This document shows positions 1-64,000 of a stretch of DNA of 64,000 nt, piece by piece (within the stretch, counting starts at the first letter, position 1; every line of letters starts with the position of its first letter). The notes below the pieces were generated by a model. The model saw nothing but the letters and a program-made list of their open reading frames with translations. It was not told the origin of the DNA and ran no database searches. The stretch is from Bacteroidia bacterium (GTDB lineage: Bacteria > Bacteroidota > Bacteroidia > M30B66): assembly GCA_018401705.1 (NCBI GenBank), contig JAGYKL010000009.1:1-64000 (forward strand), in the 5' to 3' direction. The position numbers and the translations under genes are program-made.

Positions 1-419
1 GGAGCAAGCCCATGATGCACATTGAGGGTGCCTTTTCGTGCAATTGAAAATATATTCTCTTTTAATATGCCTGCTCCGGCTTGAACTATAATATCAGGAT
101 TCAGGCCCTTAATTAAGTCTTCTGTAGCAGAATCATTTAATGCATCAACATAATATGCAGAAAAGTCAGTTAAATTAAAACCTGAGACTTTTTGAGAAAT
201 TACTTTATCAAGTAAAACTAAATCCCTTTGTAATTCATTTCTGCCATCGCGAAGTGAAACAAGCATCCGCTTAATTCTATTAATAAAGCTAACTTGGTGC
301 TGCTTCGTTTTTAAAACTACGATTGAATAATTATGCTCAGGGCGTGCTTTAATTAATTGGGATATATTGAACTCATCAAACGAACTTTGGTTTAGACTTG
401 TATAAATGACTATGTTCAT
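1..419 (-). CDS. formyltransferase-family protein, C-terminus beyond window
   Basis: Reading leftward from the ATG at 419 gives about 139 residues starting MNIVIYTSLNQSSFDEF and running off the window. The last visible stretch, LNVHHGLAP, matches the core of formyltetrahydrofolate-dependent formyltransferases (the catalytic His in an N-H-H or N-x-H context, usually followed by a YRG-type loop). The frame is open throughout. The start overlaps the end of the deacetylase gene by 44 bases, so the two are probably co-translated. A true methionyl-tRNA formyltransferase (fmt) lies at 14333-15283, so this second family member more likely acts on a nucleotide-sugar or glycan amino group; that substrate is inference. 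The catalytic C-terminal half is not visible. Confidence 0.75.
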   Translation of the reverse strand, partial: MNIVIYTSLNQSSFDEFNISQLIKARPEHNYSIVVLKTKQHQVSFINRIKRMLVSLRDGRNELQRDLVLLDKVISQKVSGFNLTDFSAYYVDALNDSATEDLIKGLNPDIIVQAGAGILKENIFSIARKGTLNVHHGLA

Positions 420-1374
420 GAGCAAATTTCTGAATTTGGTAATTTATCGTGTGGATTGATGAACTTGGATACAATCCTAAACGGTTATACAAGTAAGGCA
501 AATGCTCATCATTTTCAAAGCGATAATCAACAGCGCACTGATATTTGTATCCTAATTGAAATGCCTCTTTAGCTAACTTAGGTGAATAACTTCCATCAGG
601 ATAACCAATACTATTAACTTCCTTTTGCGTAAGAGATTCGAGGTATTTCTTTGATCTGGCGATTTCTTCTAGCGCATAATTAAACTCAATGTTGCCTAAA
701 TTATTGTGATAAAACCCGTGAGAACCAACTTGGATGTATTTAGATTTTCCGATTTCTGAAATTTCAGCAGGGCTCATTAAAGTCCAATAGTCTGCTAATT
801 CAGGGGCATCTAAATCAACATTACTCAAAGAAAGAAGGACTTGCTTTAGTTCACCAAATTGCGCAGTACCGCAGATTCTATTTGCTCGCATATAGTCACG
901 CAATTCATTAAACCTGCCATTGCTACCTCTTTGAAATCTTTCCCCATTATGCTTAATCACATCATCCTTAATGCTAGAAATACAAATATCAACCAAATCA
1001 GCCCACAGAATCTCCTTTTTTACTGCATCTAACCCAGTGATAAAAAATGTAGCTGGGATACAATATTTCTCAAATAAAGGATATGCATACTTATAATTGT
1101 TTAAATAGCCATCGTCAAATGTGATAGCAATATTAAGGCGATCGCTACTTAGGTTTCTATCTTCAAAGAAATCCTCCAAGCTTAATACATTAAAATGCTT
1201 TTTGTAAAAAATCAGATGTGTTTCTAAACTACTAGTACTAAAAAACCTTGAATTAAATGCCAAATTCTCATGCTTATCAATACCATGATACATAATTATA
1301 CATTTCTCACCAACTTGTATTTTAGGTTTAATCAGTCCATAGCTGATTAACTTATTTACAATTCTTGTTTTCAT
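376..1374 (-). CDS. NodB-type polysaccharide deacetylase
   Basis: A 332-residue enzyme of carbohydrate esterase family 4, which removes N- or O-acetyl groups from polysaccharides. Near residue 85 it has the metal and catalytic motif ITFDDGY, and further on GSHGFYH, which supplies the two metal-binding histidines. There is no signal peptide, so it may act in the cytoplasm on a lipid-linked or nucleotide-linked intermediate. The ATG at 1374 is the first good start. The downstream formyltransferase gene starts inside its 3' end, which suggests paired modification of the same amino sugar. Family assignment is firm; the substrate is unknown. Confidence 0.9.
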   Translation of the reverse strand: MKTRIVNKLISYGLIKPKIQVGEKCIIMYHGIDKHENLAFNSRFFSTSSLETHLIFYKKHFNVLSLEDFFEDRNLSSDRLNIAITFDDGYLNNYKYAYPLFEKYCIPATFFITGLDAVKKEILWADLVDICISSIKDDVIKHNGERFQRGSNGRFNELRDYMRANRICGTAQFGELKQVLLSLSNVDLDAPELADYWTLMSPAEISEIGKSKYIQVGSHGFYHNNLGNIEFNYALEEIARSKKYLESLTQKEVNSIGYPDGSYSPKLAKEAFQLGYKYQCAVDYRFENDEHLPYLYNRLGLYPSSSIHTINYQIQKFAHEHSHLYKSKPKFV

Positions 1375-2226
1375 TACAGCTAAGACAAAAAACGACTTTA
1401 AGTCCTTATTGGACTTATTAGTCCTTTTTAATACATTATAAATCTTTATATATCAAATATACAATCTAATAGACATTTCTGTCAAGAGCGAATTGAAGAT
1501 TCTAAATGCACTTAAATGAGAATAAATGCTAAAACATTGATTTTCAAATAAAAATAATTCAATGACCAATTGTGGATTCGCTGCTTACCCAAAGTCTACT
1601 TGGATATCTCCTTAACAATTCTTGTATTACATCATATTTGGTCGTTTTATTATGTTTATATACCTTTAACGATATTTATCGGACGATTCATACATAACTC
1701 TTGACTGTTATTTATTCACTAAAATCACAAATTTTATTCTGACTAAATTATTGATTTGCTCTTTTTTATTTTCTCTTTTTTATAATAGATAATTCACTAA
1801 TCAACTACCACAAACGACATATCCCAATTGTAATATTACTGTCTATATTGGACTTTTTAATTTCGCTGGTTTAAATTATGTCAAGTCTCCACAGTTATGA
1901 GTACGTCATTTTTGTACATCAAGATTCTAATTGCAAGCTTCTAAGATGCTTAAAATGTAACGAGAATAGCCTCAACAAAAGCTGAAATTAATTACTAAGT
2001 ATGGTATTTAAGAGTAGTCTTAAAATCCTAAGATGCATTAATTAGAGAGGCATATAGCATCTTTTTAACGTTTTAACTTGCATTAACCACAGTTTTTTTT
2101 TAGAAAACCCGCTTGATGCAGACAAGAGATTATTAAATATTTAAGATATAGCTGCTATCCAATAAACATGAGTAATATCATTTTTTGAAAGAATACCTAA
2201 GATTAGATTTGCTTCAAGTTACACCT
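1375..2226. other. AT-rich intergenic gap with small hairpin
   Basis: About 850 bases between the divergent deacetylase and T9SS genes with no open frame longer than trivial. It is very AT-rich. The only clear structure is a perfect 7-bp inverted repeat (TAAGTCC, 5-base loop, GGACTTA) at 1399-1417, just upstream of the deacetylase start, followed by another AGTCC at 1420. Both flanking genes should have promoters here, but I could not place a convincing TTG plus TAnnTTTG pair. Confidence 0.5.
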
Positions 2227-3813
2227 ATGAAACATCTGCTATTCTTAACACTAATTTTTCAAATTACCTTAACTATTAAATCTCAAAACCTTGAGTGGGA
2301 CAATGTTTACCCCAATTACTTATCCTTAGGTAAGGCCCTAACAACAGATAATGATAACAATGTTATTTCTGTAGGGAATGGTTTTAGTCAAGCTGCTTTC
2401 AACGAATTTATTTATATCGAAAAATTATCACCTGAGGGTCAACTTATTTGGAAAGACTCAGTTAGCACAAATGGATCAAATAATTATCACGCTGCAACTT
2501 GGGTTGGGGTCGATAACAACAATGAGATTTTCATTGTTGGATATAGCTACAATTTATCATTACAAAACGAAGTGCCAAATGCTATTGTTGTACTTAAATT
2601 CTCCTCAAATGGTGAATTACTCAATAATACAAGTGTTCCTGGCTTCTTTAACCGTGATGGAAATACAAACTTAGGAAAGAGAAATGAATCAGCTCTTGAT
2701 GAGCAAGGCAATTTGTATGTAGCCTCGGCCGGTGCTACAAATACATTAAATGGAGCTGGACTCTTACTTTTAAAGTTTGACAATAATGCAAGTCTTATAT
2801 GGGAGCGATTACAGTCGTTTGGCAGTATTCACGGTTTACGTGGAATGCATTATAACAATGGCAAAATTGCGCTTATGGGAACATCAAGCACAACCGGAAC
2901 AAATAATATAATAAGTGTTTGGAATCAACAGGGAGATATCGTTTGGAGCTCCACAGGATCTATCCCAAATCAAACTTGGGCTACTGACGTTTTACTAGAT
3001 GAATCAGGTAACACCTACACGCTTTGCCAGAATTACGGAACTAGCTATAATCTCATTGAACTCACCAAGTATGATGTAAATGGGGAGGAGATCTTTTCGA
3101 AACAATACGACATTAATATTGCCGCTACTTCTGGTAGAATGGCTCTGCTTTCTAATGGAAATTTAGCAATATCAGGCACTAATTGGACTATTTCAGGACC
3201 CGGAAAATTATTTGTGGCTCAAGTATTACCTGAAAATGGGAATGAAATATTTTATGCCACGTATAGTTTACCTCAATCAAACAATTGGGTTTACGATATT
3301 ATATCTACAAATTCAAATCATTATTATCTAGCTGGTCAAAGCGATAACAATGGAGGAGCTCCAAGTTCAATGTTCTTGTATGCATTTTCGGCTACTGATG
3401 GATTTCAATGGGATGCAGCATACAATATTGAAGGTGTGAAACCAATGTCATTAGCCGCTGATGCAGAAGAAAATATTTATGTGCAATTAGAAAATAAAAA
3501 CACGGTACTCAAATATAACCAAGACATTGTTCTAAACGCAAAAACTATATCTAAGTCTTTTACGAAGTCAAATATTTACCCAAATCCAACAAGTGAAAAC
3601 GCTATATTAGAAATTGAATTAAGCAATCCTAACAATTCTTCAATTCAAATACTCAACGCATTTGGTGAGATTGTTTACGAGTTTTCTTCTAATCAATTCT
3701 CAAACGGTTTGAATTACCTTGAATTAGATTTGGAGCATTTAAGTTGCGGAATCTATTATTGCCTAATCAAAGACAGTAAAACAACTAAAACACTTAAAAT
3801 TATCAGGCTTTAA
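2227..3813 (+). CDS. secreted T9SS type A sorting-domain protein
   Basis: A 528-residue extracellular protein. The ATG at 2227 gives a clean signal peptide (MKHLLFLTLIFQITLTIKSQ); an in-frame TTG at 2185 would bury the signal behind 14 extra residues and was rejected. The middle is made of repeated short blades such as GNLAISGTNW and NIYVQLEN, consistent with a beta-propeller. The last ~80 residues are a typical T9SS C-terminal domain: IYPNPTSENAILEIEL, a central GxIVYE strand, and SCGIYYCLIKD near the end, which directs export through the outer membrane and removal of the tag. Ligand or enzyme activity is unknown. It stands alone with no operon partner. Confidence 0.85.
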   Translation: MKHLLFLTLIFQITLTIKSQNLEWDNVYPNYLSLGKALTTDNDNNVISVGNGFSQAAFNEFIYIEKLSPEGQLIWKDSVSTNGSNNYHAATWVGVDNNNEIFIVGYSYNLSLQNEVPNAIVVLKFSSNGELLNNTSVPGFFNRDGNTNLGKRNESALDEQGNLYVASAGATNTLNGAGLLLLKFDNNASLIWERLQSFGSIHGLRGMHYNNGKIALMGTSSTTGTNNIISVWNQQGDIVWSSTGSIPNQTWATDVLLDESGNTYTLCQNYGTSYNLIELTKYDVNGEEIFSKQYDINIAATSGRMALLSNGNLAISGTNWTISGPGKLFVAQVLPENGNEIFYATYSLPQSNNWVYDIISTNSNHYYLAGQSDNNGGAPSSMFLYAFSATDGFQWDAAYNIEGVKPMSLAADAEENIYVQLENKNTVLKYNQDIVLNAKTISKSFTKSNIYPNPTSENAILEIELSNPNNSSIQILNAFGEIVYEFSSNQFSNGLNYLELDLEHLSCGIYYCLIKDSKTTKTLKIIRL

Positions 3814-3897
3814 ACTTTAGGCTTGAGTTCAGCTTGTCTATTTACCAACTTTTGCCAATATTCAAAGCAATAATGTAACTCTGCCAATATAAGATTT

Positions 3898-3914
3898 AGG
3901 TTCTAAAAGAACCT
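3898..3914 (+). terminator. weak hairpin between convergent genes
   Basis: AGGTTC, loop TAAAA, GAACCT forms a 6-bp stem between the stop of the T9SS gene and the stop of the converging aminopeptidase gene. T-tracts are short on both sides, so terminator function is only suggested. Confidence 0.35.
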
Positions 3915-3923
3915 TTACCCAGC

Positions 3924-6641
3924 CTACCTAAACATATTAAGTATCCTAGTCAAATTAGGGTCTTTCTCAGTTTCTCTAATTGTATCAATAATTACACTGA
4001 TTTCGCTAGATTTTTTCTTGTAAATCGTTTTTTCAACTTCCTTATCCTGAACAACAGAAACAGCTGTGCCCTTTTCTACCATCTCCTGAATCTCTGAATT
4101 CACAGCATCAACACGCGAATCATACCAGGTTTGAAGTTCGGCTAATACCTGAATACCAGAAAGACGAATAAACCATGCAGATGATTTAGTTGATACATCT
4201 TCAAAGTATGAGATTGATTCACTTATCGAAGGCTCTTCCTGCGAAATAACATATCTGCCAATAAGCTGAACAAAAATATAGCGATCGTTAGGATTACTAA
4301 TCCCAGCGTAAGCTGATTTTAAAAACTCCAATTTACCCGGCACTGCTGCATCAGCATAAATTGCAGCAATTGAGGTTAACATATCACCTTTTGCAGTCTT
4401 CTCCATTGGCTCGATGAGTTTGATTGCCTTCTCTGCATCCGCTCCATAAATAGAAGCTAATGCCGATGATTTCACCATCGATGAGCTATCTCTTAGGGCT
4501 GTTTCAAATAAAGCAAACACTTCAGGCTCTGATGCAGCAAACCCAAGTTTGCCTATTGCTTGTGCTCTAACTGTTGACTTATGATCATTCTTCGCCAATT
4601 GAATTAAAATTGGCTTATAACCTTCAGTATCCTGTGCTATTTGATCATCTAATCTTTCTAAAACATATGAACGGATTTTCCAGAACTTATCTTTTAGTGT
4701 TAGCTTTAAAACCTCAGAAACTCCCGGCTCAGAAGAATTATCCAAAAGAATATCTACCGCTGCAAATCTGTCGCGATACAATTCTCCATGCAAATAAAGC
4801 TCTCTGGCTTCATCAACTGTGAGCTGCTGAGTAATCTGCCCAAGCAATTGATGCTCAGAGTCTACCAACAGGAAGTCAGGTTTCTTTTCTGACTTAAATA
4901 CAAATGATTGATTCTGTTCTTGAAAAGTGATTTTCTCTTTACGAATGTTGCTTCCAAAACCTAATGCAATTTCGAGAGGCAAACGATAAACTGGAGTTGA
5001 TTCAAGATTCTGGGTTTGAGCAAGTTCTAAAGTTATGGTTGAATCAGCTTCGCTCCAATTCCACTTAACCTCAACCAATGGATGCCCTTTATCTAAAAAC
5101 CATTGATTAAAAAACCAGTTCAAATCCTCTCCGGTAACTTTTTCGAATGCTAATCTTAAATTATGGATTTCAGCTGCTTGATAAGCATTATCAGTTAAAT
5201 AAGTTTTTAGAGATTCGAAAAAGGCTTCATCACCTACTGCTTTTCTCAACATATGAAGCACGCATCCGCCTTTCTGATAAGAATGGCGATCAAACATATC
5301 TTCTCGTTTTTCATAGTTGAAACGAATCAAATCTACTTTCTTCTGAAACGACTCTTCGATGTATGTGCTTAGGTCATTTTGCAAATGCAAATCGGCAGCG
5401 TCTCTTCCGTATTTATGCTCATTCCAAAGATATTCGCCATACGTTGCAAACGACTCATTCAAAGGAAGGTTAGCCCAGGATTCGCATGTAACCATATCGC
5501 CAAACCAATGGTGAAAAAGCTCGTGAGCAATAACATCCTCATAATCCTGATCTATCATTTCTTCTGGAGTTTGTTGAACAAATTCACCAAACAAAGTTGC
5601 TGATGTATTCTCCATAGCTCCTGAAACATAGTCTCTTACAACTACCTGGGAGTATTTTGGCCAAGGGTACATTACTCCTGTTGCTTCTGAGAAAAATTTT
5701 AGCATTTCGGGCGTATTACCGAAAATATTCCTTGCATATGCCTCAAACTCTGGCTCTACATAATAATCTACATCAATCTTATTCCATGAATCTTTCACAA
5801 CCGAAAATTCACCAATAGCCATCATCACCAAATAAGGAGCATTCTGCATTTTCATCTCCCAAGTATCGGTTCGAGTGCCATCAGCATTTTTAGTCGACTT
5901 TGTTTTAAGCCCGTTACTTAGTGTTTTGTATTTTTCAGGAACAGTAATTCTTATGTCATGAGTCATCTTCTCATTTGGCTTATCAATGGTAGGAAACCAG
6001 CATGAAGATGATTCTGTTTCTCCTTGAGTCCAGATTTGTGTTGGCTTTTCAGGATCTTTGTCTTTGGGGTCAATAAAATACAATCCCTTGGCATCTGTAA
6101 TGGCGGCACTTCCTTCTGCCACCACTTTTTCGGGATTTGCTACATATTCAATAAACACCTCATATTGCTGAGCTCTTGTGTAAGTAGTATCCAAAGCTAT
6201 TCTTAGCATGTAATCACGATATGTATAATTCAAATTCTTCAATTCTCCTTTCTTATTTTTTAAAGCTACCTGCTTGATATCAAAAGCTTTAGCATCAAGA
6301 ATGAGAGAATCTACTGGATAGAAGTATGGTTTTACCAGAATTGTTGCTTTTCCAAATAACTGCTGGGCAGGGATGTCGAAACTAACTTCAAGAGAAGTAT
6401 GAATTATATCGTTCAATCGTGTGGCCGAAGCATTATAAACTTCCGGTTCTTGACTCATAGCGAGCAAATCGGCAAAGTCAATTTCAGGCAAGTTCACCAC
6501 CGAATCAATAGATGCTTCAATGGCTTCATCCATTTTACTTTTTGACTTTGATTCTTTTTGGGTTTTGCATGATGATAAAAAGAAACCTGCTAAAAAGGCA
6601 AGAATTAAATATCCACTAAGTGATGGTTTGTTAAATCGCAT
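3924..6641 (-). CDS. M1 family aminopeptidase lipoprotein
   Basis: A zinc metallopeptidase of the M1 family that removes N-terminal residues from peptides, anchored as a lipoprotein. The ATG at 6641 begins a lipoprotein signal with LSSC (Cys25); the frame extends upstream but without a signal. GAMEN is at about residues 341-345. The zinc site is HELFH (373-377), followed after 18 residues by the Glu in NESFATYGEYLW, and the transition-state Tyr is in SYQKGG. A C-terminal region rich in short helical repeats (HEAT-like) follows, as in many Bacteroidota members. Length (905 residues) is normal. It probably faces the periplasm or cell surface and feeds peptide nutrition. Confidence 0.93.
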   Translation of the reverse strand: MRFNKPSLSGYLILAFLAGFFLSSCKTQKESKSKSKMDEAIEASIDSVVNLPEIDFADLLAMSQEPEVYNASATRLNDIIHTSLEVSFDIPAQQLFGKATILVKPYFYPVDSLILDAKAFDIKQVALKNKKGELKNLNYTYRDYMLRIALDTTYTRAQQYEVFIEYVANPEKVVAEGSAAITDAKGLYFIDPKDKDPEKPTQIWTQGETESSSCWFPTIDKPNEKMTHDIRITVPEKYKTLSNGLKTKSTKNADGTRTDTWEMKMQNAPYLVMMAIGEFSVVKDSWNKIDVDYYVEPEFEAYARNIFGNTPEMLKFFSEATGVMYPWPKYSQVVVRDYVSGAMENTSATLFGEFVQQTPEEMIDQDYEDVIAHELFHHWFGDMVTCESWANLPLNESFATYGEYLWNEHKYGRDAADLHLQNDLSTYIEESFQKKVDLIRFNYEKREDMFDRHSYQKGGCVLHMLRKAVGDEAFFESLKTYLTDNAYQAAEIHNLRLAFEKVTGEDLNWFFNQWFLDKGHPLVEVKWNWSEADSTITLELAQTQNLESTPVYRLPLEIALGFGSNIRKEKITFQEQNQSFVFKSEKKPDFLLVDSEHQLLGQITQQLTVDEARELYLHGELYRDRFAAVDILLDNSSEPGVSEVLKLTLKDKFWKIRSYVLERLDDQIAQDTEGYKPILIQLAKNDHKSTVRAQAIGKLGFAASEPEVFALFETALRDSSSMVKSSALASIYGADAEKAIKLIEPMEKTAKGDMLTSIAAIYADAAVPGKLEFLKSAYAGISNPNDRYIFVQLIGRYVISQEEPSISESISYFEDVSTKSSAWFIRLSGIQVLAELQTWYDSRVDAVNSEIQEMVEKGTAVSVVQDKEVEKTIYKKKSSEISVIIDTIRETEKDPNLTRILNMFR

Positions 6642-6723
6642 AATTTGAAAATGAATTGACAAAGAAAAGCTATTTGTAAGAGACAGAATAAATGTATGGG
6701 TCAATTGAAAGGTTTAAGTTTAA

Positions 6724-8454
6724 TTAAAACAAGCTAGTGATTCCAAAGTGTACTTTGGCCGTTCTCGTTTCAATAGGATTTCCGAATTGACTTCCCAGCG
6801 CATAGCTGATAGAAAAAATGCCTGCTTTTGTTTCAAAACTCATTCCCGCTCCTAGTCCGTAAGGTCTATCAACAACATCGCGGTTCACTGCGCTATTCTC
6901 GTAGTAAGCTCCATTGACGAACAAAAACAAAAAAGAATTCTCTTCAAGTAAGTATCTGTATTCGAGATTTAAGATTGAATATGCCGAAGTAAAGATTGAC
7001 TCTTCATCAAATCCACGAAGTGTATTATTACCACCAATTCTATAAAGCTCGTTTTCAAAAACAGAGGCTCCTCCGATATAACCGCCTAAGATTCCCGAAG
7101 TAAAGACCGACCTTTCCCTAATTGGCAGAAAGACGTCTGCGTCAATAAATCCTGTGTACTGCAACGATTTCAATTGCAAGCCATCATACACTTGAGGATT
7201 AAGCCCCGGGTTCTTATCAATCGTGCGGTTTCCTGCTCCAATTCGGGCAAGAATTCGATATCCTTTTCTGGGATTTAATCTATAATCCAGCTTGGTTAAG
7301 CTTAATTCTAAACCGTATTGACCCGTTCTTATGTCAGCGTAATCTGGCAAAGTAAGAAGGTTCTCAAGACCTCTTGTAGAAAGCAAATTAGAACGTTTAT
7401 TCTCGAAGTATACTTTAAGGTAATCGCTGCCTTTCATCAAGTACTGAATCCCAAGCGACTGCTGTAGGTTAAGGAATGTGGTATCTCGTTTATATAATCC
7501 CAATTGGGCATCCACGCCAATACGTGTGTTAAATATAAAAGGCCAGGCTAATTGAACATTTAAGCTTTGGGTTTGGGTTTGTAGCCTCCGCCACTCAGCA
7601 ATAATTGTTTCTCCTTTGCCCAGAGAATTCTTCAATCTTAAATTTGCTTCGCCAGTTAGAAGTAGCTTTCCAGATTGCTGATTGTTTGGCAAGAATCCAA
7701 TAATACCGTTGAAACTGCTTGCTTTCTTAGGCTTAAGATAAAGTCTTATAAGTGCAGCTTCATCCATCAAAAAAACTTCGGCGGGTCTCAATTCAGTTAT
7801 AAATGGCAGCTCCTTCATCCTAACGCTTAGGTTGCCTAGGAGACTTTCATTGTATAAATCGCCCGGCTCAATGCCAATGTAGTTGTATAAATATCTGTTA
7901 GAAATTTTCGCGTCACCGCGGATGGTTATACTATCAATCTTAATGAGTTCACCTTTTTCAACTCTAATTCCTGCTCTTATTATGCCTTCATTATTCTGAA
8001 TACTATCGAATTTAACTTTTGCAAATGGATAGCCATGATTCTCATAATATGCGAGAATTCTCTTCATCATTTTACGAGTTGCATTCAGCCTAAAGGCACG
8101 GTCGTTATAAAGTCTGTTTCTATAGCCTGCGGCTGAAAGAGCTGATGCATCAACATCTATAGGATAAAGGTTCGACCAATTAAATTCTTGACCAAGATAA
8201 AGATGAGCAATTTGCCTCTTTTCATCTCCTGATAGTGAATCAATACCTGCAGCCAAGAAACCCAAATCCTGCAATCTGATTACATAATCTCTAAGAGCAT
8301 CTCTTCGTTCAAAGACACCTGAATAATTAGTTTTCGGACTAAAAGGAAGTTCTTTTCCATCTTTCTCAAGAATGACCAAGGAATAATTCTGAGCTGTTAA
8401 TAGAACTGATACAACCGTAAAATAAAGAAATAGAAACGCGTATCTAGATTTCAT
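6724..8454 (-). CDS. Omp85/BamA-TamA superfamily outer-membrane protein
   Basis: A 576-residue outer-membrane protein. A Sec signal (MKSRYAFLFLYFTVVSVLLTAQ) leads into one or two POTRA-like modules (GELIKIDSITIRGDAKISN) and then a 16-strand-type surface-antigen barrel. NTLRGFDEES carries the RGF motif of the L6 loop that defines Omp85 proteins. It is shorter than BamA and closest in layout to TamA or FhaC-like members. The start at 8454 forms an ATGA overlap with the ung stop, so translation is coupled. Substrate is unknown; assembly or export of outer-membrane proteins is the family role. Confidence 0.85.
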   Translation of the reverse strand: MKSRYAFLFLYFTVVSVLLTAQNYSLVILEKDGKELPFSPKTNYSGVFERRDALRDYVIRLQDLGFLAAGIDSLSGDEKRQIAHLYLGQEFNWSNLYPIDVDASALSAAGYRNRLYNDRAFRLNATRKMMKRILAYYENHGYPFAKVKFDSIQNNEGIIRAGIRVEKGELIKIDSITIRGDAKISNRYLYNYIGIEPGDLYNESLLGNLSVRMKELPFITELRPAEVFLMDEAALIRLYLKPKKASSFNGIIGFLPNNQQSGKLLLTGEANLRLKNSLGKGETIIAEWRRLQTQTQSLNVQLAWPFIFNTRIGVDAQLGLYKRDTTFLNLQQSLGIQYLMKGSDYLKVYFENKRSNLLSTRGLENLLTLPDYADIRTGQYGLELSLTKLDYRLNPRKGYRILARIGAGNRTIDKNPGLNPQVYDGLQLKSLQYTGFIDADVFLPIRERSVFTSGILGGYIGGASVFENELYRIGGNNTLRGFDEESIFTSAYSILNLEYRYLLEENSFLFLFVNGAYYENSAVNRDVVDRPYGLGAGMSFETKAGIFSISYALGSQFGNPIETRTAKVHFGITSLF

Positions 8455-9143
8455 GGAATATGCCAATTCACAGGAGTTTTTCCCATATCTACGAGAATTT
8501 TATTGGTGTATGAAAAATGACGGCAACCAAAAAATCCATTATAAGCAGATAAAGGAGAAGGGTGTGCAGCTTTAAGCACATAATGCTTTTCTGTATCTAT
8601 GAGTTTCTCTTTCATCTGCGCTGGTCTCCCCCATAAAAGGAAAACAATCCCCTTTTTATGTTTTGAAACTAAACGAATAACTTCATCTGTAAATTGCTCC
8701 CAGCCTTTTCCTTGGTGCGATGCCGGAGAAGCCGCTCTCACAGTTAAAGTTGCATTTAAAAGCAAAACTCCTTGGTCGGCCCAATAGCCAAGATCGCCAT
8801 TTGCACCCATGGTTTGACCTAAATCTGTGCCTATTTCTTTATAAATATTCTTTAATGATGGAGGAAGCTTGTTATTTTCTGCAACAGAAAAACACAAGCC
8901 ATTTGCTTGCCCCTGCCCGTGATAAGGATCCTGACCCATAATTACAATCTTAACCTTATCGAATGGAGTTCTGTTAAAAGCAGCAAATATTGAGGGCCCG
9001 GGAGGATAAATAGTATAAGTTTTCCTTTCTTCTATTAGAAAAGATTTTAATTCTGCGAAGTAAGGTTTGACAAACTCTTCAGCTAAAACTCCTTTCCAAC
9101 CCTCTTCAATTTTCACATCTGTTGCACTAAGCTTTTCCATCAT
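8451..9143 (-). CDS. ung: uracil-DNA glycosylase
   Basis: Family 1 uracil-DNA glycosylase, 230 residues, which excises uracil from DNA in base-excision repair. The catalytic water-activating motif GQDPYHG is present, as are the uracil-binding LLNATLTVR segment and the HPSPLSAYNGFFG DNA-intercalation motif. Length fits the family. Its stop overlaps the start of the Omp85-like gene by four bases. A TATGTTTG element lies 12 bases upstream of the ATG on the minus strand and is a plausible promoter -7 box for the two-gene operon. Confidence 0.97.
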   Translation of the reverse strand: MMEKLSATDVKIEEGWKGVLAEEFVKPYFAELKSFLIEERKTYTIYPPGPSIFAAFNRTPFDKVKIVIMGQDPYHGQGQANGLCFSVAENNKLPPSLKNIYKEIGTDLGQTMGANGDLGYWADQGVLLLNATLTVRAASPASHQGKGWEQFTDEVIRLVSKHKKGIVFLLWGRPAQMKEKLIDTEKHYVLKAAHPSPLSAYNGFFGCRHFSYTNKILVDMGKTPVNWHIP

Positions 9144-9260
9144 TATTCTTTATACAAACATACTGAATGAACATTAGCCTTCGTTAGCTAGTGGTAACCT
9201 TTCAAAAATCATTTCGTTATAAGTTGAGAAATATACCTAACCTATATTTAATTGGTAACG

Positions 9261-9389
9261 ATGAAAAGATTCGGATTTCCCCTTTTGCTTTTAACAATCC
9301 TCACTTTTTGCCTCTCTTCATGCATTACAAGAATAGATTGTCCCGCATACGGTAAAAAAAACGATGTTAAAAAAGAAATCAGGTCGTAA
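9261..9389 (+). CDS. tiny lipoprotein with DCPAYGK motif (copy 1)
   Basis: A 42-residue lipoprotein beginning MKRFGFPLLLLTILTFC. The lipobox is LSSC (Cys21), followed by ITRIDCPAYGKKND and a short charged tail. It is the first of a tandem pair; the second copy starts 37 bases downstream and shares the DCPAYGK core. Similar one-domain lipoproteins with a CPAY motif occur in Bacteroidota genomes, but I know of no assigned function. Mature protein would be about 22 residues on the membrane, with two cysteines (one lipidated). Called from the signal, lipobox and the paralogue. Confidence 0.75.
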   Translation: MKRFGFPLLLLTILTFCLSSCITRIDCPAYGKKNDVKKEIRS

Positions 9390-9426
9390 GCAATTAATTT
9401 GCTAATTTTGACCGGATTTTGAACAA

Positions 9427-9558
9427 ATGAAAAAACTAACTTCAGTTTTCCTTTTAGCAGTATTGCTAAGTTTTGTGCTGGTTTCTTGTAGAGCGAAGAA
9501 AGTTGACTGCCCTGCTTATGGGAAAGTCAACTCTGTAGAGGTTTCTAAGCAATCTTAA
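9427..9558 (+). CDS. tiny lipoprotein with DCPAYGK motif (copy 2)
   Basis: A 43-residue lipoprotein, MKKLTSVFLLAVLLSFVLVSC, with lipobox LVSC (Cys21) followed by RAKKVDCPAYGKVNSVEVS. It is a diverged tandem duplicate of the preceding gene: the signal sequences differ, but the spacing from the lipid Cys to DCPAYGK is nearly the same. A TAATTTTG element lies upstream at about 9402. The gene ends three bases before the ytxJ start, so it is probably transcribed with ytxJ. Function unknown. Confidence 0.75.
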   Translation: MKKLTSVFLLAVLLSFVLVSCRAKKVDCPAYGKVNSVEVSKQS

Positions 9559-9561
9559 TAT

Positions 9562-9885
9562 ATGGTGGAATGGATCCGCTTGATTGATATTTCTCAATTA
9601 GATGAAATACAATCCCTCTCCTTTCAGGAAGAGAAAGGAGTTGCCATTTTCAAGCATAGCACAAGGTGTTCTATCAGTTCCATGGCTAAAAATCGCCTGG
9701 ACAAAGGCCAATCAAATATTCCTTCTTATTATCTTGATTTAATTCAGTTCCGTTCCATTAGCAATGAAATTGCTAATCGTTTTGGGATTCAGCATGAATC
9801 ACCACAGTTAATTATTATCAAAGACGGAAAGGCAATTGAGCATAGCTCGCATAATATGGTATCGCCGTCTCAGCTTTTGCGATAA
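9562..9885 (+). CDS. ytxJ: bacillithiol system redox-active protein YtxJ
   Basis: A 107-residue thioredoxin-fold monothiol protein of the YtxJ (DUF2847) family. The signature FKHSTRCSISSMAKNRL is clear, with a single active-site Cys in the TRC motif; the common family form has TRCPIS, so Pro is replaced by Ser here. SPQLIIIKDGKAI forms the typical later strand. YtxJ is proposed to be a bacilliredoxin-like partner of bacillithiol, implying that the organism uses this thiol. The 3' end overlaps the converging OsmC gene by 16 bases. Confidence 0.88.
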   Translation: MVEWIRLIDISQLDEIQSLSFQEEKGVAIFKHSTRCSISSMAKNRLDKGQSNIPSYYLDLIQFRSISNEIANRFGIQHESPQLIIIKDGKAIEHSSHNMVSPSQLLR

Positions 9886-10292
9886 GTGTCCCAATCAAAA
9901 TGAATATCCTGCTCTAGTTCTGAACTAACACTCAATGCTACCGGACAAGTGCGTGCAGCTTTTTCGAGTATTACTTTTTGACGATCAGTTAATTCAGCTG
10001 AGAAATTATAAAACCTGATTATAATTTTACCAATCCTTCTTGGATTTGACTCCATTACTTTGGTAACATCCGCCAACATGTTGGCTATATCAATTGAATG
10101 AATCTCTGCAGAAATACCCATTAAGGTCATCATGCAAGCTGAAAGCGCAGCACAAACGGTATCAGTAGGAGAGAACATTTCTCCTTTTCCTTTATTATCA
10201 ACTGGTGCGTCGGTCATAAATTGACTACCCGATGCAAGATGAGTTTGCCTAGTTCTTAGGTTTCCGAGATACTCCGAGCGAATGGTTATCAT
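9870..10292 (-). CDS. OsmC/Ohr family peroxide-related protein
   Basis: A 140-residue OsmC-fold protein; the family reduces organic hydroperoxides through two cysteines. Both are visible: SPTDTVCAALSACM carries the first and TCPVALSVS the second. There is also the N-terminal strand with TDAPVDNKGKGE typical of the YhfA-like branch. It is a single-gene unit converging on ytxJ, so two thiol-redox genes share a 3' boundary. The exact substrate within the OsmC superfamily cannot be read from the sequence. Confidence 0.9.
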   Translation of the reverse strand: MITIRSEYLGNLRTRQTHLASGSQFMTDAPVDNKGKGEMFSPTDTVCAALSACMMTLMGISAEIHSIDIANMLADVTKVMESNPRRIGKIIIRFYNFSAELTDRQKVILEKAARTCPVALSVSSELEQDIHFDWDTYRKS

Positions 10293-10310
10293 GTAGCTAT
10301 AAATCTATTG

Positions 10311-10318
10311 TATCTTTG
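10311..10318 (+). promoter_or_regulatory. -7 element TATCTTTG, 5 bases before ATG
   Basis: A perfect TAnnTTTG Bacteroidota -7 box ending five bases before the ATG at 10324, which predicts a leaderless or almost leaderless mRNA. No clear TTG at -33. Confidence 0.5.
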
Positions 10319-10323
10319 CACAA

Positions 10324-11109
10324 ATGCCTCAAAATTACCTAAAAAAAGCAAGTGCTCTTATTGTGCTTTTCCTGCTGATTTGTCTGGGAGAATCTTCTTC
10401 TGTCTTTTCTCAGGAGTTTGAGAACATTGTTGATGTTGAAGAGAAAGGCATTTTATATAATCGAATAAATCATTTTGGCTTCATGCTTCATACGAATGGA
10501 GTTGGCATCAATTATAGACATGGAAAAAACCTAAGTGGTTACAGCTATCTGCTAGGCGATTTTCAATTGCTCAGCATGAGGCACCCAAAAGAAGTTAAAA
10601 GTATCAATCCTTTCAGCGATAACAATTCGGGCTTTATTTATGGAAAGCTTAATTCTGTAAATATTCTCAGAACTGGAATCGGGAAACAAAAAACCATCAA
10701 TGCCAAAGGTGATAAAGGCGGCGTAGAGATTTCTCTTGCTGCTTATACAGGAGCCTCCTGGGCTTTTGTTAAACCTGTTTATTTAACTATTTTTCAATTT
10801 AGCGACCAGTTAGGAGTTGATGAAGTAGTTGCCAAATATGACCCTGACATTCATTATCCTGATAATATTTCAGGTAGAGCTTCTGCCCTCAAAGGATTCG
10901 ACCAACTTAGAATCCATCCGGGACTTTACGGCAGTTTTTTAATAAATCTCGAGTTTGGCAAAGAACAAACTCGTCTAAAAATGGTTGAAACAGGAGCCAC
11001 TTTGGATGTTTTTGCCAAGCCTATTCCAATTATGGCGTTTTCGCCTAAAAGCAATTATTTTTTCAACTTCTTTATCCGGGTTTTACTCGGAAAGAAATGG
11101 AACAAGTGA
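10324..11109 (+). CDS. secreted hypothetical protein, probable outer-membrane barrel
   Basis: A 261-residue protein with an N-terminal signal (hydrophobic run [15 protein letters not shown], then SVFSQ). The mature part alternates polar and hydrophobic residues in strands ([45 protein letters not shown]) and ends near a hydrophobic strand, which suggests an outer-membrane beta-barrel or related envelope protein. I do not recognise a named family. It overlaps lipA by 13 bases, so the two are co-transcribed; the functional link to lipoate synthesis is unknown. Confidence 0.75.
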
Positions 11110-11984
11110 GTATGAAAGAAACAGAGGTAATTACCGAAAAGCCTAAAAGAACAAAACCTGATTGGTTAAGAGTTAAACTTCCTACAGGTAAAGAATATGC
11201 ACAAGTTAGAAAACTTGTGGATGAACATAAATTGCATACTATCTGCGAAAGCGGTAATTGTCCCAACATGGGCGAATGCTGGGGAGCAGGCACAGCTACC
11301 TTTATGATTTTAGGTAATATTTGCACACGTTCGTGTGGATTTTGTGCCGTTGCCACGGGGATGCCAAGTGCTGTTGACTGGCAAGAGCCGTCTCGTGTTG
11401 CAAGTTCAGTGAAGTTGATGCAGGTAAAACATGCCGTTGTTACTTCAGTTGACAGAGATGATTTAAAAGATGGGGGTTCCATTATTTGGGTTGAAACGGT
11501 TGAAGCAATACGACGCGAAAGTCCCGGAACCACCTTAGAAACTCTGATTCCTGATTTCATGGGTAAATGGGAAAATCTACAACGTATTATAGATGTTAAG
11601 CCTGAAATTGTTTCTCATAACCTTGAAACAGTAAGAAGGCTCACTCGTCAAGTAAGAATTCAGGCTCAATACGACAGAAGCTTAGAGGTATTAAGAAGAT
11701 TAAAAGAAGGTGGCTGCAAAACAAAGTCAGGTGTAATGCTCGGACTAGGAGAAACTGATGAGGAAATCAGAGAAACCATGAGAGATCTTTCTAATAACAA
11801 CGTAGATATTCTCACACTTGGGCAATACCTGCAGCCAACACCGAAACATCTCCCAGTTGCTGAATTTGTTACTCCAGAAAGATTTGCCGAATACAAAGAA
11901 TTTGGATTATCTCTAGGTTTCAAATATGTTGAAAGCGGCCCATTGGTTCGCTCTTCTTACCACGCCGAGAAGCATTTATTCTAA
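11097..11984 (+). CDS. lipA: lipoyl synthase (radical SAM)
   Basis: A 295-residue enzyme that inserts two sulfurs into octanoyl groups on lipoyl domains. It has the auxiliary cluster motif [12 protein letters not shown] (Cys50, 55, 61), the radical-SAM motif CTRSCGFC (Cys76, 80, 83) and the conserved C-terminal RSSYHAE serine motif. The ATG at 11097 overlaps the previous gene by 13 bases; an alternative ATG at 11112 is equally compatible. No lipB is next to it. Identity is certain. Confidence 0.98.
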
Positions 11985-12059
11985 ATTGCAATTTCACACT
12001 CAGCAATATAGCAGAATTGCCATTTTGCAAACGAAAGTGATATGTTAATAAATTTTTAA

Positions 12060-13184
<1,125 letters not shown>

Positions 13185-13215
13185 TATAGGTTAGTTTGAT
13201 TTTGGGAAACGAAGG

Positions 13216-13244
13216 TCCCGGTAGCGCAAGCTCACCGGGATTTT
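13216..13244 (+). terminator. gapA rho-independent terminator
   Basis: TCCCGGT (13216-13222) pairs with ACCGGGA (13234-13240). The inner AGC/GCT pair is capped by a GCAA tetraloop, with a single bulged C. TTTT follows. Confidence 0.8.
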
Positions 13245-13298
13245 CGCATTTATGAACCTATTACTCTTTCTATCATAAGGAAAGATTCGTTTTTCTTG

Positions 13299-13306
13299 TA
13301 ATTTTG
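13299..13306 (+). promoter_or_regulatory. -7 element TAATTTTG, 5 bases before ATG
   Basis: A perfect TAnnTTTG ends five bases before the ATG at 13312; predicts a leaderless or near-leaderless transcript. Confidence 0.5.
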
Positions 13307-13311
13307 AATCG

Positions 13312-14331
13312 ATGATAGCACTACGCCCCGTTGAAAAAATAGACGCAGCAAATATTGGTCTCATGATTTTATCATGTGCCATTGCCTTTGTAATCCCTTT
13401 TGAGCTTTTCCTTTTTTCATATGCAGTTCTAGGTCCGCTTCACTATCTCACAGAGATAGGATGGCTTCATAAAAAAGGCTATTTCACAACTGGCAAATAT
13501 GATTACGTCTTGCTAGCCGTGCTTGCTGGCTTAATCACATTAGGCTTTTTAGGTCTTTCAGATTCTCTCGAAGGAGTTTCGAATGGACTCATTTATCTGG
13601 GCTTTCTTATGGCATTGGCAATGGTGGTTTTCAAAGACCCAACAATTAAAGTGATTAGTGCCATTGTAATTCTGTTTTCTACATTCTTATTTAGAGATTC
13701 TACCTTCTACGATTACTTCTTTGCTATCTATTTGCCAACTATTATTCACGTATTCATCTTTACTGGATTATTTATAGTTTATGGTGCTTTAAAAAGCAAA
13801 AGCCGACTTGGCTTTATTTCAGTTCTCGTTTTTATCCTATGCGCAGCTAGCTTTTTCCTTATCCCGGCTGGATACTCGCCTTTCGCCTCAAAGAAGTATA
13901 TTCAAAATAGCTTCACTGGATTTGTGGAACTTAACCGTCAGTTAATAAACCTATTTGGATTAGCTGAATTAAAGGAGTTTAACCGTGCTACTGTGGTAGA
14001 AAATGTAAATGTAATTTTTAGCTCTCAGGCAGGTTACATGGTCATGAGATTCATTGCCTTTGCCTATACCTATCATTACCTCAACTGGTTTTCAAAGACT
14101 TCTGTAATTCAATGGCATAAAGTCTCTCGAAATACTCTTATAGCTATCATTAGCATTTGGGCTATTTCTATTGCAATTTATGCCTACGATTATATGATAG
14201 GTTTAAAATGGCTCTTCTTACTGAGTTTCCTTCATGTATTACTCGAATTTCCACTTAATTACAGAAGCATCATTGGTATAGGTACCGAACTTAAATCAAT
14301 GTTGATTCCAAATCGAATGAAACAAGTCTGA
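13312..14331 (+). CDS. polytopic membrane protein with four intramembrane His
   Basis: A 339-residue protein with about nine hydrophobic segments and no recognised family signature. Four histidines lie in or at the edges of membrane segments: His44 in GPLHYLTE, His146 in PTIIHVF, His255 in AYTYHYLNWF and His308 in SFLHVLLEFP. Two are followed three or four residues later by Glu. This layout resembles membrane metalloenzymes such as Brp/Blh carotenoid oxygenases, but the motifs are not the canonical ones, so that relation is speculative. It ends one base before fmt and is likely co-transcribed with it. Confidence 0.75.
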   Translation: MIALRPVEKIDAANIGLMILSCAIAFVIPFELFLFSYAVLGPLHYLTEIGWLHKKGYFTTGKYDYVLLAVLAGLITLGFLGLSDSLEGVSNGLIYLGFLMALAMVVFKDPTIKVISAIVILFSTFLFRDSTFYDYFFAIYLPTIIHVFIFTGLFIVYGALKSKSRLGFISVLVFILCAASFFLIPAGYSPFASKKYIQNSFTGFVELNRQLINLFGLAELKEFNRATVVENVNVIFSSQAGYMVMRFIAFAYTYHYLNWFSKTSVIQWHKVSRNTLIAIISIWAISIAIYAYDYMIGLKWLFLLSFLHVLLEFPLNYRSIIGIGTELKSMLIPNRMKQV

Positions 14332-14332
14332 T

Positions 14333-15283
14333 ATGAGAATTGTGTTCCTTGGAACTCCTGATTTTGCTGTTGCAACTTTAGAAAAGCTAATAGAGAAAGA
14401 TTTAAATGTTGTTGCAGTAGTTACAGCGCCCGACAGACCTTCAGGTCGCGGATTGAAATTAAAGCAATCGGCGGTTGCAGATGCTGCTCAAAGGCATAAT
14501 ATACCGGTTCTTAAACCTGAGAAACTTAAAAACCCTGAATTTTTAGCCGAACTTGAAGCTTATAAAGCAGATGTTCAAGTTGTAGTAGCATTTAGAATGC
14601 TTCCCGAAATTGTTTGGAATATGCCTCCTTTGGGAACATATAACCTCCATGCCTCATTACTTCCCCAGTATAGAGGAGCTGCTCCTATCAATCATGCTAT
14701 AATTCAAGGTGAAAGGCTTACCGGTGTAACAACGTTTAAACTTATCCATGAAATTGATAAAGGCTCTATCGCCCTGCAAAGGAAAATCTCAGTTGGAGAG
14801 AATACTACAGCCGGAGAATTACATGACGAAATGATGCAAGTTGGGGCTTCGCTCATGGTCGAAACCCTGAAACAACTCCAAAAAGGAGAACTAAGACTAA
14901 TCAGTCAGGACATAGCAAAGGATACTGAATTCAAAGAAGCACCAAAGCTGAATCCTGATTTCTGCAGTTTCAATAAAAACATGAACTGCCTTCAATTACA
15001 CAATTTCATTCGTGGCCTGAGCCCCTTTCCAGGTGTAAATGCAACCCTGAACGAGAACGGTGAGTTGAAGAAAATAAAACTGTATTTGTCTGCTCTTAGC
15101 CCAGAGGCTACTTCAGGTGACAAGAAAACTGGAGCTGTTCTCATTGAGAAAAATCGACTATATATATGTATGAGCGACGGAATTTTGGAAATTCTTGAGC
15201 TTCAACCTGCCGGAAAACGAAGAATGAAGGCCAGTGAATTCATAAATGGCTTGCATTCTATAGCCAACATGAGCTTTGAATAG
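14333..15283 (+). CDS. fmt: methionyl-tRNA formyltransferase
   Basis: A 316-residue enzyme that formylates initiator Met-tRNA using 10-formyl-THF. The N-terminus VFLGTPDFAV, the cofactor motif NLHASLLPQYRGAAPINHAI and the later HDEMM segment are all canonical, and the C-terminal OB-like domain is present. It starts one base after the stop of the four-His membrane protein. This is the housekeeping copy, in contrast to the partial formyltransferase at the left edge. Confidence 0.97.
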   Translation: MRIVFLGTPDFAVATLEKLIEKDLNVVAVVTAPDRPSGRGLKLKQSAVADAAQRHNIPVLKPEKLKNPEFLAELEAYKADVQVVVAFRMLPEIVWNMPPLGTYNLHASLLPQYRGAAPINHAIIQGERLTGVTTFKLIHEIDKGSIALQRKISVGENTTAGELHDEMMQVGASLMVETLKQLQKGELRLISQDIAKDTEFKEAPKLNPDFCSFNKNMNCLQLHNFIRGLSPFPGVNATLNENGELKKIKLYLSALSPEATSGDKKTGAVLIEKNRLYICMSDGILEILELQPAGKRRMKASEFINGLHSIANMSFE

Positions 15284-15409
15284 TCATTTTTTTAGCTATT
15301 TCTTACAGAAAAATCACATCAAAGCCACGATTAACGGGCATTTCAGGGTAGAGTTATTAACAAAACCGTAGATTTATCAACAAAATCAAGGGTTTCAGGG
15401 CATTAGGTA

Positions 15410-15439
15410 TTGCAAGGGAATGTTTTTCCAATAAATTTG
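15410..15439 (+). promoter_or_regulatory. promoter of HU gene (TTG, 19 bp, TAAATTTG)
   Basis: TTG at 15410-15412, a 19-base spacer and TAAATTTG at 15432-15439 match the Bacteroidota promoter. The leader to the ATG at 15489 would be about 45 bases. Confidence 0.7.
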
Positions 15440-15488
15440 CTCAGAGAGAACAAAAAAATATCTGTAAAACCCTCAAAACCAAAACATC

Positions 15489-15761
15489 ATGAACAAAGCA
15501 GAATTAATCGATGCTATCGCATCACACGCAGAACTTTCTAAAGTTGACGCTAAGAAAGCTCTTGACGCATTTATCGCAGCTACTACTAACGCTCTTAAGA
15601 AAGACGAGCGTGTAGCTTTAGTAGGTTTCGGTTCTTTTTCAGTTTCTAAGCGTGCAGCCCGTAAAGGCCGTAACCCACAAACTGGTAAAGAAATCAAAAT
15701 CAGCGCTAAAAAAGTAGTTAAGTTCAAAGCTGGAAGCGAGCTTTCTACAAAAGTGAAATAA
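15489..15761 (+). CDS. HU family DNA-binding protein
   Basis: A 90-residue histone-like protein that bends and compacts DNA. The N-terminal MNKAELIDAIA, the central VGFGSFSV turn and the DNA-arm motif GRNPQTGKEIKI with the conserved Pro are all intact. Codons are strongly biased toward a few choices, consistent with high expression. It is flanked by its own promoter and a strong terminator, so monocistronic. Confidence 0.97.
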   Translation: MNKAELIDAIASHAELSKVDAKKALDAFIAATTNALKKDERVALVGFGSFSVSKRAARKGRNPQTGKEIKISAKKVVKFKAGSELSTKVK

Positions 15762-15785
15762 GATTTTCTTTTAGAAAACGAAAAG

Positions 15786-15811
15786 CCCTCCCCTCAAGGA
15801 GGGTTTTTTAT
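15786..15811 (+). terminator. HU rho-independent terminator
   Basis: CCCTCC (15786-15791), loop CCTCAA, GGAGGG (15798-15803), followed by TTTTTTATTTTT. The T-tract also contains TATTTTTG (15809-15816), which could serve as the -7 box of the next gene. Confidence 0.9.
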
Positions 15812-15831
15812 TTTTGTATACCTATATCATC

Positions 15832-16884
15832 ATGAGCAAACAGCAAAAAATAGAATCCTTCGACCCAAACGGCCCTGGACAAAATGATCTTAATATTTTC
15901 GGACTTCCCTTTACAGAAGAAGAGGCAGATATCATTCTTCTCCCTGTGCCCTGGGAAGTAACAGTTAGTTATGGTGGCGGCACCATCAATGGACCTTCGG
16001 CTATTATGGAAGCCTCATTACAGGTAGACCTTTACGATTCGGATGTTCCTGATGCCTGGAAAGCTGGGATATTTATGCTTGATGAGGATGACGCAATTAG
16101 AGCCTTGAGCATTGCTTCGAGAGAAAAGGCTGAAGAATATATTAATTCACTTGCTGAAGGAGCTCAACAGAATAGTTATCAAAGAACAATTGATCAAGTT
16201 AATGCGGCTTGCGAAGAAATGATTGCATTCGTTCACGAAGAAACCTCTAAGGTTCTTGATAATGATAAAGTTTGCGGACTCGTTGGAGGAGACCACAGCA
16301 CACCTTTAGGATTTTTAAAAGCTCTTGCCGAGCGGAATGAGTCATTTGGCATTCTTCAAATTGATGCTCATATGGATTTAAGAAAGGCATATGAAGGCTT
16401 CACCTATTCTCATGCTTCTATTATGTACAATGCGCTTCAATTGCCTCAGGTGAGCAGATTAGTTCAGGTAGGTATTCGAGATTATTGTCAAGAAGAAATT
16501 GAAGTCATGGAATCTGAGGGGCCAAGAGTTGTTACTTATTTTGATCATCAGTTACAATCAGGCCATTTTGAAGGAAAAACATGGGCTACTCAGTCTAAAG
16601 ACATCGTTGAATGTCTTCCTGATTTAGTGTACATCAGCTTTGATATTGATGGTCTAGACCCAGTTCTTTGTCCACACACAGGCACTCCCGTTCCTGGAGG
16701 ATTAAGCTATCAACAGGCGGTGTATCTGTTAAGAATGGTGGTTGAAAGTGGCAGAAGGATTATTGGATTTGACCTTAATGAGGTTTCCCCTGGCGATACC
16801 GACTGGGATGCAAATGTTGCTGCTCGTTTACTTTTAAAACAATGTGTGCTTGCAGGTAAGTCAGTTGACCTTTTTCCAGGTTAA
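15832..16884 (+). CDS. agmatinase/arginase (ureohydrolase) family protein
   Basis: A 350-residue binuclear manganese hydrolase. The metal ligands are in GGDHSTPLG, DAHMDLR, and SFDIDGLDPVLCPHTGTPVPGG. The ATG at 15832 matches the family N-terminus; an upstream TTG lies inside the terminator tail. Family members cleave agmatine or arginine, or other guanidino compounds, to urea. No arginine decarboxylase gene lies next to it, so the substrate is not settled here, though agmatine-family enzymes of this length are common in Bacteroidota. It converges on pdxH with one base between the stops. Confidence 0.9.
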   Translation: MSKQQKIESFDPNGPGQNDLNIFGLPFTEEEADIILLPVPWEVTVSYGGGTINGPSAIMEASLQVDLYDSDVPDAWKAGIFMLDEDDAIRALSIASREKAEEYINSLAEGAQQNSYQRTIDQVNAACEEMIAFVHEETSKVLDNDKVCGLVGGDHSTPLGFLKALAERNESFGILQIDAHMDLRKAYEGFTYSHASIMYNALQLPQVSRLVQVGIRDYCQEEIEVMESEGPRVVTYFDHQLQSGHFEGKTWATQSKDIVECLPDLVYISFDIDGLDPVLCPHTGTPVPGGLSYQQAVYLLRMVVESGRRIIGFDLNEVSPGDTDWDANVAARLLLKQCVLAGKSVDLFPG

Positions 16885-16885
16885 G

Positions 16886-17530
16886 TTAGGGAGCAAGCCT
16901 AAATCTTTCCCACATATCTTCTTCTCCTAAAGAATAGCAAATTCTGTCGTGCAATCTATTTTCACGTCCTTGCCAGAATTCGGCATATTGGATCACCATC
17001 ATAAAACCTCCCCAATGAGGTGGACATGGAACTTCCTTTCCCTCAAATTCCTTTGAGTAGTTCACTTCTGCCAATTCGATTTCATGCCTTGATTCAATTT
17101 TCTGACTTTGAGGTGACGTCCAAGCACCAATTTGACTTCCTCGTGGTCTTTGAGCAAAATACTTCTCAGAATCTTCTCTGCTCATTTTATGAATAATACC
17201 TTCGAAACGAACCTGACGCTCTAATTCTGGCCAAAAGAAAGTTATCGCAGCCTTCGGCTGGAATGCCAATTCTTTGCCTTTTCTACTTTCATAATTTGTA
17301 TAAAAGCCAATTCCTTCAGATAAAATATCTCTAACCAACACAATGCGAGCTGAAGGTTGACCAGTGCTACTTACAGTTGATAACATCATTGCATTTGGCT
17401 CAATAATCTTTGACTCAACAGCTTCACCAAACCAGGTCTTGAACTGCTCCATAGGATGATTGGCTGTGTGAGCCTCATCGAGCCTCGCCATTATATACTC
17501 TTTTCTTAGTTCTAAAAGATTGTCCATCAT
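16886..17530 (-). CDS. pdxH: pyridoxine/pyridoxamine 5'-phosphate oxidase
   Basis: A 214-residue FMN enzyme that makes pyridoxal 5'-phosphate, the last step of vitamin B6 synthesis and salvage. It has the FMN-binding RIVLVRDI and YTNYESRKGKEL segments, the RPRGSQIGAW motif, and the C-terminal WQGRENRLHDR and ERFRLAP typical of PdxH. Length is normal. It is a single gene divergent from the YqgE gene. Confidence 0.96.
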   Translation of the reverse strand: MMDNLLELRKEYIMARLDEAHTANHPMEQFKTWFGEAVESKIIEPNAMMLSTVSSTGQPSARIVLVRDILSEGIGFYTNYESRKGKELAFQPKAAITFFWPELERQVRFEGIIHKMSREDSEKYFAQRPRGSQIGAWTSPQSQKIESRHEIELAEVNYSKEFEGKEVPCPPHWGGFMMVIQYAEFWQGRENRLHDRICYSLGEEDMWERFRLAP

Positions 17531-17627
17531 AATCAGAATTGTTCTGCAAATTGGAGAATTTCACTCATTAATAAACTGATTAATATCAGTCTTCGGCTTG
17601 AATAACCGATAAAACCATGATTTTGTT

Positions 17628-17659
17628 TTTGTTATAGGGTTATTTAAAAAGTAACTTTA
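17628..17659 (+). promoter_or_regulatory. probable promoter upstream of YqgE/AlgH gene
   Basis: TTTG at 17628-17631 and TAACTTTA at 17652-17659 (one mismatch to TAnnTTTG) separated by 20 bases; about 37 bases before the ATG. Confidence 0.45.
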
Positions 17660-17696
17660 TAGAAGTTGATTCGTTTTAACAAAAAACAGCTGGCAT

Positions 17697-18257
17697 ATGA
17701 AGCAGCGTCATTTAGCACCCACAAAAGGAAGAATACTCATCTCAGAGCCATTTCTTAACGATTCATTCTTTAAGCGTTCGGCAATACTTCTTGCCGAGAA
17801 CACTGAAAAAGGAGCAATGGGCTTCATTTTAAACAAACCTGTAGGCTACTCTATTCATGAGCTAATTAACGATTTTCCTGAGTTTGATGCTCAAGTTTAC
17901 TTTGGAGGTCCGGTAGAGAGCAATTCATTGTTTTTTATTCATACAGCTCCTGATTTATTAGGATTCTCTTTCGAAATTGAAGATGGAATCTATTACGGCG
18001 GCAATTATGACAAAGTAAAAGATTATGCATCTCTGGGCTTATTAAAGCCCGATCAAATTAGATTTTTTGCTGGTTATTCGGGTTGGGATACTGGTCAGCT
18101 CGATTTTGAAATGGAAGAAGATTCATGGTTAATCTTTGAACGACCACAGAAGTTAATGGAAATGAAACCTGAATCTCTTTGGCGAGAGCTATTGAAGAAA
18201 AGCCATAGCGAATTGGCTATTTGGGCGAATTACCCCGATGACCCTTCCCTAAATTAA
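17697..18257 (+). CDS. YqgE/AlgH family protein
   Basis: A 186-residue UPF0301/AlgH protein. The start LAPTKGRILISEPFLND, the GAMGFILNKPVG loop, the VYFGGPVESNSLFFIH strand and the later RFFAGYSGWDTGQL are family hallmarks. AlgH influences alginate expression in Pseudomonas and the family may be involved in stress responses, but the biochemical role is not established. Its stop overlaps the end of the converging aminotransferase gene by four bases. Confidence 0.92.
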   Translation: MKQRHLAPTKGRILISEPFLNDSFFKRSAILLAENTEKGAMGFILNKPVGYSIHELINDFPEFDAQVYFGGPVESNSLFFIHTAPDLLGFSFEIEDGIYYGGNYDKVKDYASLGLLKPDQIRFFAGYSGWDTGQLDFEMEEDSWLIFERPQKLMEMKPESLWRELLKKSHSELAIWANYPDDPSLN

Positions 18258-19108
18258 AAAACAGCCGAAGCATTTAATTGATCAACCAACTTTTTAGTAA
18301 AGGTTCCAAAATACCTTTTCTCTCTAAATGCCAAAACCCATCTTAATCCGGTAACTGCATTCGTGAGAAAAACCTCTTCGGCACGATAAAAATCCTCCGT
18401 AAGAAGAATAGCTTCGTCAACTTGGTATGAGTTCTCCTTTAGCCAGTTAATCATATTTTTTCTCATAACTCCCGGTAATATTCCCTCACTAACAGGTGGT
18501 GTAAGCACACGCTTATCGGGTAAAACAAGAAATACATTTGAAGAATTTGCCTCGCAAATTCGGCCGTGCTCGTTTAGAATAAGAGCTTCATCCCAGTTAT
18601 TATCTCTGGCATAACGAGCAGCCAAAACGTATAATAAAGCATTTGCACTTTTAATTCCAGCTAAGGCATTTACTGGCTTTCTGATTTCAGAATACATACC
18701 TAGTCTGAGCCCTTTTTGATTAAGCTGGTAACCGCCAGATGAAATCTCTTGTGCTGTGATAATAACATGTACCTGATCTGTTTCTGGCATATATGCCCCG
18801 CCTTCCTTACGAAATACTGAAAGCCTAACCCTGGCCGATTGATATTCCTTTTGCTCGCAAAGAACTTTAATATCTTCACAAATCTGCAAAGGGTTCAATA
18901 AAGTGGTATCTAAACCCAAGGTATACATTCCGCCGACCAGGCGAACAAAATGGTCATCTACAAAAAAGATTTCCCCCCGTGTATAGTGCATTGTTTCAAA
19001 AACCCCATCACCATAACAGAAGCTTCTATTTTCAGCACCATTTCTTAACTGGCTTTGAGGAATAATTACCCCGTTATATGAAATTAAGTCGTTTACTGAG
19101 GAAGACAT
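18254..19108 (-). CDS. class IV aminotransferase (aminodeoxychorismate lyase/BCAT-like)
   Basis: A 284-residue PLP enzyme of fold type IV. YNGVIIPQSQ opens the fold, YGDGVFETMHY is the usual early motif, IKSANALLYVLAAR carries the Schiff-base lysine, and the region EANSSNVFLVLPDKRVLTPP is typical. It is most similar in length and motif to 4-amino-4-deoxychorismate lyase (PabC, folate synthesis) or D-amino-acid aminotransferases; this cannot be separated by eye. The start overlaps the phosphatase gene by 16 bases, the middle of a three-gene overlapping unit. Confidence 0.87.
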   Translation of the reverse strand: MSSSVNDLISYNGVIIPQSQLRNGAENRSFCYGDGVFETMHYTRGEIFFVDDHFVRLVGGMYTLGLDTTLLNPLQICEDIKVLCEQKEYQSARVRLSVFRKEGGAYMPETDQVHVIITAQEISSGGYQLNQKGLRLGMYSEIRKPVNALAGIKSANALLYVLAARYARDNNWDEALILNEHGRICEANSSNVFLVLPDKRVLTPPVSEGILPGVMRKNMINWLKENSYQVDEAILLTEDFYRAEEVFLTNAVTGLRWVLAFREKRYFGTFTKKLVDQLNASAVF

Positions 19109-19581
19109 GCTAATAGCTGATTTAATGATGGATTAGGTGGTAATTTATATCCTTTTACTCCTGCTCCTTCAGCAGCCTCAACATCTCTGTCCTTATCTCC
19201 AATCATAAGACAAAGTTTAGGGTCAAGATCGAATCTGCCAATTGCCTTTTGAACAAGCAAGGATTGAGGTTTGCGGCATAGACAATTGCCAAAATCAGGG
19301 TGGTGTGGACAATAGTAAATCGCATCGAAAGAGAGATTATGGCCAGCAAGTTCTTCATTCATAAAATCATGACAAGCGTCAACTAAATCATGCTTATAAA
19401 GCTCTTTGGCAATACCAGCCTGATTAGTAATTATGATGCATAGGTAGCCTCTTTTCTTTACTTCATAAAGAAAAGGGATAAGTTCAGGTAGCAATTCAAA
19501 CTCCTCGAACCTTTGAATGTAATCGCCAATTTCGCGATTAACTATTCCGTCTCTATCTAGAAAAACTGCCTTTCTACTCAT
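19093..19581 (-). CDS. HAD-IIIA phosphatase, GmhB-like
   Basis: A 162-residue HAD phosphatase. The catalytic FLDRDGIVN is at the N-terminus, ITNQAGIA supplies the second motif, and GDKDRDVEAA the fourth. Between them lies the zinc-binding loop YYCPHHPDFGNCLCRKP that is characteristic of D-glycero-D-manno-heptose 1,7-bisphosphate phosphatases and related histidinol phosphatases. It may supply heptose for lipopolysaccharide, but no other heptose gene is near. It overlaps the rhomboid gene by four bases (ATGA). Confidence 0.87.
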   Translation of the reverse strand: MSRKAVFLDRDGIVNREIGDYIQRFEEFELLPELIPFLYEVKKRGYLCIIITNQAGIAKELYKHDLVDACHDFMNEELAGHNLSFDAIYYCPHHPDFGNCLCRKPQSLLVQKAIGRFDLDPKLCLMIGDKDRDVEAAEGAGVKGYKLPPNPSLNQLLACLPQ

Positions 19582-20198
19582 TTCAATAATCCTAAAAGCT
19601 GATCCAAAAATCTACTCGCGATATCAGGGCTCAACACTAGTGTAAAAATCATCCCGAACAAACCTCCCCATAAATGGGCATCATGATTAATGTTGTCATT
19701 CGCTTTAGAACCAGCATAAACACTATAACCAACGTAAAGAGCAGCCCAAAGTAAAGCAGGTAAAGGTATTATTCCGTAAAGATAAATCATCATGAATGGA
19801 CCAAAAACCACACTCGAAAACATCACTGCCGATACAGCTCCTGATGCCCCAACAGCATTATACCAATGATCATCTTTGTGCTTACGAAATGTACTAATAG
19901 AAGATAAAATTACAGCCCCGAAATACAATATCAAATACAAAGCAGGCGAAATACTACCAAAGTAATAGCGCAAATTGTTTTCTACAAATTGACCGAAAGA
20001 GTAAAGCACAAGCATATTAATGATTAAATGCATCCAATCGGCATGCAAAAAAGCGTGTGTTATGAACCTGTAATATTGCTTTCGGTGATAAATCATGTAG
20101 GCATTGAATTGATACCTTGCCATTAATTCGGCTCGGTTAAATGCCATAATTGAGAAAGCTGCCGTGATGACAATAATGATGAGGGTAAGTGAAAACAT
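19578..20198 (-). CDS. rhomboid family intramembrane serine protease
   Basis: A 206-residue integral membrane protease with six hydrophobic segments. The catalytic Ser119 lies in GASGAVSAV and the catalytic His175 in DAHLWGG. The HAFLHADWMHLIINM segment provides the conserved His-Asn loop. It cleaves transmembrane helices of substrates; the substrate here is unknown. First gene of a three-gene overlapping unit with the phosphatase and aminotransferase. A perfect TATCTTTG lies four bases upstream of the ATG. Confidence 0.92.
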   Translation of the reverse strand: MFSLTLIIIVITAAFSIMAFNRAELMARYQFNAYMIYHRKQYYRFITHAFLHADWMHLIINMLVLYSFGQFVENNLRYYFGSISPALYLILYFGAVILSSISTFRKHKDDHWYNAVGASGAVSAVMFSSVVFGPFMMIYLYGIIPLPALLWAALYVGYSVYAGSKANDNINHDAHLWGGLFGMIFTLVLSPDIASRFLDQLLGLLK

Positions 20199-20202
20199 TT
20201 TA

Positions 20203-20210
20203 CAAAGATA
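20203..20210 (-). promoter_or_regulatory. -7 element TATCTTTG, 4 bases before rhomboid ATG
   Basis: On the minus strand, TATCTTTG, then TAAA, then ATG. Predicts transcription starting at or beside the ATG. Confidence 0.5.
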
Positions 20211-20252
20211 ACAAGTGAAGTGGGCGATTGTGAAGTTTGTATCTTTTCGGCA

Positions 20253-20867
20253 ATGAATAATAGTTTCACCAATGACGAATGGCAGTTTCTAAACCAGGAG
20301 CTACCAATGAAATTAAAACTGGGAATTTTTAAAAAGCTTGACCAGATTCTCTGGGATACCCATAAATTATTGCTAGAAACGCATGCTGATAAGCTTGCGG
20401 TTTTTCAGGAATGGAGAAATTTACCCATTGGTTCTGCTCGAATATTTAAAGGTGAAAACTATCAAGGTCTACCTTGGATAGCTTTAGACAGTTTCTCTTC
20501 ATATTGTAAAAACAGGACTTTGCTATTCAGAATTCTCATTGTTTGGGGCCAAGGAGCCTTTCTTAATTTTCTTGCAGAAAAGGATGTTGCCAATGCTTTA
20601 GCATCCAATTCATTTGGGTATCACACTTACCTTCCTGTTTTTATATTGAAATCAGAAAATCTTTGGATTCAACATCTTGATTTGAGCCAAGGTGAAATTG
20701 TATTAGAGCCGCAAAAAGCAAAACAGCTAAGACAAGAAACTGGCTATACGCGATTAATTAGCCATATTCCATTTGATAAAATGGATAATTTTCACTCAAC
20801 AGCACTCAACTATTTCGAAAATCAACTTAATTGGATGCAGTTTATTTTGCAGCCCCCAAACGAATAA
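20253..20867 (+). CDS. hypothetical protein
   Basis: A 204-residue cytoplasmic protein that I do not recognise. The ATG at 20253 is preferred over an in-frame GTG at 20220, because the extra 11 residues add nothing and TATCTTTT sits between them as a possible -7 box. No signal peptide or membrane segment. The sequence is rich in aromatic residues (several Trp) and charged helices, with an N-terminal NDEWQFLNQELP segment. It converges with the TPR lipoprotein, overlapping it by 26 bases. Confidence 0.7.
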   Translation: MNNSFTNDEWQFLNQELPMKLKLGIFKKLDQILWDTHKLLLETHADKLAVFQEWRNLPIGSARIFKGENYQGLPWIALDSFSSYCKNRTLLFRILIVWGQGAFLNFLAEKDVANALASNSFGYHTYLPVFILKSENLWIQHLDLSQGEIVLEPQKAKQLRQETGYTRLISHIPFDKMDNFHSTALNYFENQLNWMQFILQPPNE

Positions 20868-21843
20868 GTCCGTTTCTAGCTAGACTAAAACGAGGATCTA
20901 TTTGAATAGACTTCTTGTAAAGGCTAATAGCTTCGTCTTTTTTGCCAGTATTTTCATAACAAACACCTTGCATATAAACTGCAGCTGCATAATTAGGATT
21001 AGCAATTTCGGCAGATTTAAAATGCTCTAAAGCAGAGGAATAATCTCCAGACTCTTCAATTGCGAGATAGCCCAAATTATAGTGAGCATTGGCAAAAGCA
21101 GGATCCAATTGAATAAGTTCTTTAAATACTTCAACAGCCTTTTCTGCTTGATTATTATCTTGATAATACATTCCCAGATTGTATCTGGTAAGGGAATTCT
21201 TTGGGTCAAGCTTAATTGCAGTCTCATAAAAATTCACAGCTCTGGGGTTTCCACTTGCGGCAAACACTAAGCCTAACTGCTCGAATGCCAATAAATAATT
21301 AGGATCTTGTTCAACAGTGGTTAGAAAACTTGAAATTGCTAAAGACGTGTCTCCACTTTCTTTATAGATGATTCCTTTTAAATAATAAGCTTTGGGGTTT
21401 GTCTTGTCGCGCTTGAGCACTTCATTAATCTCATTGATAGCCTCCTGACGCATTTCAACATATAGAAAAAGCTCGGCTAGTTTCATATGTGCATCTTTCG
21501 AATCGGGATTTAATTGAATTGCCTTTTCAAGAGCTTGCCTGGTAAAACGAGTTTGGTTCTTAATAAGATAAATATCACCAAGAGTGAGGTAGTATTCTGC
21601 TTTTGAAGAATCTTGTTCAATGGCATGGATGGCATCGATGAGAGCCGAATCAGATTTGCTTTCTTTAATAAACAATTTAGCTCTTGCATGAAGAGCCTCT
21701 GCATTAAGAGGTTGATCAACAAGTATTTTCTCAACCGCTTCGCGGGATGACAAATCAGATATTTCAGGTTGAGTACAAGAAAAAACCAACACTGCAAAGC
21801 AAAAGGCCGACAATAGCCCTACTTTAGTTTTCAAGGGAATCAT
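20842..21843 (-). CDS. TPR-repeat lipoprotein
   Basis: A 333-residue envelope lipoprotein. The N-terminal signal ends in a VFSC lipobox (Cys23). The rest is a chain of about seven or eight tetratricopeptide repeats (for example AYYLKGIIYKESGDTSLAI, ARYNLGM-type units and YAAAVYMQGVCYENTGKKDE), which form a protein-binding solenoid. Such proteins often act in outer-membrane assembly or as scaffolds in gliding/T9SS machinery, but partners are unknown. A near-consensus TTTCTTTG sits four bases before the ATG. Separated from recA by a terminator. Confidence 0.88.
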   Translation of the reverse strand: MIPLKTKVGLLSAFCFAVLVFSCTQPEISDLSSREAVEKILVDQPLNAEALHARAKLFIKESKSDSALIDAIHAIEQDSSKAEYYLTLGDIYLIKNQTRFTRQALEKAIQLNPDSKDAHMKLAELFLYVEMRQEAINEINEVLKRDKTNPKAYYLKGIIYKESGDTSLAISSFLTTVEQDPNYLLAFEQLGLVFAASGNPRAVNFYETAIKLDPKNSLTRYNLGMYYQDNNQAEKAVEVFKELIQLDPAFANAHYNLGYLAIEESGDYSSALEHFKSAEIANPNYAAAVYMQGVCYENTGKKDEAISLYKKSIQIDPRFSLARNGLIRLGAAK

Positions 21844-21905
21844 TTTACAAAGAAAAACAATTCAAATGATGCATTTGCCGACATTCATTTTTCTTTATCG
21901 CCGAA

Positions 21906-21941
21906 AATAAAAAAGGCTGCATCTCTTGGAGAAATGCAGCC
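21906..21941 (-). terminator. recA terminator
   Basis: GGCTGCAT (21915-21922) and ATGCAGCC (21934-21941) form an 8-bp stem. On the minus strand it is followed by a TTTTTTATT run (21906-21914), directly after the recA stop. The plus side also has a T-rich stretch, so it may work both ways. Confidence 0.85.
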
Positions 21942-21961
21942 CGCAAATTTTTTTTAAAAAA

Positions 21962-22972
21962 TCAAGCGCTTACTGTTGGAGATAGAATTTCACGAATTCT
22001 TCCTTCGATTTCTTCCATCAATTCAGGGTTATCTAAAAGAAGCGATTTAACTGCTTCTCGACCCTGACCCAGTTTAGTGTCTTCATAACTAAACCAAGAT
22101 CCACTCTTCTTAACGATTCCTTTATCAACTCCAATATCAATGATTTCCCCAATGCGAGAAATCCCTTCACCGTAAATGATGTCAAATTCAGCTTGACGAA
22201 ATGGAGGAGCTACTTTGTTCTTTACAACTTTCACTCTCGTACGATTGCCCACGACGACATCCCCGTCTTTAATTTGGCCAATTCGACGTATATCTAGTCT
22301 AATTGATGCGTAAAACTTAAGTGCGTTACCGCCAGTTGTAGTTTCAGGGTTACCGAACATGACCCCGATTTTCTCACGTAACTGATTGATAAATATGCAA
22401 GTACTTCCAGTTCTGCTGATTGTAGCAGTAAGCTTTCTAAGCGCTTGCGACATCAATCTTGCTTGAAGACCCATTTTAGAATCGCCCATTTCGCCCTCGA
22501 TTTCACTCTTAGGAGTTAAGGCTGCAACAGAGTCAATTACTATAATATCAATTGCTCCTGAACGAATTAAATTATCGGCAATCTCTAAAGCCTGCTCTCC
22601 ATTATCTGGTTGAGAAATTAAAAGATTTTCAACATCTACACCTAATTTCTCGGCATAATATCTGTCAAAAGCATGCTCTGCATCAATGATTGCCGCAATC
22701 CCTCCTTTGCGCTGAGCTTGGGCTATTGCGTGAATAGCAAGCGTTGTTTTACCAGATGATTCAGGACCGTAGATTTCTATAATTCTACCCTTCGGAAAGC
22801 CCTGAACTCCTAATGCCATGTCTAAAGAAATTGAACCTGAAGGAATAACTTCCATTAATTCAATTGGATTGTCACCCATCTTCATTATGGTGCCTTTTCC
22901 GTAGGTCTTATCAATCTTATCTATAATAACCTGAAGCGCTTTAAGCTTGTCGGTGTTTACTTCTTTGCTCAT
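21962..22972 (-). CDS. recA: recombinase RecA
   Basis: The 336-residue recombination and SOS-control ATPase. The Walker A motif [25 protein letters not shown], the Walker [11 protein letters not shown] region and the [11 protein letters not shown]2 segment are canonical. The ATG at 22972 (MSKEVNTDK) fits homologues; an extension to 23023 has no support. No recX follows. Its own terminator lies downstream. Confidence 0.98.
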
Positions 22973-23095
22973 GGAATTTTTGTTTACGGTTAATTTTGCC
23001 ACAAAATACGTCAAAAGAATCATCCGTCACGCAGATGTGAATAAAAAATGTTTTACTGACAGATTTAGATGAGTTATTTGAGCAAAAATATTGGA

Positions 23096-23545
23096 TTAAC
23101 GAAGTTGCTCAGTATGATTCTTAGTATCAACCTTGGTGATAACTTTTTCAATGACCCCTTTCTCATCAATTACGAAAGTAGTTCTGTTAACCCCCATGTA
23201 CTCTTTTCCCATAAATTTCTTAAGACCCCAAACGCCATAGGCTTCAGCAACCTTTTTATCTGTATCTGCAATCAGCCTGAAAGGTAAATTCTGTTTCTCT
23301 ATAAATTTAAGGTGCGATTTTTCAGAATCAGGACTCACTCCGATAACATCGTACCCATCAGCCTTGAGGCTTTCATAGTTATCTCTCAAATTACAAGCTT
23401 CGGCGGTGCATCCCGGAGTACTGTCTTTTGGATAAAAGTATAAAACCACCTTCTTCCCCTTATACTCTTCAAGACTTAGCATTTTGCCATTTTCATCAGT
23501 CGCGTTTATTGAAGGAGCCTTATCTCCTGCTTTTAATTCAGTCAT
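23096..23545 (-). CDS. bcp: thioredoxin-dependent thiol peroxidase (Bcp/PrxQ)
   Basis: A 149-residue peroxiredoxin that reduces hydrogen and organic peroxides. The peroxidatic motif FYPKDSTPGCTAEACNLRD contains the peroxidatic Cys, with the resolving Cys five residues later (CTAEAC), the PrxQ arrangement. GVNRTTFVIDEKG is also typical. It is 27 bases from nth and probably co-transcribed with it in an oxidative-damage defence unit. Confidence 0.95.
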   Translation of the reverse strand: MTELKAGDKAPSINATDENGKMLSLEEYKGKKVVLYFYPKDSTPGCTAEACNLRDNYESLKADGYDVIGVSPDSEKSHLKFIEKQNLPFRLIADTDKKVAEAYGVWGLKKFMGKEYMGVNRTTFVIDEKGVIEKVITKVDTKNHTEQLR

Positions 23546-23572
23546 AATATATATTCTATTTTGATTCAGCTT

Positions 23573-24256
23573 TTAAACACTTGCTTTTTCCTTTTGTTCT
23601 TGAAATTTCTGCACCTTTCCATACTTCTTCTCAAAATAAGCACAAGCCTCAGTGATTCCACATTTTTCGCATTTCGGAGTTCTTGCCAAACATATATATC
23701 TACCATGCAAGATCAGCCAATGATGAGCTTTGGGAATCAGGTCATCAGGGATATGTTTCACTAATTGCTTCTCGGTTTGTAATGGATTTTTAGCACTTCG
23801 GGTTAATCCGATTCTGGCTGAAACTCTAAAAACATGAGTATCAACCGCCATAGCAGGTTTATTAAAAACAACCGAGGCAATTACATTGGCCGTTTTGCGA
23901 CCTACTCCAGGAAGCTTAATCAATTCTTCTATGCTGGAAGGAACTACATTATTAAAATCGCCAACCAACATTTTGGCCATTCCATACAAATGCTTTGCTT
24001 TATTGTTTGGGTATGATATTGAGCGGATGTAAGAAAAAATCTCATCTGCACTTGATGATGCCAATGTTGTCGCATCAGGATATCTTTCAAATAATGCAGG
24101 TGTTGTTAAATTCACCCTTTTATCTGTGCATTGAGCTGATAATATTACTGCAACTAACAATTGATAAGGGTTCTCGTACATCAGTTCTGTTTCGGCAACA
24201 GGCATATTATTGCTAAACCAATTGATTATATACTCATACCTTTCTTTCATTCTCAT
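23573..24256 (-). CDS. nth: endonuclease III
   Basis: A DNA glycosylase/AP lyase that removes oxidised pyrimidines. The helix-hairpin-helix LPGVGRKTANVI includes the catalytic Lys, and VDTHVFRVSARIGL has the catalytic Asp. The C-terminal [4Fe-4S] ligands are C-x6-C-x2-C-x5-C in CLARTPKCEKCGITEAC. ATGs at 24256 and 24250 are both possible; a further TTG was rejected. It precedes bcp in the same direction. Confidence 0.96.
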   Translation of the reverse strand: MRMKERYEYIINWFSNNMPVAETELMYENPYQLLVAVILSAQCTDKRVNLTTPALFERYPDATTLASSSADEIFSYIRSISYPNNKAKHLYGMAKMLVGDFNNVVPSSIEELIKLPGVGRKTANVIASVVFNKPAMAVDTHVFRVSARIGLTRSAKNPLQTEKQLVKHIPDDLIPKAHHWLILHGRYICLARTPKCEKCGITEACAYFEKKYGKVQKFQEQKEKASV

Positions 24257-24261
24257 AGTAC

Positions 24262-24298
24262 AAAAAAACAAAATCCCGGAAGGCGAACCTCCCGGGAT
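24262..24298 (-). terminator. terminator after the small anti-sigma-like gene
   Basis: ATCCCGG (24273-24279) pairs with CCGGGAT (24292-24298), with inner AGG/CCT and a CGAA loop; a T-run follows on the minus strand (24262-24268). Confidence 0.8.
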
Positions 24299-24321
24299 GT
24301 CAATAAAAAAACAAAACCAAA

Positions 24322-24591
24322 CTAGTTTAACACAACCCCAAAAGAACCACCAGTTGAGGAAGACTTTACAATGTGTAACGAAGCTGAATAATTTAGCAAA
24401 GAAGAAACCACCGATGATGGTGCCGCTTCTGCCGTTTTATCCATGATTGCTTTCATTTCCAAAATTTCCTGCAGCTCAAGCTGCAAATGTCCGCATTCTA
24501 ACAATTCTGCCTCAAATTCTAATGATTCCGCGGCAGTCATTTCATTGTATGCGAATCGAATTAAATCTTCAGATGTAAAAATTTTATGCAT
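24322..24591 (-). CDS. small anti-sigma-like hypothetical protein
   Basis: An 89-residue acidic protein. The start EDLIRFAYNEMTAAES resembles short Bacteroidota proteins that look like the N-terminal domain of anti-sigma factors (helical, E/L-rich), without zinc ligands or a membrane segment. The ATG at 24591 gives this usual N-terminus; a longer form to 24681 adds an unlike basic stretch. The C-terminus ends in an unusual Ser/Gly run (SSSTGGSFGVVLN). No sigma factor is next to it. Function unknown. Confidence 0.65.
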   Translation of the reverse strand: MHKIFTSEDLIRFAYNEMTAAESLEFEAELLECGHLQLELQEILEMKAIMDKTAEAAPSSVVSSLLNYSASLHIVKSSSTGGSFGVVLN

Positions 24592-24750
24592 AGGCTTATT
24601 TACTAATTTGAAACAAAAACGAATGCCCGATTTAAATATTGTTGACGGTCTAAAAATATTCTTTGATGACAATTTTTTCATGTAAGTACTTAGTGAGAAA
24701 TGAAATTATGACCGTATTGAAACTTAGTATATTGCAGAACTTATTATTAA

Positions 24751-27700
24751 ATGCTAAATCTACTACGCACTCTTTTCATTTCTTTGCTTTTGGTATTCTC
24801 CTTGGGTTCGCAAGGACAAACCAACCAGCTAACTTTTGAGCGTATTTCGAGCCAGAAATGGCTGTACCAAAGAAACATCACCTGCGTAACGCAGGATTCT
24901 AAGGGTTATTTATGGTTTGGCACGAATAACGGCTTGTACCGATTTGATGGATATTCTATTCGTGAATTCAAGCATGATGCTCACAATACTAACACAATTA
25001 ACCACAACAATGTTAATTGCATTTATGCCGACAAGTCTGGGATATTGTGGATAGGCACTTGGGGTGGTTTGAGCAGGCTAGACCCTTCAAGCGGAGCTTT
25101 TACCAGATATAAGTATGACCCGAGAAATATCAAGTCTCTTTCAAATAATGATGTTAGGGCAATTGATGAAGACCTCGACGGAAACCTTTGGGTAGGAACT
25201 TTTGGAGGAGGACTAAATAGATTTAACCGACTCACCGGAGAGTTTACTGTTTTTCAATTCTCTAAGCAAAACGCCGGAAGTATCTCAAGTAACTACATAA
25301 ACACACTTTCACGAGATAGAAAGGGCGATATTTGGGTTGGTACAAGAAGAGGCATTAATAAGCTTGAGCCAGAAAATGCTCGCTTCACTAGTTATCAGAG
25401 CATGAGCGATGAGAATGAAGAGCAAGCTTCGGCAAATATCTCATGCATCTTTGAAGATAAAAACGGAGCTATTTGGTTTGGCACCTTTGGAGGAGGCTTA
25501 TTGCAACTCGACAGAAGAAACGGCAAGCTTCTTAGCTATATGCACGACCCTAAGTCGTCTGCATCAATCTGTAATAACACTATCAATTCTATTGTAACCG
25601 ACAACGATAACCAACTTTGGATTGCTACACCAGAAGGCATAAATATTCTTGATTTAGAATCTGGAAACCTGCAATTGGTTCAAAACAATCCAGATAATCC
25701 CGGAAGCCTTCAAAATAATGATGTACGACTGCTTTTTAAAGATAAAGCCGAAATCATTTGGACTATTAGCGCAGAAGGAGTTTCAATATACTCTAAACTT
25801 TCTGGAAGATTCAGGAAATTTCAGCGTAATCCCAACGAGGATAATAGTCTTTCCTCAAATATTATAAATGCTTTCATTGAAGAGCCTGATGGAACAATTT
25901 GGATTGGTACCAGAGAGGGCCTTAACCGCTTCAACCGTAAAACAAGAGAATTTAAAACCGTTATTCTTGAATCAAAAGTGAAGGGTTTATCTGTGAGCAA
26001 TGAAATAAAGTCTTTGCTTATTGATTCTAAAGGCCGGTTTTGGATAGGCACAACAAACGGACTAAGCCTCTTTAACCGGGAAACAAATAAAGTAGAGGTT
26101 TTCCGATACGACCCGGCAAATGCAAACAGCCTCAATAATGAAATCCATACGATTTTCGAAACTCGTAATGGAGAGATATGGTGCGGAATTAGAAGGGGTT
26201 TGGTGAAATTCGACACAGAAACTGGCTATTTTACTTTGCATAGGCCTGACCCATTGGTTTCTGACAATCAGATTTCTAATAGTGTTTACACTATTTTAGA
26301 AGACCGGTTTGGGAATTTTTGGGTAGGAACACTTGGAGGTGGATTAAGTGAGTTCAACCGTGAAAATGAAACCTTTAAACGATTTAAGAATAACCCCAAC
26401 GACTCTTTAAGCTTATCGCATAACTCTGTTATTTCTCTTCACGAAGATCAGTTTGGCTTCTTTTGGGTGGGCACCTACGGTGGAGGTTTAAATCGGGTAG
26501 ATAGAAAATCCGGGCGCTTCATCAATTACACTGCTCGGAATGGTTTGCCTGATGATATCATCTACAGTATTCTGGAAGATAGCAATGGAAACCTCTGGAT
26601 GAGCACAAATACTGGACTGGTAAAATTCGACACAAAAAGTAAAACATTCAGAAATTATGATGTGCTAGATGGTTTACAAAGTAATGAGTTTACTATAGGT
26701 TCTGCACTTGAATGCAAAAATGGGGAAATGCTTTTTGGAGGTATTTCTGGATTCAATATGTTTTATCCTGATAGCATTCAAGAAAACAATTACATCCCTC
26801 CTACTGTAATCACACGATTTAAAGTACTCGATAAAGAAGTTGTTCCAGGCTCAGAAGCTATAGAACTAGCTCACAATCAAAATTACGTAACCTTCGAATT
26901 TTCATCACTTAGCTATGCTTTGTCAGATAAAAATCAATTTGCCTACAAACTTCAAGGTTTCGATGAAGATTGGGTTTTTAGCGGGAATCGTCGATTTGTC
27001 TCTTATTCTAATTTAGGCCCCGGAGAATATACCTTTCAGGTCAAAAGCTCCAACAGTGATGGTTTATGGAATGAAAGTGGCAGCACACTAAAGCTTATCA
27101 TAGAGCGCCCATTTTGGAAAACATGGTGGTTCATATTAATATGTGTTCTTGTATTTATAGGCCTTCTCTATCTGGCATTAAGGCTAAGGGTTAGAAACGT
27201 AAATATTCAAAATCAGGTACTTGAAGAAAAGGTTAAACTAAGAACCTCTGAGCTTGAAAAAGCAACTGAAGAGGCTCAAGCAGCAAAAGAAGCTGCGGAA
27301 AAAGCAAGTCGCTCAAAATCTGGGTTCCTCGCAAATATGAGTCATGAAATCAGAACTCCACTCAATGGGATTTTAGGTTTTACTGACCTGCTCATAAGAA
27401 ATGAGCCCGCAGAAGATGACAAAAAGTATCTAGAACTCATTCGTTCTTCGGGCGATACTCTTTTAAATCTCCTGAGTGACATTCTCGATTTGAACAAGAT
27501 TGAGCAAGGCAAATTGAGCATTGAGGCTATACGCTTTAATTTTATTGAAGCAGTTAAACAGACTCTCGTTCCATATCAATATAGGTCAAATGAAAAGGGT
27601 TTACAGTTTCATGTGAGTTTTGATGAAAGAATTCCCAAGCTGGTGCTTGGTGATCCGACTCGTATTAAGCAGTTAGTTATTAATCTTGTCTCAAATGCAA

Positions 27701-28461
27701 TTAAATTCACCGAAACTGGTGGAATATCTGTTGAGTTCAAACTTGAACAGGAAATTAAAGGAGAAGAAGAGTTTTTTACACTTATCGGGGTTGTTACCGA
27801 TACAGGTATTGGGGTGCCAGAAGATAAGCAAGCATTAATCTTCGATAGCTTTACACAAGCTGATGGTTCATTTACCCGTAAATACGGGGGAAGTGGACTA
27901 GGTTTATCTATTGTAAAGCAGCTACTTAAACTCATGAAGGGTAGCATTAAGCTCGAAAGTCCAGCACCTGAACTACATTTTGAATCTGCAAACCCGGGAG
28001 CAACATTTACATTTAGATTAGAACTTCAGGCTCAGGCTTCTGAAGATGAAAGCAATGAAACGAATAATTCTAATGGTCAAGCAGATAATTTCCACTTTGA
28101 TGAGAATTACCGAATTCTACTTGTTGAAGACAATAAGATTAATCAATTACTTGCAATGACCATTTTGCAAAACTTTGGTGCTGAAGTAATTACTGCCGAT
28201 GATGGTAGCCAAGGAGTTGAAAAAATGAAAGCGGAGGATTTTGATTTAGTACTCATGGATGTTCAAATGCCAGTTATGAATGGTTATGAGAGCACGGCTG
28301 CAATGAGAGCAATGGGCATTCAACTTCCAATCATAGGTTTAACAGCTAATGTGTATAAAGAGGATATAGAGAAGTGCATAGAATCTGGAATGAATGCGCA
28401 TTTAGGTAAGCCTTTCACCGAAGCTACTTTGTTTAAAGAACTAAAGAAGTGGCTAGATTAA
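24751..28461 (+). CDS. propeller/Y_Y_Y hybrid sensor histidine kinase with receiver
   Basis: A 1236-residue hybrid two-component protein. A signal peptide (MLNLLRTLFISLLLVFSLGSQG) precedes a periplasmic double propeller of about 14 units, each ending in a motif such as LWIGTWGGLSRLD. A Y_Y_Y domain (AYKLQGFDEDWVFSG) follows. One membrane helix (WWFILICVLVFIGLLYL) leads to a coiled linker, the HisKA domain with NMSHEIRTPLNG, a HATPase domain (DTGIGVPEDKQ; GGSGLGLSIVKQL) and a receiver with its Asp in LVLMDVQMPVMNG. Unlike classical HTCS proteins there is no C-terminal AraC DNA-binding domain, so it must signal to another regulator. Such sensors in Bacteroidota often sense glycans, but the ligand is unknown. 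Confidence 0.93.
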   Translation: MLNLLRTLFISLLLVFSLGSQGQTNQLTFERISSQKWLYQRNITCVTQDSKGYLWFGTNNGLYRFDGYSIREFKHDAHNTNTINHNNVNCIYADKSGILWIGTWGGLSRLDPSSGAFTRYKYDPRNIKSLSNNDVRAIDEDLDGNLWVGTFGGGLNRFNRLTGEFTVFQFSKQNAGSISSNYINTLSRDRKGDIWVGTRRGINKLEPENARFTSYQSMSDENEEQASANISCIFEDKNGAIWFGTFGGGLLQLDRRNGKLLSYMHDPKSSASICNNTINSIVTDNDNQLWIATPEGINILDLESGNLQLVQNNPDNPGSLQNNDVRLLFKDKAEIIWTISAEGVSIYSKLSGRFRKFQRNPNEDNSLSSNIINAFIEEPDGTIWIGTREGLNRFNRKTREFKTVILESKVKGLSVSNEIKSLLIDSKGRFWIGTTNGLSLFNRETNKVEVFRYDPANANSLNNEIHTIFETRNGEIWCGIRRGLVKFDTETGYFTLHRPDPLVSDNQISNSVYTILEDRFGNFWVGTLGGGLSEFNRENETFKRFKNNPNDSLSLSHNSVISLHEDQFGFFWVGTYGGGLNRVDRKSGRFINYTARNGLPDDIIYSILEDSNGNLWMSTNTGLVKFDTKSKTFRNYDVLDGLQSNEFTIGSALECKNGEMLFGGISGFNMFYPDSIQENNYIPPTVITRFKVLDKEVVPGSEAIELAHNQNYVTFEFSSLSYALSDKNQFAYKLQGFDEDWVFSGNRRFVSYSNLGPGEYTFQVKSSNSDGLWNESGSTLKLIIERPFWKTWWFILICVLVFIGLLYLALRLRVRNVNIQNQVLEEKVKLRTSELEKATEEAQAAKEAAEKASRSKSGFLANMSHEIRTPLNGILGFTDLLIRNEPAEDDKKYLELIRSSGDTLLNLLSDILDLNKIEQGKLSIEAIRFNFIEAVKQTLVPYQYRSNEKGLQFHVSFDERIPKLVLGDPTRIKQLVINLVSNAIKFTETGGISVEFKLEQEIKGEEEFFTLIGVVTDTGIGVPEDKQALIFDSFTQADGSFTRKYGGSGLGLSIVKQLLKLMKGSIKLESPAPELHFESANPGATFTFRLELQAQASEDESNETNNSNGQADNFHFDENYRILLVEDNKINQLLAMTILQNFGAEVITADDGSQGVEKMKAEDFDLVLMDVQMPVMNGYESTAAMRAMGIQLPIIGLTANVYKEDIEKCIESGMNAHLGKPFTEATLFKELKKWLD

Positions 28462-28541
28462 TTTTCGCCTAATGGCGGATACATGACTTATTAAGATCAG
28501 AATAAAAGATTAATATTTAATAGAAAATTAAGGCGATTGAA

Positions 28542-28549
28542 TATCTTTG
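28542..28549 (+). promoter_or_regulatory. -7 element TATCTTTG upstream of tRNA
   Basis: A perfect TAnnTTTG followed by CGCCC, about 70 bases upstream of the tRNA; likely promoter element, no convincing -33 box. Confidence 0.4.
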
Positions 28550-28618
28550 CGCCCTGTTTGACCTGCAATAGATTTATATTGTATCAACCAGAAAAAGGGT
28601 TTTTCACTCTTTTAGAAT

Positions 28619-28690
28619 GGCCTCGTAGTTCAATGGATAGAATAGAAGTTTCCAAAACTTTAGATACAGGTTCGATTCCTGTCGAGGCTA
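28619..28690 (+). tRNA. tRNA with CCA anticodon on an arginine-type body
   Basis: A 72-nt cloverleaf folds completely: acceptor GGCCTCG with CGAGGCT (a G-T pair at 1:72), D arm GTTC/GAAT with loop AATGGATA, anticodon stem GAAGT/ACTTT with loop TTCCAAA, variable AGAT, T arm ACAGG-TTCGATT-CCTGT, discriminator A. CCA is not encoded at the 3' end. The anticodon (28652-28654) reads CCA, which decodes UGG (Trp). But the D-loop GGA with A20, the AGAT variable loop and A73 are those of bacterial tRNA-Arg, and a CCT anticodon would be expected there. It may be a mutated tRNA-Arg, a pseudo-tRNA or a divergent tRNA-Trp. Confidence 0.75.
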
Positions 28691-28793
28691 CATTCTTTAA
28701 TCAGGTCAAGTTAAGGCTACTCGTTTTACTTACAGTAACCAAATTTTATTTTCTAGCTTTATACTTGTTCTTAAGTAAACAAGCAAAACTCAA

Positions 28794-31700
28794 TTGAAGC
28801 TATACCAATTTGCAAGAAGCATTATTTTATTAGTTGCAATTTTATACGCTTCTGATTCTTTGCTTGTTTTCACAGCAAATGGCTGGAGATTTAAGAATTA
28901 TTCAGTGGACGATGGATTAGCTCAAAATTCAATCAACGTCTTTTATCAAGATAATCTAGGTTATTTATGGATTGGAACTCAAGATGGAATTAGCCAGTTT
29001 GATGGACTTACGTTTTTTGATATTCTGGAGATAGTCTATTTTGTAATAAGTTTATATGGGATATTTCATCAGTAAAAATGGAGAATTCTGGATAGCAACC
29101 TTTGGAGGGGGCTTGATTTATTATAATTTATTCTCCAACAAAGCAAGCTGCTACTCAAAAATATGATTCAATAAAATGAATTATCAAGCAATAGAATTTT
29201 TGCATTGAAAACGAGGGAGAATCTGGACATTTGGCTTGGTAGCAATGAAGGTATAATATTCTTTGATAAAGCAACCCATACTTACAAAGAATACTTGCCA
29301 AAGTATAATGCTGAAGGACAAAGAATGATAATTATATAGGTAAGGTAAATCCACTAAACAACATCTTTGGTTCAGTGGGGATTATGGATTAGGCTATTTT
29401 AAAAAAGACTGAAAAGGACATCATGAATCCCAAGGTTGTTTTCAAAGAGAAAGTCTCTGACCTAACTGTATTAAGAACGACGTATACTTTTCTTCCGGAA
29501 ATAAAATCTACAGAATAAATAAAAAAAATAATTCCTACTCCAACATATCAAAATTCATTGAGATTGAAAACAATACTCCCATTAATTGTATTCTGACATA
29601 AAAAAATCAACTATGGCTAGTTGAAGCAGCGATGGCCTTTATGTTTATAATGATGAAACAAAATCATTAATTAATCAAAGCAAAACACGTCTGACAAATA
29701 CAGCTAGTCCATAATAATGTTGCGTCTCTTTTCATGAGCAGAGACGGAACTAACCTATGGGTTGGCACAAGAAATGGCATTTCTAAAATCGAAAATGTAG
29801 ATAATCCTTAATAACCTAATAAGAAGACCAATGATAAAAAGGGCTGATAAGTCCCCACGTTAGCTCGTTTGTCGAAGAATCAGACTCTATAATTTATGTT
29901 GGAACTAATAAAGGAGTTCTAAATTAAATCTAAAGAATCAAGAATTGATTTTCCAAAGTTTATTGTCTACTGAACCCAAATTCACTGGAGTATGTGGTTT
30001 CTCCTTACAAATGGAAATGATAAAATACTTGTTGTATAAAAACAATGGTGTTTGTCATTGATAAAAAACAATTTATACAAGCCTTTCTTTAAATGGAACT
30101 TACCCTGAAATTTAAAATACAATAATTAATATATTCTATGCAGATAAGAAGAAACAACTATGGCTTGGAACATCTAACAGGACTATAAAATCCACTGAAA
30201 CTGGTTCAATACGACATTTATTACAACTGAACAGGGATTTAAAACATAGTGTTTATGCAATAAAAAGTGATAGATAAAAATAGAATTTGTGACTGCATCT
30301 GGAGGATTATCTTGCTATGACCAAGAGCAAGATTACATTTTACCGGTAAAGAGCTAGATGGTAAAAACTTTATCCTCACAATGCATATTGATCATTTAGG
30401 AATACTTTGGATTGGAACAACACAAGGAATTGTTAAGTCAAAAATCTATAAACGATCTATCCACATCAGAAATTGAAGAAGTAACAAGACTAAGGGAAAA
30501 CGCATTTAGTGAATTAAACAAAGCAAACCTTCCTAATGATGTAATTTCAGCATCCTACAAGATAGCAAAAATGACATTTGGGTTTCTACAAACAAGGTAT
30601 TGCTAAAATTGATTTTGTAAAAGAGACAGTTGTTAACATTGAGTGTTTCTGATGGCTTACAAAGTAATGAGTTCAATCAAAATGCCTATTTGAAATCATC
30701 AAAGGTTACTTTTTTATGGTGGCAAGATGGTCTTAATTACTTTAACCCAGACTCAATAAGTAATCATATCATCATCGAAAACCATACTTAACCTCATTAT
30801 CTATCTATGGTGAAGAGGTTAAAGTGGACAAAACCACTCTTCTGGAATTACAAATTGATAATTCTATCATTTGGAAAACTTAAACCTGTCTTATCTTCAA
30901 AACGCTTTTCTATTCGATTTGGATCCACCTACTCCGCTACCGAATCAATAATATACAATTACAAGTTAGAAGGTTTTGATGATGAATGGATAGCTCAAGT
31001 AGTAATAATATAGCTACCTATACAAATCAATGGGACTATACATTTCTAATTACAAGGATTTCTTACGACAAAATAAGAATGAGTCACAAATTACAAAACT
31101 AGTTATAAATTTCAACTCCTCCTTGGAAAACCTGGTATGCTTTCGCATTGTATTTTCATAGCAATAGGAGCAAATTATTTTATTCATTTGTAAAATTTAG
31201 AATAAATAAAGAAAGAAAAGAAATTGAATTAAAAAGACAACTGGAAAGCAAGACTAAAACGTGAAGCATTTGAAAACAAAGCTCAGCAGATTTTCAATGC
31301 TGGGAAATATATCACAAAGATTAATCTGGTTACTGAAATCACAAAAGTCAGTTTGCTAAAGAAATCAATTCAGCTCTGGATAAGGTTCAAGAACTGTCAA
31401 AAATCTAAGCAGATCTATGCGTGATTTTTTATGGAATCTTAATCCGCAAATGGATAATATTCAGGAACTCTCCTATAAAATCATTGATTCTGCCAAATTA
31501 TTTACTAGAAGACACTGAGATAGAACTATTTGTAAAAACCACAAGCATTAAATAAGAGCAAATTAAGCATAGACATCAAAGAAATGCATTATTGATTTTC
31601 AAGAGTTAGTTTTAAATATTGTTAAGCATTCTAATGCAACCAAAGTTGAATTCAGTGTCAAAGAGAGCCCAAAACAGTTTCGTTTATTCTAAAAGAAAAT

Positions 31701-31862
31701 GGAATTGGCTATGATACATCTATTGAAAGAAGAATCATTATGGTCTTCAGATAATTAAAGATAGAGCTCTAAAGATTAAGCTGAATTAATAATTAATAGT
31801 AAAAATAAAGATGGTTCTACGATACCTTAGTTGTTAAATACCCCAAATGGGTAATTAGCTAA
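28794..31862 (+). pseudogene. decayed propeller/Y_Y_Y sensor histidine kinase
   Basis: About 3 kb in which pieces of one protein appear in changing frames, broken by many small indels and stops. In order: a signal-like start and GLAQNSINVFYQDNLGYLW at about 28.9 kb; propeller units such as GEFWIATFGGGLIYYN (29.1 kb), NLWVGTRNGISKIEN (29.76 kb) and GILWIGTTQGIVK (30.4 kb); a Y_Y_Y piece NYKLEGFDDEW (30.96 kb); a HisKA_3-type stretch MRDFLWNLNPQMDNIQEL (31.4 kb); GLQIIKDRA (31.75 kb); and a plausible C-terminus stop at 31860-31862. It was a NarL-partner sensor kinase. Neighbouring genes are intact, so true decay is favoured over poor sequence, but neither is proven. Confidence 0.85.
31839..31853 (+). 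promoter_or_regulatory. putative LuxR-type operator upstream of response regulator
   Basis: TACCC, five bases, GGGTA: an inverted repeat ending 22 bases before a perfect TAnnTTTG. The half-site ATGGGTA is the complement of TACCCAT, which fits the NarL heptamer consensus TACYYMT. It overlaps the last codons of the decayed kinase. Confidence 0.5.
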
Positions 31863-31875
31863 GAAATAATCACAA

Positions 31876-31883
31876 TAAATTTG
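31876..31883 (+). promoter_or_regulatory. -7 element TAAATTTG of the response-regulator gene
   Basis: A perfect TAnnTTTG 16 bases before the ATG, about 30 bases from the operator centre; no TTG at -33, consistent with activator dependence. Confidence 0.55.
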
Positions 31884-31899
31884 TTCCAAAAATTTTCTC

Positions 31900-32523
31900 A
31901 TGGATAAGATTAGTGTTTGCATTGTTGAGGATGAACCTGAATTACTCAAATTATTCAGTCAAATTATTGAGAGCTCTCCCGATTTGTCTTGTTATTTAGC
32001 AGTTGATAATTGCGAGAATGCGCTTAAGAATATGGCAGATTTCTGCCCTGATGTAGTTTTGATGGATATTAACCTGCCTGGGATGAATGGGATTGAAGGT
32101 ACTAGAAAAGTTAAAAGTCTTTGCCCTAATTGCGACATTATTATGCTTACGATTCAGGAAGAAAATGATTATGTATTTGATTCTCTTTGCGCAGGCGCAT
32201 CGGGATATCTGCTAAAAGACAGTTCTCCTAATAAAATTCTTCAAGCTATAATAGAGGTGAAGTCTGGGGGATCTCCTATGTCGCCAAGTATTGCAAGAAA
32301 AGTGATTAAATCATTTCATCCTGCAATAAACAATCCTCTGAGTGATAGAGAACTTGAAGTACTAAAGAAATTAACTCAAGGACAAAATTACAATACAATT
32401 GCTAACTCACTGTTTATTAGCGGAAACACCGTGAAGGCGCATATCAAAAATATCTACCGAAAACTTGAGGTAAATTCAAGAGCAAGTGCAGTTGAAAAAG
32501 CAATTCATAAAAGATTGATATAA
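31900..32523 (+). CDS. NarL/FixJ-family response regulator
   Basis: A 207-residue regulator. The receiver has the acidic pair in IVEDEPEL, phospho-acceptor Asp56 in VLMDINLPGMNG, a Thr/Ser switch in IIMLTIQ, and Lys in YLLKDSSP. The C-terminal LuxR HTH follows (LSDRELEVLKKLTQG, TVKAHIKNIYRKL). It lies directly behind the decayed propeller kinase, the usual partner arrangement in Bacteroidota, so it probably lost its cognate kinase. Similar inverted repeats upstream of its own promoter and of the next operon suggest it activates both. Confidence 0.95.
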   Translation: MDKISVCIVEDEPELLKLFSQIIESSPDLSCYLAVDNCENALKNMADFCPDVVLMDINLPGMNGIEGTRKVKSLCPNCDIIMLTIQEENDYVFDSLCAGASGYLLKDSSPNKILQAIIEVKSGGSPMSPSIARKVIKSFHPAINNPLSDRELEVLKKLTQGQNYNTIANSLFISGNTVKAHIKNIYRKLEVNSRASAVEKAIHKRLI

Positions 32524-32527
32524 AAAC

Positions 32528-32541
32528 TACCCATATGGGTA
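32528..32541 (+). promoter_or_regulatory. putative LuxR-type operator, perfect palindrome
   Basis: TACCCATATGGGTA is a perfect 14-bp palindrome, two abutting TACCCAT heptamers, five bases after the regulator stop and 24 bases before TAACTTTG. Confidence 0.6.
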
Positions 32542-32565
32542 ATAGTTTGATGTGTTGTGGCCCGG

Positions 32566-32573
32566 TAACTTTG
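32566..32573 (+). promoter_or_regulatory. -7 element TAACTTTG of the lipoprotein operon
   Basis: A perfect TAnnTTTG, about 31 bases from the operator centre and 21 bases before the ATG at 32595. Confidence 0.6.
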
Positions 32574-32594
32574 TTGCCACTAATCAATCATGCT

Positions 32595-33128
32595 ATGGTA
32601 CATATATACAAAAGCTTGTTATTTATAAGCTTAGCACTTCTAATTACCTCTTGTAAAAAAGAGGAAGACAAAGACAAGAACAATAATAATAATTCTCAAA
32701 ACACAGCTCCCGCGCCTACAATAACCGAATTAAAAGCTGCATTTAATGGTACAGAGTGGATTGCTAAAGTTGAAACTATTGAGTGTGTTTTTGTTTCTGT
32801 ACTAGGGAGCAATTCAATTACTATTGAAGGAGAGGCCGAAGATGGGAGTTCAATAACAATTTCTTTGTCATTATGGAACAACAACCCAGGCACATTTGAA
32901 ATAGCAGAGGTGGGCTTTTCTAACTATGTAGGCATGACCTACCGAACAAATAACTCAGTAAGTTATTCGGCTCCAAGCCAAAGCCCTAATGCTGGTGGAT
33001 CGCTTGTCATTTCATATTGGGACGAACAAAAGATAAGAGGAAGCTTCAATTTTGTTGGTGGACAGGATAACTCAAATGAGACTGTCACCCTTACAAATGG
33101 CACTTTCAGCATTCTAACTGTTAACTAA
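32595..33128 (+). CDS. hypothetical lipoprotein (DUF6252-like)
   Basis: A 177-residue lipoprotein. The ATG at 32595 gives a signal with lipobox ITSC followed by a KKEEDKDK run and a short Asn-rich linker. The body AAFNGTEWIAK, then strands with SITIEGEAEDGSSITISL and GGSLVISYWDEQKIRGSF, resembles Bacteroidota DUF6252-type beta-sandwich lipoproteins; that match is from memory. A longer frame from 32535 runs through the operator and promoter and was rejected. It shares an operon with the T9SS gene that follows after eight bases. Confidence 0.8.
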   Translation: MVHIYKSLLFISLALLITSCKKEEDKDKNNNNNSQNTAPAPTITELKAAFNGTEWIAKVETIECVFVSVLGSNSITIEGEAEDGSSITISLSLWNNNPGTFEIAEVGFSNYVGMTYRTNNSVSYSAPSQSPNAGGSLVISYWDEQKIRGSFNFVGGQDNSNETVTLTNGTFSILTVN

Positions 33129-33136
33129 ATTAAGCT

Positions 33137-34159
33137 ATGAAAAAAAACTACTTTAAAAAGCTATTGGTCATTTGCTCTGTTCTTTTGAGTACACATGTAT
33201 TTTGCCAAGTTATTATCCAAGAATCAAGCATTCCAGTTGAAGGGGACTCTGTAGTTATTGCTATTTGCAATGAGCTTCCGCAGCCTGGCGATGCAGGTAC
33301 TGGTGTTTCCTGGGATATGTCGGGCTTAACTGAAAATTCAGAGCAGTATTTTGTATTTGAAAATCCTACTTCAACTTTGTGGGCTGAAGATTTTCCATCG
33401 GCAACAATTAGTGGTAGAAGTTGGGACGGAAGTGTTAGCTATTATAAACTTGATGATGAAGGCTTAAGCGTTGTTGGGCTAGCAAGTATTATTAATGCCT
33501 CTGACACTTTTCTTTTAAACTATAATGATGATGAATTCTTCATCGGATTACCACAAAGTTACGGCGACATGAACACTGATGGCTTTGATGGAACTTCGAA
33601 TACGTTGGGTTTTGAAGTGCCTTTTAATGGAAATGTTAATTTAGAGGTTGATGGGGAAGGAACACTTGTTCTTCCAAATGCTTCCTATTCAAATGTTCTA
33701 AGATATCATCTAGAAAGAGAATTTACTACCACATTTATGGGTTCATCAACTACGACAACTAAAGAGCAGTGGGCTTGGTGGTCGCCTGAATATAGATTCT
33801 GGCTCTTGATTATGGAAACCAATATTGAACCCTCAGGAACTTCTCATCTTGTATGGTATAATAAAGATCCTCAAGAAATTATTGTAACGCATAATGATAA
33901 CCTCTTACTGCATGAGAATTTGAAACTACATCCGAACCCATGTAATAAAGAAAATGCAATTAATTTCTTCTGGCATAAAAATGAACAGAATGCCCAATTG
34001 ATGGTATTTGACTTGCAAGGAAAACTAATCCTTTCTGATGAGATTAGTCTCAATTCAGGGATAAACAGTTTGACTTTGAATCTTAATTCAAACCTTTACT
34101 TAATTAGCATTTGTACTACTGATAAGGTATCTAACACACTTCTAAATATTTTAGACTAA
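33137..34159 (+). CDS. secreted T9SS type A sorting-domain protein
   Basis: A 340-residue secreted protein: signal MKKNYFKKLLVICSVLLSTHVFCQ, a beta-rich body with many Gly/Asp/Asn turns and a Trp-rich patch (KEQWAWWSPEYRFWLL), then a T9SS C-terminal domain from LKLHPNPCNKENAINFF through LNLNSNLYLISICTTDK. No enzyme motif visible. It is the second gene of the operon behind the LuxR-type operator, so it is a likely output of that two-component system at the cell surface. Terminator follows. Confidence 0.85.
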   Translation: MKKNYFKKLLVICSVLLSTHVFCQVIIQESSIPVEGDSVVIAICNELPQPGDAGTGVSWDMSGLTENSEQYFVFENPTSTLWAEDFPSATISGRSWDGSVSYYKLDDEGLSVVGLASIINASDTFLLNYNDDEFFIGLPQSYGDMNTDGFDGTSNTLGFEVPFNGNVNLEVDGEGTLVLPNASYSNVLRYHLEREFTTTFMGSSTTTTKEQWAWWSPEYRFWLLIMETNIEPSGTSHLVWYNKDPQEIIVTHNDNLLLHENLKLHPNPCNKENAINFFWHKNEQNAQLMVFDLQGKLILSDEISLNSGINSLTLNLNSNLYLISICTTDKVSNTLLNILD

Positions 34160-34184
34160 TTTTATTTAAACTCGAATGTTTTCC

Positions 34185-34218
34185 AAGAGCCTGTATATAA
34201 ATTATATGCAGGCTTTCT
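34185..34218 (+). terminator. terminator of lipoprotein/T9SS operon
   Basis: AGCCTG (34188-34193) and CAGGCT (34209-34214), extended by an AT-rich inner stem, then TTTCT. Confidence 0.65.
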
Positions 34219-34258
34219 ATTTATTAGTAGATTTATATTTCAAAGAATTGCAAATTAA

Positions 34259-34798
34259 ATGAACTTCTTCCTTCGCCCTTGGAAAAATACTGACCTGGAA
34301 AGCCTTGTGAAATTTGCCAATAATAAAAAGATTGCAGACAACCTTACTGATAAATTCCCTTACCCTTATACTGAAGAAAACGGTAAGGCATTTATAGAGT
34401 TTGCGACGAAGAATAAACCAGTAAATATTTTCGCAATAGACATTGATGGTGAAGCTTCAGGCGGCATAGGAATTCACCCTCATGATGACGTTTCCAGAAT
34501 AAATGCCGAACTGGGTTATTGGCTTGCTGAACCCTATTGGGGAAATGGCATCATTAGCGAAGCTATAAAAATGATTATCCCTTATGCTTTTCAAAACTTT
34601 GAAATAAACCGCATCTATGCTAGACCATTTGAAAGTAATCTCGCTTCAAAGCGTGTTTTAGAAAAAGCTGGGTTTATTTTTGAAGCGAGGTTCGAGAAAA
34701 CTCTGATTAAAAACGGAGTCCTGCTCGATGAACTGTTCTTTGCAATCAGAAAGGATTCATGCCCTATGTCAGACATTTCAGATAAGGTCAAGCTGTAG
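34259..34798 (+). CDS. GNAT family N-acetyltransferase (RimJ/RimL-like)
   Basis: A 179-residue acetyltransferase. The RimJ/RimL-type start FLRPWKNTDLESLVKFANN, GYWLAEPYWGNGIISEAIKMI with the acetyl-CoA pyrophosphate loop, and ESNLASKRVLEKAGFIFEA are all present. Substrate unknown; relatives acetylate ribosomal protein N-termini or small molecules. The start is the ATG at 34259. It converges with lnt and overlaps its 3' end by 11 bases. Confidence 0.92.
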   Translation: MNFFLRPWKNTDLESLVKFANNKKIADNLTDKFPYPYTEENGKAFIEFATKNKPVNIFAIDIDGEASGGIGIHPHDDVSRINAELGYWLAEPYWGNGIISEAIKMIIPYAFQNFEINRIYARPFESNLASKRVLEKAGFIFEARFEKTLIKNGVLLDELFFAIRKDSCPMSDISDKVKL

Positions 34799-36413
34799 TT
34801 TCCTTTTTCCTAAACTTCCTAATTATTGGTTGGATTAACCAAGAATAAAGAATTAGCCAGATACTAAGAATTAAGGCACTTAAACCAAGAATATCGCCCG
34901 TTATTGAATAAATAGTAAGATGATTATTCAGGTTTATCGTTGCAGCAATTGCTGAAGGGGTCCAATAAGCTCTTCGCTCCAGAACATCGCCTCTTTGGTT
35001 TATAACAGCACTTACACCTGTATTTGCCGAACGAATAACGTCTCTTCTACTCTCAATAGCTCTTAATCTGGCATAAGCCAAATGCTGCTTATAGCCGGGA
35101 GTGTCGCCCCACCAACCATCGTTGGTGATGATTGCAATAAAGTTAGCTCCACCTCGAATGTAGTTTTGAATAAAATCTCCATAAACCGACTCATAGCAAA
35201 TTGCCGGGGCTACAATTTGAGAATCATTATGACCATGAAATACAGTTCGTTCATCCTGTCTTCCTAAGGTTCCCGTAGTTCCACCAAGGTCGATGGCTAA
35301 TGACTCAATATGCTTAAATAGCCATGGAAATGGCATCTGCTCCACACCAGGAACAAGCTTTGATTTGTGATAAATACCTATCTCATTTCCTTTGAAGAAC
35401 AATGCAGTATTAAAAGCATCATAATAAACTTCCGGATCTCTAGTTTGCCTTGCTGTAATTGATTTTTCATCACCCAGCAAATAAAACTGATGGGTTTCAG
35501 CACCAATGAGAATGTTCAGTTTGGGATGCCTATCTAGAAACTGCTGAATTTTTAAAACTCTTGGATATTCACTTAGATGTTCTTCATCCAATGAACCTAC
35601 CAAGGCTGTTTCTGGACCAAACAACCAATCGGTTGTTGAATCAGTTACTGTATTTGCGAGTTGAAAAAATGCATCTAACTGCGCATCAAACGTGGCGTTG
35701 TTGAATTTAATTCCATATGGATCTATGTTTGGCTGAACAATGGCAACATTTGCTTTTGCATCAACCTTTTCCTCATAAGAAATATATTGAAGAATAGACA
35801 ATAAAGAAGGAATAAGTAGCACAAACAAAGGAAATCTGAGACCCAAAAGAATGGGAGTTTCGGGGTGGCTAATCTTCCTCCGGAAGGAGTTATATACGAG
35901 TATGTTCATCAACAAAATCCATATTGATCCACCTAAAATTCCTGTAAATTCATACCATTGAATAAGTTCTGGCATGTTAGCCATAGAGTTTCCAAGAGTT
36001 AACCAGGGCCAGGATAATTCCCAACTGTGATGGATATATTCAAAGCCTATCCAAAGAACTGGGAAATAAATCCAGGAGCGATTCGATGGAAGCCTTCTCT
36101 TTATTTGAAAAGCAGCAGTAAAAACACCTGCCATGATTGCTGAATTGGCCAAAAAGGCAAGCAATGCGCCTTCAAACGAAGCATTTTTCACCCACCAAGT
36201 GCTTCCAACATTCCAAATAAGGAAAGTCAAGTAAGACAATCCATAGAGTTTGAGTGCAGCCATTTTAACAGGCGCATGCCTGAGATAATCTTCAATGAAA
36301 AGCAAAGGAATCCAGGCTATGAAGATCAAAGGCACGAAGCCTATTTCAGGCCAGGAGAAAGCAAGTAAGACTCCTGAAAACACAGCTAAAAGCAATAATC
36401 GAATTGGATTCAT
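34788..36413 (-). CDS. lnt: apolipoprotein N-acyltransferase
   Basis: A 541-residue membrane enzyme that adds the third acyl chain to bacterial lipoproteins. About eight N-terminal membrane helices precede the nitrilase-like domain, with the catalytic triad Glu268 (GPETALV), Lys350 (IYHKSKLVP, followed by EQMPFP) and Cys406 (APAICYESVYG), and a C-terminal helix. The ATG at 36413 is chosen over the upstream extension. It fits the large lipoprotein load in this window. A TATCTTTG lies seven bases upstream. Confidence 0.94.
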   Translation of the reverse strand: MNPIRLLLLAVFSGVLLAFSWPEIGFVPLIFIAWIPLLFIEDYLRHAPVKMAALKLYGLSYLTFLIWNVGSTWWVKNASFEGALLAFLANSAIMAGVFTAAFQIKRRLPSNRSWIYFPVLWIGFEYIHHSWELSWPWLTLGNSMANMPELIQWYEFTGILGGSIWILLMNILVYNSFRRKISHPETPILLGLRFPLFVLLIPSLLSILQYISYEEKVDAKANVAIVQPNIDPYGIKFNNATFDAQLDAFFQLANTVTDSTTDWLFGPETALVGSLDEEHLSEYPRVLKIQQFLDRHPKLNILIGAETHQFYLLGDEKSITARQTRDPEVYYDAFNTALFFKGNEIGIYHKSKLVPGVEQMPFPWLFKHIESLAIDLGGTTGTLGRQDERTVFHGHNDSQIVAPAICYESVYGDFIQNYIRGGANFIAIITNDGWWGDTPGYKQHLAYARLRAIESRRDVIRSANTGVSAVINQRGDVLERRAYWTPSAIAATINLNNHLTIYSITGDILGLSALILSIWLILYSWLIQPIIRKFRKKETTA

Positions 36414-36420
36414 AGGCTGC

Positions 36421-36428
36421 CAAAGATA
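36421..36428 (-). promoter_or_regulatory. -7 element TATCTTTG, 7 bases before lnt ATG
   Basis: On the minus strand a perfect TAnnTTTG with a seven-base gap to the ATG. Confidence 0.45.
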
Positions 36429-36467
36429 CACAGTTCGTGTTTTGCTATTGTTTAGATACGATTAAGC

Positions 36468-36503
36468 ATAAAAAAATCCGGAATCTTGTTCAGATTCCGG
36501 ATT
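36468..36503 (-). terminator. terminator of the PKD/T9SS gene
   Basis: AATCCGGAATC (36475-36485), 7-base loop, GATTCCGGATT (36493-36503): a perfect 11-bp stem followed on the minus strand by a run of T. Confidence 0.9.
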
Positions 36504-36531
36504 CTAGCAAACAACCAAGGGTGAAAACAGA

Positions 36532-39069
36532 TTAATGAATCACACTTATCTTAAATACTCCAATTTGCTTGTTTTGGGCATCTTGGAGGCTCAGGAAGTA
36601 AAAACCTTTTGCTACCTGATTTAGAGGAACTCTCATGGTCTGAACTCCAGATGAATAATTACCAGAGTTTTGCCATATGAGCTGTCCGCTTGTGGTGGTT
36701 AAAGAGCTTATAATTTTTTGTGATGACTTTAAGTTAAGGTTGATTGCCACAAATTCATTGGCAGGATTTGGGAATGGATTTCCTAAGGTAGCATCCTGCT
36801 GTTGAGCAACAGCAGTGATTTCATCACCCATTACCAATTCAATACTTACTCCGGGAGTTTCTCCTGAAAGCGTAAATTCAACTGGGATACATACCATTCC
36901 AGGAACATCTGCCATAAGACGATAAGTACCAAAAGCTAAGTTGCTAAAAGCGAATTCTCCATTTTCAGTTGAAAGCTGGTGCTTTTGAGGATTGCCTGAT
37001 AGATTAAGTACAAAAATATCTGCATCAGATATGAGGCTGGCTGCAGAACCTGCAACACCGCTCAAACGGTATGGGCCATCATCAATGTTTCCATTTACCC
37101 AACCATCGCCACCAGGATTGTCAGAATAAATAAGGGAGATATTGTATGTAAAACCGCTTTCGTTTACTACTGCCGGTTCAGCATCGAACCAGTAAAACTG
37201 GCTTCCAAAATAAGTAGGAACATATTGTCCGTAGTATTCTGATTGTGTGTTCAAGCCTGCTTTAATAAGATAAACACCTTCGCTAACATCAGTAAACATA
37301 TAGTATCCAAAAGAATCAATTGGAGTAGTTTGAATTAGCTCAACAGCGGAAGACGTTTGGTCGAAAGAAAACAGCTTTGCAGAACCTATATCGGCATAAT
37401 TTGCTCCAGCAAAAACCTGTCCTCCAATTGTATAATTCTGAGGACTCACCGGAGGCACATAAAATGTTTCGCAATAGGTGCTCTCACAATCTTGAGTAAT
37501 AACAGTAAGACATATTAGATAAGGTCCTGATTGCTCATAATTATGCTCTGCATTTAAGGAAGAGGCAGTTGTACCGTCGCCAAAATCCCATAAATATGAT
37601 GCATCAGTATTATTTGTAAAACTTTGATTCTCACAAATAACTCTGAAAGGATTGAATTGTGAAATAGAAGCTGCAAAGTAAGCTTCACAAGAAGCAGTAT
37701 CCTGAGCTACATAAACATATGTGCAAAGTGAATCGGCGCAGTTTGGAGAATAAACATAATGGCAAACAAGATAATTTCCTGCTTGATTTAGCTGAAACTG
37801 AGGATTGGCTGAATATTGAGTTTCGTAGCCGTTTATAACCCAAGCATGTTCAACCTGAGTGGCAGGAGGCACATCTACAGAATGAAGAGTAACTGAATAA
37901 ATTCCTTCCTCTGTAACATTATCAATGCTATAATCAAAAGATGCATTACAATCGCTGTTGCTATTTCCGCTTACTTCAACGGGAATACAATACGTATCGG
38001 TGCAACCGGAAGTGGTCACAGTTAAGCAAACAGTGTAAACTCCTGCTTCTGGAAAAGTATGTTCGGCATTCATAGAAGTTGCGATGTTATTATCGCCAAA
38101 ATCCCAGAAGTATGTGGCATCCGATTCAGTATATGAATCATCCATAAGGATAACTCTCAAAGGATTTGAATTTGAGATTTCCCAATTGAAATATGCTTGA
38201 CAACCTTGAGGTAAAGTATCATTACTGATTACAACCTCCTGACATGAAATATCCTCACAATTTGCAGTACTTACGTTAAAACAGACTAAATGATTGCCTG
38301 GTGTTAAACTTAAAGTTGGTGTTTCAAAATTGTCGGAAATCAAAGTTCCATCCACCGACCAGGTGTAATTTGCCTCGTTAATAAGGGGAAATGAAGGAAA
38401 TACATCTATCCCTAAACCTCCAGCAACATATTCTATCTGGAAAGTTGCATTACAATCAACAGGATCTGCAGTAACAACAACTATTGTACAATAGGTATCA
38501 GTGCAATTATCTTTAGTTACAGTTAAGCAAACTTCGTAGTTACCCGACGCTGGAAATGTGTGCTCTGTATTTGCTGTAGAAGCAGTTTCGCCATCTCCAA
38601 AGTCCCAGAAATAAGTAGCTCCATCTGCAACATATGAATCATCCATAAAAACACCCCTTAAAGGGTTATTATTTGAAATAGTCCAATTAAAGAATGCCTG
38701 ACAACCTCCAAGTGGATTGCCGCAAACTTCAAAATTCACAACAGCTTCATCAACAGTTCCCTGATTATTTGAAATAGTGTCTGCTAAAATTGCATTTGAA
38801 CAAGAGTCCTGAACATAAACAACAAATTCCTGATTAGGCCCGGTTACACTGCCGTTTTCTATAACGATGATATACCAACCGTTGTCATTTGTAAGGGTTT
38901 CAATTACAGTAGACCCATTATCTCCTGAAACATGAACAGGGTAATCAAAAAAGGCAAGACCTGAATTGGCATCAGTTACATATCCACTAATAGTTAGTGA
39001 ATTGATTGTTTGTGACTTTGCAGCGAAAATGCTAAGAGTGAAAACTAAAAGCAAGAGAAGCTTTTTCAT
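36532..39069 (-). CDS. large PKD-repeat T9SS-secreted surface protein
   Basis: An 845-residue exported protein with signal MKKLLLLLVFTLSIFAAKSQ. An initial carboxypeptidase-like (SGYVTDANSG) domain is followed by several PKD domains, each with WDFGD(G/N) and EHTFP or EHNYE motifs and flanking Cys pairs (CQAFFNWTISN-type openings). A second CarboxypepD_reg-like stretch and a T9SS sorting domain (NPFPNPANEFVAINLNL to GFYFLSLQD) close it. PKD domains are common in adhesins and polymer-binding proteins; the ligand is unknown. Three of the PKD units are near copies of each other, showing recent internal duplication. Single gene with its own terminator. Confidence 0.92.
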   Translation of the reverse strand: MKKLLLLLVFTLSIFAAKSQTINSLTISGYVTDANSGLAFFDYPVHVSGDNGSTVIETLTNDNGWYIIVIENGSVTGPNQEFVVYVQDSCSNAILADTISNNQGTVDEAVVNFEVCGNPLGGCQAFFNWTISNNNPLRGVFMDDSYVADGATYFWDFGDGETASTANTEHTFPASGNYEVCLTVTKDNCTDTYCTIVVVTADPVDCNATFQIEYVAGGLGIDVFPSFPLINEANYTWSVDGTLISDNFETPTLSLTPGNHLVCFNVSTANCEDISCQEVVISNDTLPQGCQAYFNWEISNSNPLRVILMDDSYTESDATYFWDFGDNNIATSMNAEHTFPEAGVYTVCLTVTTSGCTDTYCIPVEVSGNSNSDCNASFDYSIDNVTEEGIYSVTLHSVDVPPATQVEHAWVINGYETQYSANPQFQLNQAGNYLVCHYVYSPNCADSLCTYVYVAQDTASCEAYFAASISQFNPFRVICENQSFTNNTDASYLWDFGDGTTASSLNAEHNYEQSGPYLICLTVITQDCESTYCETFYVPPVSPQNYTIGGQVFAGANYADIGSAKLFSFDQTSSAVELIQTTPIDSFGYYMFTDVSEGVYLIKAGLNTQSEYYGQYVPTYFGSQFYWFDAEPAVVNESGFTYNISLIYSDNPGGDGWVNGNIDDGPYRLSGVAGSAASLISDADIFVLNLSGNPQKHQLSTENGEFAFSNLAFGTYRLMADVPGMVCIPVEFTLSGETPGVSIELVMGDEITAVAQQQDATLGNPFPNPANEFVAINLNLKSSQKIISSLTTTSGQLIWQNSGNYSSGVQTMRVPLNQVAKGFYFLSLQDAQNKQIGVFKISVIH

Positions 39070-39243
39070 ATAATTTAAATATTTACACTACAAATGTGTT
39101 CAATAACTATGAATCAATCAATAAAACCCTGATGCGCTCTTACGCAGTCAGGAAGAAATATAATAGAACATCAATTACATTCATGTTTAACAAACTGCTT
39201 AGATTTCAGGAAAAACGGCTGTATTTAATAAGATGCTTTTTAA

Positions 39244-39251
39244 TACTTTTG
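39244..39251 (+). promoter_or_regulatory. -7 element TACTTTTG, 4 bases before ATG
   Basis: A perfect TAnnTTTG ends four bases before the ATG at 39256, predicting a leaderless transcript. Confidence 0.5.
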
Positions 39252-39255
39252 CCTC

Positions 39256-40029
39256 ATGTTGCAGGTCGTTACTAGTTACTTCCAATACGCCGTCAAAGTA
39301 AAAAACCTGCACAGGGTTCATTCTCCATTTGTGTATGATTTGTATGAGGACTGTATTAAGTCGAAACGAAATTATTACGCTTTCAATAGAATTGAGAAAC
39401 GTAGAACAGCACTTCTATCTGACACAAGACGAATAAGTGACCCTGACCCAGGAGCTGGCAACAGAAAAGGAAAAAGCTTTAAAATAAAAGACATCGCAGC
39501 AAAGAGTTTGATTGAACCAAAAGGAGGGCGCTTTCTCTTTGAATTATGTAAAAAACTTGAATGCAAAAATGTTCTTGAATTAGGCAGTTCACTTGGCATT
39601 TCAGCATCTTATTTGGCAGCGTTTGATAGTAATTGTAAAGTCCAAACGGTTGAAGGCCGACCTACGATTGCTGAAATTGCGATTGAGACTTTTAGTTCGT
39701 TAAATTTGAAAAACATTGAACTTCACTCAGGATTATTTGATGAAGTTCTTCCTAAAATATTAAGCACCAAACCATCTTTTGATTTAGTGTATCTTGATGG
39801 CAACCATAGGTTGGATGCTACATTGAGATATGTTAAACAACTGCTTCCATATCTACACACTCAAAGCGTAATTATTGTGGATGACATTAGATGGAGTGAT
39901 GAAATGTGGAATGCTTGGAAAAAATTACAAACAATGGATGAATTTCATGTGAGCATAGATTTGCTTAAAATGGGCTTGCTTTTTACTCGTCCTTTTCAAG
40001 CAAGACAAAATTTCACATTATATTTTTAG
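39256..40029 (+). CDS. class I SAM-dependent methyltransferase
   Basis: A 257-residue Rossmann-fold methyltransferase. VLELGSSLGISASYLA is motif I, VQTVEGRPTIAEIA the acidic loop, and FDLVYLDGNHR and VIIVDDIRWSDEMW the later core motifs; the layout resembles O-methyltransferase family 3 enzymes (COMT-like). The N-terminus RVHSPFVYDLYEDCIK is typical of a Bacteroidota subgroup of unknown substrate. Possibly co-transcribed with the ABC ATPase 68 bases downstream. Confidence 0.88.
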   Translation: MLQVVTSYFQYAVKVKNLHRVHSPFVYDLYEDCIKSKRNYYAFNRIEKRRTALLSDTRRISDPDPGAGNRKGKSFKIKDIAAKSLIEPKGGRFLFELCKKLECKNVLELGSSLGISASYLAAFDSNCKVQTVEGRPTIAEIAIETFSSLNLKNIELHSGLFDEVLPKILSTKPSFDLVYLDGNHRLDATLRYVKQLLPYLHTQSVIIVDDIRWSDEMWNAWKKLQTMDEFHVSIDLLKMGLLFTRPFQARQNFTLYF

Positions 40030-40097
40030 GAATGAACTACATGCATTACTTTGTCGTTGTATCATATTAATGTAGGTTTGAAATCTAAATAAGTACT

Positions 40098-40808
40098 TTG
40101 GAAACTGTTATTAAAATTCGCAAAATCGTTAGGAATTTCAAGCTTGGCTCTGAAACAATTAAGGTTTTACGCGAAATAGATTTGGATATTGAAAAAGGAG
40201 AATACGTTGCATTGATGGGGCCTTCTGGTTCTGGAAAGTCAACCCTGATGAATATCTTAGGTTGTTTAGACACACCCACAAGTGGGGAATATGAATTAAA
40301 TGGCCAGATAGTATCTAAGCTTGACGACAATGAGCTTGCAGACATTAGAAATAAAGAAATCGGGTTTATATTTCAAACATTCAACTTACTGCCGCGGTCG
40401 ACTGCTCTTGACAATGTTATATTACCATTGATTTATGCCGGAAAATCTAAGACTGAAAGAGATACAATGGCTCGCAAAGCTTTAGATCAAGTGGGTTTGA
40501 GCGACAGAATTACGCATAAGCCAAATGAGTTATCGGGTGGGCAAAGGCAGCGAGTTGCCATTGCAAGAGCTTTGGTGAACAACCCTTCGATTTTGTTGGC
40601 TGATGAGCCAACAGGAAATTTAGATAGTAAAACATCTGTTGAAATCATGGGTTTACTGCATGATATTCACCAAAGTGGCAATACGATAATTATTGTAACT
40701 CACGAGGAAGATATTGCTCAACATGCACATCGAATAATTCGACTTCGTGATGGAATTATCGAAGATGACTACAGAAATACAGATATTAAAGTATATCAGA
40801 AAGCTTGA
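40098..40808 (+). CDS. ABC transporter ATP-binding protein (LolD/MacB type)
   Basis: A 236-residue ATPase with Walker [11 protein letters not shown]-loop FQTFNLLP, signature [15 protein letters not shown], Walker [14 protein letters not shown] and the H-loop VTHE. The [12 protein letters not shown] region marks the LolD/MacB/FtsE-like subfamily that works with FtsX/MacB-type permeases. The start is TTG at 40098: no ATG occurs before Walker A, and TTG gives the family length. No permease gene is adjacent, so the partner is elsewhere. Function could be lipoprotein release or efflux. Confidence 0.9.
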
Positions 40809-40838
40809 ACAAGCAGCTTACAGAAACGTTGTCTGAGA

Positions 40839-41387
40839 ATGAAAATTTATACCAAAACCGGAGATTCAGGTAAAACATCACTTTTAGGAGGAAGTAGAGT
40901 ACCTAAACATCATTTAAGAATTGAGTCTTATGGAACTTTGGATGAACTAAATTCTCATGTAGGGTTCTTAAGAGATTATTCTTTAGGAGATGAGATTACT
41001 GAGGAACTGCTTGAGATTCAGGATAGACTTTTTACTCTTGGCTCTCTATTAGCGTCTGAACCTGGCAAGAGCAAAGTGAAAATTCCGGAGATTACAGAAA
41101 AGGATGTTCTTTTTCTAGAAAAAGCTATGGATTTGATGAATGAAACACTCCCTGACATGCGTCATTTTGTGCTTCCTGGCGGGCATCATGCTGTTTCATC
41201 TTGCCATATAGCAAGGTGTGTATGCAGAAGAGCTGAGAGAATAATTGTGCATCTTTCAGAAGAGAGTGAAGTACCATCAATTGTGCTGGAATATTTGAAT
41301 CGTTTATCGGATTACCTCTTTGTTTTGGCTCGAAAAATCACTTTTGATTTGGCTGTAATTGAAACTCCCTGGAAACCAAGGATGTAA
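40839..41387 (+). CDS. PduO-type cob(I)alamin adenosyltransferase
   Basis: A 182-residue enzyme that attaches the adenosyl group from ATP to corrinoid cobalt. MKIYTKTGDSGKTSLLGG is the ATP-binding N-terminal signature, SYGTLDELNSHVG the second motif, and CRRAERIIVHL carries the conserved Arg. It converts salvaged vitamin B12 to the coenzyme form; no de novo cobalamin genes are nearby. 30 bases behind the ABC ATPase. Confidence 0.93.
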   Translation: MKIYTKTGDSGKTSLLGGSRVPKHHLRIESYGTLDELNSHVGFLRDYSLGDEITEELLEIQDRLFTLGSLLASEPGKSKVKIPEITEKDVLFLEKAMDLMNETLPDMRHFVLPGGHHAVSSCHIARCVCRRAERIIVHLSEESEVPSIVLEYLNRLSDYLFVLARKITFDLAVIETPWKPRM

Positions 41388-41424
41388 AATTTCAAACTTA
41401 ACGTTAAACCAATGCAGGAATTTA

Positions 41425-41432
41425 TATTTTTG
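41425..41432 (+). promoter_or_regulatory. -7 element TATTTTTG upstream of DUF2795 gene
   Basis: A perfect TAnnTTTG 74 bases before the ATG at 41507; no clear -33 box. Confidence 0.35.
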
Positions 41433-41506
41433 CGGAAAGTTGAAAAACGAACCCAATCCAACAAATTGACGTAATTCAACGTTAACCATCAAAAATACTT
41501 AAGGTT

Positions 41507-41728
41507 ATGTACTGGACACTCGAACTAGCCTCCTATCTGGAAGATGCTCCTTGGCCGGCGACAAAAGATGAATTAATTGACTTCGGAATCCGTTCAGGAG
41601 CCCCTCTTGAGGTTATTGAAAATCTTCAGGAGATTGAAGATGAAGGAGAATCATATGAAAGCATAGATGAAATCTGGCCGGATTATCCTACTAAGGAGGA
41701 CTTCTTCTTCAACGAGGACGAATATTGA
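41507..41728 (+). CDS. DUF2795 domain-containing small acidic protein
   Basis: A 73-residue, very acidic cytoplasmic protein. MYWTLELASYLEDAPWPATKDELIDFGIRSG matches the DUF2795 pattern common in Bacteroidota, whose function is unknown; the C-terminus DEIWPDYPTKEDFFFNEDEY is strongly acidic and aromatic. It is intact, with a strong terminator behind it. It stands between the adenosyltransferase and the converging pseudouridine synthase. Confidence 0.88.
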   Translation: MYWTLELASYLEDAPWPATKDELIDFGIRSGAPLEVIENLQEIEDEGESYESIDEIWPDYPTKEDFFFNEDEY

Positions 41729-41750
41729 TTTTAAAGATTATTCTTTATGG

Positions 41751-41782
41751 AGCGCAAGTCATAGAAAGGCTTGCGCTTTTTT
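41751..41782 (+). terminator. terminator after DUF2795 gene
   Basis: AGCGCAAG (41751-41758) and CTTGCGCT (41770-41777) form an 8-bp stem, followed by TTTTTT. Confidence 0.9.
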
Positions 41783-41801
41783 GTTAAATAATTGACTCTA
41801 A

Positions 41802-42482
41802 TTAGATTTCTAATTTTAGCCAAGAATCAGTTCCGGGCAGCTTAGCTGAAACAGTAATTCTATCGCCGGTAACCGGCTGATTAAAACTCAGGGTTCTTGC
41901 ATGAAGGCAGATAGACCTGTCGGAATTTCCACGGCGAGCTCCATATTTAACATCTCCTTTTATAGGATGCCCTATTGCTGAGAGCTGAGCTCTAATTTGA
42001 TGATGACGGCCTGTGATAGGCTTTACCTCTAATAAAGTGTATCGATCGAAGACCTCTACAACTTCGTATGATAATTCCGAACGAAGTGAGTTAGCCACCT
42101 CATTAAGATGAGCTTTAGAGGTGTTTTTAGCTTCATTCTTTAACAAATAGTGAATTAGAGTCGCCTTTGTTTCTAAAGGTTTTCCTTCAACCAAAGCAAA
42201 ATATGTTTTCTGAACTTTTCTCTCTCTAAACTGCTCATTCAAACGCGAAAGCCCTTTGCTGGTTCTTGCTAGTAATACAAGTCCACTAACAGGTCTGTCG
42301 ATTCTATGAATCACTCCAATAAATGCCTTACCGGGTTTATTTAACAATGCGCTTAAATATTCAGCAACCTGCTCACTTAGAGGGATGTCGCCAGTCTTAT
42401 CGCCTTGCACAATCTCTCCAGGCAGCTTATTTACGGCTATTAAGTGATTGTCGGTATACAGCACCCTTGAAGCTATTTCCAT
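41802..42482 (-). CDS. RluA-family pseudouridine synthase
   Basis: A 226-residue enzyme that isomerises uridine in RNA. IHRIDRPVSGLVLLART is the catalytic motif with the conserved Asp, LLEVKPITGRHHQIRAQLS the uridine-binding loop, and ICLHARTLSFNQP the C-terminal strand. There is no S4 domain, so it is a short RluA/C-like member. It follows panB at 19 bases in the same direction. The RNA target cannot be told. Confidence 0.93.
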   Translation of the reverse strand: MEIASRVLYTDNHLIAVNKLPGEIVQGDKTGDIPLSEQVAEYLSALLNKPGKAFIGVIHRIDRPVSGLVLLARTSKGLSRLNEQFRERKVQKTYFALVEGKPLETKATLIHYLLKNEAKNTSKAHLNEVANSLRSELSYEVVEVFDRYTLLEVKPITGRHHQIRAQLSAIGHPIKGDVKYGARRGNSDRSICLHARTLSFNQPVTGDRITVSAKLPGTDSWLKLEI

Positions 42483-42501
42483 TCAGAGAGAAACGGGCAA
42501 A

Positions 42502-43317
42502 TTAGTACGATTCCTTGTCGTTAGGGAAATCCTTAGATTTCACATCCACAACATATTTTTCAATAGCACCAACAATTTGCTCATGTAAGTTGAGATATTT
42601 TCTTAAGAACCTAGGTTTGAATTCGGTATTTATCCCAAGCATATCGTGAAGAACGAGCACCTGACCATCAACTCCGCCTCCTGCTCCAATACCAATAATA
42701 GGAATAGTAAGCTCTGCAGCGACTCTTTCCGCCAGCTTTGCTGGGACCTTTTCTAATACAATGGCAAAGCATCCTGCTTGTTCAAGCAGATGAGCATCAT
42801 GGATAAGTTTATTGGCCTCTTCCTCTTCTTTGGCTCGCACAACGTATGTCCCAAATTTATAAATCGACTGTGGAGTTAACCCTAAATGCCCCATAACTGG
42901 AACTCCTGCACTTAAAATCCGCTTTACCGATTCTACGACTTCTTCTCCACCTTCAAGTTTTATTGCATGTGCTCCGGTTTCTTTCATCACCCGAATTGCA
43001 GATGTAAGAGCTTCTTTAGAATTTCCCTGATACGAGCCAAAAGGTAAATCAACCACTACCAATGCCCGATGAGCCCCTCTGATAACAGAGGATGCATGAT
43101 AGATCATTTGATCGAGTGTAATTGGCAAGGTTGTTTCGTGGCCAGCCATAACATTTGAAGCTGAATCGCCAACCAAAATGACATCAACTCCTCCAGCATC
43201 TACCATACGAGCCATAGAAAAATCGTAAGCCGTAAGCATTGAAATCTTCTCATTTCTTTGCTTCATTTCAAGCAAAGTCTTGGTAGTAACCCGTTTTATT
43301 TCTTTTTGTACAGACAT
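42502..43317 (-). CDS. panB: 3-methyl-2-oxobutanoate hydroxymethyltransferase
   Basis: A 271-residue enzyme, first committed step of pantothenate (coenzyme A) synthesis, transferring a hydroxymethyl group from 5,10-methylene-THF to alpha-ketoisovalerate. [36 protein letters not shown] and [13 protein letters not shown] with the metal and catalytic residues are all clear; [11 protein letters not shown] closes the barrel. Upstream gene of a likely two-gene unit with the RluA-type enzyme. Confidence 0.97.
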
Positions 43318-43372
43318 TTTTTAAAGCGATAAAGGGCAATATTAGTCATTTACAAAGAGTGCATGAAATTTC

Positions 43373-43380
43373 TACATTTG
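43373..43380 (+). promoter_or_regulatory. -7 element TACATTTG, 4 bases before ATG
   Basis: A perfect TAnnTTTG ends four bases before the ATG at 43385. Confidence 0.5.
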
Positions 43381-43384
43381 CGTT

Positions 43385-44401
43385 ATGAGAAATCTACTAA
43401 TAATTCTTCTTGCTTTTGTGATGATTTTTAGTTCATCATGCGAAAACGAAGTTGATATAAATGCACCTTGGAAAGAGACTCTTGTCGTATTTGGTTTACT
43501 TAATAAAGATGAGTCGACACATTATATCAGAATTAGCAAAGCTTTTTTAGGAGAGGGAGATGCTTTACAGTTTGCAACAGTTTATGACTCGTTATATATA
43601 GAGCCAAATGCTCTTGATGTTACCATTGAAGAAATCATTAACGATCAGGTTACAAGAACATTTACGCTTGAAGCAGACACTACAATAGCCAAGGAGCCTG
43701 GAATCTTTTCAAATCCATCTCAGGTACTATATAAATTTAATACACCAAGCGGTCAAGGTCTTAACCCATCAGCAGAGTACAATCTTAAGGTAAGAAACAA
43801 TCAATCGGGTAATGAAATAAGTAGCTCCACAGACATGGTAGGTTCAATTATTCTTTCACAGCCAGGAGCTTTTCTGACCGAAATTGGGATGTTTCCGCAA
43901 GCAACAACAAGTGTTAAAATAAAATCGGCATTAAATGGTAAGCTCTATGAGATTTTCATCTATTTCAAATACCGTGAGTACTATCTAAATAATCCGGGAG
44001 ATATAGTTGAGAAGCAAGTGGAGATTAACTTAGGACGAATTTCTCGTGAGAATACTAATAGCGGGGAAGAATTTACCAATACTATTGCCAATCAGGTAAT
44101 TTACCAAACCATAGCAAATACGCTAAGCAAATCAACCTCAACTAATCAGGTTGTGCGTTTTGCCGACAGTTTGAGGTTTGTAGTTAATGTTGGAAGTGTT
44201 GATCTTGAGACCTATTTATCGATTAACCAACCGAGCAATACCTTAGCTCAGGAACGTCCTACATATACTAACATTGATAATGGTATTGGATTATTCTCCT
44301 CGAGAACTAGTTTCACAAGAGGGTTTTACCTGAATGATGCTACAGTTGATTCATTGAGAAACAACTTTATAACTGAAGATCTCAACTTCCAATCGAGATA
44401 A
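43385..44401 (+). CDS. DUF4249 family lipoprotein
   Basis: A 338-residue lipoprotein: MRNLLIILLAFVMIFSSSC with Cys19 lipidated, then DINAPWKETLVVFGLLNKDESTHYIRISKAFLGEG, the DUF4249 opening. The rest is beta-rich. Many DUF4249 proteins are encoded beside TonB-dependent receptors; here no receptor is adjacent, so the partner is unknown. Start supported by the lipoprotein signal. Confidence 0.85.
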   Translation: MRNLLIILLAFVMIFSSSCENEVDINAPWKETLVVFGLLNKDESTHYIRISKAFLGEGDALQFATVYDSLYIEPNALDVTIEEIINDQVTRTFTLEADTTIAKEPGIFSNPSQVLYKFNTPSGQGLNPSAEYNLKVRNNQSGNEISSSTDMVGSIILSQPGAFLTEIGMFPQATTSVKIKSALNGKLYEIFIYFKYREYYLNNPGDIVEKQVEINLGRISRENTNSGEEFTNTIANQVIYQTIANTLSKSTSTNQVVRFADSLRFVVNVGSVDLETYLSINQPSNTLAQERPTYTNIDNGIGLFSSRTSFTRGFYLNDATVDSLRNNFITEDLNFQSR

Positions 44402-44548
44402 TCTGACTATTTGTCACCTTCTTTCTGACAAGTATCCAATTAATTTATTTGCAGTCTGTAATTGCGTCATAGAAATGGCCTGTGAAGCTGATGGCATGTT
44501 CATTGAAAAGAGCTTGACTATCAAAAACACACGAATAAATTAATTACA

Positions 44549-46462
44549 ATGGGAAAAATTATAGGCATAGACCTTGGTACGACCAACAGCTGTGTTGCAG
44601 TAATGGAAGGTAACGAACCGGTAGTAATACCAAATAGCGAGGGTAAAAGAACAACACCTTCAATAGTTGCTTTTCTTGACAAAGGCGAGCGCAAAGTAGG
44701 CGACCCAGCCAAACGTCAGGCAATCACCAACCCGACCAAGACTATATATTCAATTAAAAGATTTATGGGTAACAGCTTCTCTGAAGTTAGCACAGAAGTT
44801 TCGAGAGTACCTTATAAAGTTATAAAAGGCGATAATAATACGCCTCGTGTTCAGATTGACGATCGCAATTACACACCTCAGGAGATTTCTGCGATGGTTC
44901 TTCAAAAGATGAAGCAAACGGCTCAGGATTATCTTGGTCAAGACATTACAGAAGCAGTTATTACTGTTCCGGCATACTTTAATGATGCGCAGCGTCAGGC
45001 TACAAAAGAAGCGGGAGAAATTGCAGGACTTAAAGTGATGAGAATCATTAATGAGCCTACTGCAGCTGCCTTAGCTTATGGTCTTGACAAGAAGCATGAA
45101 GACATGAAAATCGTTGTTTTCGATTGCGGAGGAGGAACTCATGACGTTTCAATTCTTGAATTAGGAGATGGGGTGTTTGAAGTGAAATCAACCGATGGTG
45201 ATACACATTTAGGTGGAGATGACTTTGATCAAAAAATTATTGATTGGTTGGCTGATGAATTTGCTTCTAACGAAGGAGAAGGCTTAGATCTTCGTAAAGA
45301 TGCAATGGCACTTCAGCGCTTGAAGGAAGCGGCAGAGAAAGCTAAGATTGAATTATCAAGCTCGGCTTCTACAGAGATTAATTTACCATATGTAACGGCA
45401 ACTCAAACCGGACCAAAGCACTTGGTAAGAACTCTTACCAGAGCGAAGTTTGAGCAATTAGCTGACGATTTAATTAAGCGTACAATTGACCCTTGTAAAA
45501 AAGCACTTACTAATGCTGGATACTCAACTTCGGATATTGATGAGATTATTCTTGTAGGAGGATCTACTCGTATTCCTGCGGTTCAGGCTGCAGTTGAGAA
45601 GTTCTTTGGTAAAGCACCAAATAAAGGAGTAAATCCTGATGAAGTAGTTGCTATTGGTGCTGCTATTCAGGGTGGTGTTTTAACTGGAGAAGTAAAAGAT
45701 GTACTTCTACTGGATGTGACACCACTTTCTTTAGGAATTGAAACTATGGGTGGTGTGATGACTAAGCTAATAGAATCGAACACAACCATTCCGAGTAAGA
45801 AGTCTGAAGTGTTCTCGACGGCCAGTGATAATCAACCTTCAGTTGAGATTCACATCCTTCAAGGAGAGCGTCCGATGGCTGCGCAGAACCGTACAATTGG
45901 TCGTTTTCACTTAGATGGTATTCCACCTGCACCACGCGGTGTGCCTCAAATTGAAGTAACATTTGATATTGATGCAAACGGTATTCTTCATGTAGCTGCA
46001 AAAGATAAGGCAACAGGTAAAGAGCAAAAGATTCGCATTGAGGCTTCGTCAGGATTAAGTGATGAAGAAATCAAGAAAATGAAAGCTGATGCTGAAGCAA
46101 ATGCTGAAACAGATCGTAAAGCAAAGGAAGAAGCAGAAAAAGTGAATCAGGCTGACACATTGATTTTCCAAACAGAAAAGCAATTGAAAGAGTTTGGAGA
46201 TAAGATTCCTGCAGAAAAGAAAACTGCTATTGAATCAGCTTTAGAGACCTTAAAGACTGCTCATCAGAATCGTGATTTAGCTGGCATCGAAAGTGGCCTG
46301 GAGACTTTGAATGCGGCTTGGAGTGCCGCTTCTGAAGACATGTATAAAGCTACTCAAGAATCTGGTGCCGGAGATGCTCCAGGAGCAGGTGCTGATGGCA
46401 ATGCGAATGGACAGCCAGAAGTTACTGACGTTGACTTTGAGGAAGTAAAAGAAGATAAATAA
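44549..46462 (+). CDS. dnaK: chaperone DnaK (Hsp70)
   Basis: The 637-residue Hsp70 chaperone, which binds unfolded segments in an ATP-driven cycle with DnaJ and Grp[14 protein letters not shown] is the N-terminal phosphate loop, [15 protein letters not shown] the second (DCGGGTHD where many have DLGGGT), [10 protein letters not shown] the hinge, and [16 protein letters not shown] starts the substrate domain. It ends in an acidic EEVKEDK-type tail. dnaJ and grpE are not in the window. A terminator follows. Confidence 0.98.
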
Positions 46463-46486
46463 TCTTATCGTTTACTAGATAAATGA

Positions 46487-46517
46487 AACCGTCATTCTTT
46501 AAAGAATGGCGGTTTTT
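46487..46517 (+). terminator. dnaK terminator
   Basis: AACCGTCATTCTTT and AAAGAATGGCGGTT (46487-46514) fold into a long stem with one G-T pair, followed by TTTT. Confidence 0.85.
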
Positions 46518-46587
46518 TATGTTCTCATATTTCAATTTATATGAAACCGTTAAAAGAACTCATTAAAATACTAAGCACTGGAAAAAT

Positions 46588-46622
46588 AAAAAACCCCGTA
46601 GTGTATGACACTTCGGGGTTTT
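46588..46622. terminator. second strong hairpin downstream of dnaK
   Basis: AAACCCCG (46591-46598) with CGGGGTTT (46614-46621), inner AGTGT/ACACT separated by a T-T mismatch and a three-base loop. A-run before and T-run after, so it could stop transcription from either side. No gene lies between it and the dnaK terminator. Confidence 0.6.
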
Positions 46623-46753
46623 CTCAGGACGTCTTAACCCAACATAATAACGACCTGAATCTTGCTTATTTATAAATGACAAGCAAGGTTTCTAACCTGA
46701 TAGCAAAATTGAAAAAAGCAATTGTAAATTCTATGAGTGCTACCACTCAAAAA

Positions 46754-46813
46754 TGCCTCATTAAAAGATTAATTAGCGTCTACCACAGCACTAATCAAGC
46801 ATTTAATGAGGCA
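46754..46813. repeat. 60-nt intergenic hairpin
   Basis: A perfect 12-bp inverted repeat, TGCCTCATTAAA (46754-46765) and TTTAATGAGGCA (46802-46813), with symmetric six-base internal loops and an inner ATTAG/CTAAT pair around a central loop. No T-tract follows on either strand, so it is not a standard terminator; possible sRNA or mRNA 3'-end structure. Confidence 0.6.
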
Positions 46814-46847
46814 GTACAAATTTAGAAAGAGATTATTAGGCCGAAAT

Positions 46848-46866
46848 AGTTGTCAACACTCATTTT
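46848..46866 (+). repeat. left copy of 19-bp direct repeat flanking kinase module
   Basis: AGTTGTCAACACTCATTTT, matching 51559-51577 at 18 of 19 bases; the two copies bracket the 1.4-kilo-residue kinase and its broken regulator. It overlaps the stop codon of the regulator. Confidence 0.55.
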
Positions 46867-47231
46867 CTGAGAGTTTCTTCGAGGGCTAATTCATTCAATG
46901 GTTTTACTAAATAGACAGACACCTCGCTATATCCCCTTGCAAGATCCCTATCCTTTGGATTACTCGAACTGGTCAGAATATGAATCTTAGGTTGATTGTT
47001 ATATTCTCTAAATATTTCTCCTGCGGCATTAAGAAAATCCCAGGCATTCATTACAGGCATATTTATATCTAAATAAATTACTTCAGGCCAGCTATTATAA
47101 TTTGCTAGCTTAAGAATTGCTTCCTCTGCATGTTCAAAGCAAGTAATCTCAATATTGGAATCAAACTTCTCAATGAGCATCTTGTTGAGCAAGTTTGTTC
47201 AACTATCATCATCTATTAACCAAACTCTCAT
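46860..47231 (-). pseudogene. single-domain response regulator with in-frame TGA
   Basis: The ATG at 47231, one base after the kinase stop, reads MRVWLIDDDS and then hits TGA at 47199-47201. The same frame continues directly as TNLLNKMLIEKF and a full receiver domain: phospho-acceptor Asp in VIYLDINMPVMNAWDFL, the switch in IHILTSSSNPKD, and Lys in VYLVKPL. It is a CheY/Rcp1-type regulator of about 123 residues, disrupted by one nonsense codon just after the Asp cluster. A TTG restart at 47192 would lack the Asp pocket, so the product would be inactive. Confidence 0.85.
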
Positions 47232-47232
47232 G

Positions 47233-50200
47233 TTATTGATTTTTAATTTTTATACAAAATGCAGTTCCCACGCCTGGAGTACTTTCTATCTCTATCTCTC
47301 CTCCCATAGCATTGATTTGTGATTTCACAAGATAAAGCCCTAAGCCACTTCCATTAATATGACGATGAAATCTAGAGTACAGTTTGAAAACACGGTCTTT
47401 ATAGCGAGTTAGGTCTATTCCAATTCCATTATCCTTAAACTCAATCATAGTATGGCCTGCTTCATCTACACATGTTTTTATTTGTACTTCTAAGATTCTA
47501 TCAGGGTTTCTATACTTATATGAATTTGATAATAGATTCTGAAAAACACTTAAAATGTAAGGTTTACATGCAATAACTTCACTTTTCTTACTAAAATCCA
47601 TAACAACCTTAGCCTTTATAGATTGAAAATCCTGCTCTATTGTTTTTAATATAGAATTCAGCATCTCATCTAACTGAACCTTCTCATATTTTATGTCTAA
47701 GGAATTTTGAATTGTAAGCAACTTATTTAGATCAATGAGAATTTGGTCGATATTACTTATGGTATCAACGAGTTTAAGAAACAGCATTTTATCTTTTTCA
47801 TCAGAAATATTTTCCAGATTTAATAAATCTATAATTCCTTTAATGTTTGAAAAAGGAGCTCTTAAATTGTGAGCAATTATGTACGAATACTGTTCTAATT
47901 GATAATTACTTGTTAGCAACTCTTTATTTAGTTTCTTCAAAGCAACATCACTACGCAATTTGAGTAATCGTTGCTTAAGCACTTCAACACATTTCATCAT
48001 GAAGTCGGCCCTTGCATCACTTTGTTCCTCGACTTCTGTGCAATATGCTACAATTAAACTCTCAATATTCTCTGAAACGGCAAATGGCACTACTATGAAC
48101 TGAAGTGGCTTCTCGCCTAAAACAGGCAGTTTGATTTGTTGCATCAAAGGATTGCCAGATTCCCAGCAGCTTTTCAAAACGTTCTGGTTTAATTGAATAA
48201 GCTGTCTTTGAATTTCTATATTTTGTTTATTCGTATTAACAGACTCCTCAAACAATGAATACCCGTCATCAGATTGAATCATAAAAAAGCAGTCCGCGAT
48301 ATTCAAACTATTAACAACTGATGAAGAAAACTGCTTTCTTATCAGTCTTTCATCTGATAATAATTGCAATGAGGCTATTATCGAGTTTAATTGATCGGAA
48401 CCATCATTTATCCGCTGCAATTCCTTTTCAGCTTTGATTTTTGAAGTTACGTCTTTCAAAAGACCAAAAACTCTATTCTGGTAACCTTCTCTGTTAAGGC
48501 TTAAATCGAAATATCGCATTTTGCCCCTGTTATCAAATAATCTGAAAATACAAGAACAATTCTCATCATTTTGAAGAGCTAAATCGAAAGTGTTTTGTAA
48601 TAAATCTTTATCCTCCCAATACACAGATACTAGCAATTCGCGCAAGTTTTCCGGGGGCATATCCCAGACGTCCACACGATATGAATCACCTGGCCATTCA
48701 ATAAGATTGCTATCGTTATACCATTCAAAGAACGTCATTTTGCCATTTAGTAGCGCCTTAGATAATTTAGACTGAGCAGAACGTCTTAAAAAATACTCTG
48801 CTACAAGCGATAATCTATTGGCTATTGACTTAATAAATTGTTTTAATGGACTCGACCATTCTTTGTCTTTTTCGTTGGCAGAGAAAATTAAGAATCCCTT
48901 AACCTGCCCATCTCTTTTCACTCCAGACACTAAACAACTGCCTTCTTCACTATCACAGATAGAACCACTTTCAATTTTGGAATCAAGAACAAAAAATGTC
49001 TCTTTTTGGAGTTTAGATAGAAACCCTTCGCTTGCAATAAATTCTGACCTTAAGTCTACATTTGTTTTAGATGAAGCGATACATGAAAATCTATTTTCTT
49101 TAGACTTAAAGTCCCAAACTTCTGCATGAAGAAAACCAAGTTTGCTATTGATTTTCTTAATTAGTTGAGCACAAAAATCATTAACGTCTACAAACTCTTT
49201 CCAATCTAGCTGCAGAATTTCGATTTCAGCACGTTGTATTTCATTATTAATTGCAACTTCAAGACGCTTTTCAGTTATATTCTCAAAAACCCCAGTAACA
49301 GAATCAGGTAATGAATCTTTGCTTTGATTGATTTTAACCGAATTTCTTAACCATATGTACTCTTCTTCAGCATTTAAGAAACGATATTCAATAACAACTT
49401 CAGACTTATCCTTTAAGGTTTGTAGGGCAAGCAATACTTCCTTTACGTCTTTTTTATGAATTCTGTTTATCCAACTCACTCGTTGATCGAGGAAGTCATT
49501 CTGCGAAAAACCCGTTAATTCATCAATACGCGAATGCAAATAGGTGAAATCGAAATGGTTATTTAGTGGTGCTGAATAAGGCACTGAAGGGATGGCTCCC
49601 AACAATAATGACAATTGCATTTCTGACTCAATAATACTTTGTTCAGCTTTAACCTGTTCAGAAATATCTCTTATAAAAGCACTAAAAAGTCTTCTATTCT
49701 TGACCTGAATTTGATTTATAAATAATTCTACCGGGAATACTTCTCCCAGTTTATTAATTGGATTCAGCCTTCTTAATCGACCAGATACAAATGAATTGCC
49801 ATCTGATTTCATTCTTTCCATTCCCGCATCATGATGAGCTTTTAGTTCATTGGGAATTATAAGGTCAGAAATTTTTCTGCCAAGAACCTCATGCTCTTCA
49901 TAACCATACATTTCAACAGCTTTATGGGACCAAGCAACTATTTCACCACTTTCATTTGCAGTAACAACAGCATCTAAGGCCGTATTGATGATAGCTTTAG
50001 CAAGCTCCTCCGCCTCCTCTCGCTTCTCTACCTCTTCAGTTAATTGGGTTACATCATTGAGTGTTAGAAAATAACAAGGCTTCTCCTCAAAATTAACAGC
50101 ATGGATATGGACTTCTACCTGAATAGAAGAAGGATATTTAGGAGAAATTAATGATAACCTAAGAGTATCATTTTGATTTACAAATTCGTTACATGAGTTA

Positions 50201-51507
50201 AGAAAAGACTTTAATACATTTTGCTCTTTATCGATTAAAAAAGAAGAAAAGTTAGTTACAGCAAATTGCTCTTCAGATAATTCGAGCAATTCCCTTGCAA
50301 ATGAATTTGCATAAACAATATCTAAGTTTACATCCAGAACGATTAAGTTACTTTCAATTTCATTAAGCAGACGTCTTCCAAATTGCTCGCTTTCTTTAAG
50401 CTTTTTTTCATACACAACCTGACTCGTTAAATCAATGCCATATCCAATTACATGAACTAATTCTTCACCTTCAAAATAAGGCTGATACCTTCTTAAAACA
50501 TACTTGATTTCTCCATTTTTATTATGCTCTGTAATCAACTCCTGAGGCTTTTTCTCTTCTATAACTTTAGAAAAAATCGCGATTCTTTCTTCCGCCATTT
50601 TTGCATCCAAACCCCTCTTTTTACAATAATCAAAATCGGTTTTACCTATTATCCAATCTCTAAGACCCGGATCTGAAATACCATTCTTATTAACAAACGC
50701 ATACCGTTTATCTTTGTCAAAAACTGCAATATCTGCAGGAATAGAATGCAATACAGTTTCATAGAACTTGTTCTTATTTATAAGGGTAGTTTTACTTTCA
50801 TCCTGAAAATCGGGTAACGACAAACTTTGTAGAGGTACTGAATTATTTAAATTTGGTGAAGAGGCTCCTTGTGATTGAGTATGAAATTGAATAAGAAATA
50901 AAACCGAATCAGAATCTCCAGAACCTAAGGGATTAATAAGTATAGAATTATTGAGCTTCTCAAAAATGACAGATTGCTCAGATTGATAAGATAACGAGTC
51001 AACGCAGGCTTGACTCCAAGTATCTAAATTTCCCAAACATGCAAAATATTCACTCCAAACCTTGACATCAAAGAGAGGATTCTTTTCGACTATTTCCCTA
51101 TGTATATTTATTATTGCAGCTCCAGCCGGAATTGCCTTAAGCAATTTGCTTGTTAGAGAATTTATTAAAGGTGAATTATCAACTTTTCGAATCTTTTCAA
51201 AAATGAGTTTAGCAGTATTTGTTTGCCCTTCTCCGTTTGTAAGTTGAATAGAATAATAAGTGTGTTCAGACTCCCCTTTTTCCCAGCAATAAGTCTTTCG
51301 GGTATACAAAGCATCGAAATCCTGAATAAAGGAATCCCAATTTCTTTGATTCGAAAAAAAAAGACATTCAAAATCCTTTACTCTGTTTGAAAATGATATT
51401 TTCTCAACTTGAGTATTCAGCTCCCCCTTCTTATTTAAAATCAGCTCGACTTCCACAAAATAAATTTGAAGAAAGAATAGACAACAGGAACTAGATAAGA
51501 CCTGCAC
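47233..51507 (-). CDS. multi-PAS/GAF sensor histidine kinase
   Basis: A roughly 1424-residue cytoplasmic kinase. At least five PAS modules are visible (for example HSIPADIAVFDKDKRYAFVN, with the TDFDYC motif, and AIINTALDAVVTANESGEIV), followed by a GAF-like region, a further PAS and GAF, the H-box IIAHNLRAPFSNIKG and a HATPase domain (NGIGIDLTRYKDRVF; GSGLGLYLVKSQ). No ATG occurs near the N-terminus: the start is GTG at 51507 or, more likely, the later GTG at 51456. It probably signals to the adjacent CheY-like regulator, which is interrupted by a stop, and may now be orphaned. Confidence 0.9.
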   Translation of the reverse strand: MQVLSSSCCLFFLQIYFVEVELILNKKGELNTQVEKISFSNRVKDFECLFFSNQRNWDSFIQDFDALYTRKTYCWEKGESEHTYYSIQLTNGEGQTNTAKLIFEKIRKVDNSPLINSLTSKLLKAIPAGAAIINIHREIVEKNPLFDVKVWSEYFACLGNLDTWSQACVDSLSYQSEQSVIFEKLNNSILINPLGSGDSDSVLFLIQFHTQSQGASSPNLNNSVPLQSLSLPDFQDESKTTLINKNKFYETVLHSIPADIAVFDKDKRYAFVNKNGISDPGLRDWIIGKTDFDYCKKRGLDAKMAEERIAIFSKVIEEKKPQELITEHNKNGEIKYVLRRYQPYFEGEELVHVIGYGIDLTSQVVYEKKLKESEQFGRRLLNEIESNLIVLDVNLDIVYANSFARELLELSEEQFAVTNFSSFLIDKEQNVLKSFLNSCNEFVNQNDTLRLSLISPKYPSSIQVEVHIHAVNFEEKPCYFLTLNDVTQLTEEVEKREEAEELAKAIINTALDAVVTANESGEIVAWSHKAVEMYGYEEHEVLGRKISDLIIPNELKAHHDAGMERMKSDGNSFVSGRLRRLNPINKLGEVFPVELFINQIQVKNRRLFSAFIRDISEQVKAEQSIIESEMQLSLLLGAIPSVPYSAPLNNHFDFTYLHSRIDELTGFSQNDFLDQRVSWINRIHKKDVKEVLLALQTLKDKSEVVIEYRFLNAEEEYIWLRNSVKINQSKDSLPDSVTGVFENITEKRLEVAINNEIQRAEIEILQLDWKEFVDVNDFCAQLIKKINSKLGFLHAEVWDFKSKENRFSCIASSKTNVDLRSEFIASEGFLSKLQKETFFVLDSKIESGSICDSEEGSCLVSGVKRDGQVKGFLIFSANEKDKEWSSPLKQFIKSIANRLSLVAEYFLRRSAQSKLSKALLNGKMTFFEWYNDSNLIEWPGDSYRVDVWDMPPENLRELLVSVYWEDKDLLQNTFDLALQNDENCSCIFRLFDNRGKMRYFDLSLNREGYQNRVFGLLKDVTSKIKAEKELQRINDGSDQLNSIIASLQLLSDERLIRKQFSSSVVNSLNIADCFFMIQSDDGYSLFEESVNTNKQNIEIQRQLIQLNQNVLKSCWESGNPLMQQIKLPVLGEKPLQFIVVPFAVSENIESLIVAYCTEVEEQSDARADFMMKCVEVLKQRLLKLRSDVALKKLNKELLTSNYQLEQYSYIIAHNLRAPFSNIKGIIDLLNLENISDEKDKMLFLKLVDTISNIDQILIDLNKLLTIQNSLDIKYEKVQLDEMLNSILKTIEQDFQSIKAKVVMDFSKKSEVIACKPYILSVFQNLLSNSYKYRNPDRILEVQIKTCVDEAGHTMIEFKDNGIGIDLTRYKDRVFKLYSRFHRHINGSGLGLYLVKSQINAMGGEIEIESTPGVGTAFCIKIKNQ

Positions 51508-51558
51508 TGCTTCTTATCTTATTTTGATAAATGTAAGCAAGCCCTGCTCTTATCAACT

Positions 51559-51577
51559 AGTTGTTAACACTCATTTT
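51559..51577 (+). repeat. right copy of 19-bp direct repeat flanking kinase module
   Basis: AGTTGTTAACACTCATTTT in the gap between the large kinase and the upstream LuxR-type regulator; one mismatch to 46848-46866. It forms a bulged hairpin with the following TGAGGTGTT. Confidence 0.55.
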
Positions 51578-51688
51578 ATTTATTGAGGTGTTGTATTTCA
51601 AGACTATTAGAGAGTGTTTTAACTCGCACGCATGTTGAACTTCGAACGAATAATAAAAATGCTTCTTTTCACTTGTTACATGTCAGTC

Positions 51689-52324
51689 TTACTCTATCGA
51701 CATACTGAATTTAACTAAAGCTAAATGTCCATTTAGACCTAGTTTAGCAATGATATTTGCTCTATGATTTTCGATGGTTTTTACACTATTAAATCTCTTT
51801 TCAGCTATATCTGCCGATGAGAGGCCTTGCGAAATCATATGCAATATCTCTTTTTCAGATTTAGTAAGGCTTTTGAGACTATCGATGACATTTCTTCTAT
51901 TCACCTGACTTGCTACATCTGCAGAATCGCTGACTGAGAATCCTGCTTTAAACAATTCAACCCGTTTAAATCTGGCTTCAATAGAATCAAATAGATCATT
52001 TACTTTAAAGGGTTTAGTAAGGTAATCGTCGGCCCCTAGTTTCATACCGGTTCTAATATCATCGGTCTCTACTTTTGCTGTTAGAAAAATAAATGGAACA
52101 GTAGCATATTGTATATCGTCTTTAAGCTGCTCCAAGACCCAGTATCCCGACTTGCCAGGCATTTTAATGTCGCATAATATTAAATCAGGTTGCCATTCCT
52201 TAATTATCGTCAAACCTTTCTCGGCATCAGCAGCCTGATTGGTCAGATATCCATTCAAATTAAGTAAATCAATAATATTCTCTCTTAGTATTGGTTCGTC
52301 TTCGATGACAAGGATTTTCTTCAT
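51689..52324 (-). CDS. LuxR-type response regulator
   Basis: A 211-residue regulator: receiver with VIEDEP, phospho-acceptor Asp52 in LILCDIKMPGKSG, FLTAK switch and YLTKPF Lys; then a LuxR HTH (LTKSEKEILHMISQG, SVKTIENHRANIIAKLG). It overlaps the kinase stop by four bases (ATGA), so kinase and regulator are translationally coupled and should be cognate partners. About 180 bases separate it from the next kinase. Confidence 0.95.
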   Translation of the reverse strand: MKKILVIEDEPILRENIIDLLNLNGYLTNQAADAEKGLTIIKEWQPDLILCDIKMPGKSGYWVLEQLKDDIQYATVPFIFLTAKVETDDIRTGMKLGADDYLTKPFKVNDLFDSIEARFKRVELFKAGFSVSDSADVASQVNRRNVIDSLKSLTKSEKEILHMISQGLSSADIAEKRFNSVKTIENHRANIIAKLGLNGHLALVKFSMSIE

Positions 52325-54912
52325 GTGCTCTTAAGGCTTTCATTTACTGGTAAATTTACATTGAAAGTAACTCCTTTGTTTTTATTATTTCTTAAGGCAA
52401 CCGAACCATGATGCAATTCTATCAATTGTTTAACGATTACCAATCCAAGTCCTGTACCTTGAATATCATCGGCATTTGATGCTCGGAAAAATGAATTAAA
52501 AATGTTTGACAATTCCAGTTCAGGGATACCAATTCCTTCATCAGTAACCTCTACAATAATTTTATCTAGTTCGTGAAAAACACTTATAGTTATTGGAGAA
52601 TCCGGACTAGAATATTTTACTGCATTAGAAATAATATTCACAAATGCTTGTCGCAATAAGAAAGGGTCTGCCTTGATTAAGTTCTCATGACCTAAAGAAT
52701 TGAAAACTATAGAAGTTAATCCTTTCTTTGATACATTCAATTCAGAAATTATGAGGTTTAGCAGATTGTTAATCGAGATGTATTCGGGCTTAAATACCAT
52801 TTTATTGGCATCCATGCGACCAAGTAAGAGAACGTTATCCATAATTTGAGTCATTCTTTGAATCTCGTTCTCGATTCTGTTATGATGTTTTATAATTGTT
52901 TCAATCAGTCTTGTTAAGTCTGCTTTCCCCGAAATTGATGTATAACCTTGTAATACATCCATGCTTGATTGAATTGTAGCCAGTGGTGTTCTGAATTCAT
53001 GTGAGACAAGGTTAACGAAATCACTTTTTAAGTGATTTAATTGCTTTTCTTTATTTAAAGCAAATAATAGTCTTTCTTCGGCGATCTTTACTGCTGTAAT
53101 GTTATTTTCTACAGCAATAAATCCTTCTATTTCATCATTTTCATCAAAAACAGGAGTTATATCAAGATACAGCCAGAATTTATCCCCAGATTTACCATAA
53201 TTTAGAATTTCTCCCTTAAATGACTTTCCTTTTTGAACACAATCCTGAATTTGAGCAACCGTTTGTGGATCGGTTTCTTCACCTGCCATAAATTCTGATG
53301 GAAACAGGCCTTTAACCTCTTCAAGAGAATATGCAGTTAATTGCACGAAGCTATTGTTAACCCATTCTATTCTTCCCTCGGCGCTGCAAATGATTACAAT
53401 TGAGCTTGTTTTCTCTGCAACAATTGCAAGTTGTTGAAGTTCCTTTTGACGCTCATGTTCTTCTGTAACATTGTGAGTTACACAAATTAATCCACCGTTA
53501 GGGAGCGCTGTTAATGATATTTCTTGAAACATGTAGGTGCCATCTTTTTTAACTCCTAAAGTTGGTCCCCTGAAAAATCCTTTTTCCATGAAAACAGGAA
53601 AAACCTCTTTCTCAATTCGTTCAATTTCGTGCGGAGGATAAAATATCTTCCAAGATTTGCCTAGAATTTCTTCTTCATTATTATAACCGAAGAGCTCTAT
53701 ATGAGATTTATTGAGGTAGGTATATTGGTCTTCTCCATTCATCACTGCAATACCCTCAACGGTATTTTCAACAGCAATCTTAAGTTGATTTATAATTTCG
53801 GTTGATTTTCTAGCCTCATCAATATCTTTAATGATGCAATAAATCTTAAATTTTCCATCAGATTCAGTATTTCGGGTAAATTTCAACTCAATCCAAAGAT
53901 AGCCATTAGCAGTTTTTATTCTTACCGGATTGGCTGCGGTCTCAGAGAGATTATTAAGAAAGATGGAATTTAACTCAGACTTTACTTTTGCTTTATCCTC
54001 TTCATGAATAAAATCTATTAAATAATTATCTGATTCTACTCCTGCTGATAGCCCGATAAGGTTGCTCCAGGCTGAATTATGAAGTAAGAATTTGCCGTTG
54101 AAATCAATCTCCAAAACAGACTCATTAAGACTGTTAAGAATATCCAGAAATTTATACTCATCGCCTTTGCTAACCTGCATAGGCACACCGTATCCAACCA
54201 TAAATTTCTTATTGGTCTGAGTCCTGAATGAAAACATTCTTCTGTTAGACCAAGTATTTACCGGCGAGGATGGACCTGCAAAAGTTTCGACAAATTCAAT
54301 ATAATCGTTTTCTCCCAGTTTTTTTAAATTGCTTACTCGCTCTTCAGCAATGCTGGGCGAAAGATTGCGAAATGAGCAATAGTCGAAATCATCTTTTCCC
54401 ATAAGCCATTCGCGAAGCTTATCGTCTTTTACTGCACTTTTGTTAAGAAATTCATACTTAAAATCCTCATTGAAAATAGCGATATCCGCAGGGATTTTAT
54501 TTAATGCTTGTTTGAAAATTTCAAGGTCTTGAGCCTCCTTATCCTGAAATTTAATCAGTATAAGCACCAAATTATCAGTGCCTAGTGGTGAAATATTAAT
54601 TTCTAAAGTGTGTTCAATTCCCTCGATAGTGCAATTGCAGTTAAACTGAGTCGTTTCGTTATGGAGTGCTGCATTTTCAATATTATCAGCCATTTCAGCA
54701 GACCCCTCGAATTTTGAAAAGTCTGTTTTAAACCCCAAGGGATTTATAATTTTATTGGCTATTGAATTTGATTTAAACACATAACCGTTTCTATCGGATA
54801 GAATTGCTCCTCCTTGAAAATGCATGGCGATAGAATCGAAAAAAGAGGAAGCGACTCTATTCAAATCGGAGCTAAGTGAACTTAAAGAAGCTTGATTAGT
54901 ATGAGTTATCAC
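52321..54912 (-). CDS. multi-PAS sensor histidine kinase
   Basis: An 863-residue cytoplasmic kinase. Four PAS modules (KIPADIAIFNEDFKYEFLN, with KDDFDYC; then LNESVLEIDFNGKFLLHN and two more ending ITAVKIAEERL) precede HisKA with LVSHEFRTPLATIQSS and a HATPase domain (DEGIGIPELELSNIFNSF; GTGLGLVIVKQL). The start is GTG at 54912; there is no ATG before residue 30. Its first PAS is a clear paralogue of one in the large kinase next door. It heads a two-gene operon with the coupled LuxR-type regulator. Confidence 0.92.
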   Translation of the reverse strand: MITHTNQASLSSLSSDLNRVASSFFDSIAMHFQGGAILSDRNGYVFKSNSIANKIINPLGFKTDFSKFEGSAEMADNIENAALHNETTQFNCNCTIEGIEHTLEINISPLGTDNLVLILIKFQDKEAQDLEIFKQALNKIPADIAIFNEDFKYEFLNKSAVKDDKLREWLMGKDDFDYCSFRNLSPSIAEERVSNLKKLGENDYIEFVETFAGPSSPVNTWSNRRMFSFRTQTNKKFMVGYGVPMQVSKGDEYKFLDILNSLNESVLEIDFNGKFLLHNSAWSNLIGLSAGVESDNYLIDFIHEEDKAKVKSELNSIFLNNLSETAANPVRIKTANGYLWIELKFTRNTESDGKFKIYCIIKDIDEARKSTEIINQLKIAVENTVEGIAVMNGEDQYTYLNKSHIELFGYNNEEEILGKSWKIFYPPHEIERIEKEVFPVFMEKGFFRGPTLGVKKDGTYMFQEISLTALPNGGLICVTHNVTEEHERQKELQQLAIVAEKTSSIVIICSAEGRIEWVNNSFVQLTAYSLEEVKGLFPSEFMAGEETDPQTVAQIQDCVQKGKSFKGEILNYGKSGDKFWLYLDITPVFDENDEIEGFIAVENNITAVKIAEERLLFALNKEKQLNHLKSDFVNLVSHEFRTPLATIQSSMDVLQGYTSISGKADLTRLIETIIKHHNRIENEIQRMTQIMDNVLLLGRMDANKMVFKPEYISINNLLNLIISELNVSKKGLTSIVFNSLGHENLIKADPFLLRQAFVNIISNAVKYSSPDSPITISVFHELDKIIVEVTDEGIGIPELELSNIFNSFFRASNADDIQGTGLGLVIVKQLIELHHGSVALRNNKNKGVTFNVNLPVNESLKST

Positions 54913-55047
54913 TTTGTGGTAGATTGGATTTTCAAATATACACCATAACCAAAAGCTTACTTATAGGGTCTGCCACCTATATTGAAGAGGAAGCAGGCAG
55001 TCAAGAAAGGTCTTTGATCTTTTGCGGCAACGATTGCAGCGGATAGC

Positions 55048-55071
55048 TTTTGTGCTGCAAGCAGCACAAAA
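55048..55071. repeat. 11-bp perfect inverted repeat
   Basis: TTTTGTGCTGC, AA, GCAGCACAAAA: arms of 11 bp with a two-base centre. Possibly a terminator for the leftward glycan operon, although no clear T-run follows beyond its own arm. Confidence 0.55.
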
Positions 55072-55097
55072 CTATGAGCGTAAAGCGTGACCACGAG

Positions 55098-55139
55098 TGA
55101 GCCTTGAGCCTTGAGCTTGACGAATGGCGAATGGCGAAT
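55098..55139. repeat. two short tandem heptamer repeats
   Basis: TGAGCCT repeated twice plus a partial third copy, directly followed by CGAATGG twice plus CGAAT. Looks like slippage-prone noncoding sequence. Confidence 0.6.
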
Positions 55140-55271
55140 CTCGCGGGGCCGCCCAAATCGCATGAAAAGCTGAATTCGAGATCGTATATTAAACACCCCA
55201 ATTGATACTGTTATCTCTTGGACTTATTTTTACTAGGATTTAGGAAGCCGGTGTATACAACAAAGTTGTGG

Positions 55272-56177
55272 CTATTTTTTTCGGAATAAGCCTTTTAGAG
55301 CATCTCCTTTGCCACTAAGGGTTAGAAGATTATTAACAGATTTCTTTGCAGCCCCGAGCAAGGCATTTTTCTCGAAAGAATTCCTAAGCTTTTCGTCCTT
55401 GGTTTGAGGTGAAATAAACTCAGTTCCTTCTAGTATTTCTTCTGAAGTTGAAGGCTTTTTGCTTGTTAAGAAACGTGTTACACTTATTCCTGTGGTTTGA
55501 ATAAATTGTTTCGAAAAACCATGCTTTTTCATGAGTTTTTCTAGGGTTGAAGGAGTATAATAAGACAAATGCTCGGGCCAGCCGATAACATTGTATTTGC
55601 CTTTAAGGTAATACCTCAACAAGGAATTGAAATTGGGAGTTGTTATGTAAAGAATGCCGTCTTTACGCAAAAGTCGGTTAAAGTTAGCAATTTCGATATT
55701 TGGCTGATTGATATGTTCAACAACCTCAAATGAGGTGATAACATCAAAGCTTTCGAGATCGTAATTATCGGGGTTGAGCACGCCTTTATGCATTGTGATT
55801 CCTTTGGCCTCACATATTTCTATGGCTTTATCTGTGTATTCGGTTCCATAAACATCCCAGCCACGTTCTTTGGCAACTTCAAGAAAGTAACCGATTCCGC
55901 ACCCAACATCGATAAGTTTATTGGTCTTTCGGGCAGCCTCAAATCCATCAAGAATCTGATGATATCTTTTAATGGTGACCGGACTTAAATAATCATTTCT
56001 ACCGTAGCCTTTGTAATATTCTTCGAGTTCTGAAAGGCTTGGATTTCTGGATGAGAATACCATTCCGCAATCGCCACAACGGGTTAACCAGGCAAATTCA
56101 TATCCCTTTAATTCATGAAGATTGGTGCTACCACAAAGGATGCAATCGTGGAGTTGATTATCAATTTTCATATTCAT
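55272..56177 (-). CDS. SAM-dependent methyltransferase with N-terminal Zn ribbon
   Basis: A 301-residue methyltransferase. CILCGSTN and TRCGDCGMVF supply two CxxC pairs typical of the zinc-ribbon methyltransferases in glycan clusters; then LIDVGCGIGYFLEVA (SAM motif I), SFEVVEHINQP and TPNFNSLLRYY. The ATG at 56177 is preferred over an in-frame TTG at 56228; a further ATG lies at 56171. It is the last gene of the leftward surface-glycan cluster and may methylate a sugar; substrate unknown. Confidence 0.87.
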   Translation of the reverse strand: MNMKIDNQLHDCILCGSTNLHELKGYEFAWLTRCGDCGMVFSSRNPSLSELEEYYKGYGRNDYLSPVTIKRYHQILDGFEAARKTNKLIDVGCGIGYFLEVAKERGWDVYGTEYTDKAIEICEAKGITMHKGVLNPDNYDLESFDVITSFEVVEHINQPNIEIANFNRLLRKDGILYITTPNFNSLLRYYLKGKYNVIGWPEHLSYYTPSTLEKLMKKHGFSKQFIQTTGISVTRFLTSKKPSTSEEILEGTEFISPQTKDEKLRNSFEKNALLGAAKKSVNNLLTLSGKGDALKGLFRKK

Positions 56178-56563
56178 GCTGCGTGTTCGTGCCGAAAATC
56201 CTTTTAAGCTTTCAGAATATCCGGCCAAATAATTTTTTAGTCCTATTAGATGTGTTGCTCATTTGCATAGATACTACTTACTAATGACTTATTCTGCCTT
56301 GAACAGATAATAATCATTAAACCCGAATTGACTTGAGACAGCTCATTATTTTGATAGTTGAAAACTAAGCGATATTAAACGTTTATTATACGACTAGTTC
56401 CAAACGGGGGCCCTAAATTGTAATTGGAGGGAGGACGCGGCCGGCCCCTGAAACGTTTTTCACAAATCGTTGATTTATAGCTTTTTAAGGCAATATGAAA
56501 ATTTCCATTTGACAAAATTCGGTGTAAAATCTCATGATTTCTGACGAGAATTATTCTACTTGA
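56178..56563. other. intergenic region with GC-rich stem
   Basis: About 385 bases between glycosyltransferase and methyltransferase genes, mostly AT-rich, but with a sharp GC-rich island at 56405-56450 able to form an 8-bp stem (CGGGGGCC with GGCCCCTG) around a ~30-base loop. No open frame or known element recognised. Confidence 0.5.
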
Positions 56564-57835
56564 TTATTTCAGCGCTTCATGAATAAACCCTTGATAATTT
56601 TTAGAGGAGCGGAATTTTTTCTTGTAAATCGCTATTGCATTTTGGCTCAAAAGCAATTTCTTCTCCTTCGATTCCAGAAAATAATTCATGAGTGATGAAG
56701 CGATACTGCTAGAATCTGCATTGGCGGGCAATAAATAACCATTGGATCCATCTTCTACAATTTCTGAGATTCCGCCTACATTTACAGATATAACAGGAAT
56801 GCCGTGTGCCATAGCTTCCATCATAGAAACCGGAAGTCCTTCAGATAAGCTAGTGCAGATAAGGACATCTTGTTTACCACTTGCGAGGAACTCATAAACC
56901 TGCTGCTGAGTTAGTGAGCCAACAAAATCACATTTAATATTCTTCTTATTCCCAAGCTTTTGATGTGCATAATTTTGAAGCTGATTATTTCCATTTTGCG
57001 CAGTGCCAATGTGCGACCAGCAAATATTTATATCGATTATAAGAGCCAAAGCGTCAACGATTCGTTCGAGTTGCTTGACAGGGTCAATAAATGCTATTGA
57101 AACCAAGTTGAGTTTGGCTGAATCTTGCTTTTGTTTAGGTTCAAAATCAATGTCTTTGATACCCAAATAAGAAAGGTGTAGTTTCTGTTTAAATCGGGAT
57201 CCCAATTTCTTTTGAGTATAGGCAAATCCAGCTTGTGAGATTGGCCAAATACCGTCAATACTTTCAAAAACATAAGGCCTTGCAGGAAGATAATCGCCCG
57301 CACTGCGTTCGAAGAAACAATCCCAACCGTGAATGCGAGTTACAGCTTTATAGTCCTTATTCCGATTTTTAATTAGAGCTAAGCCGGCGGTAGCGTAGAA
57401 AAACCAATATGAATAAAGGCTTGTCTCAGATGCCTGATGCTTTTGGCGTTTCATGATATCAAGCAATTGTGCTTCAAAGCACCTCGCCATTGATAAAAAC
57501 CCTAGCCAAGTTTTGACATGAAACATTGAAAACTTTTGACCATAAAGTTCAGCGATTGCTTTTCTTTCCATAAGAAAAGCTTTGCTAAAAATTGAAGCAA
57601 AAGCTTTCAGTTTATCTGAAAACCCAGGTTGAGTGCTAAAAACAAAAACTTCAGCGTTTTCGGGTAATGTGGCATGTACCGTTTTATCTGGAATACGATG
57701 ACCTTCGGGAACAATGATATAGACTTTAGAAAACGCTTCGCAGAGATATTTCAATTCTTCAGAGAGAAAGGGCTCGCCACCTTTAAAAGGAAACTTGGTG
57801 ACAATTAGATAGAGGTATTTTCTTTCAGAAGGCAT
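56564..57835 (-). CDS. glycosyltransferase family 4
   Basis: A 423-residue GT-B glycosyltransferase. The N-terminus YLYLIVTKFPFKGGEPFLSEELKYL is the usual acceptor-domain opening; the donor domain has VSIAFIDPVKQLERIVDAL, CDFVGSLTQQQVYEFL and the E-x7-E-type SLSEGLPVSMMEAMAHGIPV with GGISEIVEDGSNG. It transfers a sugar to a growing surface glycan in the cytoplasm. It starts 12 bases after the broken GT4 gene in the same direction. Confidence 0.92.
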   Translation of the reverse strand: MPSERKYLYLIVTKFPFKGGEPFLSEELKYLCEAFSKVYIIVPEGHRIPDKTVHATLPENAEVFVFSTQPGFSDKLKAFASIFSKAFLMERKAIAELYGQKFSMFHVKTWLGFLSMARCFEAQLLDIMKRQKHQASETSLYSYWFFYATAGLALIKNRNKDYKAVTRIHGWDCFFERSAGDYLPARPYVFESIDGIWPISQAGFAYTQKKLGSRFKQKLHLSYLGIKDIDFEPKQKQDSAKLNLVSIAFIDPVKQLERIVDALALIIDINICWSHIGTAQNGNNQLQNYAHQKLGNKKNIKCDFVGSLTQQQVYEFLASGKQDVLICTSLSEGLPVSMMEAMAHGIPVISVNVGGISEIVEDGSNGYLLPANADSSSIASSLMNYFLESKEKKLLLSQNAIAIYKKKFRSSKNYQGFIHEALK

Positions 57836-57847
57836 GAATAAACGTAA

Positions 57848-59007
57848 TCAATAAGCTGAAGATAGACCTAATTCCTTTCTTCTATTGAGATAAATTTCTA
57901 ATAGTTTTGATGTATATAGATGGATATCATACTCTTTAGCAAACTCATGACTGAATTTAGCAACATGTTTAAACAGTTCTTGATTTTGGGAAAGTTCAAT
58001 AAGTTTTTCGGCAAATGCAGAAGCATTAGCCGGATCAATAATAAATCCATTTTGGCCTTCCCTATGAATGTCAAGATTACCCTGTCCGTTTAAAGCCACA
58101 CATACTTTTGAAGCGGCCATAGCTTCAAGAAGCACAAGTCCAAAAGGCTCATAATAAGCCGGATGCACATAAAAGGAAACATTTTTGAGAAAGTCTTCAA
58201 CTTTAGCCACATTACCATGAAGAATGATTTGCTCATTCAAAGAGCTTGCATCAATTGCTTTCTGAATTTTAGCTCTGTTTACTCCTTCTCCTAATACTTC
58301 GAGTCTTGCTTTGTAATTGCGCTTATTAAGCTCTTTAACAACGTCAACAAGAAATATCTGATTCTTCTTATCGACCAAGCTACCTGTGGTTGCCATTGAT
58401 ATAATATTGCCCGAAGGCATTACCGCCTCAGGCGATTCGAACCTGCTGAAGTCAATAGCATTATGCAAGAGGGTAATGAGCTGTAAATCTTTAGGCAGAG
58501 TTTGTCTGAAAAAACTTTGGGCGTTATTACTAATTGCGATGAAAGCATTCTTGCTTTTCCGATACCTTTTAATCATCCAGGATTTCTCAAAGAATTCAGT
58601 AATACGTCGTTTATTAAGCCAGTCGGCTAACGTCATATTTTTAAACTGAAACATATTATCGTGCAAGTGACTAAACCAAGCGGCGTTTGGGTAATGAATT
58701 TCACGTGCCGTTATTTCAGCTTCAAACAAATGAGTATGAATGATATGAGGTTTAAAATCTGAAATAAAATTTTGTAGCTCTACAATGTCAATTAAGGATT
58801 TCAGTGAGACTTGGAACCACTTTAGAATTGCAATAAATTATCTTTTGAGTAGCCAGCATCTGAATAATAGTTAATGGGCTTAAGTGTAACGAGCAAGCAT
58901 TCAACATTTTCAATTGAATTCAAAGAGGTGCAAATGTCGAGTGTTAAACGCTCAGCTCCTCCTTTTAGGAGGGAAGGAATTATATGCAACACCCGAAGTT
59001 TATTCAT
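57848..59007 (-). pseudogene. glycosyltransferase family 4, two frameshifts
   Basis: The ATG at 59007 opens with RVLHIIPSLLKGGAERLTLDI, the GT4 acceptor domain. The frame is lost near 58.84 kb. The next stretch reads IYCNSKVVPSLTEI in a second frame, and from about 58.80 kb a third frame reads LIDIVELQNF through HIIHTHLFEAEIT into a 293-residue region with AAYYEPFGLVLLEAMA-type donor motifs (YYEPFGLVLLEAMAASKVC). Two small indels thus split one 385-residue GT4. Either a real pseudogene (or phase-variable gene) or two sequencing indels. Expected role: surface glycan assembly. Confidence 0.85.
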
Positions 59008-59010
59008 GTG

Positions 59011-59943
59011 TTATAGAGATTTTCCAGCCAATTTTAAAAGAAGCCTAGTAGGCGGATAGTGCTTCATGAACATGAATAACTTTTCCTTATTGCGATATGA
59101 ACTCTTGTGCTTAAATGATAGCCAAAGCATACTATTCATTTTTGAGAAATTCGCGACGAACTCGTAATGTCTTGCCATATTGAAGCTACATTCTGCAAGT
59201 AAATGTGTTTTTATTGAACCGGGAATTTTGATCGAAACGTCTTTGTAATCGGCATGTTCGAAAAAGCGTTTAAGTCCTTTGTATCTATCGAGATATGAAT
59301 TTCGGCTTAAGTCAACTGAATTACCGTCATGAATTCGATAGTTTACTGTGTGTTTGGTAATTTGATAAACTGGAAATTCGGAAGCGATACAAGTCCAAAG
59401 CACTAAATCTTCAACAATGACAATAGCTGTGTCGAACTTGAATCTTTTGAAAATATCACGATGCACGCAAACTCTTGAAGGAGTTATTGGTTGCATTAAA
59501 ACATATTCAAATTCCTCTCCCTCTTTCATTACAGGAATTTGTGGAGTTTTGATTCCTGATTCAGTAAGGTAATTGAGGTTACTAAACACCATGCAAACAG
59601 AAAATTCTTTTGACTTTAGCAGCTCATAAATTTCAGAAAGATGATCTGGTTCAAAAGCATCGTCACTATCAAGAAAAAGCAAATACTTGCCAAGAGCATG
59701 AGAAGCACCATTGTTTCTGGCAGCACTTCGTTCGGCATTATCTTGATAAACGTATCTGATTCGAGGGTCTTCTTTTCCCAATCGAGCTGCAACTTCGGCA
59801 GTGTTGTCGGTGGAGCCATCATCAACGATAATCACTTCCCAGTTTTCGAAATTCTGTTTTCTGATAGAATCGAGAGTTTCGTCAAGAATATAAGCTCTGT
59901 TATATGCAGGAATTGTGATAGAAAAGAAAGGATTATCGCTCAT
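59011..59943 (-). CDS. glycosyltransferase family 2
   Basis: A 310-residue GT-A enzyme. FFSITIPAYNRAYILDETLDSI, IIVDDGSTDNT, the metal-binding LLFLDSDDAFEPD (DxD) and a C-terminal helical part. It adds a sugar from a nucleotide donor in surface glycan synthesis. It ends three bases before the GT4 pseudogene start and follows the next GT2 gene at four bases, so it lies inside one operon. Confidence 0.92.
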   Translation of the reverse strand: MSDNPFFSITIPAYNRAYILDETLDSIRKQNFENWEVIIVDDGSTDNTAEVAARLGKEDPRIRYVYQDNAERSAARNNGASHALGKYLLFLDSDDAFEPDHLSEIYELLKSKEFSVCMVFSNLNYLTESGIKTPQIPVMKEGEEFEYVLMQPITPSRVCVHRDIFKRFKFDTAIVIVEDLVLWTCIASEFPVYQITKHTVNYRIHDGNSVDLSRNSYLDRYKGLKRFFEHADYKDVSIKIPGSIKTHLLAECSFNMARHYEFVANFSKMNSMLWLSFKHKSSYRNKEKLFMFMKHYPPTRLLLKLAGKSL

Positions 59944-59947
59944 AGCA

Positions 59948-60973
59948 TTAAACAGGCAAGCCTGTTTTTCTAAGGGTTAATCTTTGTTTTTGAAGCCAAG
60001 TTGGCTGATAATAATGATATAAATCATTTTTCATCCACCAAGTAATACCTGAAGATTGAAGGTTCTTATTTTGATAACACAAATGAAACCACTTTTCTGC
60101 TAAGTATTTTTTAAATGTTAATGCAGGAATTGAAATAGCGCCACTGTCTGATTTAAGTAGTTTTTTAAGTAAACTGTTTAGTTCCTGCATTTCATCAAGA
60201 TTGAAATTCCACTCTGGATTGGCAAAACGAGAATACAAATCGGCTTCTAGATTTGAAATAGGCGTTCCCATTTTCTCAAACTGCCTTTGCTTTACTTTTG
60301 TGCAAGTAGCATGCATTACAGAAGCGTATTTATTGGTGATGTTTGATGGGTGATCACGCTTTCTTACTAGCACTTCGGGGAAGTTTGAAAGTTTACAATA
60401 CTCGCTAAAAGTAACCCAACAATTATAATCTTCTCCATGCACAAACTCAGGGTCGAACCGAATGTTATGTTGCCTGATAACTGCGGTTCTCATCACTGCC
60501 GTGGGATGCGAAATATGTGTTTGATAAAGATGCCTGAGTCTTATGTGAGTATCGTTACTACTATATTTTACAACACGAGATTCAATATTTTCACCAAAAT
60601 CCTCAAACCAACTTCCAATTAAGCCATATTCAGGATTCTCGTCCATGAAGCTTATTTGCTTAGATAGTCTTTGAGGAAGACTAATATCGTCTTGATCCAT
60701 TCTAACAATATACTCGCCCTTACATTGCTCCATTCCAATGTTTAGAGAGCCTATCAATCCAAGGTTCTTAGGGTTATCGATTAATCGAATGCGAGTATCA
60801 GAATAGGATTTTATGATATCCAGACTACCGTCTGTAGATCCATCGTTTACGATGACAAACTCAAAATCTTTAAAGTCTTGATCAAGTATGCTTTCAATGG
60901 CAACTTTGAGATACTCCCCGGCATTGTAAACCGGCATAAAAACAGATGCTTTTGTAGACATTGCCTCAGTCAT
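59948..60973 (-). CDS. glycosyltransferase family 2
   Basis: A 341-residue GT2: SVFMPVYNAGEYLKVAIESIL, FVIVNDGSTDGSL, IVRMDQDDISLPQRL with the metal-binding acidic residues and EDYNCWVTFSEYC. A second ATG at residue 5 is possible. It is clearly different in sequence from the two other GT2s of the cluster, so it likely adds a different residue. The epimerase gene lies three bases upstream. Confidence 0.92.
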   Translation of the reverse strand: MTEAMSTKASVFMPVYNAGEYLKVAIESILDQDFKDFEFVIVNDGSTDGSLDIIKSYSDTRIRLIDNPKNLGLIGSLNIGMEQCKGEYIVRMDQDDISLPQRLSKQISFMDENPEYGLIGSWFEDFGENIESRVVKYSSNDTHIRLRHLYQTHISHPTAVMRTAVIRQHNIRFDPEFVHGEDYNCWVTFSEYCKLSNFPEVLVRKRDHPSNITNKYASVMHATCTKVKQRQFEKMGTPISNLEADLYSRFANPEWNFNLDEMQELNSLLKKLLKSDSGAISIPALTFKKYLAEKWFHLCYQNKNLQSSGITWWMKNDLYHYYQPTWLQKQRLTLRKTGLPV

Positions 60974-60976
60974 TTC

Positions 60977-61909
60977 TTAAGATTGGCGCATTTCATTCCA
61001 TAATGTTGCTATCCCTGATTCTAAATCCACCGAAGGTGAGAAGCCGGTATCATTGCGGAGCTTGGTTATATTAAGAATATTTACTGGTACATCAACAGAC
61101 CTACCCTCGCTGTATTCTATCTGGAAATCGTTATTTGTAACATTTTTAATGATTTGCATCACATCATTTACCGAATACCCTTGTCCTGAACCAATATTGT
61201 AGGTTTGATTAGCTTTTCCAGAGTTTATCAAAGCTTGTATTCCTTTATTTAAATCTGAGATATGCAGGTAATCTCGAATAACAGAGCCATCGCCCCAGAT
61301 TTGGGGTTTTTCATTACTAAGAATTTTACCTAATGTAACTGAAATTAACCCTTGACGACCAAACAAATTTTGTCCTGAGCCATAAGGATTCGAAGGTCTC
61401 ACAATGATGTATTCCAAGTCTGAAAGTCTAGCTTCGAGACGAATAAACTCCTCCATAAGGAGCTTAGAATAAGCGTAATAATTCAATGGAATTAAAGGAG
61501 AGTTTTCATCATTAAGTTCTCTTCCGTTATTTCCATAAATCGCACCTCCGGTGGAAAAAAACAGAAGTCGTTTACTTCCCGAATTTCTCATTGATTGAAC
61601 CAATTCGTAACCACCGGTTATATTTAATTCCCTTTCCCTTATAAAATCGCTGTAATTAGAAGAAGGGATAAGGCTGCAAGCGAGGTGAATAACCCAGTCG
61701 TAAGGTTCAGAATAGAATAATGAGTGAACGAAGGACGAGTCGGAGAGGTCTCCTATTTTATATTCGATATTTTTTTGAAAGCGGACTTTATCCATTTGGG
61801 GAGGCAAAGCACGGTCGGCGCAAACTATTTCGTGACCACTTTCAATAAGTGATGCACTTAGATTACGTCCAATAAAACCATTACCCCCTAAGATTAAAAT
61901 ACGCGCCAT
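60977..61909 (-). CDS. NAD-dependent sugar epimerase/dehydratase (SDR)
   Basis: A 310-residue extended SDR enzyme. ILGGNGFIGRNL is the NAD-binding loop, FFSTGGAIYG holds the catalytic Ser/Thr, YYAYSKLLMEEF the YxxxK motif, and VRPSNPYGSGQ the substrate site. It resembles GalE-type epimerases, which make activated sugars (for example UDP-Gal or UDP-GalNAc forms); the exact sugar cannot be read. Upstream on the minus strand, TACTTTCG sits six bases before the ATG, one mismatch from the -7 consensus. Confidence 0.9.
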   Translation of the reverse strand: MARILILGGNGFIGRNLSASLIESGHEIVCADRALPPQMDKVRFQKNIEYKIGDLSDSSFVHSLFYSEPYDWVIHLACSLIPSSNYSDFIRERELNITGGYELVQSMRNSGSKRLLFFSTGGAIYGNNGRELNDENSPLIPLNYYAYSKLLMEEFIRLEARLSDLEYIIVRPSNPYGSGQNLFGRQGLISVTLGKILSNEKPQIWGDGSVIRDYLHISDLNKGIQALINSGKANQTYNIGSGQGYSVNDVMQIIKNVTNNDFQIEYSEGRSVDVPVNILNITKLRNDTGFSPSVDLESGIATLWNEMRQS

Positions 61910-61938
61910 TTGCCACGAAAGTACGAATTAGAATACAA

Positions 61939-62829
61939 TTATAATCTAGACCAACTAGAAGGAATAATATCTTTAGTATCTCTTTCGTTTGTAGCAAACC
62001 ATTGTTTAGGAGCGATCACGCGCTTATCTTCAGAAGGATTTAGCCATGCCCCCCACCAGCTGAAGCTACTATTTGCAATTACGTGGTGGCGGCAACAACT
62101 CATTAGAAACATATCCCAATACGCCTTTTCTCCGATGTTATGAGAAATAAAAGTTACAGGAACTGGTAATTCCAGATTGGCTTTGCACCATTCTGGATCA
62201 TCTGAAAACACAAAAAATTCAGGATCTGTTAAGCCCGGAAGAATATGTTCTGCAGCAGCATGATAATATTCTAAAGTGCAAGCTCCGTGAGTTTTAATTA
62301 CATCAGGATTATTTACCATATCTGTTCTTCTTACATGCAACGAGACTGACATGCTATGCTGGATTTTATGTTTAAGCTCAGCATTTAAACCTGTGACTTC
62401 CTCTCTAAGTGAGAAAGCCTGGCGAACATCTGACTCAATGTTTAGGAAATACTTCTCAGACTGCCAATAGCCAATGAGATAAGTATTATCGATGGCCTGT
62501 TCGAAATTTTCATCATAGTGAAAAAAGGGCTCTTTATATATTTTCCTTTTGAAGTAGGGTTTTAGAGAATCCATTTTACCCTGAATTCTGTGCACTAAGC
62601 CATTCCCGTTTTTAGGTTTGAATTTTTCAATGATTTCGGGACTAGCGAAGTTGGGCTTTAAATTAAATGGGGATAAACCATACTCTCTAACCGTTTGCTT
62701 TTCTATATCTAAATCGAACCAAGTTTTATCGATATAAAGCTCAGAATCCAACCTTTTGGCAAGAGAAAGGCCTGCTGCATATTGAAACATTTGATTTCCA
62801 AGTCCACTAATAAGTTCAGTTACAATCAT
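61939..62829 (-). CDS. alpha-1,2-fucosyltransferase (GT11)
   Basis: A 296-residue glycosyltransferase family 11 enzyme. The start ELISGLGNQMFQYAAGLSLAKRL, VSLHVRRTDMV (the HxRRxD motif for GDP-fucose binding), EFFVFSDDPEWC and NSSFSWWGAWLNP are diagnostic. It transfers L-fucose from GDP-fucose to galactose, implying a fucosylated surface glycan. GDP-fucose biosynthesis genes are not in the window. It lies two bases behind the GT2 gene, same operon. Confidence 0.95.
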   Translation of the reverse strand: MIVTELISGLGNQMFQYAAGLSLAKRLDSELYIDKTWFDLDIEKQTVREYGLSPFNLKPNFASPEIIEKFKPKNGNGLVHRIQGKMDSLKPYFKRKIYKEPFFHYDENFEQAIDNTYLIGYWQSEKYFLNIESDVRQAFSLREEVTGLNAELKHKIQHSMSVSLHVRRTDMVNNPDVIKTHGACTLEYYHAAAEHILPGLTDPEFFVFSDDPEWCKANLELPVPVTFISHNIGEKAYWDMFLMSCCRHHVIANSSFSWWGAWLNPSEDKRVIAPKQWFATNERDTKDIIPSSWSRL

Positions 62830-62831
62830 AT

Positions 62832-63752
62832 TTAGCTAAGCTGAAATTGAAGCCATTTACCGAGAATTTTTCTAGCAAGTGTATTATTGATTATTGAAAT
62901 GAAACAATAAGCTTGCACAAAGAATGGGATTTTTCCCTTAAAACCCGAATTCCTTATTTCATTAATAGTTTCAACTTTATAGTGCTGAAGAAGGAATAGC
63001 ATTCTTTGTCTGAGAATACTTCGATTAGAAGCGTTAAAAACTTTAGATAGCTTATTGTAACAATAAAAATACTCTTTCAACTCCACATGTTTATTGTCCT
63101 TTAGCGAGCTTGTTAATTGATTAGGCTGCTCAGCAGAAGTAGCAATGAGCGCTTCTGTGATTTTAGCAACTCCGTATTTGCATATAAGTCGGCTGTAATA
63201 CTCGATATCGACTAACCAGATTAAATTTTCATCATAACGCTCCTGAATGTCTTTATGAATTAGAGTTGTTGTTGGAGCACCAATAACATTTGCATGAAAA
63301 AGCTCAGCAGGTCTTTCAGAAACGTGCTCGAACTTCAATTTTGAGGGCTTGTATCTATACTTCTCGTTCTTTTGAGTATCGAAAATCCAAGTTCCACAAA
63401 AGAAGAATTTTGCATCTGGCTGATTATTAATTGCATTTACAAATTGCTCAATAGAATTGGGGTATTCAAACCAATCATCATGATGCATTAGTTTAATCCA
63501 AGAACCTTTTGCTTTAGAAATGGCATTATTCCAGTTACCAGGAGAGCCTTTGGCCAATTCATTTCTATAATAAACAATTTTAAAACCCCAGTTCTCAAGC
63601 TTGATAGCATTCTCAACTTCATTACCCGGGCTATCGTCAGAAACGATAACTTCGAAATCTCTAAATGTTTGCTCTTTGATTGAATTTAGCAGCTGTTTGA
63701 TATTATCGACTTGATTGTATGCCGGAATACATATACTTATTAAAGGTTTCAT
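62832..63752 (-). CDS. glycosyltransferase family 2
   Basis: A 306-residue GT2: ISICIPAYNQVDNIKQLLNSI, EVIVSDDSPGNE, IKLMHHDDWFEYP (metal-binding region) and a C-terminal helical part. The ATG at 63752 is preferred to an in-frame TTG at 63764. First visible gene of the leftward glycan operon; no good promoter was found upstream, so the operon may begin here or further right. Confidence 0.9.
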   Translation of the reverse strand: MKPLISICIPAYNQVDNIKQLLNSIKEQTFRDFEVIVSDDSPGNEVENAIKLENWGFKIVYYRNELAKGSPGNWNNAISKAKGSWIKLMHHDDWFEYPNSIEQFVNAINNQPDAKFFFCGTWIFDTQKNEKYRYKPSKLKFEHVSERPAELFHANVIGAPTTTLIHKDIQERYDENLIWLVDIEYYSRLICKYGVAKITEALIATSAEQPNQLTSSLKDNKHVELKEYFYCYNKLSKVFNASNRSILRQRMLFLLQHYKVETINEIRNSGFKGKIPFFVQAYCFISIINNTLARKILGKWLQFQLS

Positions 63753-64000
63753 CTGCTTTATCAAGCCTGAGCTGTTTCTTTGTCGATTTGAGCAGTAAAA
63801 ATATGTAATTACAACGAGGTAAAAGTCGCCTCGCTTTTAAACTTAACTATAGAAAATGAAAAAACTAAAATTTATTCCCCTAATAACCAGATGATTGCGC
63901 CTTCATTTGGATTTCGGAGTCAACCTTTTTTTATCAGCTATGTTTTTATAGTTGTAGCGTTAGTTTGATTTAGGTATTGGGGCAGGCAATCTTAGGATTC
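63753..64000. other. window-end intergenic sequence
   Basis: About 250 bases without a supportable gene. A 5-bp hairpin CGAGG...CCTCG with a CTTTT tail (63815-63838) may be a weak terminator. A 12-residue frame near 63856 is too short to call. Confidence 0.4.

Follow-up and report, generated by a model that had tools for sequence, protein, structure and literature searches.

A tRNA-Arg(CCU) Ortholog Assembled with a CCA Anticodon near an Error-Ridden Stretch of a Bacteroidia Contig

The tRNA Gene and Its Neighbours

The window, a stretch of 64,000 nucleotides, is the first half of the 127 kb contig C89 (C89:1-64000). Its sole tRNA gene lies at 28619-28690 on the forward strand. ARAGORN reports it as a tRNA-Trp(cca) at 28619-28691, and the Rfam tRNA model covers 28619-28690 end to end (68 bits, all positions matched), with no mispair flagged in the alignment. 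A match to mir-964 is below cut-off and is ascribed to chance. The anticodon loop is TTCCAAA, with the anticodon CCA at 28652-28654 and, therein, an A at position 36 (28654). A20 is present within AATGGATA, the first pair is G1-T72, and the discriminator base is A73. An earlier note on this DNA, made from the sequence alone, had described a fully folding cloverleaf with these very features, and its description is accurate. Broken stems or a lost promoter were sought in the gene as signs of decay and none were seen, and the 71 bases other than that at position 36 fit a functional tRNA-Arg(CCU). Promoters of Bacteroidota carry a -7 element of consensus TAnnTTTG. A promoter-like box TATCTTTGCGC resembling this element is found at 28550-28560 on the same strand, 59-69 bases upstream of the tRNA, and similar boxes also precede the tRNA genes of relatives.

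Upstream of the tRNA, an intact gene without frameshift encodes a hybrid histidine kinase (24751-28461, forward strand). Downstream, the gene of a two-component-regulator-propeller sensor kinase (28796-31880, forward strand) is broken, and an intact LuxR-type response regulator gene (31900-32523, forward strand) forms the right edge of a noisy stretch. Downstream of the hybrid histidine kinase there is thus a second pair, made of a propeller sensor kinase and a LuxR-type regulator (28796-32523). No such pair was seen close to tRNA-Arg at the family loci examined, where the regulator gave a weak match in G007 only.

Orthology and Rarity of the Assembled Anticodon

BLAST of the 72-base gene returns matches in 52 of 60 relatives. 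The best matches inspected in relatives are all tRNA-Arg(cct) (29 of 29), and so are the matches at the family loci. Identity of the tRNA body to the tRNA-Arg(CCU) of the compared relatives, all of which have CCT, ranges from 83 to 96%; identity to the tRNA-Trp of the same genome is 59%. The nearest gene, the tRNA-Arg(CCU) of relative G020 (96% body identity), differs by base 36 and one acceptor-stem base pair. In the window as in G004, G005, G006, and G007, recA is followed by nth, the hybrid histidine kinase gene, and tRNA-Arg(CCU), while G009 keeps the kinase and tRNA order; the kinase orthologs of these loci share 59-72% identity. As this gene order matches that of the family loci, the gene at 28619-28690 is identified by position as an ortholog, not a copy, of the ordinary tRNA-Arg(CCU) that the family has in single copy and that reads AGG. 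A second gene with the same Arg body, be it with the normal CCT anticodon that the earlier note had proposed to look for, was not found in the genome. A duplicate or decaying extra copy is ruled out, the gene being both syntenic and the only one of its kind.

Compared with the tRNA-Arg(CCU) of the class in Bacteroidota, the gene shares its body, stems, A20, variable loop, A73, and the family gene neighbourhood, but differs in having A assembled at position 36, where the class has T. The rarity of this base was assessed by searching the anticodon-arm pattern, with any base allowed at position 36, in a class set of 395 genomes. The arm is carried by 275 of them, and when the search is repeated with T excluded at this position, the source genome is the only one left among the 275. 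In a collection of 84,980 genomes, CCA on this arm gives no match, and the CCT version of the same pattern is abundant among the matches listed.

Error-Ridden Stretches of the Contig

Along most of contig C89, long open frames cover a share of 0.8-1.0, which falls close to zero at 28-32, 78-83, and 102-108 kb. The first of these regions harbors the broken sensor kinase, which displays ~31 frame jumps in 3.1 kb, the first at ~29030-29046, together with 3 in-frame stops. No frame jump at all is seen in two control genes, 3.7 and 4.3 kb long. In the second noisy stretch (~77800-83000), recR and the GDP-mannose 4,6-dehydratase gene (gmd) can be read only by jumping between frames. The third contains a 16S gene (107228-108693, reverse strand), no other having been detected in the assembly; it scores 1175 bits, whereas family members reach about 1540. 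Across 908 positions that do not vary among 17 relatives, it accumulates 37 substitutions and 16 deletion events, and the 17 relatives have no deletion at these positions. Bases are lost at universally conserved places, as in the change of CTACGGGAGG to CTACGGAGG. Being full of deletions and substitutions, this 16S sequence is unfit for taxonomy. The 23S gene of the contig displays the same type of damage. Beside the rRNA operon, tRNA-fMet (103693-103767, reverse strand) and tRNA-Ile(gat) (107016-107088, reverse strand) have indels at conserved positions, namely a G or A inserted in the T loop and a G run shortened in the variable loop.

Two repeat-like features have also been observed. Tandem-like repeats of SKVLLSLSKQDIGL units occur at ~77800-83000, and error-ridden copies of a short frame, YTGFTSDFESRFQSHNELGTKGWTKAYRPWKVV..., are repeated at ~101800-103600, adjoining the rRNA operon. 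The short frame resembles what we take, by eye, to be a GIY-YIG domain.

The broken kinase, the 16S gene, recR, gmd, and the two indel-bearing tRNAs establish that the contig contains noisy, long-read-like stretches. The signature of the damage is that of a poorly polished, long-read-like consensus, from which we infer the sequencing technology. Probably, the assembly of the contig linked accurate stretches through such poorly polished sequence. The kinase had been described in the earlier note as decayed. True decay is unlikely, because frame jumps far outnumber in-frame stops, the propeller motifs are still recognisable, and the 16S, 23S, recR, and gmd genes of the same contig are damaged likewise. 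Its lesions are of the error type, as are those of tRNA-Ile and tRNA-fMet.

Position 28654 Relative to the Noisy Stretch

The noisy stretch begins within about 400 bases of the tRNA. It is certain from ~29030 to 31880. On the left, it may start at any point from 28461 up to the first certain frameshift at ~29030-29046, and probably starts between 28461 and 29030. Base 28654 may thus itself belong to low-quality sequence. No indel or frameshift is visible between 28461 and ~29030, an interval that takes in the first ~235 coding bases of the kinase, so that 28654 may also fall in clean sequence. A rough boundary model, using the frame-jump rate of the noisy patch, gives a prior chance of 1-6% that 28654 is within the patch. 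Once the observed change is considered, an error becomes 25-94% likely depending on the assumed rates, and ~50-94% likely with real-mutation rates <=1e-4.

Codon Use and Identity Determinants

AGG represents 11.6% of the Arg codons (0.116, compared to 0.078-0.129 in the family loci of relatives), and TGG is used 10.9 times per 1000 codons. The AGG share being inside the relatives' range, there is no sign of a loss of the CCU tRNA. In a codon alignment of four genes with their relatives, AGG stands opposite Arg in 30 of 44 cases and opposite Lys in 10, and TGG stands opposite a conserved Trp in 88 of 98. With ordinary codon usage, AGG aligned with Arg or Lys, and TGG aligned with Trp, recoding is not indicated and a change of the genetic code is ruled out. 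Pattern searches of the assembly found no tRNA-Arg(UCU) able to cover AGG. The tRNA list of the assembly comprises 150 scored candidates of 286, and the list of the complete relative G005 likewise lacks this tRNA; both lists are non-exhaustive, and nothing therefore follows from its absence. An ordinary tRNA-Trp(CCA), the presence of which the earlier note had suggested checking, is found at G000:C1:51287-51359 of the source genome, with A1-U72 and G73.

The bacterial arginine determinants have been reviewed as A20, C35, U/G36, and A/G73, and those of tryptophan as G73, A1-U72, C34, C35, and A36 (PMC9976931). As assembled, the tRNA at 28619-28690 carries neither set in full. On the arginine side it has A20 and A73, but in place of U36 (anticodon CCU) it has A36, a base that is doubtful. 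On the tryptophan side it has C34, C35, and A36, but A73 and G1-U72 instead of G73 and A1-U72.

Explanations of the A at Position 36

Most probably, a sequencing or assembly consensus error and not the organism itself is the source of this A, because long stretches of the contig are riddled with errors and one of them starts within ~400 bases of the gene. This assessment weighs the range given by the boundary model together with the unchanged AGG use. An error falls short of proof, in that some 235 coding bases downstream of the tRNA are free of visible damage up to the first frameshift, and the tRNA has no further defect. Part of the earlier reading stands: the body is that of tRNA-Arg(CCU), as attested by synteny, by the tRNA-Arg(CCU) genes across the class, and by the body identity of 96%, and a single T-to-A change at 28654 accounts for the anticodon, since the orthologs carry T there. 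The note offered three fates for the gene: Arg insertion at UGG codons, service as a poor Trp tRNA, and decay of a copy. Each is less likely than an error, and the stems and the promoter-like box are intact.

The main rival, which we consider appreciably less probable, is a recent and real T36A mutation that would have silenced tRNA-Arg(CCU) at the onset of its decay. Such a tRNA would be transcribed but poorly charged, since ArgRS requires U/G36 and TrpRS requires G73 and A1-U72, and neither set is complete (PMC9976931); AGG would then be read through wobble by tRNA-Arg(UCU). The absence of a visible indel around the tRNA is in keeping with this scenario, and so is the otherwise undamaged state of the gene, which a very recent change would leave. 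However, the change is unique among all genomes searched, AGG use is unchanged, sequence known to be noisy is close by, and the required tRNA-Arg(UCU) was not found in the non-exhaustive search of the assembly. Were the base real, a poorly charged, recently silenced tRNA would be the likeliest outcome, and a weak insertion of Arg at UGG a possible one.

The latter outcome corresponds to a T36A mutant of the single-copy tRNA-Arg(CCU) acting as a missense suppressor, charged with Arg and inserting some of it at UGG (Trp) codons. A20, C35, and A73 are retained, A20 being described as what chiefly determines arginylation in E. coli (PMC9976931), but A36 departs from the Arg set. Trp sites would pay the cost, at 10.9 TGG per 1000 codons, and the alignment of TGG with conserved Trp (88 of 98) also argues against it, making this scenario improbable. 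A second tRNA-Trp, remodelled through a switch of anticodon and amino acid alike, agrees with the CCA anticodon and the ARAGORN label, but is the most improbable of all, the acceptor stem showing no adaptation (G1-U72 and A73, not A1-U72 and G73) and a normal tRNA-Trp already being present in the genome.

If the base were real, the gene would represent either a natural missense suppressor made by one base or the very onset of an identity switch. With the preferred reading of a base error, the locus illustrates how unpolished patches, in an assembly rated 98.5% complete, can give rise to spurious pseudogenes and anticodon changes and to a corrupted 16S gene. When recoding or tRNA remodelling is claimed from assemblies of this kind, the support for the bases concerned should be checked.

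Comparison with Known Systems

Shifts of tRNA anticodons (alloacceptor shifts) have been detected through synteny (Rogers and Griffiths-Jones 2014, PMC3923123). They share with the present case a syntenic tRNA gene with an anticodon altered by one base. Those shifts, however, are eukaryotic and extend across groups of related species, whereas the present one is confined to a single bacterial assembly with doubtful base quality. In bacterial arginine codon reassignments, both the use and the meaning of AGG have changed genome-wide (Shulgina and Eddy 2021, PMC8629427). A tRNA for AGG is involved in both situations, but in the present genome Arg remains the residue opposite AGG, and Trp that opposite TGG.
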